A DNA stretch of 64,000 nt from Methylobacter sp. (GTDB lineage Bacteria > Pseudomonadota > Gammaproteobacteria > Methylococcales > Methylomonadaceae). The DNA lies in contig JAGXGY010000042.1 in the NCBI GenBank assembly GCA_024636505.1, positions 62,001-126,000 of the forward strand, in the 5' to 3' direction. The translations under genes were made by a program, and so were the position numbers. Below are positions 1 to 64,000 of this stretch, piece after piece. Position 1 is the first letter of the stretch; each line of letters starts with the position of its first letter. Below the pieces are notes generated by a model. That model was not told the origin of the DNA. It saw only the letters and a program-made list of their open reading frames with translations, and did not search any database.

Positions 1-1832
1 ATGCCGTTTTTTACAATTTCAAAGCTCGCCAATAAGCCCCGCTCAAGAACTCTTTTAAATAACGTGGCCTTGTTTATCAAAATAGGATCGTTTTGCGCGG
101 CGGCGAATTTTTGCACAGTCTTAAACGTTGCTTCAGGTTCTAGCCAAATTTCGGCTTTGTCCTCGCTGATCCAGCCGATCAACTGCCCACGGCCTGCCAA
201 ATCGCCGCCCTCTGAAACTGCCCGCCAGCCCCAGGTATGCGGATGTGATACCGGCGGCCCTTGATTGGTATGCGAAACAACGTAACACTCGCCGGAAGAA
301 AAACACCCGCGAAGTAAAGCGACAAACCGATCCACCTCATCATTGGCGGTACGGTATTGATCCTGAGCTTTCATGGACAAACTCAGAGCCTCGCAAATTT
401 CAGCGGATAAGCGTTCACTACGGATCGTATTAATGGCGCCGACATCGTGAGCAAACTCAATAAAAACCTCCGCCGCGCCGACTAATTGCGCGTAAATATC
501 GACGGTGCGCCGGTGGGTTTCATCGTTTTTAGAGCGCTCGTTGTGCGCTTCGGCGCGCAGGCGTTCGACCATGGCGGGATAGTTTTTTTTCAGTTCATCC
601 ATGCGCGGTGCCAGCCATTGGATAAAATTAGCCATCACGGCGCGGGTCTCGCCTTTACGCCGTGCGTGTTGAAAGTCGGTCATCACGGTATCGCTAATAT
701 CGCCCCCTTGCATATCAATGGTTAAAGTTCGGGCTAGGGCACTGCCGCCGCTGGGCGTCATTTCGGCTGTAATAAGGGATAGGCAGCGCGGGAAATGTGC
801 GGCCATGGCGGTTGATGTGTTGGTAAGCCGCCCACGTCCGGCCTGATTGCCAGCGCCACGGGCGATAAAATCAAATTTAGCATTGTTCTCATGGGTTTGT
901 TGAATGCTAGAACCCGCTTTAAAATCATCAGCTACCCAAAGCAAGTCCTTTGCCTGGTGCGATTTAAGCCCCAAGTTGCCTTGTGAATCTTCAAAGTTGG
1001 CCGGAAAGCCTTTGCCCAAAAATTCACCAAAACAGCCGATTGCCAAACCGGCGCTTTCGGATTTAAAACAGCCGGTTTTACCCACGAACATAACTGAAAA
1101 GTCGGTGGGTAAGCATTCTCCTAACACAGCGCGAATAACTGCACAAAACAAGGCGGCGCCAATGGCTCTATTATTGGGCGCGATAGTTAAGAAACTTAGC
1201 AAAGCATCCACATTGGCGGGGTTCTTGCCCGGCGCGGGCAAAGCGTACTTGGCCATGTTGCCACACCCTAAATCAACGCGCACCGATTCATCTAAGCCAT
1301 CAGCGCCGATTGCCCCGGATGTTGTTAAAAACTGCCAGCTACCCTTAATTAAACGCCAGCCCGCATGGGTGTAAACGATTGTTATCGGGATTTCGCCAGA
1401 GAGCATTAAAATTGCAATCGCCAATTTACGCGCGGTGGCTTGATCAGCTTCAAAAATCGCCAGCGCACCATAATGCTTCATTAACCAAGCCATCGATTGA
1501 TATTGTGTCGAGGGAACGGTAATGGTTTGTAGCAGCCCGACCCTGGTGTTCTTGGTGGAGATTTCAAAAACAACCTCTTGGCTAAGGCCGTCATCTAACA
1601 ACAATTGCTGGATAATAATGCAGTCGCAATTAATGGTTAAAAACGCCATAACATCGTAGCTGTCGCCGCCCTTGGTTGATTTTTTCTGCCAAAAACCAAT
1701 GCGGCCAGCTTGCCTAAAATAAATGCCCTCGCGGCAGTCGCTCCACTTATCAACTGGAATGGCCGGATCAATGGTGTCATCCGTTGCCGGTGTCGGGTTG
1801 CTTAATAGCTTGCCTATTGCCTTATTGGTCAT
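1..1832 (-). CDS. DUF927-like helicase/primase-associated protein, partial (runs off left edge)
   Basis: Reverse strand is open from ATG at 1832-1830 (MTNKAIGKLLSNPTPATDDTIDPAIPVDKWSDCREGIYFRQAGRIGFWQKK...) with no stop down to base 1. Contains FVGKTGCFKSE (Walker A-like) and WVADDFKAG. Absent from the ORF track because no stop lies in the window. Overlaps the 1822..2724 stop by 11 bp. Confidence 0.8.
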   Translation of the reverse strand, partial: MTNKAIGKLLSNPTPATDDTIDPAIPVDKWSDCREGIYFRQAGRIGFWQKKSTKGGDSYDVMAFLTINCDCIIIQQLLLDDGLSQEVVFEISTKNTRVGLLQTITVPSTQYQSMAWLMKHYGALAIFEADQATARKLAIAILMLSGEIPITIVYTHAGWRLIKGSWQFLTTSGAIGADGLDESVRVDLGCGNMAKYALPAPGKNPANVDALLSFLTIAPNNRAIGAALFCAVIRAVLGECLPTDFSVMFVGKTGCFKSESAGLAIGCFGEFLGKGFPANFEDSQGNLGLKSHQAKDLLWVADDFKAGSSIQQTHENNAKFDFIARGAGNQAGRGRLTNTSTAMAAHFPRCLSLITAEMTPSGGSALARTLTIDMQGGDISDTVMTDFQHARRKGETRAVMANFIQWLAPRMDELKKNYPAMVERLRAEAHNERSKNDETHRRTVDIYAQLVGAAEVFIEFAHDVGAINTIRSERLSAEICEALSLSMKAQDQYRTANDEVDRFVALLRGCFSSGECYVVSHTNQGPPVSHPHTWGWRAVSEGGDLAGRGQLIGWISEDKAEIWLEPEATFKTVQKFAAAQNDPILINKATLFKRVLERGLLASFEIVKNG

Positions 1833-2724
1833 TGCTCACCTCCGCTGTGATGGTGTCGTTAAAATCGGTTCCGGTGTCCGGTGCCACGATGTAAAAGCCT
1901 TTACAGGCGGTCGCCGCTTCAATCGCGTATTTTTGCCCGGTACCGCTTTCGTCGTTGTCGCCGCACACAATGATTTTCGATCTGGGGTAGAGTGATCTCA
2001 CTGCCAAGGCGGTTGCGGGCAGGTTGCCTGCATCGGTGGCAATAAAAACCGGGTGGTTACTGGCTTCGTGCAGGCTGGCTGCGGTTGAAAAGCCCTCGGC
2101 AATTAACAGCGTATCGCCCGATTCGACTTTGCCGATAAGGCCAAATGCGCCGATTTTCAGCGCACCTTTTAACGGCCGTTTAGTGCCATCCGGACGAATA
2201 AAGCGGATGCCGACCAGCTTTTTATGAACGTCAAACAGCCGGTAAACCAGCGCGCCGCGATACAGCCGCGCACCGTTGGCCTTAATCTTTTTGGCGATTA
2301 AGTGGGGATGTTGGCTTGGGTCGGTGATCTCTGTCGCGTGATCCCAAATCCAGCGGGCGCGGTCGGCGGCTTTGTTCTGGCTCTCTATGCGCTGTTTGGT
2401 TTGTTCGGCTTCCTTGGCGGCGCGTTCTTGGGCAAACTTGCGGCGTTCGGCGTCTGATAGGGGGTTGCTTTCAACGTCCGATTTCCAGTTGGCCTCGATG
2501 CCCGTTTTCCAGTCTTTAAAATAACCGGCGGCCTTGCCGTCAAGGTGCAAACGATAAACGCCGTCTAGGCTGCCGGACTTATGCCCTTTGATGTGATAAC
2601 GATGCCGTTCGCCATCGGCAATGATAACGTCAGGCGGTTCTACGCCATGTTCACGCATCGCCGACTTAAAATCGTCAATGTTTTGGTGTGTTGTTTTCAT
2701 AAAATGCGTTCCTTGCGGGTGCAT
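1822..2724 (-). CDS. TOPRIM-domain phage/satellite primase
   Basis: LLIAEGFSTAASLHEASNHPVFIATDAGNLPATALAVRSLYPRSKIIVCGDNDESGTGQKYAIEAA is a TOPRIM core; N-terminal part resembles satellite primases. Confidence 0.8.
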   Translation of the reverse strand: MHPQGTHFMKTTHQNIDDFKSAMREHGVEPPDVIIADGERHRYHIKGHKSGSLDGVYRLHLDGKAAGYFKDWKTGIEANWKSDVESNPLSDAERRKFAQERAAKEAEQTKQRIESQNKAADRARWIWDHATEITDPSQHPHLIAKKIKANGARLYRGALVYRLFDVHKKLVGIRFIRPDGTKRPLKGALKIGAFGLIGKVESGDTLLIAEGFSTAASLHEASNHPVFIATDAGNLPATALAVRSLYPRSKIIVCGDNDESGTGQKYAIEAATACKGFYIVAPDTGTDFNDTITAEVSNDQ

Positions 2725-2776
2725 CCTGCCGCGCTGGGGGTTATAATAACCCCTCGTTTGGTAGTTTGGCTGGATG

Positions 2777-2818
2777 CTAAAAACCCGCTCAAATGGTGGT
2801 TTGGGTGGGTTTTTTTAT
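2777..2818. terminator. Terminator-like hairpin between primase module and small-gene module
   Basis: AAAAACCCGC...GGTGGGTTTTTTT imperfect inverted repeat with T-runs on both strands. Confidence 0.5.
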
Positions 2819-3189
2819 GCCTGCGATTTGGCCTGATCGGCTTTGACTTTCAGCCGGTAGGCGGCTTCGTCGCCAATTTTCATAAAGCCGGTGATCGCGT
2901 CCAGTTGGTTACTCAATGAAAACAGGAAAGTCGCCAAGGTTGTTTCATCCTGCATTGCTAATGACAAGTTGCAATTAGCCACTACCAAGGCGGTTGCTTC
3001 AACGATTCTAGACACGTTGGACAGTTCCAAAGCAGTCTGCTCACGCATTGAATCCGCGAACCAATCCAATTCAGCATCGGTCAAATGGTCAGCGGCTTTT
3101 TCGTAAAGCAGGGCAATGGCCTTGCTGGCGCTGGGAATGCCTAGCGCTTCTTTCTCGGGTGCATTTGATAAATAAATCGATGTATTCAT
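2815..3189 (-). CDS. Hypothetical small satellite protein, paralogue of 3452..4030
   Basis: ORF with ATGA overlap to upstream gene; FSLSNQLDAITGFMKIGDEAAYRLKVKA resembles the 3452 ORF product. Confidence 0.65.
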   Translation of the reverse strand: MNTSIYLSNAPEKEALGIPSASKAIALLYEKAADHLTDAELDWFADSMREQTALELSNVSRIVEATALVVANCNLSLAMQDETTLATFLFSLSNQLDAITGFMKIGDEAAYRLKVKADQAKSQA

Positions 3190-3455
3190 GATTGCGCCTC
3201 GTTTTTGCTGAATTGTCCGGCTGTGCGGTAGGTCTCCAACAAGAGTTGCGCGTCCATTATTTCAAACCGTGCGGCCTGGGCTGCCCGCCATAATGTCCCG
3301 GATTCAAACGAATTAACATCCACGACTTCACAAGCCACTTCGATTAAATCGCAAATCGCTTTCGCCCGGTCGAGTGCCTGCGGGATGGTGTCGCCAATAA
3401 GGGAAATGTGGCTGTTAGGCTCCCGGTGCTGGAATTTGTTGACTGAGGCGCTCAT
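3186..3455 (-). CDS. Hypothetical small satellite protein
   Basis: ORF coupled by 4-bp overlaps on both sides. Confidence 0.6.
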   Translation of the reverse strand: MSASVNKFQHREPNSHISLIGDTIPQALDRAKAICDLIEVACEVVDVNSFESGTLWRAAQAARFEIMDAQLLLETYRTAGQFSKNEAQS

Positions 3456-4030
3456 TGCACACCACCCAGATCCAAAATCTGTAACTCGATTTGGTAAAGG
3501 TCGTCGTCACGCCAGCCTGAAACATGCTTGATATGTAAAATCTGGTGGAATAGCCTGAAGCCCTCGGCATCCAGTTTGATCAACTCGCTCAAGCTGTGCT
3601 GAAAGGGCTGGTTTGTCCGGTAGGCGCTGATAAAGGCATCGGCCAGGAACTGTCCGGAATGGCCGCCTTGTTTGACGCGCTTAATCAGCAAATCGACCTC
3701 CAGGGGCATAGGTGTAAAGCCGCGCTCCAGGTTGGCTTTTTGCGCCAATATATAGGCCGCTTCGCTACTGACTGAGCTTAACGCCGACACCATTTCAACT
3801 TGAGCAGACAGACCAAATAAAATAGCTGCTAATCGACTACTGTTCGGCAAGGTGGATCGATCTTCTGAGCCTTGAGCAATAGCTAGATTAATGAGCGTCA
3901 TGGAAATATTCGTTGACTCACATTCGGCTACTGAATTAAGGCCTGCTAACCAATCCAGTTTATCATCGGATAGCGTGCCTTTGGCGTGTTCAAATAGTTC
4001 TGTGAGTGCATTGGCTGCAGTGGCAATCAT
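3452..4030 (-). CDS. Hypothetical satellite protein, paralogue of 2815..3189
   Basis: Start moved from 4078 to ATG 4030-4028 (MIATAANALTELFEHAKG), giving an ATGA overlap with the 4027..4227 stop. Confidence 0.65.
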   Translation of the reverse strand: MIATAANALTELFEHAKGTLSDDKLDWLAGLNSVAECESTNISMTLINLAIAQGSEDRSTLPNSSRLAAILFGLSAQVEMVSALSSVSSEAAYILAQKANLERGFTPMPLEVDLLIKRVKQGGHSGQFLADAFISAYRTNQPFQHSLSELIKLDAEGFRLFHQILHIKHVSGWRDDDLYQIELQILDLGGVQ

Positions 4031-4227
4031 GCTGCACCGACCTTTAACTCTTGGGCAACGCTTGCCAGCAACGCACAATCAGCTTGTAATATAGCTAGGC
4101 TTGCAAGATGTTGTTCATCCCTGCAAACCATGCCATAGCTAAAGGAAAGCTCTGCAAATGCTTTATGTAAATCGTTAATGGTTTTGGGTTGGGCTTGCTC
4201 GGTTTGAGCGGTATTTGAAGTGGTCAT
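4027..4227 (-). CDS. Hypothetical small satellite protein
   Basis: ORF with ATGA overlaps to both neighbours. Confidence 0.55.
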   Translation of the reverse strand: MTTSNTAQTEQAQPKTINDLHKAFAELSFSYGMVCRDEQHLASLAILQADCALLASVAQELKVGAA

Positions 4228-4613
4228 GCGATAACTCCTTTGTAGAGGGAATAACCGCCGCCAACAAGCTCTAATTGTTGGGCGGTGGAATGTATCAAGT
4301 TAGAGCTACCGGCAAAGGAACCGGCCAGCCGTTTAACGGGCTGCTCAATACATCCCACCATAACTGAATGCAAACGGCATGAAGCCGTTGGTGTTTTGGG
4401 TGGGCACAAAAAAACCACGTTTGATAGTGGCCATTTGTGGCCTTTGCGCGGGGCTCTAATCCCGACTTTCGTTTTTTGCGAAAGCGGGGACAGATTAAGC
4501 ACTCGCTTAGTGCTTGTCAAGCCTCTTTGTGTGTTGTTGATGCTTTTGGGTTTTTTCCAGCGCCTTTTTGGCTGGCGGTTGGTTCGGCTTGGTTTGGTCA
4601 ACGGATCGTTCAT
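4224..4613 (-). CDS. Ash-like (P4 Ash family) phage protein
   Basis: C-terminal ...CRLHSVMVGCIEQPVKRLAGSFAGSSNLIHSTAQQLELVGGG resembles the Ash-type pattern, next to an AlpA-like gene and P4-type integrase. Confidence 0.45.
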   Translation of the reverse strand: MNDPLTKPSRTNRQPKRRWKKPKSINNTQRGLTSTKRVLNLSPLSQKTKVGIRAPRKGHKWPLSNVVFLCPPKTPTASCRLHSVMVGCIEQPVKRLAGSFAGSSNLIHSTAQQLELVGGGYSLYKGVIA

Positions 4614-4864
4614 GCCGCCGCCTCTTTATTCTCAATTGAATCCAGCAAAGCGCGGACTTCCGATACTGACCAAACGCGACATCTAGGCGTCAGCAATTTT
4701 CCGGGGGGTATCCAGCCGGCTTTTATGCCATTATCAAAACTGGTTGAGCAGATACCCAAGGCTGCCAAAAATGAAGGCTTGCGTATATAGCCCTCAGCGG
4801 GCAGAGGTTGGGGTGTATAGGTGATTTTGTTACGGGGTTGGTGCTGTTGGGTGGTTTTTGGCAT
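4610..4864 (-). CDS. AlpA/excisionase-like DNA-binding regulator
   Basis: GYIRKPSFLAALGICSTSFDNGIKAGWIPPGKLLTPRCRVWSVSEVRALLD matches the AlpA/MerR-like wHTH pattern. Confidence 0.7.
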   Translation of the reverse strand: MPKTTQQHQPRNKITYTPQPLPAEGYIRKPSFLAALGICSTSFDNGIKAGWIPPGKLLTPRCRVWSVSEVRALLDSIENKEAAA

Positions 4865-4868
4865 TGAT

Positions 4869-4896
4869 AAAGCCTCGTTGGTTAAAATGAGGCTTT
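4869..4896. terminator. Rho-independent-type terminator
   Basis: AAGCCTCgttggttaaaatGAGGCTTTATTTT hairpin. Confidence 0.55.
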
Positions 4897-4956
4897 ATTT
4901 TGTAGTTAAAGTTATATTTGGTCTAAGGACAGATAACCCGGCTAAGTGTCCTTATC

Positions 4957-5559
4957 TTAATTACGTGGACTTGTGCTTGGTGCGGGAATATCTGCATAAA
5001 TACCACCTTCTTTTTTTCGCTTATTAACCTCTCGTTTCAACCACTGATCGCAGGCTTCTTGATTACTAAACTTAAACCTTTTAAAAACTTCCTCTGATGC
5101 TTCCCTTGGACTACGACCAGCTTTAACGATCCCCCAATACCAACAAAATACATCTGAATTATGCCGGCTTAGTTTTTCGCCAGGCTCTTTGATAAGCATA
5201 ATCTCAGCGACTTTTGACCAGCGCTGTTCACTGGACACATTGGTTCCAACGCTCCCTTTAACATAGTGTTCGGCCTCCAGATATTGCCCTTGTATATTCA
5301 GACCATGAAGAATTCTTATTAATTCCTTGGGGCTAACGGATAAATGGATAACATCCGGCTCATGATGTAATAACGCATCTACCGCCTTGGTGTTCTGATC
5401 TTTAAAACTTGCAGCACGAATCGTATTTATTAAGTCCGCTGTGCTTATAGCAGGTTTTGTCGTGTGATTATTTTTAAAGTCTTGATATGTCGTGGTTAAT
5501 TTTTTTAACAGCACTTTGACTTCGCGTTGTTCGTCTTGTTCGTCTTGTTCGTCACTCAT
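4957..5559 (-). CDS. Hypothetical protein
   Basis: 200-aa ORF; begins MSDEQDEQDEQ, encoded by a 9-bp tandem repeat. Confidence 0.6.
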   Translation of the reverse strand: MSDEQDEQDEQREVKVLLKKLTTTYQDFKNNHTTKPAISTADLINTIRAASFKDQNTKAVDALLHHEPDVIHLSVSPKELIRILHGLNIQGQYLEAEHYVKGSVGTNVSSEQRWSKVAEIMLIKEPGEKLSRHNSDVFCWYWGIVKAGRSPREASEEVFKRFKFSNQEACDQWLKREVNKRKKEGGIYADIPAPSTSPRN

Positions 5560-6033
5560 TACGCACCATTAACGCGCCATCATTACGAGGGGATTAACCG
5601 GAAATGGAGTAATGACTTCCACTTATTGCCCGCTAAAGCTATCCGGTTAAATTGATTATATCAGGTGTTGGCTGTCTAGCTAATTGGCAGGACAACGCCA
5701 GGCGATTTAATGCGAGATGATTCGCAATACATAGCACGTAAATAACTAATATATAATTAAAAATCAATTGGTTATAATTTTAATTATTGCTGTCAGTTGA
5801 GACCTATAGAGACACAAAAACTCAAAAATTGTGCGGTTCGAATTACCCGCAATGGCTATATGGTCTGGGAGTACCTTTTGCTCCTGTTGGCGGCATTGGG
5901 TAGATGCAATGCGTCCGAAGTCGGGAAATTCCGATTTGAGAATCTTGGAAACTTGGAAACTTGGCCAATGCCTGCCGATTTAAGCCGATCCCGCCGGGTA
6001 AAAATGCCTCGTTTTAGCTCGATTTCCCCAAAC

Positions 6034-6146
6034 TGTCCCAAAAAATTAGACTAATTGTCCCAACTGTCCCAGACCTGTCCCAGAAAAAAACACCTTTGGG
6101 ACAGCTACAAGCCACGGCTGACAAGGTATATAGAGTTATTGTCCCA
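6034..6146. repeat. Cluster of six TGTCCCA iterons (five direct, one inverted)
   Basis: TGTCCCA at 6034, 6056, 6065, 6076 and 6140; TGGGACA at 6097. Confidence 0.75.
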
Positions 6147-6379
6147 AAATCCCCAGAAATATATATATACCCCCCCTTTAGTTTTTTCCAATTAGAGAGG
6201 TTTGGCTGTCAATGCCGGTTGCCAGGTGCTAATTACTGATCATATTGGGTGTTAAGTTATGGAAGATAGGCCGTTGTGCCCGGTGCCGATCTCTGGACAA
6301 AATAGGGCAAAACCCCGCCTATCTGGCGCTGCTTTTCTTTGGGTGCGGGGGGGTAAAGATATTGCTAGAGGTGGCAGCC

Positions 6380-7609
6380 TTAACCGGCTTTATTGAGGAG
6401 GATAATCTGAGCGCCGTTTTTGAGGGTGTCCAGGTAGTCAGACCAGTGTTGCATCATCAACCGCCGTTCTGGTAGGTGCTGCGCCCGGTTGTAGGCGGCT
6501 TTAACTTTATTCTGTTCGCCATGTGAAAGTTGCCGTTCGATCATATCTGAATGGAAGCCTTGTTCATGTAAAAGCGTACTGGCTGTGGTTCTGAATCCGT
6601 GCGCGGTGTGCTGGCCTTGGTAGCCCATGCGCCGAATGGCTGCGCCGATAGATTCACGGCTGATATGCTTCTCGCCGTTTTTACCTTGATTGCTGGCAAA
6701 CACATAGCGTTGATTACCTGAAAGCGGGTGAATATCCCGAAGTAATGCCACGGCCTGAGTGCTTAGCGGCACTATGTGCGCATTGTCCATCTTCATTTTA
6801 TCGGCGGCAATACGCCATTCAGCGGCATCAAGATCAAATTCGCTCCATTCTGCCGCCGAAAGGTTGGCGGGTCTGGCAAATAACATGGGTTGGAGCTGTA
6901 ATGCTGTCCTGACTACAAAGTTACCACCATAAGCATCAATGTCCCTGAGCAGTTGCCCCAATGGCTTAGGCTCGGTTATGGCTGGATAATGCCCTTTACT
7001 TGGCGAGGGTAACGCGCCGCGCAAATCTTGCGTAACATCCCTTTCTGCTCGTCCGGTGGCGATACCGTAGCGGATAGCCTGCCCAATGAACTGTTTGGTT
7101 CTTGCGGCCGTCTCTATCGCCCCACGCGCTGTAATCCGCCTTAATGCGGTCAATACTTCGACTGCTGATAATTCCTTTAATGGTCGGTTGCCTATCCAGG
7201 GGTAAACGTCGCGCTCGAAACATTCTTTGATGTGGTTGTGGTGGGTAGTGCTCCACTCGTTTTGTTTGGTCATTAGAAAATCTTCGGCAATCGCTTTAAA
7301 GGTATTTTCGATGCTGCCAGCTTTTTCTATTTTGCGGGTGATGCCTGGATCAATATTATCGGCAAGTTGTTTTCTTGCTGCGTCTCGTTTATCTCTGGCT
7401 TGCAATAAGCTAGTGTCGGGGTAAGTGCCAAAAGACAATGATTTTTCCTTACCCCCAAAACGATATTTAAACCTCCACCACTTACCCCAACCATCTGCTT
7501 GAGGCTGCATTAAGAGATACAGTCCTTTTTCATCGGTCAACTTGAAAGGCTTACCGCCGCTGGTCTTGTCGTGTTTGTGGGCATTCTTACAAGCGGTATC
7601 AGATAGCAT
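6380..7609 (-). CDS. P4-type tyrosine recombinase/integrase
   Basis: MLSDTACKNAHKHDKTSGGKPFKLTDEKGLYLLMQPQ...; C-terminal HTAHGFRTTASTLLHEQGF...IERQLSHGEQNKVKAAYNRA carries the catalytic R/H/Y region; adjacent to a tRNA 3' end. Confidence 0.93.
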   Translation of the reverse strand: MLSDTACKNAHKHDKTSGGKPFKLTDEKGLYLLMQPQADGWGKWWRFKYRFGGKEKSLSFGTYPDTSLLQARDKRDAARKQLADNIDPGITRKIEKAGSIENTFKAIAEDFLMTKQNEWSTTHHNHIKECFERDVYPWIGNRPLKELSAVEVLTALRRITARGAIETAARTKQFIGQAIRYGIATGRAERDVTQDLRGALPSPSKGHYPAITEPKPLGQLLRDIDAYGGNFVVRTALQLQPMLFARPANLSAAEWSEFDLDAAEWRIAADKMKMDNAHIVPLSTQAVALLRDIHPLSGNQRYVFASNQGKNGEKHISRESIGAAIRRMGYQGQHTAHGFRTTASTLLHEQGFHSDMIERQLSHGEQNKVKAAYNRAQHLPERRLMMQHWSDYLDTLKNGAQIILLNKAG

Positions 7610-7773
7610 TTGGGGGTAACTCCATCATGGGTAGGTGTGTTACCCCCGATGTTACCCCCACGATTATCTGTATGTCAATGAATCCGGTTGTACTTCGTTG
7701 GGCAATAAAAAACCCGCTAAGCCTTATGACTTGCGGGTTTGTGTACTTCGTTGTGTCTCGCTGTACTCTTAAA

Positions 7774-7861
7774 TGGCGGAGAGAGAGGGATTCGAACCCT
7801 CGATACGTTGCCGTATACACACTTTCCAGGCGTGCGCCTTCGGCCGCTCGGCCATCTCTCC
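7774..7861 (-). tRNA. tRNA-Ser(GGA), CCA encoded; likely integration target
   Basis: Reverse strand GGAGAGATGGCCGAGCGGCCGAAGGCGCACGCCTGGAAAGTGTGTATACGGCAACGTATCGAGGGTTCGAATCCCTCTCTCTCCGCCA; anticodon loop CTGGAAA; long variable arm. Confidence 0.93.
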
Positions 7862-7932
7862 TATTTTTGGCTTCCCGTAAATCACGGCAAGCCGCTTAGA
7901 ATAATCGATATTACGTCTTGATGCAACTATCT

Positions 7933-9840
7933 TTATCCGCCACTTGCTTCCGCCTGCGCTTCCAACTCACTCCAACGCTGGTAAACTTGCTCCAATTTCT
8001 CATCAATCTGTTTAAGCTCGCCCACAGTCTTGGCAGTAACAGCCTGATCTTTCTTATAGAACTCTGGTGCGCTGATTGTCCGGTTTAATTCCGTCTGCTT
8101 AGCTTCCAGCTCAGCAATCAGTTCCGGCAACTCATCCAGCTCCTGCCGCTCTTTAAAGCTTAGCTTTTTTTTCGTTACGTTGGGGGCCAGGGGCTTTGCC
8201 CCCGGTTTTTCCTGTTTGCTTATCTTGGCAGGTTCGCTCTGCTTGACCTGTTTAACATGATTCATCCAATCACTATAACCGCCGACAAGTTCATCGACTT
8301 CGCCGGTGCCGTCCAGCACAAAAACGCTGGTCACCACGTTGTCCAGAAAAGCCCGATCATGACTCACCAGCAACAAGGTGCCGTCAAAGTCGACCAGCTT
8401 TTCCTCTAGCAGCTCCAAGGTTTCCAAATCCAGGTCATTGGTCGGCTCATCCATAATGATCAAGTTGGAGGGCTTAGTAAATAGCCGCGCCAGCAGTAAA
8501 CGGTTTTTCTCGCCGCCCGACAAGCTTTTTACCGGTGAACGCGCTCTGGCCGGGGCAAACAGAAAATCGCCCAAATACGACATCACATGCCGCTGGTTAC
8601 CGGCGATTTCGACAAAATCGTTACCGTCGGCGACGGTATCGGCAACGGTCATGTTCGGGTCGAGTTGATCGCGCAACTGGTCGAAATAGGCGATTTCAAG
8701 CTTGGTGCCCTGCTCTACCGTGCCGCTATTCGGCTCCAATTGCTTTAACAGTAATTTTAACAAGGTCGACTTGCCTGCACCATTAGGGCCGATCAGGCCA
8801 ATTTTATCGCCGCGCTGAATCAGCGTGGAAAAATGCTTAACGATCTGTCGGTCTTCATAAGCAAAGCTAATGTCGCTGACCTCAATCACTTTTTTACCGG
8901 AGGCATCGCCTCTATCCAGGGACATTTTGCTGGTACCCTGGGTGTTACGGCGCTGACTGCGTTCGTTGCGCAATCTCTCCAGAGCCCTAACCCTGCCTTC
9001 ATTGCGGGTACGCCGGGCTTTTACCCCTTGTCTGATCCAAACTTCTTCATCGGCCAACTTCTTGTCAAACTCGGCATTCTGATTAGCCTCATCTTCTAAG
9101 GCTGCGGCTTTACGAGTCAAATAATCGTCATAACTGCCCTGCCAGGATACTAAGTTGCCGCGATCCAGATCGACAATACGGGTCGCCAGCTTTTGCAGAA
9201 ATGACCGGTCATGAGTCACGAATAACACTGCACCCTGAAAGTTCAGCAGCTGATCTTCGAGCCAGGTAATACTTTCAAAATCCAGATGATTGGTCGGCTC
9301 ATCCAGCAACAGTACTTCCGGCTCTATTACTAAAGCTCTGGCCAGGGCCACGCGCCGTTTCCAACCGCCGGATAAGCCGCTGATTTTCAATTCGCCGGGC
9401 AAATCCAGCCTGCTTAAGGTGGTTTCAACCCGCTGCTGGAAATGCCAGCCGTTATGGGCTTCGAGTTTATGCTGTAAATCGCCCAGCTCATTCAAAGCCT
9501 TGTCATCATCGTAATCCATGGTTAACGACAGCGCGTGATAACGGGTAATCCACTCGCCCAGTTCGCCTAATCCACCGGCCACCGCATCGTAAATGGTGGC
9601 CTCATCCGGCAATTCCGGCGTTTGTTCCAACCAGGCCAGTTTTAATTCCGGCTGCCGCCAAATATCGCCGTGATCGGCCTGGATATTGTCGGCGATGATT
9701 TTCATCAAGGTGGACTTACCCTCGCCGTTGCGGCCTAACAAGCCTACCCGTTCTCCGGCATCCAGCTGGAAGTCGGCGTTTTTCAATAAAGCGTGAGTTC
9801 CAAAAGCGATGGAAACATTGGTCAGTCGTAATAAGGGCAT
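7933..9840 (-). CDS. uup: ABC-F ATPase Uup-like
   Basis: Two ABC domains (LGRNGEGKST, LIGPNGAGKST) and a coiled-coil C-terminus. Likely start MPLLRLTNVSIAFG at 9840 rather than 9957. Confidence 0.88.
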   Translation of the reverse strand: MPLLRLTNVSIAFGTHALLKNADFQLDAGERVGLLGRNGEGKSTLMKIIADNIQADHGDIWRQPELKLAWLEQTPELPDEATIYDAVAGGLGELGEWITRYHALSLTMDYDDDKALNELGDLQHKLEAHNGWHFQQRVETTLSRLDLPGELKISGLSGGWKRRVALARALVIEPEVLLLDEPTNHLDFESITWLEDQLLNFQGAVLFVTHDRSFLQKLATRIVDLDRGNLVSWQGSYDDYLTRKAAALEDEANQNAEFDKKLADEEVWIRQGVKARRTRNEGRVRALERLRNERSQRRNTQGTSKMSLDRGDASGKKVIEVSDISFAYEDRQIVKHFSTLIQRGDKIGLIGPNGAGKSTLLKLLLKQLEPNSGTVEQGTKLEIAYFDQLRDQLDPNMTVADTVADGNDFVEIAGNQRHVMSYLGDFLFAPARARSPVKSLSGGEKNRLLLARLFTKPSNLIIMDEPTNDLDLETLELLEEKLVDFDGTLLLVSHDRAFLDNVVTSVFVLDGTGEVDELVGGYSDWMNHVKQVKQSEPAKISKQEKPGAKPLAPNVTKKKLSFKERQELDELPELIAELEAKQTELNRTISAPEFYKKDQAVTAKTVGELKQIDEKLEQVYQRWSELEAQAEASGG

Positions 9841-9841
9841 T

Positions 9842-11068
9842 TTAAAATTCTTTATGTTGTAAATAGCGTCGTAATAAATCCAGTGCCAGTAACGCCGCCT
9901 GATTTTGCTTGCGTTCGATAGGGCCTGCCACTGAATGGGTAGTTTGATAACACCCATCTCCCGTTAACAATACATTATATAGAATAATGGCCTGGTCTTT
10001 ATCGTGAAATGTTTGTTTGTCGCCGGAGTAGAGCTGAACCAGCACAAAATCAGTAGCGCCTGTCTGATGAATTTCGCTGGCAACAGCCTGTGCGGTTGCT
10101 GATAAATCATCGGTATTAACGGTGACAGCAAGCTTTTTCGCCAGCCTTTCCAGCGATTGCTCATAGCGCGTTTCCAGTAGCCAGTCTTTGCCTAAACACT
10201 TAGCCGCCAACAGGCCCTGACTGGCGGTCTCCACGACCGCCAGCGTATGCTTTGCGGCAATCATTAGCTGATCAATGGTAAACACCAAGTCACCGCTGGC
10301 GCGCCCTAAGCCGTCAATTGCAAAAATAGAGCTACCCAGCTCTGCTACAATCTTGTCGACCAGCCCGATTAAAGCAACTTCAGGATAATCATGCGGAAAC
10401 AACAACTTGGTTTGTACATCGTCCGGACTGGCTCGAAAACCCAACTGCACGCTAACGGGGATTTCAATCGCACTGATGCGTTCTTGTATTGCAGACTCGC
10501 CAATGCCCAGCGTCCTGAGGATAATTAACCGATCGGGCCGTAATGAAAACCGGCTTGCCAAGCTTGGCTGAACAGACTCCAGAAATAAATGACGCATTTC
10601 GTTCGGCACGCCAGGTATAAAGGCAAACCAGCAGCGCTCGACTTGCAGAGAAAAACCCGGCGCCGTACCCCAGGCATTGTCAATACGCTCAGCACCTTTC
10701 GGCAACAGCGCCTGCTTGCGGTTCGATGCAGGCATTCCCCGGTTTCTGATCGTAAAAAACTGCTTAATCTGTGCAAAGGCTATTTCGTCGAATTCCAACG
10801 GCAAAGCGAAAGCTTTAGCGACCGCCTCGGCAGTCAAGTCGTCGCAGGTAGGCCCGAGTCCCCCGGTGCAAATACAGCAATCGGCGCGCACTGAAATCTC
10901 CCGTAACAAGGCGATCAAATCGTTCAGCTTATCGCCTACAGCAGTATGCCGGGTTACAGTAAAGCCCATGTTGACGGCGCGTTCCGACAACCAGGCCGCA
11001 TTGGTATCAACGGTCTGCCCGGTAACGATTTCCTCGCCTTGAGAGAATATTTCTAGTGTTGGATTCAT
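9842..11068 (-). CDS. cinA: CinA-family protein
   Basis: SQGEEIVTGQTVDTNAAWLSERAVNMGFTV...CTGGLGPTCDDLTAEAVAKAF. Confidence 0.85.
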   Translation of the reverse strand: MNPTLEIFSQGEEIVTGQTVDTNAAWLSERAVNMGFTVTRHTAVGDKLNDLIALLREISVRADCCICTGGLGPTCDDLTAEAVAKAFALPLEFDEIAFAQIKQFFTIRNRGMPASNRKQALLPKGAERIDNAWGTAPGFSLQVERCWFAFIPGVPNEMRHLFLESVQPSLASRFSLRPDRLIILRTLGIGESAIQERISAIEIPVSVQLGFRASPDDVQTKLLFPHDYPEVALIGLVDKIVAELGSSIFAIDGLGRASGDLVFTIDQLMIAAKHTLAVVETASQGLLAAKCLGKDWLLETRYEQSLERLAKKLAVTVNTDDLSATAQAVASEIHQTGATDFVLVQLYSGDKQTFHDKDQAIILYNVLLTGDGCYQTTHSVAGPIERKQNQAALLALDLLRRYLQHKEF

Positions 11069-11166
11069 ATTGACAACCAGAGTTAGGGACTATAATTAGG
11101 CTCAGCCGTTGCCGACTGCAGCATTTTAAAATTAAAAAAATCCGCTACAGAATACTCCAGGATTAC

Positions 11167-11399
11167 CATTCCACCTATTCACTCAAAAGCCGGGTGAAAG
11201 CCTGCAAGCACGATACCCATTCCTGTACGCCAATGGCGCCGAAATCGGCACATTACCCACGGCGACCTGTACAACGCAGGCCTATCCTACGGCCCGCCGA
11301 TGTAAAACTTACAGGCTCAAGGAAAAAAATTTGCGTCTGATTAAGGAAGCCGCCGAAGAAGGCTTACGCTTTTCGCGCAAAAACCGGAAGAAGGGCTAA
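11167..11399 (+). pseudogene. Possible decayed gene fragment without a start codon
   Basis: Open frame QNTPGLPFHLFTQKPGESLQARYPFLYANGAEIGTLPTATCTTQAYPTARRCKTYRLKEKNLRLIKEAAEEGLRFSRKNRKKG* lacks an ATG. Confidence 0.25.
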
Positions 11400-11494
11400 C
11401 CGAGAGCGTCTTGATGCAACACGAAAATGAGACTATTGAGCGTCTGAACCGCCCGCATACACTCGGCGTAGTCTGGCTGTTGAGCGGCTATTCC

Positions 11495-12412
11495 TCATGT
11501 CAATACACGATGCCAGAACGGCAAGGTAATCAGGCTGATGGCCGTCGTCACCGTGACCGCCATCGCGTACAGCGAACTGTCCAGCCGATAACGATCGCAA
11601 AAAACAAGACCCAGCATCATGCTCGGCATCGACAAATCAAGTACAGCCACCGCACGGTATTCGCCGGTTATAGGCAAATACCCGACCAACACTATCGCAA
11701 ATAACGGCATCAGCATCATCTTTATGACAATAACGGGAATAACATAAGGGATATTGCGGACAGTGACGGCCTGCCACCTTAATGCCAGCCCCAGAGAGAA
11801 CAGCATTAACGGCACCACTGCGGCGGATAATGTTTGTAACACACCTAAAAGCCAAACCGGCGCGGCAACGTTATTGATATTCAGCATAACCGCAACAGCC
11901 GCCGCCCAAAATGGCGGCGCATTAAAAAACAACCATACCGGCCTGGATTTTTCTGTTGCCTCCTCGCCGTAGTGTCGCGCCACCATCGCACCGACGCTAA
12001 ATAATAACGGCGTGGTAGCAAACAAGTCCATTTGTATGACCACTGATCTAGCCCAGCTGCCAAAGGTTTGCTCCAAAACCGGCAAACCCAGGTAGGTTAC
12101 ATTGGGAAATGCCGCCGCCAGTATCATCGCTCCCATGCGCCGACGTTCAAACGTAAACAGCGCACCAACCATCCAGATACAGAGCATGGCTAACACAATA
12201 CTGCCCACACCCAGTAAGGTATACTGAAAGGAGTGCAAACTTATATCCGCAGACCACAAGACCTCCAAAACCATGGCCGGCAGCAACATATAATAAACCA
12301 CTGTAGTCAAAACCTGCCGCGTGTGCTCTGCGGACAAACCTGCCGGTTTTGCAAATCGCCAGCCTACGCCGCACACCATTATCAAGGTCATTTGTATTAA
12401 TGTTGAGCTCAT
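11495..12412 (-). CDS. AEC-family (auxin efflux carrier-like) transporter
   Basis: Multi-span membrane ORF with AEC-like FPNVTYLGLPVLEQTFG. Confidence 0.8.
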   Translation of the reverse strand: MSSTLIQMTLIMVCGVGWRFAKPAGLSAEHTRQVLTTVVYYMLLPAMVLEVLWSADISLHSFQYTLLGVGSIVLAMLCIWMVGALFTFERRRMGAMILAAAFPNVTYLGLPVLEQTFGSWARSVVIQMDLFATTPLLFSVGAMVARHYGEEATEKSRPVWLFFNAPPFWAAAVAVMLNINNVAAPVWLLGVLQTLSAAVVPLMLFSLGLALRWQAVTVRNIPYVIPVIVIKMMLMPLFAIVLVGYLPITGEYRAVAVLDLSMPSMMLGLVFCDRYRLDSSLYAMAVTVTTAISLITLPFWHRVLT

Positions 12413-12543
12413 CGGCCTCTATCCATTGGCGGGGGGTCAATTGAAATATAATCAAAATATATTATGACAATATCGGATTTTAACATTCACCGTTAAAACA
12501 AGTTCCGGTAATATATACCGACTTAATCATAAGGAGCGTTCAA

Positions 12544-12927
12544 GTGCGTTTATTTTCAAAGCAGTGCCAAGCCGTTGTATTTTTACTCATGACCAGCTCT
12601 TTTGCGGCAGCACAGACCAATACGCTGTCGCCTCAACAAGCCGCAACAATGTCCTCAGACAACAAAGCGATTATTGTCGATGTGCGTGAAGATGACGAAT
12701 GGAATGCGCATCATATTCCCGGTGCTATTCATATTCCGCTAGGTCAGCTCAATGAACGGCTAACAGAACTTGAACCTTACAAAAACAGTCCAGTAATCAC
12801 CCAATGCCGTAGCGGTAAACGTTCCGCAAAAGCGCAGTTGGCGTTAATGTCAGCCGGATTTTCCAAAGTTTATACTATGAACGGCGGCATACAAGCCTGG
12901 GACGAACAAGGCTTGGCAACTGAATAA
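12544..12927 (+). CDS. Periplasmic rhodanese-domain protein
   Basis: Signal peptide, IIVDVREDDEWNAHHIPGAIHIPLGQL, and active-site TQCRSGKRSAKA. Confidence 0.88.
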   Translation: MRLFSKQCQAVVFLLMTSSFAAAQTNTLSPQQAATMSSDNKAIIVDVREDDEWNAHHIPGAIHIPLGQLNERLTELEPYKNSPVITQCRSGKRSAKAQLALMSAGFSKVYTMNGGIQAWDEQGLATE

Positions 12928-12961
12928 ACCTTCCTTTCACCTTTCACCTTTCACCTTAAAT

Positions 12962-13687
12962 ATGTTTATCTCAACCAAGCCCATCCCCGTCCGCGAACGC
13001 TTAATCATGGCGCTGGATGTCTCCAGCATTTCTGAAGCGCAGGCATTGGTCGAAGAACTCGGCGATTCGGTAATTTTTTATAAAGTCGGCATGGAACTGT
13101 TTATGTCCGGCGATTATTTCGGTTTCATTGAATGGTTAAAACAGCACGATAAAAAAATCTTTGTCGACCTGAAGTTTTTTGATGTACCCGCCACCGTGGG
13201 CCGTGCCATTAAAGCCTTGAGCTGCAAAGGTGTCGATCTTGCCACCATTCACGGCAACGACGCCATCATGGAAGCCGCTGCCAAGGAAAAAGGCGATCTC
13301 AAAGTACTGGCCGTCACTGCGTTAACCAGCCTGGATCGTGGCGATCTTGACGATTTAGGCTTTGCTTGCGATGTGCGTGAACTGGTTCTATCCCGGGCTA
13401 AACGCGCCCTGCAAATCGGCTGCGACGGCATAGTGTCATCCGGGCTTGAAGTCTCTATGCTGCGGAAGGAACTGGATCATAAGCTATTAGTCATCACTCC
13501 GGGTATCAGACCGGTCGATAACCGCGAAGAAGACGATCAAAAGCGCGTAGTCAGCGTAGAAATGGCCTTCCAGAATGGCGCTGATTATATCGTCGTCGGC
13601 AGACCTATACGCGATGCTGAAAACCGTAAAGCCATGGCTGAAAAAATTCAAGGCCAAATTCTTGCACAGTTCCAACAGACCCAATAA
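12962..13687 (+). CDS. pyrF: Orotidine 5'-phosphate decarboxylase
   Basis: IMALDVSS...FVDLKFFDVPATVGRA...TPGIRP...ADYIVVGRPIRDA. Confidence 0.92.
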   Translation: MFISTKPIPVRERLIMALDVSSISEAQALVEELGDSVIFYKVGMELFMSGDYFGFIEWLKQHDKKIFVDLKFFDVPATVGRAIKALSCKGVDLATIHGNDAIMEAAAKEKGDLKVLAVTALTSLDRGDLDDLGFACDVRELVLSRAKRALQIGCDGIVSSGLEVSMLRKELDHKLLVITPGIRPVDNREEDDQKRVVSVEMAFQNGADYIVVGRPIRDAENRKAMAEKIQGQILAQFQQTQ

Positions 13688-13696
13688 ATTCAAATC

Positions 13697-14425
13697 ATGG
13701 AATTTGGTCTCGCATTTACCACCTCACATCTGGTCGCCTTTACCATGGGACTGTTCAGCAGCATGCATTGCATCGGCATGTGCGGCTCGATTATCGGGAC
13801 ATTAACTTTAAGCCTTAGCCCCGAAATACGGAACAATAAAAACCGTTTGTTTCCTTTTGTGTTTAATTACAACATTGGACGCATCACCAGTTACACCATA
13901 GCCGGGGCATTGGCTGGCGTTATTCAAGCGTTGATCACGATGCCGATGGGTGACATCAGCGGACACCGACTGCTGCAATTGCTGTCCGCTGCCGTTATGA
14001 GCGGAGCAGGACTCTATATAGCCGGGTGGTTTCCGCGCTTTGCCTATATTGAAAAAATCGGCCTGCGTTTTTGGAAAATGATTGAGCCTTTCGGACGCAA
14101 ACTGATCCCGGTAAAAAATTACTCCCAGGCTTATCTTTTCGGCATGGTGTGGGGATGGCTGCCATGCGGTTTGGTCTATTCGGCTTTAGCGCTCGCCGCA
14201 ACCGCAGGCGACATCAGACAAAGCGCATTGACCATGTTGTTTTTCGGGCTGGGCACTTTACCTGCCGTGATGGGAGTCGGTATAATGACCGGCATATTAA
14301 CAAGGTTGTCCAGAATGCAGCACTTCAAACAGGCTATCGGCCTGTTTATGATTGCGCTCGCTTTACTGGCGGCCCTGCCCTGGCTTAACCCCATGGCGAT
14401 TACATCACATTCGGCATTACATTAA
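13697..14425 (+). CDS. Sulfite exporter TauE/SafE-like / DsbD_2-type membrane protein
   Basis: GLFSSMHCIGMCGSIIG and GMVWGWLPCGLVYSAL motifs. Confidence 0.8.
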   Translation: MEFGLAFTTSHLVAFTMGLFSSMHCIGMCGSIIGTLTLSLSPEIRNNKNRLFPFVFNYNIGRITSYTIAGALAGVIQALITMPMGDISGHRLLQLLSAAVMSGAGLYIAGWFPRFAYIEKIGLRFWKMIEPFGRKLIPVKNYSQAYLFGMVWGWLPCGLVYSALALAATAGDIRQSALTMLFFGLGTLPAVMGVGIMTGILTRLSRMQHFKQAIGLFMIALALLAALPWLNPMAITSHSALH

Positions 14426-14434
14426 GAGGGTTTT

Positions 14435-15394
14435 ATGAATCATTTTAGCGCGATTATCGGTCAATCTCCTGCAATCGATTCCTTAATTCGTAATGCCAGA
14501 ATCGTTGCCGCTACCGACGTTACTGTGTTGCTTAAAGGTGAAACCGGCACCGGCAAGGAAGTGCTTGCCACCGCGATACAACAGGCCAGCGCTCGCGCCA
14601 ATAAAGCCTTTATCAGCTTAAATTGTGCGGCATTACCCGAAAGCCTGATCGAATCCGAGTTGTTCGGCCATAAAAAAGGTTCGTTTACCGGGGCGAATGC
14701 CGACAAACAAGGCCTGTTCCAGGCAGCCGATGGCGGCACCCTGTTTCTTGATGAAATCAATTCCTTGCCGCCATCGATTCAGGCAAAATTATTACGCTGT
14801 CTTGAATCAGGCGAATGTCTTGCCGTTGGTGACATCAAGCCTTACAAAGTCGATGTCCGCGTCATTTCGGCCACCAACACCGACCTCGATAAACAAATTA
14901 AAGCCGGTGAGTTTCGATCGGATTTGTTTTTCCGTTTGAATGTTGTGCCTTTAGAGCTGCCACCATTGGCTCAGCGCACTGAAGATATTGAGTCGCTGAT
15001 CAAACATTTCATGGTCTTGTTCGAAGATAGCTATACGCTGACGGCACCCAAATTCAGCAAGTCCGCGTTAAAAACGCTAAAAGCCTACTCATGGCCGGGC
15101 AATATCCGTGAATTGCGTAATTTATGCGAAAGACTGAGTATTTTATTAGCCGGCAGAGTCATCGAACCGGAAAATCTACCGCCTGAATTTAACAACAAAA
15201 TCAGCAGCAATGCGCCTATTGCAACCGACTTCACTTTACCTGAAACCGGCTTAAAGCTGGATAACTTAGAGGCTGATTTAATCGATCAAGCGCTGAACCG
15301 TACTAAAGGCAATCGCAGCCAGTCCGCAAAACTGCTGGGCATTTCCCGCGATACCCTGCTTTACCGTATGCAAAAGCATGGTTTTGTCGGCTGA
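14435..15394 (+). CDS. Sigma-54-dependent activator without an N-terminal regulatory domain
   Basis: AAA+ GETGTGKEV, GSFTGA (L1 loop variant), FIS-type HTH at C-terminus (NRSQSAKLLGISRDTLLYRMQKHG). Confidence 0.9.
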   Translation: MNHFSAIIGQSPAIDSLIRNARIVAATDVTVLLKGETGTGKEVLATAIQQASARANKAFISLNCAALPESLIESELFGHKKGSFTGANADKQGLFQAADGGTLFLDEINSLPPSIQAKLLRCLESGECLAVGDIKPYKVDVRVISATNTDLDKQIKAGEFRSDLFFRLNVVPLELPPLAQRTEDIESLIKHFMVLFEDSYTLTAPKFSKSALKTLKAYSWPGNIRELRNLCERLSILLAGRVIEPENLPPEFNNKISSNAPIATDFTLPETGLKLDNLEADLIDQALNRTKGNRSQSAKLLGISRDTLLYRMQKHGFVG

Positions 15395-15470
15395 TAGCTG
15401 ACGGCTTCTCGCCCACAGCGCATAGCATCCACCGTTTAATGCTATAGGTGTTGATTTCAGAAATCATCAT

Positions 15471-15517
15471 TTTATGACCATGAAGATAATGAAGGAAGTT
15501 CTTCATGGTCATAAAAA
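15471..15517. terminator. Strong bidirectional terminator-like hairpin
   Basis: TTTTATGACCATGAAGA...TTCTTCATGGTCATAAAA, ~17-bp inverted repeat between convergent genes. Confidence 0.65.
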
Positions 15518-15610
15518 CAAGTTATAAACTACGTTACCCGCCAGCAGCTCATGACAGTCGCCATCATATCTTGCTGATATCAATTCCCCACACTACAAAC
15601 TCACTTTAAA

Positions 15611-16360
15611 TCAAAGACTCTGCGGCAATCTTGCCGCGCGCATAATTTGCTTCAAATCCCTGACAGTCTGAGCCAAGCCTGAAAACACTGCCTGAGCGAT
15701 TATCGAATGCCCTATATTCAGCTCGACTATTTGCGGCAACGCACATATGGCTTCAACATTATAAAAATTCAAACCATGTCCTGCATTAACCTGAAGCCCG
15801 GCACTGTGCGCATAAATGGCAGCGTGCCTGATGCGTTCCAGTTCCTCCGCTTGCTGTAACGGATTGCTCGCCTCGGCATAACAACCGGTGTGCAACTCGA
15901 CCACCGGTGCGCCTGCTTTTACCGCTGCATCAATCTGCAGTTTATCCGGGTCGATAAACAGCGACACTTCAACGCCCGCCGCCGCCAACTTATCACAAGC
16001 CCATTGTATGCGCTGCAAGTTGCCTGCGACATCCAGCCCACCCTCAGTGGTCAATTCTTCCCGCTTCTCCGGCACCAGACAGCAGGAAAAGGGCTGCACT
16101 TTCACTGCGATACCGACCATCTCATCGGTCACCGCCATTTCCATATTCAACCGGGTATGCAGCATGTCTTTTAACAGATAGATGTCCCTGTCCTGAATAT
16201 GCCGACGATCTTCGCGCAAATGCGCGGTAATGCCGTCTGCACCGGCCTGCTCTGCAACTAATGCAGCCTGAACCGGCTCCGGATAAAGTGTGCCTCTGGC
16301 CTGCCTCAAGGTGGCGACGTGATCAATGTTCACGCCTAATAGGATATTTGTTTTATTCAT
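15611..16360 (-). CDS. pdxJ: Pyridoxine 5'-phosphate synthase
   Basis: [27 protein letters not shown]...[12 protein letters not shown]-type motifs. Confidence 0.95.
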
Positions 16361-16393
16361 TTTTAATGAGTTTTCTAATTTTAGAATGGAATG

Positions 16394-16680
16394 TAATGGA
16401 ACACGGATAACGCTGATATTTATGATTGAATAAGATTTTTTGGATTATCATGAAAAAATCAGTTGATCGCCATTGTAATGGTTCTCCGCATTCATCATAA
16501 TCATCTGCGCTTCATTGTATTCAGCTAATCGGAAACCCCACAAATCACTGAAGACTTACTCCCTCTCCAGCCGGATGTCGTGCTTCGCGCTAAATAGTTA
16601 CAATTTATTTAGATTTATCCGTGCTCATCGGCCTAATCCGCGTCATCTGTGTTCTATTTTTTTAACTACTGAGCAGTTGC
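16394..16680. repeat. MITE-like dispersed repeat, copy A (with internal extra sequence)
   Basis: ATGGAACACGGATAACGCTGAT...CCGCGTCATCTGTGTTCTATTTTTTTAACTACTGAGCAGTTGC. Confidence 0.75.
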
Positions 16681-17373
16681 GAAGACTTTATTTATAACTG
16701 CCCGGCTTTTAAGCTGTCTGCCCTGCAAATAACCGTCAATGACCTTTCTCATCAGTGTTTTTGCTTCGCTTAATACCTGCGGATCGGTCAATTCTCCGGA
16801 ACTGAGCGCCTGAAAAGTTCGGCCTGAAAACAGCCCTGCGGCAATCTCGGTCGGCCCCTGCCCTACATTGAAATCGTATCTCTTTAATGCTTCGACCGGA
16901 TTATTATGGTCATCATAATTTAACTGCAAGCCGTAGCCCGAACACTCAAGCAACCTGAGCTCAAACAGACGCAATGCCGCTTCGATTCTGGAACCGTCCG
17001 CCAAACCCGATAAACATTGATTGTAATGGTCAAATACTTCGGGGTGAGGATCGTATTTATGCAAAAAACAAGCAACCAATTCATTGATATAAAAACCGCA
17101 ATACAGCGCCAGCCCTTTTAGCTCATAAAACGGATCACGGCGCTCGGCATTACTCAGCGTTTTCAACTCTGCCTTACCAAAAAAAGAAATCGTTAATGGA
17201 ATAAAGGGTTGCAGCAATCCTGCTGTTTTGGATCTGGTTTTTCTTACACCTTTAGCCAGCAGGGAAACCCGGCCAAAATCCCGGGTTAACGCATCAATAA
17301 TCAGACTGGTTTCCCGGTATTTACGCTGTTGCAAGATAAATGCAGGTTGTAAATAAACTGCGGCTTCAGTCAT
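16666..17373 (-). CDS. recO: DNA repair protein RecO
   Basis: QPAFILQQRKYRETSLIIDALTRDFGRVSLLAKGVRKTRSK. Confidence 0.92.
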   Translation of the reverse strand: MTEAAVYLQPAFILQQRKYRETSLIIDALTRDFGRVSLLAKGVRKTRSKTAGLLQPFIPLTISFFGKAELKTLSNAERRDPFYELKGLALYCGFYINELVACFLHKYDPHPEVFDHYNQCLSGLADGSRIEAALRLFELRLLECSGYGLQLNYDDHNNPVEALKRYDFNVGQGPTEIAAGLFSGRTFQALSSGELTDPQVLSEAKTLMRKVIDGYLQGRQLKSRAVINKVFATAQ

Positions 17374-18247
17374 TAAAGCCTAAGCTTTGCAAGGCACGCT
17401 CACTATCCGACCAGCCTTTTTTAACTTTAACCCAAAGCTGCAAATAAACCTTCTGGCCGATCAGCTTTTCTATATCAAGCCTAGCATCGGTACCGACTTT
17501 TTTCAGCATCTCGCCATCCTTGCCAATCACGATGTTCTTTTGAGTCAAGCGCTCCACCCAGATAATGGCATATATTTTGGTGATGCCGGGTTTTTCCTCG
17601 TAGCGTTCAATCTCTACCGTCAGCGCATACGGTAGTTCATCGCCTAAGCGCCGGGTCAGCTTTTCTCTGACAATTTCAGCGGCTAAGAACCGCTCGGATC
17701 GATCGGTAACCTGATCCTCGGGATAGATCAAATCCCGTTCAGGCAACAGCGCCATGATCAAATGTTCCAATTGATCAAGATTAGTTCTTTTTAACGCGGA
17801 AATAGGCACCAAATGCTTGAACGGAAAACGATGCTGGGCGTCGTTAAAGAACGTCAAAATAGCTTCTTTGTCAGCTACCTTATCGATCTTGTTGACCGCG
17901 AGAATAACCGGCAAACCGGCTTGCTCCAATTTTTGAAAGATAATCTCGTCATATTCATGCCAGGACAAACCGTCAATCAGCCAGACAATCACATCGACAC
18001 CCAACAAGGTTGTCTCTGCGGTCCGGTTCAAATAACGGTTCAACGCCCGTTTTTCGCTGTTATGCATGCCCGGCGTATCCATATAAATCGCCTGCCCTGC
18101 GTCAGTGGTATTAATGCCGAGAATTCGATGCCGGGTTGTTTGCGGTTTACGCGAAGTAATGCTAATTTTTTGCTTCAACAAATGATTCATCAATGTTGAT
18201 TTGCCGACATTGGGGCGCCCAATCAGGGCTACGAAACCGCAATTCAT
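17366..18247 (-). CDS. era: GTPase Era
   Basis: G1 GRPNVGKST, DTPG, NKID, C-terminal KH domain. Confidence 0.96.
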   Translation of the reverse strand: MNCGFVALIGRPNVGKSTLMNHLLKQKISITSRKPQTTRHRILGINTTDAGQAIYMDTPGMHNSEKRALNRYLNRTAETTLLGVDVIVWLIDGLSWHEYDEIIFQKLEQAGLPVILAVNKIDKVADKEAILTFFNDAQHRFPFKHLVPISALKRTNLDQLEHLIMALLPERDLIYPEDQVTDRSERFLAAEIVREKLTRRLGDELPYALTVEIERYEEKPGITKIYAIIWVERLTQKNIVIGKDGEMLKKVGTDARLDIEKLIGQKVYLQLWVKVKKGWSDSERALQSLGFND

Positions 18248-18927
18248 TTACTGTCCTTATTTAATAATTCAAGCATAAGCTCTGCCGCCGACTGCTCGGC
18301 TTTTTTTCTGGAATTGCCCACGCCAATACAAGACTCTACAGTTAACGGCGTGGTACATTTAACTTTAAACATTTGCTCATGAGCAAGTCCGGACATGGTC
18401 ATGAGAGTATAATCCGGCAACTCGATTTTTCTGGATTGCATTAACTCCTGTAATTGCGTTTTGGGATCTTTCTGCCAGTTATCCAACGATAAATTCTTTA
18501 ACTTTTCTGCAAATAATTGCAAGATCCATTGCTGACACACATCCATACCCTGATCGTTGTACAGCGCACCTATAATAGCTTCCACTGCATCAGACAAAAT
18601 GGAATCGCGGCGAAAACCACCGCTTTTCAATTCCCCTGATCCCAGCAATAAATAATCCCCTAAATGATGCTTTCTAGCCAATTCCGCCAACGAACTCTGA
18701 TTAACCAGACTTGCTCTTAATCGACTTAAAACACCTTCACTGGCACTGGGAAACAGCTCATATAATTTCTGAGCAACAACAAAACCTAAAATCGAATCAC
18801 CCAAAAATTCCAAGCGTTCGTTATTGTTAGAACCTGCACTTCGATGGGTTATCGCCACGGTAAAGAGCTGAGGATCATTAAATACCAGACCCAGCTTTTT
18901 ACATAACACTTCGGGCTTTTTTATCAC
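18244..18927 (-). CDS. rnc: Ribonuclease III
   Basis: NERLEFLGDSILGFVVAQKLYELFP signature and C-terminal dsRBD. Confidence 0.96.
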   Translation of the reverse strand: MIKKPEVLCKKLGLVFNDPQLFTVAITHRSAGSNNNERLEFLGDSILGFVVAQKLYELFPSASEGVLSRLRASLVNQSSLAELARKHHLGDYLLLGSGELKSGGFRRDSILSDAVEAIIGALYNDQGMDVCQQWILQLFAEKLKNLSLDNWQKDPKTQLQELMQSRKIELPDYTLMTMSGLAHEQMFKVKCTTPLTVESCIGVGNSRKKAEQSAAELMLELLNKDSK

Positions 18928-19301
18928 TTCTGACCAGCCTCGAAAGAATCATGAAACTCGGCTAATAAACTCAGATTATCAATCAATTTCACGACAGTCT
19001 CATACTCGATATCCACTTTCACATAATTGCCATGCTTGATAACCTTAATATCATCCTTAGTGACATCGTAGACATAATTGATGTTAAAGCGCTTCGTTAA
19101 ACTATCCCTGATTTCAAACTCGCTTTTTGTTTGGATATCAGGCGTTGCTTTTAAGGCCTCCAGAGCACTCTTTACCTTGCCATGATCCAGGTAAATCGGA
19201 ACCACCTTAAGTGTCAATAAGACAAAGAATCCGATGAGACCCAGAAGGAAAACAATCGAAATCAAGGTTAAACCGTGCTGATTTTTAGGTGATAAATTCA
19301 T
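18924..19301 (-). CDS. DUF4845-type protein
   Basis: Single TM plus conserved lepB-DUF4845-rnc synteny. Confidence 0.75.
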   Translation of the reverse strand: MNLSPKNQHGLTLISIVFLLGLIGFFVLLTLKVVPIYLDHGKVKSALEALKATPDIQTKSEFEIRDSLTKRFNINYVYDVTKDDIKVIKHGNYVKVDIEYETVVKLIDNLSLLAEFHDSFEAGQK

Positions 19302-19330
19302 TTTTTCTCCAGATGATTGATTAAATAAAC

Positions 19331-19518
19331 GTAACTACTCAGTAGTTAGAAAAATGGAACACAGATAACGCTGATCATTAAGATCAAATAAGATTTTTTC
19401 GAGTTATCCACGTTTATCATATTTATCAGTGTCGCCTACAGGGATGTAGGCGCTTAGCGTGACCAGGAGGGGAAGCTGCATCTGCGTTCTATTATTATAT
19501 TGATGGCTGAGTAGTTAC
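19331..19518. repeat. MITE-like dispersed repeat, copy B (with internal GTCGCCTACAGGGATGTAGGCG module)
   Basis: Perfect 12-bp terminal inverted repeats GTAACTACTCAG / CTGAGTAGTTAC. Confidence 0.85.
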
Positions 19519-19540
19519 AAATAAACAACTATAACGCAGG

Positions 19541-20317
19541 TTATTTTAACACCGTGCCAATACGATCAAAGCCCACACCTTTATGCTGCCAATCCCAGCT
19601 CATCCAGATAAAAAAAGCTTTTCCAACCAGGTTTTCTTCAGGAACCGTGCCCCAGTAACGGCTATCGTTACTGTTATCGCGGTTATCACCCATCACAAAA
19701 TAATTTCCTTTCGGCACCACATAAACGCCTTCGGCTGAAGCTGCGCCGTTTCTGATCAGAATACCGTGTTCAACACCGGTCAAATCCTCTAACAGATACG
19801 CATTACCGGTCATATCTTCACCTTGACCCACACCCTGATAACGCCCCAAAGACACTTGGTTGACAGGTTGTCCATTGATATGCAGTTTTTTATCGTAATA
19901 GGCAATCCGATCGCCCGGCAGACCAATTACACGCTTGATATAATCGACAGCCGGATTTTTAGGATACCGAAAAACGACGATATCCCCACGCTTGGGCTGA
20001 TTCATTTCAATGATTTTGGTATTTAAAACCGGTAAGCGTATTCCGTAAGTAAATTTATTCACCAAAATAAAATCACCTATCAGTAAAGTCGGCATCATTG
20101 ATGCTGAAGGTATGCGAAACGGTTCAGCTATAAATGAGCGCAGCACTAACACAATCAGCACAACCGGAAAAAAAGAACGCGCGTACTCTACCAGCACCGG
20201 TTCGTTTTCCTCATCAAAAGCGGCTCCCGTTGCTTTAAGAATCAGCAAATACCCACCCCAAATAACACCAGTAACCAGCGTGGCGACGGCGAGAAAAAAG
20301 GAAAAATCGTAGTCCAT
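19541..20317 (-). CDS. lepB: Signal peptidase I
   Basis: PSASMMPTLLIGDFILVNKFTYG and GDNRDNSNDSRYWG. Confidence 0.95.
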   Translation of the reverse strand: MDYDFSFFLAVATLVTGVIWGGYLLILKATGAAFDEENEPVLVEYARSFFPVVLIVLVLRSFIAEPFRIPSASMMPTLLIGDFILVNKFTYGIRLPVLNTKIIEMNQPKRGDIVVFRYPKNPAVDYIKRVIGLPGDRIAYYDKKLHINGQPVNQVSLGRYQGVGQGEDMTGNAYLLEDLTGVEHGILIRNGAASAEGVYVVPKGNYFVMGDNRDNSNDSRYWGTVPEENLVGKAFFIWMSWDWQHKGVGFDRIGTVLK

Positions 20318-20431
20318 ATTTATATACTTCAGATGAAAGGTTTAAAGCGAAGGGCTAAAAAGGCGAAAGGCGAAAGGCAATGTCATTGAAGCTTGATTTT
20401 GCCTTGCACCTTTTGCCTTTAACCCGATCTT

Positions 20432-22231
20432 TTATTCTTTATTAAGCTGCAAAACGGCCAAAAATGCCTCTTGAGGAATTTCAATATTGCCGACCTGTTT
20501 CATGCGTTTTTTACCGGCTTTTTGTTTTTCCAGCAGTTTTTTCTTACGACTAATATCGCCGCCGTAACATTTAGCAATCACGTTTTTACGCATCGCTTTA
20601 ACGGTGGAACGGGCGATAACCTTGGAACCAATCGCCGCCTGTATCGCAACCTCATACATTTGCCGGGGAATCAGCTCTTTCATTTTTTCGACCAGATCCC
20701 GTCCCCGGTTGTTGCTTAAGTCGCGATGTACGATGATAGATAAGGCATCCACTTTCTCAGCATTGATCAACACATCCAGCTTGACCAATTCGGCCGGCTG
20801 AAAACGCAGAAACTCGTAATCAAATGAGGCAAAGCCCCGACTCACCGACTTTAAACGATCGAAGAAATCCAGCACCACTTCGCTCAGCGGCATCTCATAA
20901 TGCAGCGATACCTGTCTGCCTGCGTACTGCATGTCTTTCTGCACGCCGCGCTTTTCGATGCACAAGGTGATGACGCCGCCCAGATAAGCTTGGGGAACCA
21001 GAATATTGGCGCGAATAATAGGCTCCCTGATTTCCTTGATGGTGCCCATATCCGGCAGTTTGGCCGGATTATCGATCATCAAAATTTGATCGTTATGGGT
21101 AATGACTTCATAGACAACCGTAGGCGCTGTGGTAATCAGATCAACATCGTATTCCCTTTCCAAGCGCTCCTGCACAATCTCCATGTGCAACATGCCAAGA
21201 AAACCGCAGCGAAAACCGAAACCCAATGCCTGCGATGTTTCCGGCTCAAAGTGCAAGGATGCATCATTGAGATTTAATTTTTTCAGCGCTTCGCGCAAAT
21301 CTTCGTAATGATCCGAAGTCACCGGATACAAACCGGCAAACACGCGCGGTTGCACTCTTTGAAAGCCGGTGAGCTGTTCGGTAGCCGGATTATCGGTCCA
21401 AGTGATGGTATCGCCGACCGGCGCGCCGAAAATATCTTTAATACCGGCCACGACATAGCCGACTTCGCCGGTGTTTAAAATGTCCTTTTCCAGCCGCTTG
21501 GGCGTAAAAACGCCGACCTTTTCAGCAATAAACGATTTGCCGGTAGACATGATGGTAATTTTTTGCTTTCTGCGAATACTGCCATGCATAATCCTGACCA
21601 GAGACACCACGCCCAGATAACTGTCAAACCAGGAATCGATAATCAACGCCTGTAACGGGCCGTCTATATCGCCTTGCGGCGGCGGAATTTTAAGCACCAG
21701 CTGTTCCAGCACATCGGCAACCCCCAAACCGGTTTTAGCGCTGATCATCAGCGCCTCGTCGGCCGAAATACCGATCACCTCTTCGATTTCGGCCTGCACC
21801 CGTTGGGGTTCGGCAGAAGGCAAGTCGATTTTGTTCAAAACAGGCACCACTTCCAGCCCTTGTTCTATCGCGGTATAGCAATTGGCAACGCTTTGCGCCT
21901 CAACGCCTTGAGCCGCATCGACGACCAGCAACGCGCCTTCGCAAGCTGCTAAAGACCGGGAAACTTCATAAGAAAAATCCACATGTCCCGGGGTATCGAT
22001 GAAATTAAGCTGATAGGTCTCGCCGTCTTTGGCTTTAAAATCGAGAGTGACGCTTTGCGCCTTAATGGTGATACCGCGCTCTTTTTCAATATCCATCGAA
22101 TCAAGCACCTGCGCGGACATTTCCCTGGTACTTAACCCACCGCATAGTTGAATAAAACGATCTGCCAGCGTCGATTTACCATGATCGATATGCGCAATGA
22201 TGGAGAAATTTCTTATATGTTTTAAATCCAC
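20432..22231 (-). CDS. lepA: Elongation factor 4 (LepA)
   Basis: [50 protein letters not shown]-type C-terminus. Confidence 0.97.
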
Positions 22232-22378
22232 TGTGTTTCAACTTGTTGTGATAGTGTTGATGGGTTGTGCTAACGGCTGTCGTTATCGTATTTGCATACC
22301 CATGTTAGCTTGTCATTATAACAGATTTAGGCTTAGTGAAGTTTTTGTGCTTTCGCTGATCACCTGTCTACAGGGTCA

Positions 22379-23173
22379 TTAAGGATTGGACGCCGAAGCC
22401 GCCGTCATAGTAAGCCAACTGTATACCCGCTTAACAACTAAGCCTTCATCATGCAGATAGGCATGGCCTTCATCATTAATTTTAATCTGCCGATAAGCCG
22501 TATTTTCTTTTGCCGCCAAGCGCCGGTCTCTGGCGCTACCGGTAACATCCGACACATCTAATGCACCATAAATATCCAGCATAGGCACGTCGATCTTCTT
22601 GATAAAATCTAATGTTTGGCCAGCCTTGTTTTCAGTCTTCGGCACCGGCAAACTAATCGTTACCAGCGACATAATGCCTGCTCTCTGTTCACTTAGCGCA
22701 TAGATTCCCATCAGACCGCCCAAACCATAACCGACCACAGCAATATTTTGTGCGCCACTGTTCTTTGCATAGCTAATTCCAGCTTGAATCCGCGCCGCCG
22801 CCTCGGGAAACAGCGCATAATACTCATCCTTTGCAACACCAGCCTCCCGAAGCGGCATTTGCAGTGCCAGCGTTGACCAATTATGCTCGGGCAAAGAAAC
22901 TCTCAAGCCGTAAATAAGTTGCCGCTGATTGGGATGTCCATCGATATCATGGAGAATAATCACCATGCCATTGCCGTTAATTTTTTCTATTTCCGTATAA
23001 AGACTAAGAAACTTTTTTCCTTTAGCCTCCAACCAGACGACCTTGCCGACAGCCAAGGTCTTATTAAGAGATTCAGCAAAATCGGCTTCCCGCTTTTCAT
23101 CGCCAGCCCAACACAGATTATCCAGAAACTGCGTACTGCAGAGCAGCCAAACAATGACTCTACATAACGTCAT
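22379..23173 (-). CDS. DUF3530-like alpha/beta hydrolase
   Basis: Signal peptide; VVGYGLGGLMGIYAL nucleophile elbow-like region. Confidence 0.65.
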   Translation of the reverse strand: MTLCRVIVWLLCSTQFLDNLCWAGDEKREADFAESLNKTLAVGKVVWLEAKGKKFLSLYTEIEKINGNGMVIILHDIDGHPNQRQLIYGLRVSLPEHNWSTLALQMPLREAGVAKDEYYALFPEAAARIQAGISYAKNSGAQNIAVVGYGLGGLMGIYALSEQRAGIMSLVTISLPVPKTENKAGQTLDFIKKIDVPMLDIYGALDVSDVTGSARDRRLAAKENTAYRQIKINDEGHAYLHDEGLVVKRVYSWLTMTAASASNP

Positions 23174-23193
23174 TGACGAGGGTAAAAATTTTC

Positions 23194-23523
23194 TTAGCCG
23201 GCAACAAATACAACAACTGCGACAATAACCGCTAAAGCCAGCGCTAACAACATGATGTTTTTCTTGGTAGTCATAAAGCCTGGGGCTTTATCCTCGCGAA
23301 TTTCCACGCCGTCGATATGGGCGTTAACCGCTTTGAACTTTCCCCGGTTATCCCTTGCAACCTGATAATAAATAACATCGCCGGTCACAGGTCGACGACT
23401 CGTACCTTTAAGCGCAGAAATATGGATAAAAACATCTCTTCCGCCATCATCAGGACTGATGAAACCAAACCCCCGGTCCTCTTTCCATGTTTTTAAAACC
23501 CCCTTAATCATTACTTTTGTCAT
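23194..23523 (-). CDS. Cold-shock-domain protein with C-terminal TM helix
   Basis: GVLKTWKEDRGFGFISPDDGGRDVFIHISAL followed by a hydrophobic tail. Confidence 0.88.
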   Translation of the reverse strand: MTKVMIKGVLKTWKEDRGFGFISPDDGGRDVFIHISALKGTSRRPVTGDVIYYQVARDNRGKFKAVNAHIDGVEIREDKAPGFMTTKKNIMLLALALAVIVAVVVFVAG

Positions 23524-23749
23524 AAGAATTTCTTTTTGTTGTTTTTAACCTTATCTACATGCTCGTAGATTAAGGGGCGTTAGCCTTATAGTATCTATGT
23601 TTTACTGCAGTTTTCAGACTGAACAAACAAAACATATTCTGGATTCACGATAAACAGCACCGGTCAATCACTAGAAAATCCGCATACAAAACAGCTGATT
23701 CGGATCAGATCATGCCTGCGTGCATAATCCGATCAAAACCTTATGTCAT

Positions 23750-24121
23750 TTAGATTTTTTTCTTTATGATGACCTTATCATCAATAATCAGTTCGGAAAT
23801 CCCACCCAAAGACGAGTGCAAAGTACATGATGCATTTTTGAATCCGCCTTTTTCTGCATTTTCACCCACCCATCTTAAAGTGAGATAAGTCTCCTTATCA
23901 CTCTCGGTTTCAGAGGTGATATATACCTGCTCTCCTGTTATCTCTTTAATTTTCTCAGGGCATTTTTCATTCGCCATCATTTGCATAGCAACGATGGCTC
24001 TAATTTTTGCTGCGCCTTCCATTTGTTCTATAGTTTGATCCTCTTTACTTGCGCCGACCAAAACAAAACCCATTACAAAAAGGCCTGCAACAGCCATGAT
24101 GATTTTTTGTACTTCAGACAT
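23750..24121 (-). CDS. Hypothetical protein
   Basis: ORF with N-terminal hydrophobic segment. Confidence 0.5.
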   Translation of the reverse strand: MSEVQKIIMAVAGLFVMGFVLVGASKEDQTIEQMEGAAKIRAIVAMQMMANEKCPEKIKEITGEQVYITSETESDKETYLTLRWVGENAEKGGFKNASCTLHSSLGGISELIIDDKVIIKKKI

Positions 24122-24301
24122 ACGTGTACTCCTCGTTGTGATAATCGTTTTTTATTTTACAGGTTGCCCGGAGCATTTACCTTAAAATTCTATGCGACCC
24201 ACTTATCCTTAACAATTTATACCGTACCAATACCAGCCAATTAACTGATGGCACCTATACCTATAAAAAATCATAGTCCACGAAAAATAAACGGGTACAG
24301 A

Positions 24302-24838
24302 TTAAAATTCAATACCCTGCTCAGCCTTAATGCCTTGTTCAAAAGCGTGTTTTATTTTGGTCATTTCGGTTACCGTATCGGCGCAACTGATCACTTCGGG
24401 AGCGGCATTGCGACCGGTCAAAATCAAATGCGTCCATGACGGTTTTTGATCACGAATAAAATCGGCGATTTCCTGGCCGGAAATCCAATTATAGCCGCTG
24501 CAGTAATTAATCTCGTCCAGCAACACCAGATCAAACTCCCCAGACAGAATTTTAGTCTTACTAAACTCCCAAATTTCCCGACTGGTTTTAATATCCTGCT
24601 CAGGATTTTTAGTATCCCAAGTAAAGCCGTCACCCATCGCATGCCATTCAATATTATCAAAACGTTCGGCGGCTTTTTGTTCGCCGGTTTGCCATTGCCC
24701 CTTAATATATTGAATCACACAGACCTTCATACTCCAGCCTGCAGCACGAAAAACCATACCCAGAGCACTGGAGGATTTCCCCTTGCCTGTGCCGGTGTTG
24801 ACTAAAACCAGCCCTCGTCTTCTATCTCTGGATTTCAT
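24302..24838 (-). CDS. cobO: Cob(I)yrinic acid a,c-diamide adenosyltransferase
   Basis: VNTGTGKGKSSSALGMVFRAAGWSMKVCVIQYIKG, LLDEINYC, LTGRNAAPEVI. Confidence 0.93.
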   Translation of the reverse strand: MKSRDRRRGLVLVNTGTGKGKSSSALGMVFRAAGWSMKVCVIQYIKGQWQTGEQKAAERFDNIEWHAMGDGFTWDTKNPEQDIKTSREIWEFSKTKILSGEFDLVLLDEINYCSGYNWISGQEIADFIRDQKPSWTHLILTGRNAAPEVISCADTVTEMTKIKHAFEQGIKAEQGIEF

Positions 24839-25117
24839 AACAGTTATTCCTTAATTCGAGTGTAAATAAGAGTTCGCATGTCTTATGGCGACCGGCATTA
24901 TATCGCCTGAGTCGGCTTCAAAACAAACGACAAGCCTTATTAAGACGCGCCTCGCAACACCTATCTTGACAACCTTCCTTTCCTTTAATATAGCGAATAT
25001 CAAGATATGAAAGCCCCTAATGAATGGAAATTAAATAATTCAATCCTTTGAGCAACGGGCATAACGCGACCAATCGGTCGCCCCTACGATTTATCGGATG
25101 TTCACGTTATGTAGATT

Positions 25118-26041
25118 TCATTCCTCAGCCGGAATAGTCATCATCCCTTCCGCCGCCATCACCGCCGCCCCACCAACCCGAATAGTCAGCGTATATTCGC
25201 CTTTATGATCCATCTCCAAATTCAGCACACTGCGCCGGTTACTTTGCTCGCCGCGATCCACGGTAAACGTATAAGTCCCTTTCTGCATAAAATCGAATGA
25301 GCACAAATACGAAGCAAAGGCGGGCATCGCATTGCCGACCGGCGGATCGTCGTGAATGCCGATTCTCGGCCCCAGCAAGCGGGCGTTAAAATCGGCATCC
25401 GCATACGGCGTTTTTGGGGAAAACAGCAATATTTCCTGGGCGGCAGTTTGCGGGGCAATCGATTGGCTCCAAGCCGCGTAGTTGAATTTCGCAGTCCTGA
25501 CGCTTTCGTAACGCCAAACCGGCACGATCAAGTACGGAACGCCGCAAGACACTAAACGCGCGGAATATTTTTTATGGTCGAACTCCGACGTCTGGAGCGA
25601 TAGGAAGCTCGCCAACTCGTCATCACTGGGCGTAAACCGGTCAATGATCGAACTCACTTTACGGGTGAACTGCACAAAGCTGGGCTTGCCGTCTTCAGCG
25701 GAAATATTGACGTTGACCGGGCCGGTATTTTGTTCGAAAACCATCGGCGTAATCGCATCATTCAACTGAATATCGCCGCAACTCGCCAACACAAAGGCGG
25801 TAGCGATAATCGGGTGTCCGGCAAAATCGATTTCGCTTTGCGGCGAAAAAATCCGCATCACGCGGTTGGTATTTTGTTTATCGGGATGAAATACAAATAC
25901 CGTTTCCGATAGGTTCAATTCCCTGGCGATTAATTGCATTTGCTGTTGGCTTAAGCCCTCGGCATTCGGGAACACGGCTATTTGCGCGCCGCTGAAAATC
26001 TGCTTGGTAAATACATCGGCGATGTAATAGTTATATTTCAT
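25118..26041 (-). CDS. PhzF-family isomerase
   Basis: YYIADVFTKQIFSGAQIAVFPNAEGLSQQQMQLIARELNLSETVF...SEIDFAGHPIIATAFVL. Confidence 0.9.
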   Translation of the reverse strand: MKYNYYIADVFTKQIFSGAQIAVFPNAEGLSQQQMQLIARELNLSETVFVFHPDKQNTNRVMRIFSPQSEIDFAGHPIIATAFVLASCGDIQLNDAITPMVFEQNTGPVNVNISAEDGKPSFVQFTRKVSSIIDRFTPSDDELASFLSLQTSEFDHKKYSARLVSCGVPYLIVPVWRYESVRTAKFNYAAWSQSIAPQTAAQEILLFSPKTPYADADFNARLLGPRIGIHDDPPVGNAMPAFASYLCSFDFMQKGTYTFTVDRGEQSNRRSVLNLEMDHKGEYTLTIRVGGAAVMAAEGMMTIPAEE

Positions 26042-26418
26042 AACGCTGGCTCTCCGTCTTGCGGCAATGATGAAAGGTTGATTTGAACGCTGCCGTTGTC
26101 AATGCGAACGGCATAAACGGGTATTTTCACGGTTTCATCTTCCAGGCAAACGCCGGTTTGCAGGTTGTAATGTTGTTTGTATAAGGGCGATGCAACCACC
26201 GGCTGGCCGCCAATGTCGCCGATTAAACCGCGCGACAAGACATTGGCATTGCCGAACGGGTCATAATTGCCGACAGCGTATATTTTCGCGTCCGGCCCTT
26301 CGGCTCCGCTCAGGACAGGCATCCAGAAAATCGCCACCTGCTCGCCTTCGAGCAAGGCGCAAACGCCGGAATCAGGCTGCAAATCATCAACGCTGCAAAC
26401 ATCTATCCACTTAGCCAT
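26038..26418 (-). CDS. nirD: Nitrite reductase (NAD(P)H) small subunit
   Basis: Rieske-like NirD fold sequence, ATGA-coupled to nirB. Confidence 0.9.
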   Translation of the reverse strand: MAKWIDVCSVDDLQPDSGVCALLEGEQVAIFWMPVLSGAEGPDAKIYAVGNYDPFGNANVLSRGLIGDIGGQPVVASPLYKQHYNLQTGVCLEDETVKIPVYAVRIDNGSVQINLSSLPQDGEPAL

Positions 26419-28956
26419 TTACGCAATCTCCATCAATTTAAAATGTTTCCGCTCGTCGCTATCGGCCGGGCGAATTTGGCCGCGCTCTTCAACAAAAACA
26501 ATATTGTCATCGGGCTGGTCGCTGTTAATGAAATGCCGAAAGCGTTTGAGCTTGGCTTCATCTTCAATCGTTGTCTTCCATTCGCATTGATAAGTGTTGA
26601 TTACGTACTGCATTTGCTGCTCCAGCTGATCGCACAGTCCCAGCTTGTCTTCAATCACGACCGATTTCAGGTAATCCAGCCCGCCTTCCATGTTTTCCAT
26701 CCATACCGAGGTGCGTTGCAGACGGTCGGCGGTGCGCACATAGAAACTCAAAAAGCGGTCGATGTATTTAATCAGCGTTTCCTTGTCCAAGCCGGTGGCG
26801 AATAAATCCGCATGGCGCGGTTTCATGCCGCCGTTGCCGCAGACATACAGGTTCCAGCCGTTTTCGGTGGCAATAATGCCGACATCTTTGCCCTGCGCTT
26901 CGGCGCATTCTCGAGTGCAACCGGACACCGCGAATTTGATTTTATGCGGGGAGCGCAAACCCTTGTAGCGGTTTTCCAGCTCTATGGCCAGCCCGACGCT
27001 GTCATCGACGCCGTAACGGCACCAGGTGCTGCCGACGCAGGATTTAACGGTGCGTAATGATTTGCCGTAAGCGTGGCCCGATTCGAAACCGGCATCAATC
27101 AACTCCTTCCAGATATGCGGTAATTGATCGACCCGTGCGCCGAATAAATCCACGCGCTGGCCGCCGGTGATTTTGGTATAGAGTTGGTATTTTTTGCCGA
27201 CCTGTCCCAACGCAATCAGCATGTCGGGGCTGATTTCGCCGCCGGTGATGCGCGGCACCACCGAATAGGTGCCGTCTTTTTGCATGTTGGCTAAAAAAGT
27301 GTCGTTGGTGTCCTGTAGCCCCAAATGATCTTTTTCCAGGATATGCTCATTCCACTGCGATGCCAGGATATTAGCGATGGTCGGTTTGCAAATTTCGCAG
27401 CCTTTACCCTTGCCATGTTTGTGCAGCAACTCGGAAAAGGTAAGGATTTTCTCAACCCGAATCAGGTTATGAAGATCCTGCCGGGTATAGGCAAAATGCT
27501 CGCAAAGATCGGTATTGACTGCAAAACCCTGTTTCGACAATTCCGAATCCAGAACCGATTTCAGCAACGCCGCACAGCCGCCGCAACCGGTTGCGGCTTT
27601 GGTTTCCGCTTTTAGCGCGCCCATGGTCATGCAGCCGCCTTCTATCGCCGAACAAATCGCGCCCTTGGTCACATCGTAACAGGAACAGATTTGCGCCGAA
27701 ACGGGCAAGGCATCCGGGCCCAAGCCGACCGACTCGTCGGAGCGATGCGGTAATATCAGCGCATCGGGATAAGCCGGCAGTTCGATACCGTTCAGGCAAT
27801 ATTGCAATAAGGTTCCGTAACCCGACGCATCGCCGACCAGCACCGCGCCCAACAATTGTTTTTTATCCTGGCTGACCACCAGCCGTTTATACACTTCGCT
27901 GTCGCCGTTTTGGTAGCTGTAAACCATCGCGCCTTGGGTTTTGGCATGAGCGTCGCCGATACTGGCGACATCGACTCCCATCAACTTCAGCTTGGTGCTC
28001 ATGTCCGCGCCGGTAAATCCGGCCTCATTGCCTGCCAAATCCGCTACGACTGTGCGTGCCATCGTATAACCCGGCGCGACCAAGCCGTAAATCATGCCAT
28101 TCCACAACGCACACTCGCCAATCGCATAAATGCTATCATCGGAGGTGCGACATTGGTTATCGATGATAATGCCGCCGCGCTGACCGACCTCCAATCCGCA
28201 ATCTCTGGCAAGTTCGTCACGCGGACGGATCCCCGCCGAAAACAGTACGATGTCAGTTTCCAGCTGTTCGCCGTCGGCAAAACACATAAGGTTCACGCAC
28301 TGCTCGCCGTCGGTAATGATGCTAGTGTTTTTCCCGGTATGTACGATCACGCCCAGATTCTCGATCTTGCGCCGCAGCATCGCTCCGCCTGCGTCGTCGA
28401 GCTGCACCGCCATCAAGCGCGGCGCAAATTCGACCACATGGGTTTCCAAGCCTAAATCCATTAACGCTTTAGCCGCTTCAAGGCCCAACAAGCCGCCGCC
28501 GACCACGGTGCCGACCTTGCCGGTTTTTGCAGCGGCGGCAATCGCTTCAAGATCCTCAATGGTGCGATAAACCAGACATTGCGCTCGATCATGCCCGGGA
28601 ACGGGCGGCACGAACGGATAAGAACCGGTCGCCAGCACCAGCTTGTCGTAAGTTATGGTCAGGCCTTTGGCCGAGGTGACAGTTTTAGCAACTCTATTAA
28701 TGGTGACGGCTTTATCGCCCAGGTGAATAGTAATGCCGTTGTGCTCAAAAAAGCCGTCTTCGACTAAAGACAGCTCTTTGACCGTGGTGCCGGTAAAAAA
28801 CGCCGACAAATGCACCCGGTCATAGGCGACTCTAGGCTCTTCGCAAAAAGTAACAATTTGATACTGCTCTTTAATGATGCTGTCGACCAGGTTCGCCAGA
28901 AAATACTGTCCGACCATGCCGTTGCCGATGACAACCACTGTTTGTTTTTCGCTCAT
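26419..28956 (-). CDS. nirB: Assimilatory nitrite reductase (NAD(P)H) large subunit
   Basis: FAD/NAD domains, BFD-like Fe-S, siroheme/4Fe-4S C-terminus (SGCTRECAEAQGKDVG). MSEKQ start at 28956 has GGAG upstream. Confidence 0.95.
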   Translation of the reverse strand: MSEKQTVVVIGNGMVGQYFLANLVDSIIKEQYQIVTFCEEPRVAYDRVHLSAFFTGTTVKELSLVEDGFFEHNGITIHLGDKAVTINRVAKTVTSAKGLTITYDKLVLATGSYPFVPPVPGHDRAQCLVYRTIEDLEAIAAAAKTGKVGTVVGGGLLGLEAAKALMDLGLETHVVEFAPRLMAVQLDDAGGAMLRRKIENLGVIVHTGKNTSIITDGEQCVNLMCFADGEQLETDIVLFSAGIRPRDELARDCGLEVGQRGGIIIDNQCRTSDDSIYAIGECALWNGMIYGLVAPGYTMARTVVADLAGNEAGFTGADMSTKLKLMGVDVASIGDAHAKTQGAMVYSYQNGDSEVYKRLVVSQDKKQLLGAVLVGDASGYGTLLQYCLNGIELPAYPDALILPHRSDESVGLGPDALPVSAQICSCYDVTKGAICSAIEGGCMTMGALKAETKAATGCGGCAALLKSVLDSELSKQGFAVNTDLCEHFAYTRQDLHNLIRVEKILTFSELLHKHGKGKGCEICKPTIANILASQWNEHILEKDHLGLQDTNDTFLANMQKDGTYSVVPRITGGEISPDMLIALGQVGKKYQLYTKITGGQRVDLFGARVDQLPHIWKELIDAGFESGHAYGKSLRTVKSCVGSTWCRYGVDDSVGLAIELENRYKGLRSPHKIKFAVSGCTRECAEAQGKDVGIIATENGWNLYVCGNGGMKPRHADLFATGLDKETLIKYIDRFLSFYVRTADRLQRTSVWMENMEGGLDYLKSVVIEDKLGLCDQLEQQMQYVINTYQCEWKTTIEDEAKLKRFRHFINSDQPDDNIVFVEERGQIRPADSDERKHFKLMEIA

Positions 28957-28998
28957 GTACAACTCCGATAACCCTGTTTGCTGTTTAGCGGTTATAGA

Positions 28999-29012
28999 GC
29001 AATGGCTATGCC
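28999..29012 (-). promoter_or_regulatory. Sigma-54 promoter (-24/-12) for nirBD
   Basis: Reverse strand TTGGCATAGCCATTGCT (GG-N10-GC), ~30-45 nt upstream of nirB. Confidence 0.8.
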
Positions 29013-29077
29013 AAAATGAACAAGTTATTGATTTTAAAGTCGCGGCAACTTGTTAAGATGAAAATCAAGCTTGTTGA

Positions 29078-29124
29078 TGAACTAGATTGGTGCACAGAGA
29101 AAATTAATGCGAGGTAACGGTGCA
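29078..29124 (-). promoter_or_regulatory. Paired NtrC-like sites upstream of nirB
   Basis: Reverse strand TGCACCAATCTAGTTCA (29078-29094) and TGCACCGTTACCTCGCA (29108-29124), 30 bp apart; each has one strong half-site. Confidence 0.6.
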
Positions 29125-29160
29125 CCGCCATTAAGTGAAGCTGAAATTGTTAGGGTTGAA

Positions 29161-29266
29161 TATTGTGAGCGCGAATTTATTCGCGCTCACAATAAATGAC
29201 AAAACGGGACGCTCCAGCGTCCCGAACTGCGTTCCCATGCCGGAGCATGGGAACGATAATTGCCGT
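29161..29266. repeat. Three consecutive perfect-hairpin palindromes
   Basis: TATTGTGAGCGCGAATTTATTCGCGCTCACAATA; GGGACGCTCCAGCGTCCC; CGTTCCCATGCCGGAGCATGGGAACG. Confidence 0.85.
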
Positions 29267-29280
29267 AGTGTGCGCTGTCA

Positions 29281-30195
29281 CTATTTACGATATTTTTTCA
29301 ACCAGCCTTTCACCACAGGCAAGCCGCGCGTTAGCCACTGTTCTGTAACAAAAGCCGCTGCCGGTTTAATCTGCTTTGCCAGCAGCTTAAGATAAAACCA
29401 TGCCCGATCCACAAATGACGCCTCAGTACTATCGCGCTGCTGTAAATAACGCGCACCCAGGCCATCAATAAATACCGGCTTAAACAGCCACATTTCCAGA
29501 ATAGACGTGACCCACATAAACATGAATGAAACGCCCATGCCCATACCGGCAAAAATAACCAGCCAGGCAAACATCGGGTGAATCTTGGTCAACCACCACG
29601 ACAAAATGTCCGCCACCAGAAACGCGTAGGGCATGCCGATAGCAATACATTTATATTGAGTGGTGGTGGTCTCCGAAAAACTAAAAATCAGCCCCACAAA
29701 CATAAAAATAAAACTGATACCGAACATATGTACATGGGAAACACGGGTTAGCGAGGCGAAGGTCGCGCCGGTATCCTGTTCGGATAAGGCTTGTAACGCG
29801 GCAAAGTCGGTAAAATCCGGTATCCCGGAAGCCTCCTTGTTATGACACATCACACAACGGCTCTCGATAATTTTGTCGACACCTTCATCTTCATAGGCAT
29901 CAATATCCGCGCCCTCTCTAACCCATTCCATGATTTTAAAACGCTCCAGTTCCGGCGCTTTATCTTTCATCGAACCATTCAGTTTCTGCTCCAAAACCGT
30001 GCCGGAACGGTTGCCGTAATAACTGTAAACAATATCGTCAACCGACAAACCGAATTTGCCGTCCGCCATCCCATGAGTAAACAATATCTGGATTAAGGCG
30101 AAAAAATAGCCTATGGCTACTGTGCACAAATAACCGGTAAACAATACCTTGATAGGGGTATCGTGATCTTTTAGGGAAGTATATTTTGTTGTCAT
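29281..30195 (-). CDS. Multi-span membrane protein with embedded c-type heme motif (CVMCH)
   Basis: IIESRCVMCHNKEASGIPDF between TM segments; later TM helices contain several His (RVSHVHMFGISFIFMF, KIHPMF). Confidence 0.75.
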   Translation of the reverse strand: MTTKYTSLKDHDTPIKVLFTGYLCTVAIGYFFALIQILFTHGMADGKFGLSVDDIVYSYYGNRSGTVLEQKLNGSMKDKAPELERFKIMEWVREGADIDAYEDEGVDKIIESRCVMCHNKEASGIPDFTDFAALQALSEQDTGATFASLTRVSHVHMFGISFIFMFVGLIFSFSETTTTQYKCIAIGMPYAFLVADILSWWLTKIHPMFAWLVIFAGMGMGVSFMFMWVTSILEMWLFKPVFIDGLGARYLQQRDSTEASFVDRAWFYLKLLAKQIKPAAAFVTEQWLTRGLPVVKGWLKKYRK

Positions 30196-30479
30196 AATAT
30201 CGATTGATAATTTTTTATGTTAAGGATTCAATCTGAATCCCATGATTTCATGTCTAATTATAGAATGATCGAACTACAGTACCCGGCAGAATTATACTTT
30301 GACCTTGATGACCTTGATGACCTTGTTATTAATGATTCAACAGTATGCCCTGCCCTACTGCCCAAGCAAACATAAACACACAAAGAATAACAGCAGATTT
30401 GATGCCAAGCTACTACCCGGTTCAATATCCATCCATACAAGCACCTCGAGACCGCAGTACCGCAAAACCAAAACGAACT

Positions 30480-30536
30480 TAATTGGTGCAATGCCCTGAT
30501 AAACCGCACACAATCGGGGCATTGCCGCACCAATTC
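30480..30536. repeat. Interrupted inverted repeat upstream of EAL gene
   Basis: AATTGGTGCAATGCCC...GGGGCATTGCCGCACCAATT. Confidence 0.7.
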
Positions 30537-30683
30537 AGCCCCATGCAGATTGGATAACAGCGATAAGCGTTTAATTTAAACAAACAACGTCGGCATCCTG
30601 ACGGCTTGTCAACTTTGGCACATCGATTGCTTTAGACGCATCAAGGACACCAATACCGCTCTCTTCAAACAAATTCTATTAAC

Positions 30684-31856
30684 ATGAACCCAGAAAAAAA
30701 ACTTTTTCCTTATTTTCAGCCCATTATCGGTGCTGCCGGCGGTACTATCATTGGCTATGAAGCTCTAGCCCGGCAACACGATGCAAATGGCCGGGTTATT
30801 TCTGCAGGCGAATTGTTTTCTTCTCCGGATATTGCCCCCGATCAACTGATAGCATGGGATCGCACGGTGCGTCGCTTAGCCCTGCAGAAATTTAGCCAAT
30901 CGAATTTCAACGGTTATTTAACCCTGAATATCTCGGCTGCCTGGATCGATCTGATCGCCGACTTTACGGCATTACCGACCCTGCTGATGCTGGATGAATT
31001 TGCGATTGACAGAAGCCGCATCATTATTGAAATAACCGAATCGAAAGGCAATCTGGACAACCTCGTTGAAATTGCCGCTGTGTATCGAAGCCATGGCTTG
31101 AAAATAGCCATTGATGATTTTGGTGCAGGCTTTTCTCAACTGGAAAGAGTCATGGCTATACAACCCGACATCATTAAATTGGATATGCAGCTATTCCAGA
31201 ATGCAACCCGAGGCGGCATTGCCAGCGACATCGTGCATTTGATATCGCGTCTGGCCACACGCACCGGTTGCCGTATCGTTTGCGAAGGCGTTGAATCCGT
31301 TGATGACTTCCATTTCGGTTTAAGCTGCGGCGCCCAATATATGCAAGGCTATCTGTTTTCGCCCGCCACCGGGGAATTTAAACGGCCACTGTATTACCAG
31401 AAACAAATCAGCTCACTCAGAAAAACCTTCCTGAAAAAAACCTTAGCCAAAGAAGAACGTAAAATACAGTTTATCTCCACCATTAAAAGCTTAATAAAAC
31501 TGTTAAAAGAAGCCCTGGAAACCGACTTCAATCTGAGCCGATTGGCTACGCATCCGTTTAAAAAAAGCGGCGTGCTGCGGTTCTATTTATGCAATAACCA
31601 AGGCGACCAAATCTCATCCAACTTTAATTTTTCCGGTGCTAAATGGTGTGAGGATACCGCCCAACTCGGCTTTAACTGGGCATGGCGACCTTATTTCTAT
31701 CAATTACTGGCACTTGAAGCAGAAAAAGACAGCTATCGTATTGTAATGTCGGAACGTTATCGGGATTTTAATATCGACATACTTTGCAAAACCTTGTCGC
31801 TCAGACTGGACAGCGAGCGTATTTTATTAATGGATATTGAAGCCGAGTGGCTGTGA
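30684..31856 (+). CDS. EAL-domain c-di-GMP phosphodiesterase-like protein
   Basis: YEALAR, IIEITES, IAIDDFGAGFS, IIKLD, CEGVES motifs; no GGDEF. Confidence 0.88.
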   Translation: MNPEKKLFPYFQPIIGAAGGTIIGYEALARQHDANGRVISAGELFSSPDIAPDQLIAWDRTVRRLALQKFSQSNFNGYLTLNISAAWIDLIADFTALPTLLMLDEFAIDRSRIIIEITESKGNLDNLVEIAAVYRSHGLKIAIDDFGAGFSQLERVMAIQPDIIKLDMQLFQNATRGGIASDIVHLISRLATRTGCRIVCEGVESVDDFHFGLSCGAQYMQGYLFSPATGEFKRPLYYQKQISSLRKTFLKKTLAKEERKIQFISTIKSLIKLLKEALETDFNLSRLATHPFKKSGVLRFYLCNNQGDQISSNFNFSGAKWCEDTAQLGFNWAWRPYFYQLLALEAEKDSYRIVMSERYRDFNIDILCKTLSLRLDSERILLMDIEAEWL

Positions 31857-32250
31857 ATTACCCTGACCTAAAGGACAAGGCTTCCAGCTTCAACGGCACG
31901 AGCAAGAACAGAGGATTTACGTCCCTTGACTTGGCTAACAGCGCCTCGACTGGCAGTACCGCTGATTCCCAACGGCAAGCTGACTTAGGGCGACTAGCGC
32001 CATCAGCACAGGGAAAATCGTACTCAGATGCAACAGCAAAGTCAAGGGCATCCTTACATCCCCGCAGGGCAATCGCGCTTAAATTAGCTTGACTTTTATA
32101 ATCATCCGTCAATCAATTGGTTAGAAATGACACTCTTTCAAATTACGTGATTTCATGTAAAAAACCACGAAATAACAATTTTTATCATATTGATTTCATA
32201 TGACTAAAATTTAAGCGCGATTGCCCTGTACATCCCCGACCTGAAGGATG
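31852..32250 (-). mobile_element. IS200/IS605-type remnant(s): right-end/omega-RNA-like sequence plus a second end in inverted arrangement; no intact tnpB
   Basis: Reverse strand GAAGCCTTGTCCTTTAGGTCAGGGTAATTCAC and CCCCATCCTTCAGGTCGGGGATGTAC resemble IS605 right ends; 21-bp perfect inverted repeat CAGGGCAATCGCGCTTAAATT (32065-32085 / 32207-32227). Confidence 0.6.
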
Positions 32251-32316
32251 GGGTTTTACGGACAAACTGATAAAGCCTCATGCAAAATGGCGATAACAAA
32301 GATTTTTTTAACCGTT

Positions 32317-32378
32317 GTGGGCGCGAATTTATTCGCGCAGCAAGATTAAAAAAGCGCGAATAAATTCGCGCCCACGGT
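32317..32378. repeat. Hairpin repeat GTGGGCGCGAATTTATTCGCGC...GCGCGAATAAATTCGCGCCCAC
   Basis: ~22-bp perfect inverted repeat. Confidence 0.85.
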
Positions 32379-32427
32379 ATAAACTTAATGGCATAGCGAA
32401 CGACATCAACCCTTATTTTAAAGAATC

Positions 32428-32820
32428 ATGGACATCACCATCACCACGCCTGCCTTATTATTTCCGGCCATTTCAGTTTTATTTTTGGCTTATTCCAACC
32501 GTTTCCTGGGAATTGCCAACCGGATCAGAGAGCAGCATAACCTGTTTAACAAAACCCAAAGTCCGGTTGCCAAAAAACAGATCGACAGTTTAAGGCTACG
32601 CATCCGTTTTATTATAGCCATGCAGTTGCTGGCGGTCATCGGCATTATCTGCTGCATAATCGCGATGGGACTGATCTTTTACGGACTGCAATATTACGGC
32701 AACCTCGCTTTTGGCTTCAGCATGATTTTTATCGTGCTATCGTTATTAGCTTCAATAAGCGAACTGTTGTTGTCAACCAATGCACTCAATATCGAGCTCG
32801 AAGATATGGAAGCGCCTTAG
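32428..32820 (+). CDS. DUF2721-like membrane protein
   Basis: ALLFPAISVLFLAYSNRFLGIANRIREQHN with two further TM segments. Confidence 0.7.
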   Translation: MDITITTPALLFPAISVLFLAYSNRFLGIANRIREQHNLFNKTQSPVAKKQIDSLRLRIRFIIAMQLLAVIGIICCIIAMGLIFYGLQYYGNLAFGFSMIFIVLSLLASISELLLSTNALNIELEDMEAP

Positions 32821-32891
32821 TTATCGATGCTTCGGCAGCTAAATAAAATGTATTCATGTTAAATGAGTAACCTAAAGCGTTATATCAATGT

Positions 32892-32931
32892 GGGAGCGAG
32901 CCCTCATCGCGACGAGGGCTCGCTCCCACAA
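32892..32931. repeat. Hairpin repeat GTGGGAGCGAGCCCTCATCGCGACGAGGGCTCGCTCCCAC
   Basis: Near-perfect palindrome. Confidence 0.85.
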
Positions 32932-33025
32932 GGGTCTTAATTTTATGCCGGGTTGCAAAAACAAGTCAAAACCGCCGCGCCTTATCTGTATCCCGGGGAA
33001 ATCGTCCACCACATGAGCATCAAAA

Positions 33026-33074
33026 AAATACAATTTGGTGCATCACACAAGGAACATTGCACGAACTCGATGCA
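33026..33074 (+). promoter_or_regulatory. NtrC-like site pair upstream of nrtA
   Basis: TGCACGAACTCGATGCA (33058-33074) matches 9/10 arm positions of TGCAC-N7-GTGCA; a GGTGCA half-site lies exactly 32 bp upstream (33026-33042). Confidence 0.6.
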
Positions 33075-33172
33075 TTGCTTTCGGCACCACCACGGCCATC
33101 ACCACCCTGCGCACAACACATAAGCAACTGTATTTTATTAATAAAAATTACACATACGACCAAAAGCAAATT

Positions 33173-33188
33173 TTGGCATAAGCTTTGC
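33173..33188 (+). promoter_or_regulatory. Sigma-54 promoter for the nrt operon
   Basis: TTGGCATAAGCTTTGCTTT (GG-N10-GC). Confidence 0.8.
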
Positions 33189-33344
33189 TTTTAACACTGC
33201 AAGGACTCCAATAGCGGAGTACTAAAAAAATCTTGGTTCAACGGCAAACCCTATCGACAAAGGCGTCTAACCGGACTGAATGCATCGGACATTCTGTTTG
33301 ACGACGTTTTTTTACCCGATTTTTTTCAGCTTAATGAGGTCATC

Positions 33345-34736
33345 ATGAAACAAACCCGGATCATTACCATTAAGAAACTGGTTGCAGCATTAACCGTTTC
33401 CTCCCTATGTAGCTTTACCTTCAGTGCCAATGCAGCTGAGAAACTGGAAAAAGACAGCTTAAAACTCGGCTTCATCAAACTGACCGATATGGCGCCGTTA
33501 GCCGTTGCTTTGGAAAAAGGCTATTTCGAGGATGAAGGGCTTTATGTGCAAGTGGAGGCGCAAGCCAACTGGAAAGTGTTGCTGGATCGAGTGATAGACG
33601 GCGAACTGGACGGCGCCCATATGCTGGCAGGACAGCCTATTGGAGCGACCATCGGCTTTGGCACCAAAGCCGATATTATTACTGCATTCAGCATGGACTT
33701 AAACGGTAATGCGATAACCGTATCCAATGATCTCTGGCAGCAAATGAAACCGCAGATTCCGATCAAAGACGGCAAGCCGGTGCATCCGATTAAAGCCGAT
33801 GCCTTGAGACCTGTGGTCGATAAATTTAAAAGTGAAGGCAAAACCTTCAATATGGGCATGGTGTTTCCGGTCTCGACCCATAATTATGAACTGCGTTACT
33901 GGCTGGCGGCCGGCGGTATTAAACCCGGTTTTTATGCGCCTCCTCAAGATATATCAGGCCAGCTTGATGCTGACGCACTGCTGTCGGTAACGCCTCCTCC
34001 GCAAATGCCTTCCACTATGGATTCAGGCACGATTGTCGGCTATTGCGTCGGCGAACCGTGGAACCAGCAAGCGGTATTCAAGGGTATCGGCGTGCCGGTC
34101 ATCAGCGATTACGAAATCTGGAAAAACAACCCTGAAAAGGTTTTTGGCGTCAGTAAAGACTGGGCCGACAAAAACCCCAATACCCATAAAGCGGTCATCA
34201 AAGCCCTGATTCGCGCTGCCATGTGGCTGGATGCGGATAGCAACAAAAATCGTCCCGAAGCGGTCGCAATGTTATCCCAGTCACAGTATGTCGGCGCCGA
34301 CCCTGAAGTTATCGCCAACAGCATGACCGGCACCTTTGAATATGAAAAAGGCGACAAGCGCGACCTGCCCGATTTCAACGTGTTCTTCCGGCATAACGCG
34401 ACTTATCCCTACTACAGCGATGCGATTTGGTATTTGACCCAAATGCGCCGCTGGGGGCAAATCAACGAATTCAAACCCGATGCCTGGTACATAGAAACCG
34501 CTAAAAAAGTGTATCGCCCCGGTATTTACCGGGCTGCGGCCAAGGCGCTGATTGCAGATGGCAAGGCCAAAGCCAGTGATTTTCCGGCCGACACTGAAAC
34601 CGGCTTTAAAGCCCCGACCGGTGATTTTATTGACGGCATTGTTTATGACGGCAGCAAGCCGAATGATTACCTGAGTCAATTTACTATCGGCCTTAAAGGC
34701 AAACAAACCGTAGTCGACGGCAAAGTGGTTGAGTAA
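33345..34736 (+). CDS. nrtA: Nitrate ABC transporter substrate-binding protein
   Basis: [28 protein letters not shown]...[13 protein letters not shown]; CmpA/NrtA family. Confidence 0.93.
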
Positions 34737-34868
34737 TGACATTGTTCCCGGACTGGAGCAGGGTAACAAGACTAAGTTTATGTGTGTGTGAGTGCCTACC
34801 TAAAGGGATGTTGATTTGGTGCAAGGACGCGCCTTTTTTACCTTTCACCTGTTTTTAAGGTACCTATT

Positions 34869-35885
34869 ATGTACAATCGGCTAATAAAATTTTTAAACCT
34901 AAGCGGGCTCACCTGGTTTGTTCCTCTGGCAAAAATAGCGGCCGGAGACAATCCCGCGCTGCAAATCCGCCAACTGTGGCTGATCATGGGAGTGCCGATG
35001 CTCGCGTTTATGCTCTTCCTTGGACTGTGGAGCTTTTCCGCCTCCAAAGTTAACACCAGCCTGGGCACGATTCCAGGTCCTATCGCGGTGTGGCACGAAG
35101 CGGGCGTATTGCTGGACGACCATTTCGCCGAACGCGCCAAAGAAGCCGACTATTACCAACGCCAGCAAACCCGTAATGAGCAAAAACTTGCAGAAGATCC
35201 GGCGGCCGAAGTCAAAGTCCGTCCTTACAACGGCCAAGCCACCTATGTGGATAAGATTTATACCAGTCTGTACACGGTGTTTGCAGGCTTTGTGATTGCC
35301 ACGCTGATTGCGGTACCGCTCGGCCTGTTCTGCGGCATGAGTCCGGTGTTTAATACTGCGATCAATCCGCTGGTACAGATTTTTAAACCGGTATCGCCAT
35401 TGGCCTGGCTGCCTATCGTTACGCTGGTGGTCAGTGCCGTATATGTGACCGGCGATGACTCCTGGTTTGAAAAATCGTTCCTGACTTCTGCGGTTACCGT
35501 CACCCTGTGTTCGCTGTGGCCGACGCTGATTAATACCGCAGTCGGCGTGTCGTCGATAGACAGGGATCTGATCAATGTCGGTAAAGTGTTGCGTCTTGGC
35601 TGGGGCACTCAAATCAAAAAAATCGTTGTACCGTCTGCATTGCCGTATATTTTCACCGGCATGCGTTTGTCCTTGGGCGTAGGCTGGATGGTGCTGATCG
35701 CTGCGGAAATGCTGGCGCAAAATCCGGGGCTGGGCAAGTTCGTCTGGGATGAATTCCAGAACGGCAGTTCCAACTCCTTAGGGAGAATCATGGTTGCGGT
35801 GTTTACCATCGGGCTGATCGGCTTTGCCTTGGACCGCATCATGCAGTCGCTGCAAAACCTGTTCTCTTTCGGCAGAACGCTTTAA
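34869..35885 (+). CDS. nrtB: Nitrate ABC transporter permease
   Basis: BPD permease motif (VLRLGWGTQIKKIVVPSALPYIFTGMRLSLGVGWMVLIAAEML). Confidence 0.93.
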   Translation: MYNRLIKFLNLSGLTWFVPLAKIAAGDNPALQIRQLWLIMGVPMLAFMLFLGLWSFSASKVNTSLGTIPGPIAVWHEAGVLLDDHFAERAKEADYYQRQQTRNEQKLAEDPAAEVKVRPYNGQATYVDKIYTSLYTVFAGFVIATLIAVPLGLFCGMSPVFNTAINPLVQIFKPVSPLAWLPIVTLVVSAVYVTGDDSWFEKSFLTSAVTVTLCSLWPTLINTAVGVSSIDRDLINVGKVLRLGWGTQIKKIVVPSALPYIFTGMRLSLGVGWMVLIAAEMLAQNPGLGKFVWDEFQNGSSNSLGRIMVAVFTIGLIGFALDRIMQSLQNLFSFGRTL

Positions 35886-36010
35886 TTATTTATCCGAGAA
35901 AAGCACGAAAAACACCGCTGCGGGGGCGGCGATTTCAGTCGCCCCCCCCCGCAATCATGACCTCGTTTTTCGTGGACAACTGCTTTTTCTATGGCTAACC
36001 AGGAGCCGAG

Positions 36011-37750
36011 ATGTCCGTCGTGAACCTCAACATTGTGCATAAACACATGCAAAATAACCCGCCTGCGCCATCGAATGACGCCTACCAGCCCTTACTCGAA
36101 TTAAAGTCGGTGTGCAAAAGCTATGGCGCAGCATCGATCCTCAACAACATCAACCTGAGCATTAGAGAAGGCGAATTCGTCGCCATTGTCGGTTTTTCCG
36201 GCAGCGGTAAAACCACGCTGATTTCAACGATTGCCGGGTTGATTCAGGCCGACAGCGGCGAGGTGCTAAAACAAGGTCTGCCGATTACCGCGCCGGGACC
36301 GGATCGCGGCGTGGTGTTCCAAAACTACTCGCTGATGCCGTGGCTGACGGTGTTCGACAACGTGGCGCTGGCAGTCGATCAGATATTCAACCACTGGACA
36401 GCAGAACAACGCCGGGCGCATACCGAAAAATACGTCAAAATGGTTAACCTCGGCGCGGCGATGGCGAAAAAGCCGGCCGAGCTATCCGGCGGCATGCGTC
36501 AACGGGTCAATGTCGCCCGCGCCTTGGCGGCCGACCCCGATATTTTGCTGCTGGATGAGCCGCTCAGCGCGCTGGATGCGTTGACGCGCGGCAACTTGCA
36601 GGATGAGATATTGCAAATCTGGGCGCAGGAAAAGAAAACCGTCATCCTGATTACCAACGATGTCGATGAGGCCATCTATATGGCGAATCGGATTATTCCG
36701 CTCAATCCCGGCCCCGATGCGAGCTTCGGCCCGGATTTTGCGGTTAATATCGAGCGTCCCAGGGATAGAACCGCGTTAAACCATCATCCCGAGTTTAAAA
36801 AACTGCGCGCCGAAATCACCCGTTATTTAATGGACATCGGCAGTGCAAAAAACCAGACCTCAGCCGCCGACAAAATCGTCCTGCCCAAAATCAAACCTAA
36901 CACCGACAGCGACTGGAATCGTGCTTATTCGCTGATAAACTCCACGCAAGATAAAGTAGTCCGCCCCCGCTACCTGGAGTTTTCAAAGCTGAGCAAAACC
37001 TACCCGACCCCCGACGGCAACGGCTCAGTTAAAGTCGTGGACGGTTTCGAGCTGAAAATGAAAAAAGGCGAATTCATCTCGATCATCGGTCATTCCGGCT
37101 GCGGTAAATCCACGGTGTTATCGATGACTGCCGGTTTAAACAGCATCTCCGAAGGCGTCATTATTCTGGACAACAAGGAAATCAACAGTGCCGGTCCCGA
37201 TCGCGGCGTAGTATTTCAGGCACCCAGTCTGTTTCCGTGGCTGACCGCATTTGAAAACGTGATGTTGGGTGTCGATAAAGTCTATCCGCATGCCTCTCAA
37301 TCGGAACGCAATGACATCGTCGAATACTATCTGAACCGCGTCGGTTTGGGCGATTCGCTACGCAAAAAAGCCGCCGAGCTGTCCAACGGTATGCGCCAAC
37401 GGGTCGGTATAGCCCGCGCCTTTGCCTTGTCGCCCAAACTGCTGTTGCTGGACGAGCCGTTCGGCATGCTGGATTCGTTGACCCGTTGGGAATTGCAGGA
37501 AGTGTTGATGGAAGTCTGGGACAGAACCCGGGTCACCGCCATCGTGGTCACTCATGACGTCGATGAGGCCATCCTGCTGGCCGACCGGGTGGTCATGATG
37601 ACCAACGGCCCGCAGGCCAAAATCGGCAAAATAGAAAACATCGATTTGCCCAGACCGCGCAGCCGTAAAGCCTTATTGGCCCATGCCGATTACTACAAAT
37701 ACCGGGAAAGTATCTTGAGCTTTCTGACCGAGTGCGACCATACGCATTAA
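36011..37750 (+). CDS. Nitrate ABC transporter, two fused ATPase domains (NrtC-NrtD-like)
   Basis: Two complete NBDs: [28 protein letters not shown] and [28 protein letters not shown]. Confidence 0.9.
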
Positions 37751-37781
37751 CAACCGCTTTAATAATACCTTAGGAGGCTTT

Positions 37782-39041
37782 ATGCCGCAGCAACACAGAA
37801 AAATCTCATTATCTGCATCACTATTGGCTCTATCGGTAGCGAGCGGTTCAGCCTTAGCCGGTGTTACCCAGGATGTTGAAGATGCGCTCAATTTTTATCA
37901 TTCCGGTAAAAACGGCGCGGTCAAGATTGACCTGAATTACCGCTACGAAAATGTCGACCAAGACCGGGGCCCGCAAAAAACCGCCAATGCCAACACCGCA
38001 CGTCTGCGGGCAGGTTTGCTGTCGCCGACCTTTTACGGCTTTCAAGGCTATGCCGAATACGAAGGCAACTTGGCCATGCAGGAGGACTTCAATAGTTTAC
38101 GTAACGGCAATACCGGCTACTCAACGGTGGCCGATCCTGAAAAAAGCGAACTCAACCAACTATGGCTCAGCTATGCCGGTATCCCCGATACGGTGATTAA
38201 AGGCGGACGGCAACGCATCAAGCTCGACGACGACCGCTTTATCGGCAACGTCGGCTGGCGGCAAATGGAAACCACCTTCGACTCGGTGCTGATCACCCAC
38301 AACAATCAACAGTTGTTGGGACTGACCGTTAACGCAGGCTATATCGGCAACGTCAATACATTTACCTCCACCACCGAAAACATCGAAGCCCCGATTCTGA
38401 ACATCCGTTATAAAATCGGCGATTACGGCAACCTGGTCGGTTACGGCTACTGGCTGGATTATACCGAGCGCGAAAACCATGAGAAATCCAGCCAAACCTA
38501 CGGCTTGCGCATGTCTAATTATAAAAAACCGGGGGATTCGCTGAAAATCAGCGATAACTACGGCGTACTTTATACCGCTGAATGGGCGCATCAGGCCGAT
38601 TACGGGCATGGTGCAACCGGCTACGATACCAATCGCATCAACCTGATGGGCGGCGTTACCGCCTATAACTTCACTTTCCAAGGGGCAGTTGAACAGCTTG
38701 ACGGCAAAGGACTCAATAAAACCTTTGATACGCCGCTAGGCACCAACCATGCGTTCCAGGGCTGGGCGGACTTATTCCTGGTTACGCCTAGAGACGGTAT
38801 CCGCGATGTATCCGGGGCTGTGCATACCGTACTGAATCAAAACAGCGTAGTGTTAACCGGGATTTATCATGATTTCACCGATGACACCGGCAGCCTTCAT
38901 TACGGCAAGGAATGGGATTTTCAGGCCACTAAAAAATTTGGCAAGCATTATGCGCTGCTGGCCAAATACGCGTATTACGATGCCGATCAATTCGGCACCG
39001 ACACCCAAAAAATCTGGGTACAGGGGAATATCAGTTTTTAA
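37782..39041 (+). CDS. Outer-membrane porin, alginate-export-like
   Basis: Signal peptide; YRYENVDQDRG, AYANTARLRAGL-type, AEYEGNLAM, KGGRQRIKLDDDRFIGNVGWRQ; C-terminal Phe. Confidence 0.75.
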   Translation: MPQQHRKISLSASLLALSVASGSALAGVTQDVEDALNFYHSGKNGAVKIDLNYRYENVDQDRGPQKTANANTARLRAGLLSPTFYGFQGYAEYEGNLAMQEDFNSLRNGNTGYSTVADPEKSELNQLWLSYAGIPDTVIKGGRQRIKLDDDRFIGNVGWRQMETTFDSVLITHNNQQLLGLTVNAGYIGNVNTFTSTTENIEAPILNIRYKIGDYGNLVGYGYWLDYTERENHEKSSQTYGLRMSNYKKPGDSLKISDNYGVLYTAEWAHQADYGHGATGYDTNRINLMGGVTAYNFTFQGAVEQLDGKGLNKTFDTPLGTNHAFQGWADLFLVTPRDGIRDVSGAVHTVLNQNSVVLTGIYHDFTDDTGSLHYGKEWDFQATKKFGKHYALLAKYAYYDADQFGTDTQKIWVQGNISF

Positions 39042-39045
39042 ACGC

Positions 39046-39450
39046 CTAGCGCCGCACCATAATGATGCGACCGGTATTACGCCTTAACCTGCCGTCCTTC
39101 TCGGGGAAAACCCAAATCCTCCACATGATGTGCATAGCTTTTTTTATCCGCTTTATAGCGCGGCTTAAACCATGCGCCGTTATTGCCAAAGTCCGGGAAG
39201 ACCGCACTGTGGAAATGATTGAGGTAAAAGGTGAAACCGTGGACGCGAATTCATTCGCGCCCACCTCATTATGACTGCAGATATGACCATGGCCAAACCA
39301 ACACTCAAAGTCAGCATCGGCTTTGTCGGCGATAAAGCGGATACCGTATGCCGGGAACTGAAACGCAATCGAGGCAAAAACGGCTACTTTCCGAAGCAGG
39401 CGCAAATAAAAGCGGATAAGCGACAGGCTGCAAGCTGCATAATCATCACA
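39046..39450 (-). pseudogene. Possible decayed gene containing a hairpin repeat (39240-39266)
   Basis: Coding-like reverse-strand stretches NHFHSAVFPDFGNNGAWFKPRYKADKKSYAHHVEDLGFPREGRQVKA* and FQFPAYGIRFIADKADADFECWFGHGHICSHNE lie on either side of GTGGGCGCGAATGAATTCGCGTCCAC. Confidence 0.35.
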
Positions 39451-42088
39451 ACAGCGCCTTGATCTCCGGCACGCAGGAACCGCAGTTGGTTCCGGCTTTA
39501 AGACAAACACCTACGTCCTGATGGGTTTTGAGTCCTTGTTCCCTGATCGCATTTTGGATGGTCAGTTCCCCGACATTGAAGCAGGCGCAAACGATAGTGC
39601 CGACATCGACGACACCTAAGGGCGGCTTGCCGGTCAATAAGGCCATGCGTTCCGCTTTTTCCAATTCTATTTTTGTAAACAAAGAGAGCAACCAGTTGCG
39701 CTCGGGCAGCGCAGACTCGGCCGCGATAAAAACCACGCTTTCCAGCTGATGGTTGACGATACGCGCGGCCCGGTAATTGCCCCGAGCGGCATCTTGATAT
39801 TCCTGCCACTGGGCAGTTCCGCCGGCGCTGTCGCAGAGGTTCTGTTGCGCCCATGCCTGCCAGTTTTCGGGCAAAGTCATCCCGGCCAGTTCATAGCGGT
39901 AAACCTGTTCGCCTTTCATTTTTACCCAATAGTCCGGATCGCTGATGCTTAACTCGCGCCGGGACAGGATAAAACCTTGCCAGGCAGGTTGATAGGCCTT
40001 GATGCGCACCGGTGTGTGCTTGCTTTCCGGTTGCTTGGAAAGCGGATCGACTACCGCATTGACTAACGCGCCCATGCGTCCGCGACTGGCATATTGTTCG
40101 GTCCAGTGCATCGGCACGAAGAGGCTGCCTTGCTGTTGACTGCCGGTAATTTGTATCCGTGCAATCATAGCGCCCAAAAGACTTTCTATGCTTGCCAGAG
40201 TGTTTGCAACCAAGCCGTAGCGCTCGGCATCAACAGGATGCACTTCCACAAATGACTCGGGCTTGTGCTGATTAAGTTGTGCCGCAATGGCAGTACGGGT
40301 CATGGTATGCCACTGATCACGCAATCGGCCGGTATTTAAAATCAGGGGATAAGTCTGATCCGGCAGATTGACAGGGCGGCGTGGCGTAACCGCAATAAAT
40401 TGGGCTTTGCCCGATTCGGTAAAAAACTGCCCGTCTTCGAAAAACCGGGCTCTGCCCTGCGGATAAGCCTGATTAACCGGCCATTGGGTCGGCTGTAAAC
40501 CATCATAATCATGCCGGGTCATATCCGCAAACGCCGAAATATCAAAGTCACGCAAACCGTTATTTTCAAAACCGGACAACGCGGCGTGTTCGCGAAAAAT
40601 TTCCACCGGACTTTGATAATGAAATGCCTGTTCAAAGCCCATGCGCCGCGCCACTTGGGTGATGATCCACCAATCGGGTTTGGCGCTGCCCGCTGGTTTA
40701 AATAACGCCCGTTGCCGTGAAATGCGCCGCTCGGAATTGGTCACCGTGCCGTCTTTTTCGCTCCAGCCTTGCGCGGGTAACAGCACATGCGCCAGGGCGG
40801 TGGTATCGGTATCTTTGATGCAATCGGATACCGCCACAAACTCGCAACGCTGCAAGGCCAGTTTGACTTTATTCGCATTCGGCAGACTGACCACCGGGTT
40901 GGTACCCATAATCCACACGGCTTTGATGTTGCCGTCGTAGATGGCGTCGAATAAATCCACCGCCGAATAGCCCGGCTTTTGGGCAATGTTTGCCGTATTC
41001 CAGAACCGTGCGACTCGATCTATGTCGTCGGCATTGGAAAAATCCATGTGCGCGGCCAGTTGATGCGACAATCCGCCGACTTCGCGCCCGCCCATCGCAT
41101 TGGGTTGTCCGGTCAGCGAGAATGGCCCGCAACCCGGTTTGCCGATGCTGCCGGTCGCCAAATGGCAGTTGATAATGGCATTGACCTTGTCGGTGCCGGA
41201 TGCCGATTGATTGATGCCCTGGCTGTATAAGCTCATTACTTTTTTATGCCCGGCAAACCAGTCATAAAAACGCTGCAGGTCGTCTTTATCTAAGCCGCAA
41301 AAATCGGCAAGCTGTTCCCTATCGATACCGGCTACATCCAACGCTTCGGCAAAGCCTTCGGTATGGGTTTTTATATAAGCCGAATCCAGCGCGTTTTGTT
41401 CGCTTAAAAAATGCAGCAGGCCGTTAAACAAGGCGGCGTCACTGCCGCTCGCCAGCGCTAAATGCAAATCGGCGATGTCGCAGCTGGCGGTGCGGCGCGG
41501 GTCGATCACTACGATTTTTAACGCCGGATTGGCTTCCTTGGCTGCGCGTATTCGCTGGAAACTGACCGGATGGCACCAGGCGGCATTCGAGCCAATCAGT
41601 ATTATCATCTCGGCCTGTTCAAAATCGTCGTAACAACCCGGCACGGTATCGGAACCGAAGGCGCGTTTATGTCCGGCCACCGAAGACGACATACACAAAC
41701 GGCTGTTGGTATCCATATTGCCGCTGCCGATAAAGCCTTTCATCAGCTTGTTGGCGACGTAATAATCTTCGGTCAACAATTGCCCCGAGCCGTAAATCGC
41801 CACCGCGTCGGCGCCGTATTTTTCGATAGCGCGAATAAAGGAGTCGGCGACCAGATCCAAGGCTTGGGTCCAGCTGGTTTCTCGCCCGTAGACTTGCGGC
41901 TGCAACAGTCGGCCTTTGAGTTCAACCGTCTCGCCGAGTGCCGAACCTTTGGAGCATAGCCGCCCGAAATTGGCCGGATGCGAGGTGTCGCCGCTGATGT
42001 TAAGGCGATGATGCACATCATCGACCTTCGCGCTGATTCCGCAGCCTACGCCGCAATAGGGGCAAGTGGTTTGTATGGTTTTATTCAT
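39446..42088 (-). CDS. nasA: Assimilatory nitrate reductase catalytic subunit
   Basis: TCPYCGVGCGISA Fe-S, molybdopterin domains, C-terminal BFD-like [2Fe-2S] CACFNVGELTI...CGSCVPEIKALL. Confidence 0.95.
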   Translation of the reverse strand: MNKTIQTTCPYCGVGCGISAKVDDVHHRLNISGDTSHPANFGRLCSKGSALGETVELKGRLLQPQVYGRETSWTQALDLVADSFIRAIEKYGADAVAIYGSGQLLTEDYYVANKLMKGFIGSGNMDTNSRLCMSSSVAGHKRAFGSDTVPGCYDDFEQAEMIILIGSNAAWCHPVSFQRIRAAKEANPALKIVVIDPRRTASCDIADLHLALASGSDAALFNGLLHFLSEQNALDSAYIKTHTEGFAEALDVAGIDREQLADFCGLDKDDLQRFYDWFAGHKKVMSLYSQGINQSASGTDKVNAIINCHLATGSIGKPGCGPFSLTGQPNAMGGREVGGLSHQLAAHMDFSNADDIDRVARFWNTANIAQKPGYSAVDLFDAIYDGNIKAVWIMGTNPVVSLPNANKVKLALQRCEFVAVSDCIKDTDTTALAHVLLPAQGWSEKDGTVTNSERRISRQRALFKPAGSAKPDWWIITQVARRMGFEQAFHYQSPVEIFREHAALSGFENNGLRDFDISAFADMTRHDYDGLQPTQWPVNQAYPQGRARFFEDGQFFTESGKAQFIAVTPRRPVNLPDQTYPLILNTGRLRDQWHTMTRTAIAAQLNQHKPESFVEVHPVDAERYGLVANTLASIESLLGAMIARIQITGSQQQGSLFVPMHWTEQYASRGRMGALVNAVVDPLSKQPESKHTPVRIKAYQPAWQGFILSRRELSISDPDYWVKMKGEQVYRYELAGMTLPENWQAWAQQNLCDSAGGTAQWQEYQDAARGNYRAARIVNHQLESVVFIAAESALPERNWLLSLFTKIELEKAERMALLTGKPPLGVVDVGTIVCACFNVGELTIQNAIREQGLKTHQDVGVCLKAGTNCGSCVPEIKALL

Positions 42089-42098
42089 TAAAAATCTC

Positions 42099-42240
42099 GT
42101 AACTGCTCAGCGCCATCAAATACCATGGAACGCAGATGACGCAGATGGATAGGATGAACACAGATACTTCAGAAAAATCTTACACATCATCATAATTATC
42201 AGCGTCATCTGCGTTCTGTTTTTGGCGGCTCAGTAGTCAC
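42099..42240. repeat. MITE-like dispersed repeat, copy C
   Basis: GTAACTGCTCAG...ATGGAACGCAGATGACGCAGATGG...ATCAGCGTCATCTGCGTTCTGTTTTTGGCGGCTCAGTAGTCAC. Confidence 0.85.
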
Positions 42241-43461
42241 AAAATCTCGCGCATAAGCTTTACCGAAAATCAGCATATCTCTTATGTCGGAAATATTGTC
42301 TTCCTGCTCCAGCAATTGCTGGTACCACCCGCCGTCTGCGGTGTCACCATACAGCACCACACCGATCAGCTTGTCGGCCTTAATGACCAGTTTCTTGTAA
42401 ATGCCTATAGCAGGATCGGTAAAACAGAGGCTTTCAGACTGTTCATTATCTTGAAAATCGCCAACCGAAAACAGGTTGATGCCGGTCACTTTGAGCTTGG
42501 TCGCGGTCGGTAAGGTAATATATTCGGCCACGCCATGCGCACTGAGATGATTGGCGCAGACTTTGGCCTGCTCAAACAGCGGGGCGACCAGGCCGAAAGT
42601 AGCGCCGCGATGCTGAATGCATTCGCCGACCGCGTAAATGCTGGGATCGTAGCTTTGCAAGGTATCGTTAACGACGATGCCGCGCTCGCAATAAATCCCC
42701 GCTTCTTGCGCCAGCGTCATGTTGGGGCGTACGCCGATGGCCATAATGAACAGGTCGCATTCGAGTTGGCTGCCATCGTCAAAACAAACAGAAGTAATAT
42801 GCCCATGTTTATCGCCGGACAATGCTTTAAGCTTGGCGGCCATCTTAAATTTCAGGCCGCGCTGTTCCAGTTCCGTTTGCAGCATTTTCGCGGCAGGTCT
42901 GTCCATCTGCCGGTTCAGCAAGATTTCATGGTTATGGATCACGGTCACATCCATGCCTCTTGAAACCAGCCCGTTGGCGGCTTCCAGACCTAACAGCCCA
43001 CCGCCCAAGACCACGGCTTTTTTATGACTACGGCTATAGCTAAGCATTTTATTCACATCGACTATGTCCCGAAAGCTGATCACGCCCTCCAGGTCATTGC
43101 CGGGAATTTTCGGTATAACGGCTTTGGAACCGGTAGCGATTAACAGCCGGTCATAGCTTGCAACTGTGCCGTCTTGCGCATAGACTTTTTTGTTTTTTCG
43201 GTCTATACGCGTCGCGGCTTTGGCTTCGCCCGCATACAGCGTTATGCCGTTGTCGAAGTACCACTGACGGTTATTGATCACAATATCCTCAATGGTTTTC
43301 TCGCCGCACAGCACCGAGGACAGCATGATGCGGTTGTAGTTGCCGTAAGGCTCGGCACCGAACACGGTGATGGCGTATTTATCCGGCGCGGCGCTTAGCA
43401 GTTCTTCTACGGTACGCATACCCGCCATGCCGTTGCCGATCACGACCAAGCGTTGTTTCAT
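42205..43461 (-). CDS. NAD(P)H/FAD-dependent reductase, likely electron donor to NasA
   Basis: LVVIGNGMAGMRTVEELL...VVLGGGLLGLEAANGL. Start MKQRLVVIG at 43461 (GGAACG upstream) fits the predicted sigma-54 TSS better than 43494. Confidence 0.88.
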   Translation of the reverse strand: MKQRLVVIGNGMAGMRTVEELLSAAPDKYAITVFGAEPYGNYNRIMLSSVLCGEKTIEDIVINNRQWYFDNGITLYAGEAKAATRIDRKNKKVYAQDGTVASYDRLLIATGSKAVIPKIPGNDLEGVISFRDIVDVNKMLSYSRSHKKAVVLGGGLLGLEAANGLVSRGMDVTVIHNHEILLNRQMDRPAAKMLQTELEQRGLKFKMAAKLKALSGDKHGHITSVCFDDGSQLECDLFIMAIGVRPNMTLAQEAGIYCERGIVVNDTLQSYDPSIYAVGECIQHRGATFGLVAPLFEQAKVCANHLSAHGVAEYITLPTATKLKVTGINLFSVGDFQDNEQSESLCFTDPAIGIYKKLVIKADKLIGVVLYGDTADGGWYQQLLEQEDNISDIRDMLIFGKAYARDFVTTEPPKTERR

Positions 43462-43503
43462 CGGGCGTTCCTTATGATTGAATGCTATGTTCAATATTCC
43501 TAA

Positions 43504-43517
43504 GCAATCTGTATGCC
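43504..43517 (-). promoter_or_regulatory. Sigma-54 promoter for the nas reductase/nasA genes
   Basis: Reverse strand ACGGCATACAGATTGCTTA (GG-N10-GC). Confidence 0.75.
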
Positions 43518-43570
43518 GTACACCGACTTGGGTGTTTTCCTGAAGCTAAATCCTAAAAATACAAATTTTA

Positions 43571-43619
43571 TGCGCTAAAATGGTGCGTAACTAAATGGCC
43601 GATGCACTTAACCGGGCAA
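43571..43619. promoter_or_regulatory. Tandem NtrC-like sites between divergent nas and ntrBC
   Basis: TGCGCTAAAATGGTGCG (43571-43587; 15/17 identical to TGCACTAAAATGGTGCA) and TGCACTTAACCGGGCAA (43603-43619), starts 32 bp apart. Confidence 0.75.
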
Positions 43620-43684
43620 TAACAGTGCTCGGCGAAAGAGAAAACCTTTCGCCTTTCGCCTTTCGTCTTTTCTCTGCCTTTGTC

Positions 43685-43698
43685 GGCCTACAAATTGC
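43685..43698 (+). promoter_or_regulatory. Possible sigma-54 promoter for ntrBC
   Basis: TCGGCCTACAAATTGCTAT (GG-N10-GC). Confidence 0.5.
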
Positions 43699-43743
43699 TA
43701 TGAAAACAATAACGCTCTTACTTTAAACACTCTTAAGCAAGCC

Positions 43744-44805
43744 ATGCATAAACGTATATTGGATCACCTTAATACCGCCATCTTGTTATTTGATCGCGCC
43801 CTAACGCTCACTTACATCAATTCTGCCGGTGAAATCTTGCTTGCCGACAGTTCGCGCCACTTGGTAGGCCTCGGCGCTTATGAGTTATTCAAGTCTTCCG
43901 ATCCCGCATTGCTGGTGAATTTGCAGCAATGCCTGACCATGGCGGAACCGCTGATGGACCGCGAGCTTATTCTGGATCGCATGACCCACAGCCTCACCAT
44001 TAATTTGAGCTTAACGCCGATATTAAAAAATGAGCGGGTCAACGAGATTCTGGTCGAATTGCAACAAGTGGATAATCATCTGCGCATATCCAAGGAGGAG
44101 CGCTTATTAAGCCAACAGAATACCGCCAGATTACTGGTCAGAGGTCTGGCGCATGAGATCAAGAACCCGTTGGGAGGCGTGCGCGGCGCCGCGCAATTGC
44201 TGGATCTGGAGTTACACGACCCGGAACTCAAGGAATACACCCAAATTATCATCGCCGAATCCGACCGCCTGCAAGGCTTAATGGATAAAATGCTGGGCCC
44301 CAACAAACTGCCCAATAAAAAGGCCATCAATATTCACGAAGTGCTGGAGCGGGTCAGACAGTTAGTTCAAGCAGAAGGAAGCTCCAGTCTCACCGTTAAA
44401 TCCGACTATGATCCCAGTATTCCCGAGATCCTGGCCGATAAAGACCAACTGATCCAGGCTATTTTAAATATCGCCAGAAACGCCGTTCAGGCGCTGAACG
44501 GCGAAGGCGACATTAGCATTAGAACCCGGATTCACCGGCAAGTCACTATCGGCCGCAAGCGCTATAAACTGGCGGTCAAATGCGACATTATCGATAACGG
44601 GCCGGGCATCGACGCCGATATGATGAATCAGATTTTTTACCCGATGATTACCGGACGCGCCGACGGCACCGGACTGGGGTTATCCATCGCCCAAGCCTTG
44701 ATTAATCAGCATAACGGTTTAATTGAATGCAATAGCGAACCCGGAAACACGGTGTTTTCAATCTTCTTACCGATTATTACCCAAGGGGAATCAGAAAATG
44801 ACTAA
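43744..44805 (+). CDS. ntrB: Nitrogen regulation sensor kinase NtrB (GlnL)
   Basis: PAS domain, GLAHEIKNPLGGVRGAAQLL H-box, DNGPGIDADMMNQIFYPMITGRADGTGLGLSIAQ. Confidence 0.94.
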   Translation: MHKRILDHLNTAILLFDRALTLTYINSAGEILLADSSRHLVGLGAYELFKSSDPALLVNLQQCLTMAEPLMDRELILDRMTHSLTINLSLTPILKNERVNEILVELQQVDNHLRISKEERLLSQQNTARLLVRGLAHEIKNPLGGVRGAAQLLDLELHDPELKEYTQIIIAESDRLQGLMDKMLGPNKLPNKKAINIHEVLERVRQLVQAEGSSSLTVKSDYDPSIPEILADKDQLIQAILNIARNAVQALNGEGDISIRTRIHRQVTIGRKRYKLAVKCDIIDNGPGIDADMMNQIFYPMITGRADGTGLGLSIAQALINQHNGLIECNSEPGNTVFSIFLPIITQGESEND

Positions 44806-46207
44806 AGCCGAAACTGTCTGGATCATCGATGACGACAAATCGATACGCTGGGTGGTAGAAAAAGCCCTGCAAAAAGCGGACATCATCACCCGTAGTTTTT
44901 CCGGTGCGACCGAGTTGCTGAGCGCCTTGCAAAACTATCAACCCGATGCGCTGATTACCGATATTCGTATGCCCGGCATGGACGGACTGGAGCTTTTGGA
45001 CAAGATTCAACTGAGTCACCCGAATCTGCCGGTTATTGTGATGACCGCGCATTCCGACCTGGAAAGCGCGGTGTCGGCATTTCATGGCGGTGCGTTTGAA
45101 TACCTACCCAAGCCTTTCGATATTAAGGAAGTCGTCGATCTCGCCCATAGAGCCTGTATTCATAGCCGACAACAGCAAATCCCGGATTCCCTGAGCTATG
45201 CCGCAGAAGAATCCATGCCGGAAATCATCGGCGAAGCGCCGTCCATGCAGGAGGTATTCCGCGCTATCGGCAGACTGGCCAGATCGCATATCACCGTACT
45301 GATCAACGGCGAATCGGGAACCGGCAAGGAACTGGTCGCCAAGGCCCTGCATCGCCACAGCCCCAGAGCAGGCAATCCGTTTATTGCGCTGAATATGGCC
45401 GCCATCCCCAAAGACCTGATGGAATCGGAACTGTTCGGTCATGAAAAAGGGGCTTTCACCGGCGCGCAATCACGCCGCGCCGGACGTTTTGAGCAGGCCG
45501 ATCGCGGCACCTTGTTTCTTGATGAAATCGGCGATATGCCTGCCGAACTGCAAACCCGTTTATTGCGGGTGCTGGCAGACGGCGAGTTCTACCCGGTCGG
45601 GTCATATGCATCGGTTAAAGTCGATGTGCGTATTATTGCTGCCACCCACCAGAACCTTGAAACACTGGTAGAACAAGGCCGTTTTAGAGAAGATTTATTC
45701 CACCGCCTCAATGTAATCCGCATCCACATCCCGCCGTTGCGAGAGCGACAACAGGACATCCCCTTGCTGCTGCGCTACTTTTTACATCAGGCGGCGCTTG
45801 AGCTGAATACCGAGATCAAGGTGTTAAAACCGGATGCGGAGGCTTTTTTAAGCACCTTGGACTGGCCGGGCAATGTCAGGCAACTGGAGAACAGTTGTCG
45901 CTGGCTGACGGTGATGGCCTCGGGCCGGGAAATTCATCTGCACGACCTGCCGCCCGAATTGCTAGCTACGCCGGCAGAAAGAAATGCTGCCGAAAACGGC
46001 TGGGAAACCTTGCTCAGAAACTGGATAGACCAACAGTTATTGTGCGGAAACAAGACTGAAATCGCCAAAAAAATCATCCCTGCCGTTGAAACCATTCTGA
46101 TTGAAGCGGCATTAAACTTTACCCATGGAAAACGCCATGAAGCGGCTGTTTTACTGGGTTACGGCCGGAATACATTGACTCGGAAAATCCAGGAACTGGG
46201 GATATAA
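44798..46207 (+). CDS. ntrC: Nitrogen regulation response regulator NtrC (GlnG)
   Basis: [18 protein letters not shown] receiver, GAFTGA AAA+, FIS HTH. Start MTKAETVW at 44798 overlaps the end of ntrB. Confidence 0.95.
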
Positions 46208-46442
46208 CTGCAAAAGCAATAAGGAAACATCCCGTTGGGATGAAGCCAACGATTGTGGGAAGGGGTCTGCATCCCCTCCCCAATCCGCGCCCGACAAAGC
46301 AACATCGCTTCGCTCGCTCCTTTCGGCCTAAAAGCCGAGGTTTAAACCAATTAAGTTAAGGGCTTGGCATGAGCTGAGCAGGAATAAATTGTGTCGATAG
46401 CCATGCTTTCGCAGAGGGAAAAATAATAACCCACTAAGACAC

Positions 46443-46488
46443 TGCGACAATATGTCACATTCCCATGTTTATTATTTATCGCTAATAT
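46443..46488 (+). promoter_or_regulatory. Palindrome (TGCGACAATATGTCACA) plus sigma-70-like promoter TTCCCA-N17-TAATAT, unit 1
   Basis: Same architecture 201 bp downstream. Confidence 0.65.
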
Positions 46489-46494
46489 AGGTTC

Positions 46495-46577
46495 AACTCT
46501 TGAAATGTAAATTTCCTCCTCGGAATTCAGAGCTTTATATCCTTCTCTAATGCGGCCTAATCAGCCGCATTTTTTTT
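46495..46577 (+). ncRNA. Putative small RNA 1 of a tandem pair
   Basis: ACTCTTGAAATGTAAATTTCCTCCTCGGAATTCAGAGCTTTATATCCTTCTCTAATGCGGCCTAATCAGCCGCATTTTTTTT; CTCT...AGAG stem and terminator hairpin with 8 T. Confidence 0.65.
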
Positions 46578-46643
46578 GCCCGGAAGCTTGGCTGCTGTTA
46601 GTTAAATCGACGTTGGATCTCATAACCCTGCGACGTTCTGACA

Positions 46644-46689
46644 CGCGGCAATTTGCCACATTCCATTGCCCGGCATTTGTCAATAAAAT
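46644..46689 (+). promoter_or_regulatory. Palindrome (CGCGGCAATTTGCCACA) plus sigma-70-like promoter TTCCAT-N17-TAAAAT, unit 2
   Basis: Homologous to unit 1. Confidence 0.65.
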
Positions 46690-46695
46690 ACATAC

Positions 46696-46775
46696 AACTC
46701 TTGAGATGCAAACTTCCTAGGAATTCAGAGTGCTATATCCTTCTCTAATGCGGCCTAATCGGCCGCATTTTTTTT
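46696..46775 (+). ncRNA. Putative small RNA 2 of a tandem pair
   Basis: ACTCTTGAGATGCAAACTTCCTAGGAATTCAGAGTGCTATATCCTTCTCTAATGCGGCCTAATCGGCCGCATTTTTTTT. Confidence 0.65.
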
Positions 46776-46865
46776 GCCTACCGGAATGCGAGCGGAAGCT
46801 TTGACGATATGTCAGCCAAATATGTAAACAAGGCGTGTCATAACGCGTTGCTTAGCCAGGAAAAA

Positions 46866-47213
46866 CTAGCCTGCCTTAAAACCGACAAAAAAGCCGCCAG
46901 CCCCGCTGACACCCTTACTGGTAATTCGGGTCAATCTATCCACTAAAAATCCGCCGGAGTTTTTTGCAACTTCGGTCGCGGCACTGGCGACATGCTGCAG
47001 TTTTTGATCGGTTATATCGATAACATCATAATATTCCGCGATAAATAACAGCACCATTATTGCGCCTCCCAGAAACAATGCTATGCGCAACATTTTTTTG
47101 GCAAAATAACCGACTGCCAGTCCGATAATAAAGGGCGCTCCGACATTACCCACTAAAAAAGCCGAGGAAAAAATGTCGCTAGAAGACGCCGCTTCGACGG
47201 GATGGGTGTTCAT
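46866..47213 (-). CDS. FUN14-like small membrane protein
   Basis: FIIGLAVGYFAKKMLRIALFLGG...GGFFVGFKAG; likely start MNTHPVEAA at 47213. Confidence 0.7.
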   Translation of the reverse strand: MNTHPVEAASSSDIFSSAFLVGNVGAPFIIGLAVGYFAKKMLRIALFLGGAIMVLLFIAEYYDVIDITDQKLQHVASAATEVAKNSGGFLVDRLTRITSKGVSGAGGFFVGFKAG

Positions 47214-47542
47214 AGTTCTGAATTTCCTCTGTTGCGATTGTTGAAATGACACCCGGAATTGATGAGTACAAAACCCCATGGCTACAAGTCGTTTAGCCAA
47301 TCATTAGGTTCTTAAGCCTGCTTGAGTTGTTACCGGCCAACAAAAAACATTTTACCACCGAATTTAATCACATCAGAAAACAACACTATACTGGCAATAT
47401 ATAAACTAACATGGCCTGCTGAATATCAAAAACAAGCGTTCATTAACAATGTTATCGGCTTCAATTGATAGATTAAGGGTACAATATTTTTCAATTACCA
47501 CCACAAAATACCTGCCAAATCTTTAGGTTGGACGAGAGCATT

Positions 47543-50194
47543 ATGTATTCAGTTGAAGTTTTTCCATGGAATAAAAATTTCGAGGTCGGAGTACCGCTGA
47601 TCGACGAACAGCACCAAAAGTTGGTCGAACTGTTAAATGTGCTGGCCGGCCATCTGGCCTATCAATCCGATATTCCTACCTTAAACAATGTTTTCAACAA
47701 TTTGGCTGAATACGCCATCTACCATTTCCAGGCGGAAGAAGCCATTTGGCATTCATTCTTCCCTGAAGATCCCTGGGAAACAAAGCATAAAAACGATCAC
47801 AGGCGGTTTCTGAGCACTGTAAACAGAATCATGAGCGAAAAAACCACCAGGCCGCTGGATCAGGTCATTGAGGAAATTCTCACCTTTCTAACCCAATGGC
47901 TGGCCTTTCATATTCTGGACACCGACATGCGCATGGCCAAGGTGGTGTTGGCGGTGCAATCGGGCATACCGTTAGACCAAGCTAAAACGCAAGCCGACCA
48001 TGAGATGAGCGGGGCGATGAAGCAACTGATCGAAACCATGCTGTCGATGTTCGACACCCTTTCTGCTCGCGCCATGCAACTGGCAAAAGAGGTGATTGAT
48101 CGCCAGAAGGCTGAACAGGTCAGCCAGGATGCTCTGGATCGACTCCAGCAAATCGCCAGTCAAGTGCCGGGATTGGTGTTCCAGTTTCAGCTGTTTCCCG
48201 ATGGCCGCACCCGCATTCCTTACGCCAATGAGGCCATACGCTCTATTTACCGGGTCAGTCCGGAGGACGTCAGCGAAGATGCATCCAAGATACTGGCCGC
48301 CTTACATCCTAACGATCTGGAAGCGTTCAAGACTTCTTTTAAAATATCGGCACAGGACTTAACCCCCTGGTGTCAGGAATATCGCCTGAAGTTTGACGAT
48401 ACCGCTGTTTGCTGGCTTTACGGCAATGCATTACCCCAGAAACAGTCCGACGGCTCGGTACTTTGGCACGGCTTCATTACCGACATCACCAATCAAAAGC
48501 AGAATGAGGTCGACCTTCGCATCGCCGCCACCGCCTTTGAGCTGCAGGATGCAATGCTGGTCACCGATGCCAATAATGTCATCCTCAAAGTCAACCAGGC
48601 ATTTACCCGAATTACCGGCTACAGCTCCGAAGAAGCCATTGGTAAAACGCCCAACTTGCTCAGCTCTGGACAGCATGACAAGCATTTTTATGCGGCCATG
48701 TGGGACAGCATCAATCGTACCGACGCATGGCAGGGCGAAATTTGGAACCGGCGTAAAAACGGCGAGATATTCCCGGAATGGCTTATTGTTACAGCAGTGA
48801 AAGATCACGATAACATGAATATGCCGGTCAATCATTATGTGGCTTCTTTTTCCGATATTACCTCACGCAAGGCCGCTGAAGAAGAGATTAAACAGCTGGC
48901 CTTTTACGACCCGCTCACCAAACTGCCCAACCGTCGTTTGCTGCTGGAACGGCTTAAACACAGCATCGAAGTAGAACGGCGCGACAGCAGCAAGCGCCTG
49001 GCATTACTGATGCTCGATCTGGATCGCTTTAAAGCCGTCAATGACAGCCTGGGACATTCTGCCGGGGACGAGTTACTGCAACAAGTCGCGGCACGCATAT
49101 CGACAAGATTGCGCGAGGTAGACTTGGTAGCGCGTTTAGGCGGCGATGAATTTGTTGTACTGCTCGAAGATATTTCCCATACGGAAGATGCCGCACGAGT
49201 GGCTGAAGAAATCATCCTGGTTTTAAGTAAATCGTTTCAGCTTGCTCAAAGCAACGATGTACAGATTGGCGCCAGCATCGGCATCAGCCTGTATCCAGAG
49301 CACGGCGGCAGTTATGAAATATTGATGGATCACGCTGATGCCGCATTATACCAAGCCAAAGATCAAGGGCGCGGCTGTTACGCTTATTTTTCCGAAGAGC
49401 AGACGCTCGCAGCCCGTGAACGCATTGCTCTGGAAACACGGCTGCGGCGGGCGATCGAACAACAGGAACTGCGTATTTTCTACCAGCCGCAGGTGGACAT
49501 TGCCAGTGGTCGCATTGTCGGCGCCGAAGCTTTAGTGCGCTGGCAACACCCGACAGAAGGATTGATTCTGCCGCTACGCTTCATTCCTGTCGCTGAAGAA
49601 ACCGGGCTTATTTTGGAAATTGGCGTCTGGGTGTTGCGGGAGACCTGTCGGCAAGGTCGTCTTTGGTTGGATGCAGGATTGCCGCCGCTCACCTTGGCAG
49701 TCAACGTTTCTCCCCAGCAATTCCGTCGCGGCAACATTAGCGCCTTGGTTGTTGCCTGCTTACGCGAAACCGGATTTCCCGCAGAGTATCTGGAATTGGA
49801 AATGACTGAAAGCGGACTGATGGAGAATCAGGATAACGCGATGAAATTGCTTAACTCGCTACGTTCTCAAGGCATCCGTCTTGCCATTGATGACTTCGGT
49901 ACCGGTTTTTCATCGCTGGCTTATCTAAAGCACTTTCCGCTGGATGTGCTGAAAATCGACAAAAGTTTTATCGACGACATTCCTCATCTGCAAGACGATA
50001 TGGAAATTGCCTCCACCATTATTGCGATGGGCCATATTCTGGGCTTTAAAGTTTTGGCGGAAGGCGTAGAAACCGCCGCACAACTGGATTTCTTGCGGCA
50101 ACAGCATTGCGATTTGTATCAAGGCTATATCAAAAGTCCACCTGTGTCGGCCGAAGCGTTTGCCTTGTTGTTACGGGAGCAAGGATTTGAGTAA
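47543..50194 (+). CDS. Hemerythrin-PAS-PAS-GGDEF-EAL protein
   Basis: N-terminal hemerythrin (WNKNFEVGVPLIDEQHQKL, HFQAEEAIWHSFF, HKNDHRRFL), RLGGDEF with upstream REVD I-site, EALVRW, DDFGTGFSSL. Confidence 0.92.
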   Translation: MYSVEVFPWNKNFEVGVPLIDEQHQKLVELLNVLAGHLAYQSDIPTLNNVFNNLAEYAIYHFQAEEAIWHSFFPEDPWETKHKNDHRRFLSTVNRIMSEKTTRPLDQVIEEILTFLTQWLAFHILDTDMRMAKVVLAVQSGIPLDQAKTQADHEMSGAMKQLIETMLSMFDTLSARAMQLAKEVIDRQKAEQVSQDALDRLQQIASQVPGLVFQFQLFPDGRTRIPYANEAIRSIYRVSPEDVSEDASKILAALHPNDLEAFKTSFKISAQDLTPWCQEYRLKFDDTAVCWLYGNALPQKQSDGSVLWHGFITDITNQKQNEVDLRIAATAFELQDAMLVTDANNVILKVNQAFTRITGYSSEEAIGKTPNLLSSGQHDKHFYAAMWDSINRTDAWQGEIWNRRKNGEIFPEWLIVTAVKDHDNMNMPVNHYVASFSDITSRKAAEEEIKQLAFYDPLTKLPNRRLLLERLKHSIEVERRDSSKRLALLMLDLDRFKAVNDSLGHSAGDELLQQVAARISTRLREVDLVARLGGDEFVVLLEDISHTEDAARVAEEIILVLSKSFQLAQSNDVQIGASIGISLYPEHGGSYEILMDHADAALYQAKDQGRGCYAYFSEEQTLAARERIALETRLRRAIEQQELRIFYQPQVDIASGRIVGAEALVRWQHPTEGLILPLRFIPVAEETGLILEIGVWVLRETCRQGRLWLDAGLPPLTLAVNVSPQQFRRGNISALVVACLRETGFPAEYLELEMTESGLMENQDNAMKLLNSLRSQGIRLAIDDFGTGFSSLAYLKHFPLDVLKIDKSFIDDIPHLQDDMEIASTIIAMGHILGFKVLAEGVETAAQLDFLRQQHCDLYQGYIKSPPVSAEAFALLLREQGFE

Positions 50195-50502
50195 CTCAAA
50201 GACAATGGAACGCAGATGACGCAGATGAACGGGGATAACACTGATTAAACGGATTATTTAAAAAGCTAAATCCCATTAAGAGCCAACCCTAGGTGTAGGC
50301 CGGAATAAGGCCATCCAAGCGCGTAGCGCGAGGTGGCGTTTCCGGCGAATTTAGATGATGTGCCGGAAACACCCGTTCTCGCTATCGCTCGAACCAGCTT
50401 ATTCCGGCTACATGGCTAATTATTCAAAAAATCTTATTCCATCATAAATATCAGCGTCATCACCGTTCTATTTCTCTCGTGTGTGGTGCCGCCAAGTTAC
50501 AG
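50195..50502. repeat. MITE-like dispersed repeat, copy D, interrupted by a second palindromic element
   Basis: ATGGAACGCAGATGACGCAGATGA...AATATCAGCGTCATCACCGTTCTATTT flanking a TGTAGGCCGGAATAAGGC...GCTTATTCCGGCTACA insert. Confidence 0.8.
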
Positions 50503-51540
50503 ATAAATAACTTCGGGCTTGCCTTCAGACTCAACCAGTTCGCCGATAGTAAAAGCCTTTTCGCCCAGACGGGTAAGCGTCTCCAGCGTTGCCCGCTCAT
50601 CTTCGGCAGCCACGCAAACTATCATACCGATACCGCAATTAAAGGTAACCAGCATGTCCGCTTGCGATACCTTGCCTTGTTCCTGTAACCATTTGAAAAT
50701 AGCAGGAAACTCCCAGGAAGTAAGGTCGATATTAGCCTTGGTGCCAAACGGCAGTACACGCGGCAGATTCTCGGTTAAGCCGCCGCCGGTAATATGAGCC
50801 AATGCGTGTACCGGCACTTTATCCAGCAGCGACAACAACGACTTGACGTAGATTCGAGTAGGTTCCAGCAAGGCCGAACCTAACGATTGACTCTCGAAGG
50901 TATCCGTTAACGCGCTATGGCTGCGGGCAATGATTTTTCGGATTAATGAATAGCCGTTGGAATGCGGCCCGGATGAGGCAATGCCAATCAACTTGTCGCC
51001 GACGCTGACTTTGCTGCCATCAAGCACTTTGCTTTTTTCCACGATGCCGACGCAAAAGCCGGCCAGATCGTAATCACCGTCTGCATACATGCCCGGCATT
51101 TCTGCGGTTTCGCCGCCAACCAGCGCCGCGCCTGACAGCTCACAGCCCTTACCGATACCTTCTACCACCGATGCAGCGGTATCGACATCCAGCTTGCCGG
51201 TAGCAAAATAATCCAGGAAAAACAACGGTTCTGCACCCTGCACGATAATGTCGTTAACACACATCGCAACCAGATCAATACCGATGGTGTTATGAACACC
51301 CAATTCATTCGCCAGTTTTAGCTTGGTGCCTACGCCATCGGTGCCGGAAACCAGAACCGGGTGTCGATAACGATCCAGCGGCAATTCAAATAGGGAACCG
51401 AAACCGCCCAAACCACCCAAAACTCCGGCTGTTCGTGTTCTGGCAGCAATAGGCTTGATGCGTTCAACTAAGGCATTACCGGCCTCAATGTCAACGCCGG
51501 CACTTTTATAATTCAAGCTTTCTTGATTTTGTTCGCTCAA
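50497..51540 (-). CDS. purM: Phosphoribosylformylglycinamidine cyclo-ligase
   Basis: [20 protein letters not shown]...[15 protein letters not shown]...[11 protein letters not shown]. Confidence 0.96.
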
Positions 51541-51734
51541 TGTTGCGTTCTCTTGCTAAAATTTAAATTACCGATATTGTACAAGACATCGTCGGTTTTG
51601 TCTGAAGGATATAAATGTGCATGGATTTTATCTCTGGTAAGCGGCCCAATTCGCGAGTGACTCACTGCGGCCGATATTCGTTTAAATTTGTTTAGCAAAA
51701 TAAGTGCCTTATTGGTAGAATTTTTTTAGCTGTA

Positions 51735-51950
51735 AAGACCTTACATCACGATCAGCGATAACCAAGCGCCCCAAGTAAGGTCTTGAATGCTAGAATAAAC
51801 TAGTAAAAACCGTCGGGCTGACGGGGTTAGTCTGTGAAGTGAACGGTGCAGAAGGCCGTCAGCAGCAGAAACCAGTGAGCATAGCGATATTACTTGCTCC
51901 TGAGCCATCAGCAATCCCCTTGCTTTAGCGGGGGGAGGATGTCAACTACC
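51735..51950 (+). mobile_element. IS200/IS605-type 3'-end remnant (right end / omega-RNA-like), no tnpB
   Basis: AAAACCGTCGGGCTGACGGGGTTAGTCTGTGAAGTGAACGGTGCAGAAGGCCGTCAGCAGCAGAAACC...AATCCCCTTGCTTTAGCGGGGGGAGGATGTCAAC resembles tnpB 3' ends; flanked by 10-bp inverted repeat AAGACCTTAC/GTAAGGTCTT. Confidence 0.6.
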
Positions 51951-52073
51951 ATGATAATGCGGTAACGCAAACGTTACCGCCAGTTGAAAAAATAATTAAG
52001 CTGATTTCCCAAGCATCAAGGAATCAATCGAAATTACCCAGAGCAACACCAAGTTTTTTTTTGAGGAGTAGAT

Positions 52074-52478
52074 ATGAAAATAACACGATCATTTAGCCCG
52101 ATACTATTTATTGCTGCGGCATTATTTACCAACACAGTTTCCGCCTATGATCCCGGCCAGACCGAAACAGCCTGTAAAAAGCCTCAATTTAGAGACTTTA
52201 GTCTGCCTGTTTATAGTGAAACTCAAAAAACCGAGGTTGCGCCAGAGTCAACATTTTCCTTTACGCTCTCGCCCTGGACCGAGCCACACAGCATAAAATT
52301 GACTGCCAAAAAACAAGATCTCGACTTTACCGTTGAAAGTAACAGCAGTTTTCACCGTGTTAACGCAAAGTTACCTGCCGCTTTTACCGGTAAATTTGTC
52401 AGGATTAATAGCAATGCCAGCGCGATATTGGGATGTTCCGATAAAACCGGCTGGCTGATTAAAGTTGCCGATAAATAA
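52074..52478 (+). CDS. Hypothetical periplasmic protein
   Basis: Signal peptide and AGGAG RBS upstream. Confidence 0.6.
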   Translation: MKITRSFSPILFIAAALFTNTVSAYDPGQTETACKKPQFRDFSLPVYSETQKTEVAPESTFSFTLSPWTEPHSIKLTAKKQDLDFTVESNSSFHRVNAKLPAAFTGKFVRINSNASAILGCSDKTGWLIKVADK

Positions 52479-52548
52479 TAGTGGAAAAAGATGAAAAGCA
52501 AAAAAATCTAAACCGCCGCATAATCGTTCGCAGCCTTTTGTCTGTTTT

Positions 52549-53016
52549 TTAATAAAGCACCTTATCGCTCTTTTCAGCCCAGATATCAAATGGCTGCATC
52601 GCGTTCGGCAGCGTTAGATGCAGCATGGCGATGCGGCGCTGATGCGGCAACACCGAAATCTCATCATAAATAAAGCTGTCGTCAAAATTGGCGGCAGCGG
52701 CATCATAGCGACTACAGGCAAAATAGACTTTTGCCAGCCTCGCCCAGTAAATGGCACCCAAACACATCGGACAGGGTTCGCAACTGGAATAAAGGATGCA
52801 ACCCTGCAACTGGAAGTCATTCAGTTTTTTACATGCCAGGCGTATCGCCATTACTTCGGCATGGGCAGTAGGGTCAATAGTGCTGGTGACCTTGTTGCCG
52901 CTGGCGGCAATCAGCTGTCCATCTTTTACGATAAGCGCACCATAAGGACCGCCCTGCCCTGATCTGGCATTTTCCACTGCCAGATCAACAGCCTGCTGCA
53001 AAAATTTCCTATGCAC
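52549..53016 (-). CDS. Nucleoside/guanine deaminase family protein
   Basis: DPTAHAEVMAIRLA...SSCEPCPMCLGAIYWARLAKVYFACSRYDAAAANFDDSFIYDEI. Confidence 0.88.
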   Translation of the reverse strand: MHRKFLQQAVDLAVENARSGQGGPYGALIVKDGQLIAASGNKVTSTIDPTAHAEVMAIRLACKKLNDFQLQGCILYSSCEPCPMCLGAIYWARLAKVYFACSRYDAAAANFDDSFIYDEISVLPHQRRIAMLHLTLPNAMQPFDIWAEKSDKVLY

Positions 53017-54080
53017 TATAAACCTAAGGGATTATTCGGATCTACGCCATCCATAAAAGGCAGGCCTCGCTCCTGATGAGTAAGCTGGTATATTTTTCCC
53101 AACCAGTTGTTGAATACTGCTTTTGCCGTGTCGCTCCAGGTATTGTCAATATGTTCCAGAATCAGGCTTTCCGGGAACTCCTCCAGCCTTAGCCCGTTCT
53201 GCTTGGCTGACCTGACCTGCCGCTCATAATCGACTAAAATCCGCTGGACGACTTCATCAAAATAATTTTCGGGAAACGGCGGATAGTCGTTTATTTCGGC
53301 ACGATAAAAGCGCAGGACTTCACGCTTGTATTCTTTTAATAAACTAACGTCGTCATATTCAGGATGTCCCTGAAAAAATACGATACGAAAGCCATCAGGA
53401 CTGACTGCAAGATGCACGCCGGCTTCTTTACTGGCCGCCAGAACCTTGATGCCGTGCTGCTCCATATCGCTTTGAAATATCTCATTAAAACGGGAATGCG
53501 GCACATCAAAACGGGTATTGATCTCTGAAACCAACGGATGGCTGCGGTCGATCAGCTTGTGCGAAAATACCCCCCAGCGTTTGGCCGGTAAACGGGTGCG
53601 CTCGATACCGTAACAATATTGAATGACCGCATGGGTAGCCAGACAGGAACACAGTATCGAGGTGACATTTTCCTTGGCCCAGAAAAAAACCTCGTTTAAG
53701 GGTTCCCAGAATTCTTCTTCGGGTAATCGGGCGCGAGTGACATTAGCACCGCTGATGATCAGCGCATCCAGACCATCGCGTTTGATTTTCTCAAAGGATT
53801 CGTAATATTTAGCAATATGGGCTTTTGCTTCCGGACTTCTTTGCAGCCCTTCAATGGTAAAAGGATGCACATGAAATTGAACAATTTGATTACACGCCCC
53901 CACCAGCCGGAAAAACTGTCTTTCTGTTGCTTCCAGTGCCGCATCAGGCATCATATTGAGCAAGCCGATATGCATTTCCCGTATATCCTGGTTACTGGCG
54001 CGTTCAGGGTCTAATATTTCCTCCCCTTCTTCACGAAGGCGTTGAAATGTGGGTAAATCAGTATGAGCAACTAAAGGCAT
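53016..54080 (-). CDS. metA: Homoserine O-succinyltransferase (MetA family)
   Basis: IGLLNMMPDAALEATERQFFRLVG...SCLATHAVIQYCYGIERTRLPAKRWGVF...FQGHPEYD. Confidence 0.93.
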   Translation of the reverse strand: MPLVAHTDLPTFQRLREEGEEILDPERASNQDIREMHIGLLNMMPDAALEATERQFFRLVGACNQIVQFHVHPFTIEGLQRSPEAKAHIAKYYESFEKIKRDGLDALIISGANVTRARLPEEEFWEPLNEVFFWAKENVTSILCSCLATHAVIQYCYGIERTRLPAKRWGVFSHKLIDRSHPLVSEINTRFDVPHSRFNEIFQSDMEQHGIKVLAASKEAGVHLAVSPDGFRIVFFQGHPEYDDVSLLKEYKREVLRFYRAEINDYPPFPENYFDEVVQRILVDYERQVRSAKQNGLRLEEFPESLILEHIDNTWSDTAKAVFNNWLGKIYQLTHQERGLPFMDGVDPNNPLGL

Positions 54081-54098
54081 AAGCCGACTCTCTCCATA

Positions 54099-54944
54099 TC
54101 ATTGCTGTGAACCTAGCGCATCGGCAATAAGCCGGATAAAATCATCTTCATTTTTAACAGCAGCGACATCATTGGCATCGACAGTATAGCCGTATTGATC
54201 GGCAATAGCCTGATAACGCGGCAATCGGGATTTGAATAACTCAGGAAAAACCCAGGAAACAAAATCATCCGGCGGCATATCATCGGTGGAAGCGTAATTT
54301 TTAAGATGCATGAATTCAGCCAACTTTTCATCAAGAAATGCTTCCTGATAATAAAGCGGTTTGGGATCGGATTTAGCACGTTCAATAATGGTTTGTTCCA
54401 GGGCCGCCGGTATTTTGATGTAAATAATCAGCGTATTTTTCGCCAGCGTCTCCAGCACTTCCGGGCTATCCAGCTCACTAACGCTACCGCCCGCATCATT
54501 GACAAAATGCTTATAACCGTAAATATCTTCAACTTTATCAATAAAATCGGGCACATCATTCATTGCGGCAATTTCAGCCTGATGATGCAGCTTTTGCCGA
54601 CGCTTGAATTCCTGCAAAGACAAGCCGCCCAAGTCAGCATTACCCAATTTGCCGAGAAAGGTCGAAATAGGGGCCAAATTATCGACGGTTATTTTATTGC
54701 TGATATGAATAGAGTCGGAAAGCAGCAATGCACGCAAAAAAGGCACACCCATAGCCTGACGTTTAATATTGTCCAGAATAGGCTCTTCCAGGTATTTTGT
54801 GCCTATCCGGTAGTCACCGGAATAATGGAACCATTTGGCTTTGGGTAGTTTATTGGCCAGCGTGGTTTTACCCGCACCGGACATGGCCAGTAGGGTAATA
54901 CGTTTCGATTTCCAGTCCAGAAATTCCTGCGGACTCATTTTCAT
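54099..54944 (-). CDS. P-loop NTPase, function unknown
   Basis: ITLLAMSGAGKTTLANKL Walker A. Confidence 0.7.
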   Translation of the reverse strand: MKMSPQEFLDWKSKRITLLAMSGAGKTTLANKLPKAKWFHYSGDYRIGTKYLEEPILDNIKRQAMGVPFLRALLLSDSIHISNKITVDNLAPISTFLGKLGNADLGGLSLQEFKRRQKLHHQAEIAAMNDVPDFIDKVEDIYGYKHFVNDAGGSVSELDSPEVLETLAKNTLIIYIKIPAALEQTIIERAKSDPKPLYYQEAFLDEKLAEFMHLKNYASTDDMPPDDFVSWVFPELFKSRLPRYQAIADQYGYTVDANDVAAVKNEDDFIRLIADALGSQQ

Positions 54945-54959
54945 GTAATGCTTTCCTCA

Positions 54960-55259
54960 TTAATCCAGATAATCTTCGATGTCTACGTCTTCAGGATTTG
55001 GCTTGTGTTTGTCGGTATCGCTATAGCCCAGATCGTCGGTTTCAATGTCGTCAAAAGGCGCGCTCCAGTCTTCAGGATCCTCGATATAATCAAAAGTTGA
55101 GCTATACCAACTGTCATTGTCATATTCGCCGATATCGCCGTTAAGGTATTGAACTTCGATAGCATCATCGCTTTCTTCGATGGCGACGACCTTAAACTTC
55201 AGGTTGTTTTCTACATCTTTGTACCAACTGCCGATGATGGGGTCTGCTATTGTTGTCAT
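54960..55259 (-). CDS. Conserved acidic hypothetical protein
   Basis: PIIGSWYKDVENNLKFKVVAIEESDDAIEVQYLNGDIGEYD ORF. Confidence 0.6.
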   Translation of the reverse strand: MTTIADPIIGSWYKDVENNLKFKVVAIEESDDAIEVQYLNGDIGEYDNDSWYSSTFDYIEDPEDWSAPFDDIETDDLGYSDTDKHKPNPEDVDIEDYLD

Positions 55260-55575
55260 GATTATTCCTCAATGCTCATAAAATATTTCGATACAAAATA
55301 TCTAAAGGTAAGTAATATTACTAGGAAGGCTAAATAAAACACAACGGTATTTTGCACGGTTCGGGATAAATTCAGTCCAAGGCATTTTATATTGAAGTTA
55401 ACGTTAAAGCCTGTTATGACCCTGCTGATTAGTCGTGTTCGTGCGCCATATTTATAAAGCCATATTTATAATTTATAAAGAAAGGGCCGCTATGTTGCAA
55501 GAATTCGGCGCGCTTGGATACGATCTGAGACCAAAAACCGTTGGGCAAAACACCGTCCCAAGCAGGCGCCTTGTT

Positions 55576-56442
55576 TCATCGCAGCCAATAATCCACGGCC
55601 AGCCCGAAAAACACGGCCAGGCCAAACCAGTTATTGTTCAAAAACGCCTTAAAGCAAAGCGTTTTGTCCCGATGAAAAGTCAGTTTTTGCTGATAAACCG
55701 ACAAGCCTGCCGCCAGTAAAACACCGCCATAATATGGCCAGTTTGCGTCTATCATTTGCCCGACGGTTATCAGCAAACCGAGTATGATCAGCTGCAATCC
55801 GGCCATGATTTGACGGTCATAAGCGCCGAACAGTATGGCGGCCGATTTAACGCCTATTTTTAAATCATCCTCCTTATCGACCATCGCATACATGGTGTCG
55901 TAAACCAAGGCCCATAACACCACAGCCAAATACATCACCCAGGCCACCGGCGGAATGCTGTTTAACTGCGCCGAAAAAGCCATCGGCACTGCCCAACCGA
56001 ACGCGATACCTAAATAGGCCTGGGGCAATTGGGTATAACGCTTCATAAACGGATAGCTGGCGGCCAAAAATGCGGCGACAAACGACAGTAAAATAGTGTA
56101 GCTATTCAGCAATAACACCAGACCGAAAGCGCACAGACACAACACCACAAAAACCAGCAACGCTTCCTTGGGTTTTACCTTGCCTGCGGCGATAGGTCGA
56201 TATTGGGTGCGCTCGACATACGGATCGAAGTCGCGATCGGCGTAATCGTTAATCACGCAACCGGCGGCCCGCATCAGCACGACGCCCAGACAAATAACCG
56301 TCAACACCAATACATCGGGCTTGCCGTCGCTGGCAACCCACAGCGCCCACAATGTCGGCCACAACAAAATCAGAATGCCGATAGGCTTGTCAAATCGCGC
56401 TAATATCCAATATTGCCTGAGTCTATCTATTGCTCTGTCCAT
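55576..56442 (-). CDS. ubiA: 4-hydroxybenzoate octaprenyltransferase
   Basis: RFDKPIGILILLWPTLWALW, CVINDYADRDFDPYVERT. Confidence 0.94.
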   Translation of the reverse strand: MDRAIDRLRQYWILARFDKPIGILILLWPTLWALWVASDGKPDVLVLTVICLGVVLMRAAGCVINDYADRDFDPYVERTQYRPIAAGKVKPKEALLVFVVLCLCAFGLVLLLNSYTILLSFVAAFLAASYPFMKRYTQLPQAYLGIAFGWAVPMAFSAQLNSIPPVAWVMYLAVVLWALVYDTMYAMVDKEDDLKIGVKSAAILFGAYDRQIMAGLQLIILGLLITVGQMIDANWPYYGGVLLAAGLSVYQQKLTFHRDKTLCFKAFLNNNWFGLAVFFGLAVDYWLR

Positions 56443-56524
56443 AATTAGGGTTGTTGCCTTTTCAAGGCCTGTATTTTGTTAAAAATGCTATTATAGCTTT
56501 TTTATTTTAATGAGCGGGCAAACC

Positions 56525-57827
<1,303 letters not shown>

Positions 57828-57829
57828 CC

Positions 57830-58534
57830 ATGGCGCAGCAACTGCCTTTGCATTTTGAGTTCAGAGCCAATCAAACGTTTGAGGATTTTTTCCCCGGCGC
57901 CAATCAGGAAATCGTCACTCACTTACAACAGTGCGTTGCAGGCGTAGGTGAGCAGCAAATTTTCCTCTGGGGCAAATCGGGACTGGGCAAAAGCCACTTA
58001 CTGCAAGCCTGCTGTCACCAGGCGCAACATTACAGGCTCAGTTCGTTCTATTTTGATCTCGACCATGCACAACGGCCTGATCCGGCCATGCTGAGCGGAC
58101 TGGATGACTATGATGTCGTTTGTTTCGACAACATCGAGTCCATCGCCGGTAATACCGCCTGGGAATCGGCTTTTTTTAATTTCTTTAATCAGCACCGTGA
58201 TCGCGGCCACAAACTGATCGTATCGGCATCTTCCGCGCCCAATGCGATTGCTATCCGGTTACCCGACCTTAAAACCCGTCTTAATTGGGGGCTGACCTTA
58301 AAAATACAGCCCTTAACCGATAGCGACCGGGTGGCGGCATTGATCTTTAAAGCCGATCACATGGGCTTTGAAATCGCCCCGCAAGCCGGGCGCTTTCTAC
58401 TGACGCATTACCACAGAGATCTGGCCTCTTTATGGGCTTTACTGGAAAAACTGGACAGGGCATCATTGGCCGCCAAACGTAAATTAACCATTCCTTTTTT
58501 AAAACAGATTCTGGACGAAGACAGCCGTGATTAA
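57830..58534 (+). CDS. hda: DnaA regulatory inactivator Hda
   Basis: DnaA-like AAA+ of Hda size (FLWGKSGLGKSHLLQACC). Confidence 0.88.
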   Translation: MAQQLPLHFEFRANQTFEDFFPGANQEIVTHLQQCVAGVGEQQIFLWGKSGLGKSHLLQACCHQAQHYRLSSFYFDLDHAQRPDPAMLSGLDDYDVVCFDNIESIAGNTAWESAFFNFFNQHRDRGHKLIVSASSAPNAIAIRLPDLKTRLNWGLTLKIQPLTDSDRVAALIFKADHMGFEIAPQAGRFLLTHYHRDLASLWALLEKLDRASLAAKRKLTIPFLKQILDEDSRD

Positions 58535-59453
58535 AGTGTTGGTTATTGGAGCAGGCGCCATCGGCGCCTTTTACGGCGCGCTGCTGGCAAAGGCCGGTGC
58601 CGAGGTTTCGGTAGTTTGCCGCTCCGATTACGATCAGGTCAAGCAACACGGTTTTATCATCGACAGTCACTCGCTCGGCCGCTGGCATTTTACCCCGGCA
58701 CAGGTGTTAAAAAACGCCGCCGATTTTGAAGGAACTGCGGACTATATTTTACTGTGCACCAAAGTCATTCCGACGGTGGATCGGGTCGCGCTGCTGCGCC
58801 CTGCTGTTACTGAAAACACGGCAATAGTCTTTATCCAGAATGGCGTCGACATCGAACAGGAACTGCTGACCGCCTTTCCCGACAATGAAGTCGTCAGCGG
58901 TCTGGCGTTTATTTGCTGCAACCGGGTCGGTCCCGGCCAGATCTTGCATTTGGCCTATGGCCGTCTGGCGTTAGGCAATCTGCCGAACGGCATGAGCCCT
59001 AAGACCTTGCAGCTTTGCGAACGCTTTAATCAAGTCGGCATAGACGGCAACGCAACCGAAGATATTGTTACCGGACGCTGGCAAAAATGCGTCTGGAACG
59101 CGCCGTTCAACCCGCTATCGGTATTATCGGGCGGCTTGCCGACCCTAGACATTCTGCAAACCCAGGAGTCTTTGGTACGCAGCATCATGCAAGAAGTGTG
59201 CAACATCGCGGCGGCTTCGGGACATCCGTTGCCAGGCGATATTGTTAACATCAACATAGCCCATACCTACGCGATGCCGCCTTATAAAACCAGCATGTTA
59301 CTGGATTATGAAAACGGCCAGCCGATGGAAACCGAAGCCATCCTTGGCAATACCCTTCGCGCCGCCCTGCGGCAAGGGGTAGCCGCTCCCTACCTGGAGT
59401 CGGTCTATGCATTGATGAAGCTCAGGGAATTGAAGTTATCTGTCAAAAAATAG
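58527..59453 (+). CDS. panE: 2-dehydropantoate 2-reductase
   Basis: VLVIGAGAIGAFYGALLAKAGAEVSVVCRSDY...KCVWNAPFNPLSVLSG. Confidence 0.9.
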   Translation: MIKVLVIGAGAIGAFYGALLAKAGAEVSVVCRSDYDQVKQHGFIIDSHSLGRWHFTPAQVLKNAADFEGTADYILLCTKVIPTVDRVALLRPAVTENTAIVFIQNGVDIEQELLTAFPDNEVVSGLAFICCNRVGPGQILHLAYGRLALGNLPNGMSPKTLQLCERFNQVGIDGNATEDIVTGRWQKCVWNAPFNPLSVLSGGLPTLDILQTQESLVRSIMQEVCNIAAASGHPLPGDIVNINIAHTYAMPPYKTSMLLDYENGQPMETEAILGNTLRAALRQGVAAPYLESVYALMKLRELKLSVKK

Positions 59454-59595
59454 AACGCAGATACAGCTCACGCTAAGCACCTGCAGGCGACGCTGCTTAT
59501 TAAGATAAACATAATATGTTTTCTTGGGTTATCCGCTCTTATCATATTCATCTGCGTTATCCGCGTTCTATTTTTTTCTAACGCTGAGTAGTTAC
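59442..59595. repeat. MITE-like dispersed repeat, copy E
   Basis: ATAGAACGCAGATAC...CATCTGCGTTATCCGCGTTCTATTTTTTTCTAACGCTGAGTAGTTAC. Confidence 0.8.
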
Positions 59596-59597
59596 AG

Positions 59598-60110
59598 TTA
59601 TTTCCGGTAAAAAATATAATCTGCTGTATAGGCAGCCCGCTTTTCACTGCCCAGATGATTAGAATTACATCCCGAGACAGGCGGCAGACCACCGTTGGTA
59701 TTGACCCGGTTAATAAAGCTCACATCCGAAAACAAGCCGTTACCCTGATGCGAGACCACCTCGACCAGCAACCAGGAAATCGCCTTGCCCGGTGCCCTAT
59801 CGATTTTGTTGACGACCCGGCCGACAACGCGGCTGCCTTCTTTATATTCCCAGAGCGGCCCAGCGCGGTGATTGCCGACCAGCTTACCTTTCTCATCGAA
59901 TAACTTGGCATCGGGCGCCAGCATTGTCCAGGCATACTCGCCTTGATTCAATGAGCATTGATAAATCTGATCACCTTTGGCATGTACGGTTAAAATAGGA
60001 CTATAGCCTTGCGGCACTTTAATCTGTTCGGGTATGACAGTCTCGGCATAAACCGCACCTTGTAACATCACCGATAAAATAACGATCTTTTTCATCATAG
60101 CACTCACCAC
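59598..60110 (-). CDS. DUF3455-like secreted protein
   Basis: IKVPQGYSPILTVHAKGDQIYQC...GPLWEYKEGSRVVGRVV. Confidence 0.75.
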   Translation of the reverse strand: MVSAMMKKIVILSVMLQGAVYAETVIPEQIKVPQGYSPILTVHAKGDQIYQCSLNQGEYAWTMLAPDAKLFDEKGKLVGNHRAGPLWEYKEGSRVVGRVVNKIDRAPGKAISWLLVEVVSHQGNGLFSDVSFINRVNTNGGLPPVSGCNSNHLGSEKRAAYTADYIFYRK

Positions 60111-60799
60111 GGCAGTGGCGTTCCGTCATACTTGACGAAATTGCCTGATTGATCCAATGAAAAGTTTTCTATCAAGGCTCGCATACCGCTAATGCTTTCT
60201 TCGGCATTAATTAAGCCATTAGGCCCGCCCATATCGGTTTTGACCCAACCGGGGTGGAAAGTCAGTACGCCGACAGACTGATCATTAATATCTATCGCCA
60301 GGCTCTTCATCGCCGCATTCAATGCCGCCTTGCTGGAACGATACAAAATACTGCCGCCACCGGTATTATCGGCAATACTACCCATCAGGCTGCTGATATT
60401 AACAATCAGTTTTTTATCGCTACGCTTGATTTGTTCTAAAAATGCTTCCGCCATTTTTACCGGGGCTTGGGTATTAACCACCAGTGATTTAATCCATGCC
60501 TGATAATCAAGCTGACCGAAACCGCTGTTCTTCTTGTCCCCATAGACACCCGCATTGTTAATCAACACATCGATACCGCAGTCTGATAATTTTCGCGACA
60601 GCACATCAATTTGTTCAAATTTTGAAACATCCAGCTGTTCCAGCTGAATAGTAGCGTGATGACTGGCGAGATTATTTAAATCGAACGCATCGTCCGGGTT
60701 ACGCGAACAGGCGATAACATGCCAGCCTTGTTCAGCATATTGGCGGCAAAACTCCAGACCCAAACCGCGATTAGCGCCGGTAATTAACACTGTAGCCAT
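60104..60799 (-). CDS. Short-chain dehydrogenase/reductase
   Basis: VLITGANRGLGLEFCRQYAEQG; YRSSKAALN. Confidence 0.88.
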   Translation of the reverse strand: MATVLITGANRGLGLEFCRQYAEQGWHVIACSRNPDDAFDLNNLASHHATIQLEQLDVSKFEQIDVLSRKLSDCGIDVLINNAGVYGDKKNSGFGQLDYQAWIKSLVVNTQAPVKMAEAFLEQIKRSDKKLIVNISSLMGSIADNTGGGSILYRSSKAALNAAMKSLAIDINDQSVGVLTFHPGWVKTDMGGPNGLINAEESISGMRALIENFSLDQSGNFVKYDGTPLPW

Positions 60800-60811
60800 T
60801 GTATTTCTCCC

Positions 60812-60854
60812 ATAAAAAAACCTTCTGCATCGGCAGACGCAGAAGGTTTCTTAA
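60812..60854. terminator. Terminator-like hairpin downstream of sodB
   Basis: AAACCTTCTGCatcggcagacGCAGAAGGTTTCTT. Confidence 0.65.
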
Positions 60855-60866
60855 TCGACTTAAAAA

Positions 60867-61448
60867 TTAAGCCGAAAAGTTTTTTGCAGCAAAATCCCAG
60901 TTAACTAATGCCCAAAATGCTTCCAGATAAGCCGGACGTGCATTGCGGTAATCGATGTAATAGGCATGCTCCCAAACATCGCAAGTCAATAAAGGCGTTT
61001 GGCCTGTCGTTAACGGACAGCCTGCATTGCTGGTACTAACCAGAGCCAAACTGCCGTCGGCATTTTTTACCAGCCAAGCCCAGCCTGAACCGAATGTCGT
61101 CACTGCGCATTTGGTGAACTCTTCTTTAAACTTTGCAAATGAACCGAAAGTTGCGTTGATCGCATCGGCTAAAGCGCCGGTAGGTTCGCCGCCCGCATTG
61201 GGTGCCAAACTGTTCCAGTAGAAAGTATGATTCCAGACTTGCGCCGCGTTATTGAAAATACCGCCGGAAGATTTTTTGATAATGTCTTCTAATGATAAAC
61301 CTTCAAATTCGGTTCCCGGAACCAGATTATTCAGGTTTGTTACATAAGTTTGATGATGCTTGCCATAATGAAATTCTAAAGTTTCTTCAGAAATATGGGG
61401 TGTTAATGCGTCTTTAGCATAAGGTAAAGCAGGAAGTTCGAAAGCCAT
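60867..61448 (-). CDS. sodB: Fe superoxide dismutase
   Basis: [51 protein letters not shown]. Confidence 0.95.
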
Positions 61449-61772
61449 GAGATTCTCCTAAATAAAGTTGCTGTAAGGTGTTGCATGCAAACAGCTGGCA
61501 CAAAAATAAATACCCAGCGTTTTAATAAACAATTACTTTAGCACTGCTCGCCGATTAAATAAAGCGATAGCATCAGTAAAAAGATGTCAAACCGTTAAAA
61601 TGGCTTGAGAATGATCCCCAAAAAATCAACGGGAATTAAAAAGATGCGGGGATTTTAACTGATAAGACATTCAGCTCATAGCAACTTCTCTCTGATAGGT
61701 AATAGCGCTTATTGATTGAACACCTTAAACTCTCTTATCCTACAGATACACAATACCAGCCTATTTTTCAGG

Positions 61773-62642
61773 ATGATTAGACTTACTTATGCCAGTACAG
61801 CAATCAAAGACTTTAGCCCTGAAAATCTGTTGGAGCTGTTAAAAACGTGCAGAACAAATAATGGGGCTAACAATATAACCGGGATATTGCTTTATGCGCA
61901 CGGCACTTTTTTTCAAGTACTGGAAGGCGACGAGACAATAGTTGACAGCACATTTGAAAGCATAAAAAAAGATAAGCGCCACAAGGACGTAACCTTGATT
62001 GATAAACTGCCGATAACGGAACGGGCATTTCCCTACTGGAGCATGGGCTTTGAAAAGCTCGAAGGCAAAGAGCTGACCGAAACAGACGACTTGAATACTT
62101 TTTTTGAAAAGGATTTCACACCTGCCGGTTTTGCCTCCCACAAGCACATTATCGGCCCGTTATTGGCTCATCTGCGCAGCAAGCTGGTAAAACAGGTGAC
62201 CGTGGAAAGTCACGAAGAGTTGCCTATGCAGCACGAAGATCCGTTCATCCAATTCCTGCACCGCACCATACGCTTGGGCGTCAAGTTTCTCGCGTTGCTG
62301 ATGGTGATCGTTATTTTGTTCGGCATTATTGATGTTGTTTATGTGATGTTTGAAAAAATCACCCAACCGCCGTTTATGCTGCTGTCCATCAATGACATGT
62401 TGGAAACGTTTGGGGCTTTTTTGGCGGTGTTAATTGCCATTGAAATTTTCCTGAATATTACCTTGTATATCAGAAGCGATGTAATTCCGGTAAAACTGGT
62501 GGTGGCGACCGCGCTAATGGCCATATCCAGAAAAGTCATCGTGTTTGATTACAAACATCTGCCGGCGGAATATGTCAGTGCATCGGCATTGGTTTTGGTA
62601 GCGCTGGGCATTACCTATTGGCTCATTCAAAAGAAAGAATAA
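61773..62642 (+). CDS. BLUF photoreceptor domain fused to a PsiE-like membrane domain
   Basis: MIRLTYASTA...NNITGILLYAHGTFFQVLEGDE...DKRHKDVTLIDKLPITERAFPYWSMGF (BLUF), then four TM segments resembling PsiE. Confidence 0.82.
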   Translation: MIRLTYASTAIKDFSPENLLELLKTCRTNNGANNITGILLYAHGTFFQVLEGDETIVDSTFESIKKDKRHKDVTLIDKLPITERAFPYWSMGFEKLEGKELTETDDLNTFFEKDFTPAGFASHKHIIGPLLAHLRSKLVKQVTVESHEELPMQHEDPFIQFLHRTIRLGVKFLALLMVIVILFGIIDVVYVMFEKITQPPFMLLSINDMLETFGAFLAVLIAIEIFLNITLYIRSDVIPVKLVVATALMAISRKVIVFDYKHLPAEYVSASALVLVALGITYWLIQKKE

Positions 62643-62679
62643 AGCCCTCGCCAATGAGTTAATTCAGCCGTTAAACCTC

Positions 62680-63204
62680 ATGACCAAACCGCTAATATTC
62701 TGTTTCGATCCTGTCGCAGATTTTAACGCCGAGCTATTGATTCTGGGCAGCATGCCTGGACAGGAATCTTTAACGGCAAACCAGTACTATGCGAATCGCC
62801 GTAACGCCTTCTGGAAAATCATGGCTGACATACTCGGGCTTGATCCCGACGCTTGCTACGAGATCCGGCTACAGGCACTCAAGACAGGCCGCATCGCACT
62901 CTGGGATGTGCTGCAGTCGTGTACCCGAGTCGGCAGCTTGGACGCAAGTATAGACGCCAACTCCATCACGGCAAATGACTTTCAGCGCTTCTTTCGTCGC
63001 CATGAACATATCCGTGCGGTGTTCTTCAACGGAGCAAAGGCGGAGTCGGCATACCGGCAACATGCCTTGCCTACCGTCAGTAGCGTTGCTGTCAGCTATA
63101 GGCGTCTGCCCTCGACCAGTCCGGCGCATGCCTCTCTTTCCTGCGAACAAAAACTTCAGCTATGGCAGGCAGCACTGAAACCAAAAATCAGCTTTGTACG
63201 TTAA
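62680..63204 (+). CDS. Uracil-DNA glycosylase superfamily (DNA-deoxyinosine glycosylase-like)
   Basis: LILGSMPGQESLTANQYYANRRNAFWKIMADILG...GRIALWDVLQSCTRVGSLDASI. Confidence 0.85.
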   Translation: MTKPLIFCFDPVADFNAELLILGSMPGQESLTANQYYANRRNAFWKIMADILGLDPDACYEIRLQALKTGRIALWDVLQSCTRVGSLDASIDANSITANDFQRFFRRHEHIRAVFFNGAKAESAYRQHALPTVSSVAVSYRRLPSTSPAHASLSCEQKLQLWQAALKPKISFVR

Positions 63205-63245
63205 AGATGCGACATGGCATTAAATTTAAATTGCATAGCCTTTGC

Positions 63246-64000
63246 TTATAAATCGGCTAATAACTGACTGATCCTGTTTTCTGCTTGATGCAGATAGCCT
63301 TGACCAAACAGATTCAGATGATTGAGTATGTGATATAAGTTATACAGATTTTTCCGGCCGACATAGCCCGGATCCAGCGGATAAACAGCTTGATAAGCCT
63401 GATAAAATATTGGGCTGAAGCCCCCGAACAACTCGGTCATCGCCACATCCGTTTCCCGGTCGCCAAAGTAACAGGCCGGATCGTAAACAACCGGATTGCC
63501 CTGTTGGTCTGCCGCGACATTGCCGCCCCATAAATCGCCATGCACTAAAGCCGGTTGCGGCTGGTAGGCTAAAAACCAGGGTTTTAAATCGCTACAGAGT
63601 TTTTCGCCTAACGCTTGCAAACGACCGCCATAACCTTGGTCGGCGGCCAGTGCTAATTGATGCCCCAAGCGTTGTTCCTGCCAGAATGTAGGCCAGTTAT
63701 CATAACGGCCGTTGACTTGCCGAGTACTGCCGATAGTGTTGTCACGGTGCCAGCCGAAATACGCCTGTTGTTGCTTATGCAACTGCGCCAATTGTTGTCC
63801 CAACAACTGTTCGGAACGGCTATTCAAATTAGTTAAGGCGATATACTCAAGCACTAAAAACGCATGGTTGGCAGTTTGCCCGCAAACAATAACCTTCGGT
63901 ACGCGAATGCACTGGGTTTGCGTCAACGCTTGCAAGCCTGCGGCTTCCGCCTCAAACATCGAAGCTCGATCAGGCGTATTCAGTTTGACAAAAAAACTCC
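63246..64000 (-). CDS. Fructosamine kinase family protein, partial (runs off right edge)
   Basis: Frame stays open past the annotated ATG: SFFVKLNTPDRASMFEAEAAGLQAL...LVHGDLWGGNVAADQQGNPVVYDPACYFGDRETDVAMTELFGGF. Confidence 0.9.
   Translation of the reverse strand, partial: SFFVKLNTPDRASMFEAEAAGLQALTQTQCIRVPKVIVCGQTANHAFLVLEYIALTNLNSRSEQLLGQQLAQLHKQQQAYFGWHRDNTIGSTRQVNGRYDNWPTFWQEQRLGHQLALAADQGYGGRLQALGEKLCSDLKPWFLAYQPQPALVHGDLWGGNVAADQQGNPVVYDPACYFGDRETDVAMTELFGGFSPIFYQAYQAVYPLDPGYVGRKNLYNLYHILNHLNLFGQGYLHQAENRISQLLADL

Follow-up and report, generated by a model that had tools for sequence, protein, structure and literature searches.

Adjacent sibling small RNA (sRNA) genes have been described in Neisseria, where NmsR/NgncR_162-163 (78% identity) block ribosome-binding sites (PMC5362039, PMC9973317). 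The RegB/RegA system is a global redox switch. In Methylomonas sp. DH-1, it matters for methanol growth through feo, and deletion of regA lowers the tbdr and tonB operons indirectly, via intermediaries that the authors could not name; their paper mentions neither an sRNA nor a binding motif (PMC13274454). The open-licence literature that we searched describes no RegA-controlled sRNA. Here, we report a tandem pair of predicted sRNA genes from Methylobacter sp. and the previously uncatalogued RNA family to which they belong. We read them, with a probability of roughly 0.74, as RegA-controlled sibling trans-acting sRNAs whose CU-rich anti-Shine-Dalgarno segments would block translation of several mRNAs. 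Anatomy, family conservation, the coupling of operator and RNA, and the genomic link between operator and PrrA were all computed here.

Anatomy of the tandem units

In the window (a 64,000-nucleotide stretch of contig JAGXGY010000042.1), the two units form a direct repeat. On one side of them ntrC ends at 46207, and on the other lies a FUN14-family gene in convergent orientation (46866-47300; PF04930). Unit 1 spans 46443-46577 and unit 2 spans 46644-46775 (~135 bp each). An initial annotation, made from the letters alone, had described two homologous blocks of ~130 bp offset by ~201 bp; the offset is exactly 201 bp, and the units align with 78% identity over 134 bp (E, 8e-27). The order that it had read in both also holds: a 17-bp imperfect palindrome (its own reverse complement at 12/17 positions in each unit), an abutting TTCC(C/A), 17 bp, an AT-rich −10 element, a predicted RNA of 81 to 84 nt, and a terminator with T8 (Table 1). 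The predicted RNA 5′ end reads CAACUCUU.

Table 1. Positions of the predicted elements in the window
Feature	Position	Strand	Evidence
Operator 1, TGCGACAATATGTCACA, RegA/PrrA/RegR-type box with its midpoint near −43	46443..46459	.	Motif matches; same letters as the prrB-adjacent site of this genome
Promoter 1, TTCCCA (46460-46465), 17 bp, TAATAT (46483-46488)	46460..46488	+	Sequence
sRNA 1, 84 nt including T tail, predicted start	46494..46577	+	Conserved block of 34 aligned copies starts here
CU-rich apical loop UUCCUCCUC of the sRNA 1 5′ hairpin, anti-Shine-Dalgarno-like (putative role)	46513..46521	+	Family alignment
Unpaired UAUAUCCUUCUCU segment 5′ of terminator 1, probable seed (putative role)	46536..46548	+	Near-invariant in family alignment
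Terminator 1	46549..46577	+	Terminator scan; two-sided compensatory changes at three helix pairs, family-wide
Operator 2, CGCGGCAATTTGCCACA	46644..46660	.	PrrA, RegR and RegA motif matches
Promoter 2, TTCCAT (46661-46666), 17 bp, TAAAAT (46684-46689)	46661..46689	+	Sequence
sRNA 2, 81 nt, predicted start	46695..46775	+	R1 model match; fold z-score
Probable seed UAUAUCCUUCUCU of sRNA 2	46734..46746	+	Same as copy 1
Terminator 2	46747..46775	+	Terminator scan

The initial annotation had called one shared stretch nearly identical, which was right about the sharing and too cautious about the degree: the two copies share TATATCCTTCTCTAATGCGGCCTAATC, the CU-rich segment plus the left arm of the terminator, without a single difference. 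The compensating hairpins that it saw are not present between these two copies; the apical loop of copy 2 is three nucleotides shorter through loss, and its CU-rich sequence is reduced. A scan of the region picked up four terminator-like sites, where shuffled sequences gave 0.5 on average, and both unit terminators lie on the right strand, each with its eight T. Folding z-scores against shuffles were −2.96 (sRNA 1) and −2.54 (sRNA 2).

A generic sigma70 scan flagged neither promoter, and the TTCC(C/A) −35 element is weak, which together fit an activator-dependent promoter. A small protein was ruled out, in agreement with the earlier remark that no open reading frame explains the region: an AUG within the RNA meets UAA at once in copy 1 and UAG shortly after in copy 2.

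Two further features of the window were recorded. Adjoining the FUN14-family gene is a gene for a large protein with hemerythrin, PAS, GGDEF, and EAL domains (47528-50194, + strand), an oxygen-sensor-like c-di-GMP enzyme; these two genes also neighbour sRNA copies in several Methylobacter genomes. At 4278-4365 (− strand), there is a match to C4 antisense RNA (RF01695; 59.4 bits). C4 antisense RNA is known from P1/P7-type phages, and the match suggests a prophage-like region in this genome.

Spread and conservation of the RNA family

Rfam (gathering and relaxed thresholds) gave chance-level matches only in the region, none of them above the gathering threshold, and the initial annotation, which recognised no Rfam family, was correct. 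By nucleotide search of 40 relatives, the units are present in most of the genus. A covariance model of the kind that the annotation had proposed searching against related genomes was built from 34 aligned copies (model R1, which begins at the predicted first RNA base and excludes the operator). R1 matched in 146/251 Methylococcales genomes, almost all within one family, with 1 to 8 matches each and one to four in most. sRNA 1 scored 108 bits and sRNA 2 scored 100 bits, both copies being among the model's building set. Tandem arrays occur elsewhere, with two copies in Methylovulum (L210) and three in another genome (G007). Four tandem copies were also observed in one Methylococcaceae metagenome-assembled genome (MAG; L228:2364-3019), and eight R1 matches in one genome of the family (G520).

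An exact pattern searched over 85,462 species genomes returned 100 stretches, and the titles listed were all consistent with Methylococcales. Names among them were Methylobacter, Methylomonas, Methylovulum, Methylotuvimicrobium, Methylicorpusculum, Methylomicrobium, and Crenothrix; the remaining titles listed gave Methylococcales or Methylococcaceae, or, for a few MAGs, only proteobacterium or Gammaproteobacteria. Cultured strains with the family include Methylomonas sp. LW13, Methylotuvimicrobium buryatense 5G, and Methylobacter tundripaludum SV96.

Genus-wide, four base pairs carry two-sided changes, a count reached by 8/500 shuffles. Compensatory changes exist across the family but are modest, the sequences in the alignment being too alike to show strong covariation. 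When the most distant members were aligned, no useful consensus structure emerged. In distant members, UAUAUCCUUCUCU is kept as AUAUCCUUC or UCCUCCUC.

The operator and its association with RegB/RegA

The palindrome was said by the initial annotation not to be Fur-like, and by reading it is a GC-flanked RegA-type palindrome. Its identification as a putative RegA/PrrA/RegR-type box, and a third unit beside prrBA, are additions to that annotation. Against the motifs of Rhodobacter sphaeroides PrrA, Rhodobacter capsulatus RegA, and Bradyrhizobium japonicum RegR (as quoted in PMC5506826), operator 1 matched at 11/12, 11/12, and 10/11 positions and operator 2 at 11/12, 11/12, and 9/11, respectively. 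A motif match by itself is weak, because RegA boxes are degenerate and PrrA matches of at least 11/12 occur at 11 places in the 64-kb window; the argument for RegA rests on genomic association.

Only three sites in the Methylobacter genome have zero mismatch to the degenerate pattern: the two operators and one between prrBA and msrA (G000:C14:20084), where the same 19-mer again leads into a promoter, hairpin, and terminator. The genes beside this third site have the ActS/PrrB/RegB kinase and the ActR/PrrA/RegA regulator as their best NCBIfam families (NF033791 and NF033792, both below curated cut-offs at 185.8 of 250 and 208.5 of 350 bits), with msrA on the opposite side. Across gammaproteobacterial genomes, the box was present in 51/369, with one control match. 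PrrA is encoded in 46 of the 51 box-bearing genomes (it was not detected in the other five) versus 75/318 box-less genomes; the Fisher p value of 3e-20 ignores kinship and overstates the evidence, because related genomes are not independent. In 26 of the 46 genomes that have both, a box and prrA are no more than 10 kb apart.

Outside the genus, the box stands 5′ of the RNA in 19/19 evaluable R1 matches, with 0 or 1 mismatch in 15 positions. It starts 49 to 50 bp upstream of the first RNA base in those relatives (65 bp in three), and the best of ~950 shuffled upstream sequences had 3 mismatches. Since R1 contains no operator, this coupling is independent of how the matches were found. The sRNA genes have two sequence features expected of RegA/PrrA-controlled genes, a box at the promoter and an encoded regulator linked to it. 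Set against studies in Acidithiobacillus and Rhodobacter, which reported no usable RegA consensus, the box would be a sharp RegA-type operator for gammaproteobacteria.

Other families of the order carry box-driven sRNA-like units, singly or in twos, next to prrB and/or msrA (L025/L035, L026, L027/L042, L028, L029, L030, and L109), and most such units keep UCCUCCUCU 5′ of the terminator. Comparison of the prrB-linked unit with R1 was not significant (E, 0.05 to 0.4), and homology to the ntrC-linked pair is thus not demonstrated. The distribution suggests that a RegA-sRNA module next to prrBA came first, the ntrC-linked pair being either derived from it or a parallel branch. Outside the order, the box mostly precedes protein genes, whose products are, by eye, TonB-dependent receptors and small proteins of the outer membrane or periplasm.

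Individual loci outside the tandem pair were also noted. At L073, L075, L077, L112, L116, and L121, all outside Methylococcales, a RegA-type box stands before genes for TonB-receptor-like proteins and for proteins whose N-termini are rich in histidine (by eye), a hint that RegA may govern a metal/redox regulon in gammaproteobacteria. One genome (G362; L103 and L104) has ten RegA-box sites, many in two clusters ahead of small proteins, and some of its boxes are followed by a repeated TTTCCTCCATGGG(T/G)GTGTTG element.

Proposed function and related systems

The following scheme, from expression and RegA binding through the direction of regulation to the use of Hfq and pairing with targets, is one that we infer. 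An over-reduced quinone/NADH pool (low oxygen or methanol growth) would lead RegB to phosphorylate RegA, and RegA~P on the palindrome would turn on sRNA transcription from the sigma70-type promoter. The box is centred near −43, where class II activators that contact sigma70 polymerase typically bind. Each ~82-nt RNA is predicted to comprise a 5′ hairpin, whose apical loop is CU-rich in most copies, the unpaired UAUAUCCUUCUCU, and the terminator, whose U tail would suit Hfq, itself encoded in the genome. The CU-rich segments would then pair with AG-rich Shine-Dalgarno regions and lower the translation or stability of several mRNAs. Two such segments, UUCCUCCUC and UAUAUCCUUCUCU, are exposed in most members, and both are complementary to Shine-Dalgarno-like sequences. 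In having two or more similar predicted sRNA genes with unpaired CU-rich segments, the locus agrees with the functional class of sibling anti-Shine-Dalgarno sRNAs. The evidence supports the initial reading, in which the sRNA genes are duplicated and co-regulated and a CU-rich segment could serve against Shine-Dalgarno sequences.

A limited pattern search for targets yielded weak candidates only and established no firm or conserved mRNA target. Within it, AGAAGGAT near ATG gave six own-genome matches versus zero in the control, as Shine-Dalgarno enrichment alone gives. Only one candidate protein was conserved. By eye it is NqrC-like, which drew attention to it, Na+-NQR being redox-linked; it was rejected, as the site overlaps the apparent end of the upstream coding frame and its conservation therefore proves nothing.

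Four other explanations were weighed. That these are real sRNAs whose palindrome binds another dimeric regulator, one merely tending to co-occur with RegBA, would account for the greater regularity of the box compared with the degenerate RegA motifs of alphaproteobacteria, and its frequent place outside the order before TonB-receptor-like and small outer-membrane/periplasmic genes could suit a metal regulator. We nonetheless think it unlikely, given the proximity of box and prrA, their co-occurrence across genomes, and the fit of the PrrA, RegA, and RegR motifs alike; the half sites of a CRP-like regulator would be misspaced (7 instead of 6). It is quite unlikely that the RNAs, while RegA controlled, mainly sequester a protein or another sRNA rather than pair with mRNAs through anti-Shine-Dalgarno segments. 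Multicopy sRNAs can be sponges, and the limited target search established no conserved mRNA target, but among unpaired segments those conserved best are CU-rich and complementary to Shine-Dalgarno sequences across the order, and CsrA-type GGA motifs are not repeated in the loops.

Nitrogen regulation under NtrC and sigma54, comparable to that of NrsZ of Pseudomonas, is very improbable. The pair lies directly downstream of ntrC, and one copy's adjacency to ntrC is conserved in many Methylobacter genomes; against this, no −24/−12 site was found within 46208-46780 at up to 2 mismatches, the promoter spacing is sigma70-like, and members in the other genera inspected sit away from ntrC with the same box. 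The ntrC neighbourhood looks incidental, and a functional tie to ntrC is not supported. Remnants of a repeat or mobile element that merely resemble sRNA genes, which that annotation had named among the findings that would undo its reading, are extremely improbable: similar tandem copies and several copies in many genomes speak for such an origin, whereas the low copy number in most genomes, the fixed register of box, promoter, RNA, and terminator, and the conserved neighbours speak against it, and no transposon features were seen.

The sRNAs are concrete candidates for the DH-1 intermediaries, provided that DH-1, like its congeners, has them. A wider proposal, possible though on balance doubtful, is that Methylococcales RegB/RegA has a dedicated RNA arm, in which the best boxes drive sibling sRNAs, some of them by prrBA, as the intermediary for indirect RegA control of redox genes, those for TonB/receptor among them. 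Members of the RNA family are found all through the main family of aerobic methanotrophs among the gammaproteobacteria, cultured strains included, and the RNA family offers a candidate, testable route by which methanotrophs may adjust protein synthesis to redox state.

NrsZ of Pseudomonas is located near ntrC, and PrrF1/PrrF2 have a tandem layout. The Methylobacter pair shares its place with the former but lacks a sigma54 site, and shares the layout of the latter but lacks a Fur-type operator, as read from the sequence. Burkholderia RF02278 double hairpins and ncS25/RF02869 (PMC5688073) are likewise short RNAs with CU-rich unpaired segments, but ncS025 scores 18.7 of the 46 bits needed and RF02278 has no match. 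FnrS of Escherichia coli (under FNR) and the FnrL-bound sRNAs of Rhodobacter (PMC4263372) resemble the pair in being sRNAs under a global oxygen/redox regulator, but of another regulator class (the RegA response regulator here) and in another lineage. In the regulon of RegB/RegA (PrrB/PrrA, RegS/RegR, RoxS/RoxR), the published boxes fit the operator, and a box lies beside prrBA here; the published targets named are protein operons, whereas those proposed here are sRNA genes. The Neisseria sibling pair would be similar in working; it too consists of adjacent, similar sRNA genes (78% identity in both) with hairpins and unpaired segments, a likeness by description, and no Rfam match links the two. 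Unlike that pair, the Methylococcales family has a variable copy number and a redox regulator implicated by its operator.
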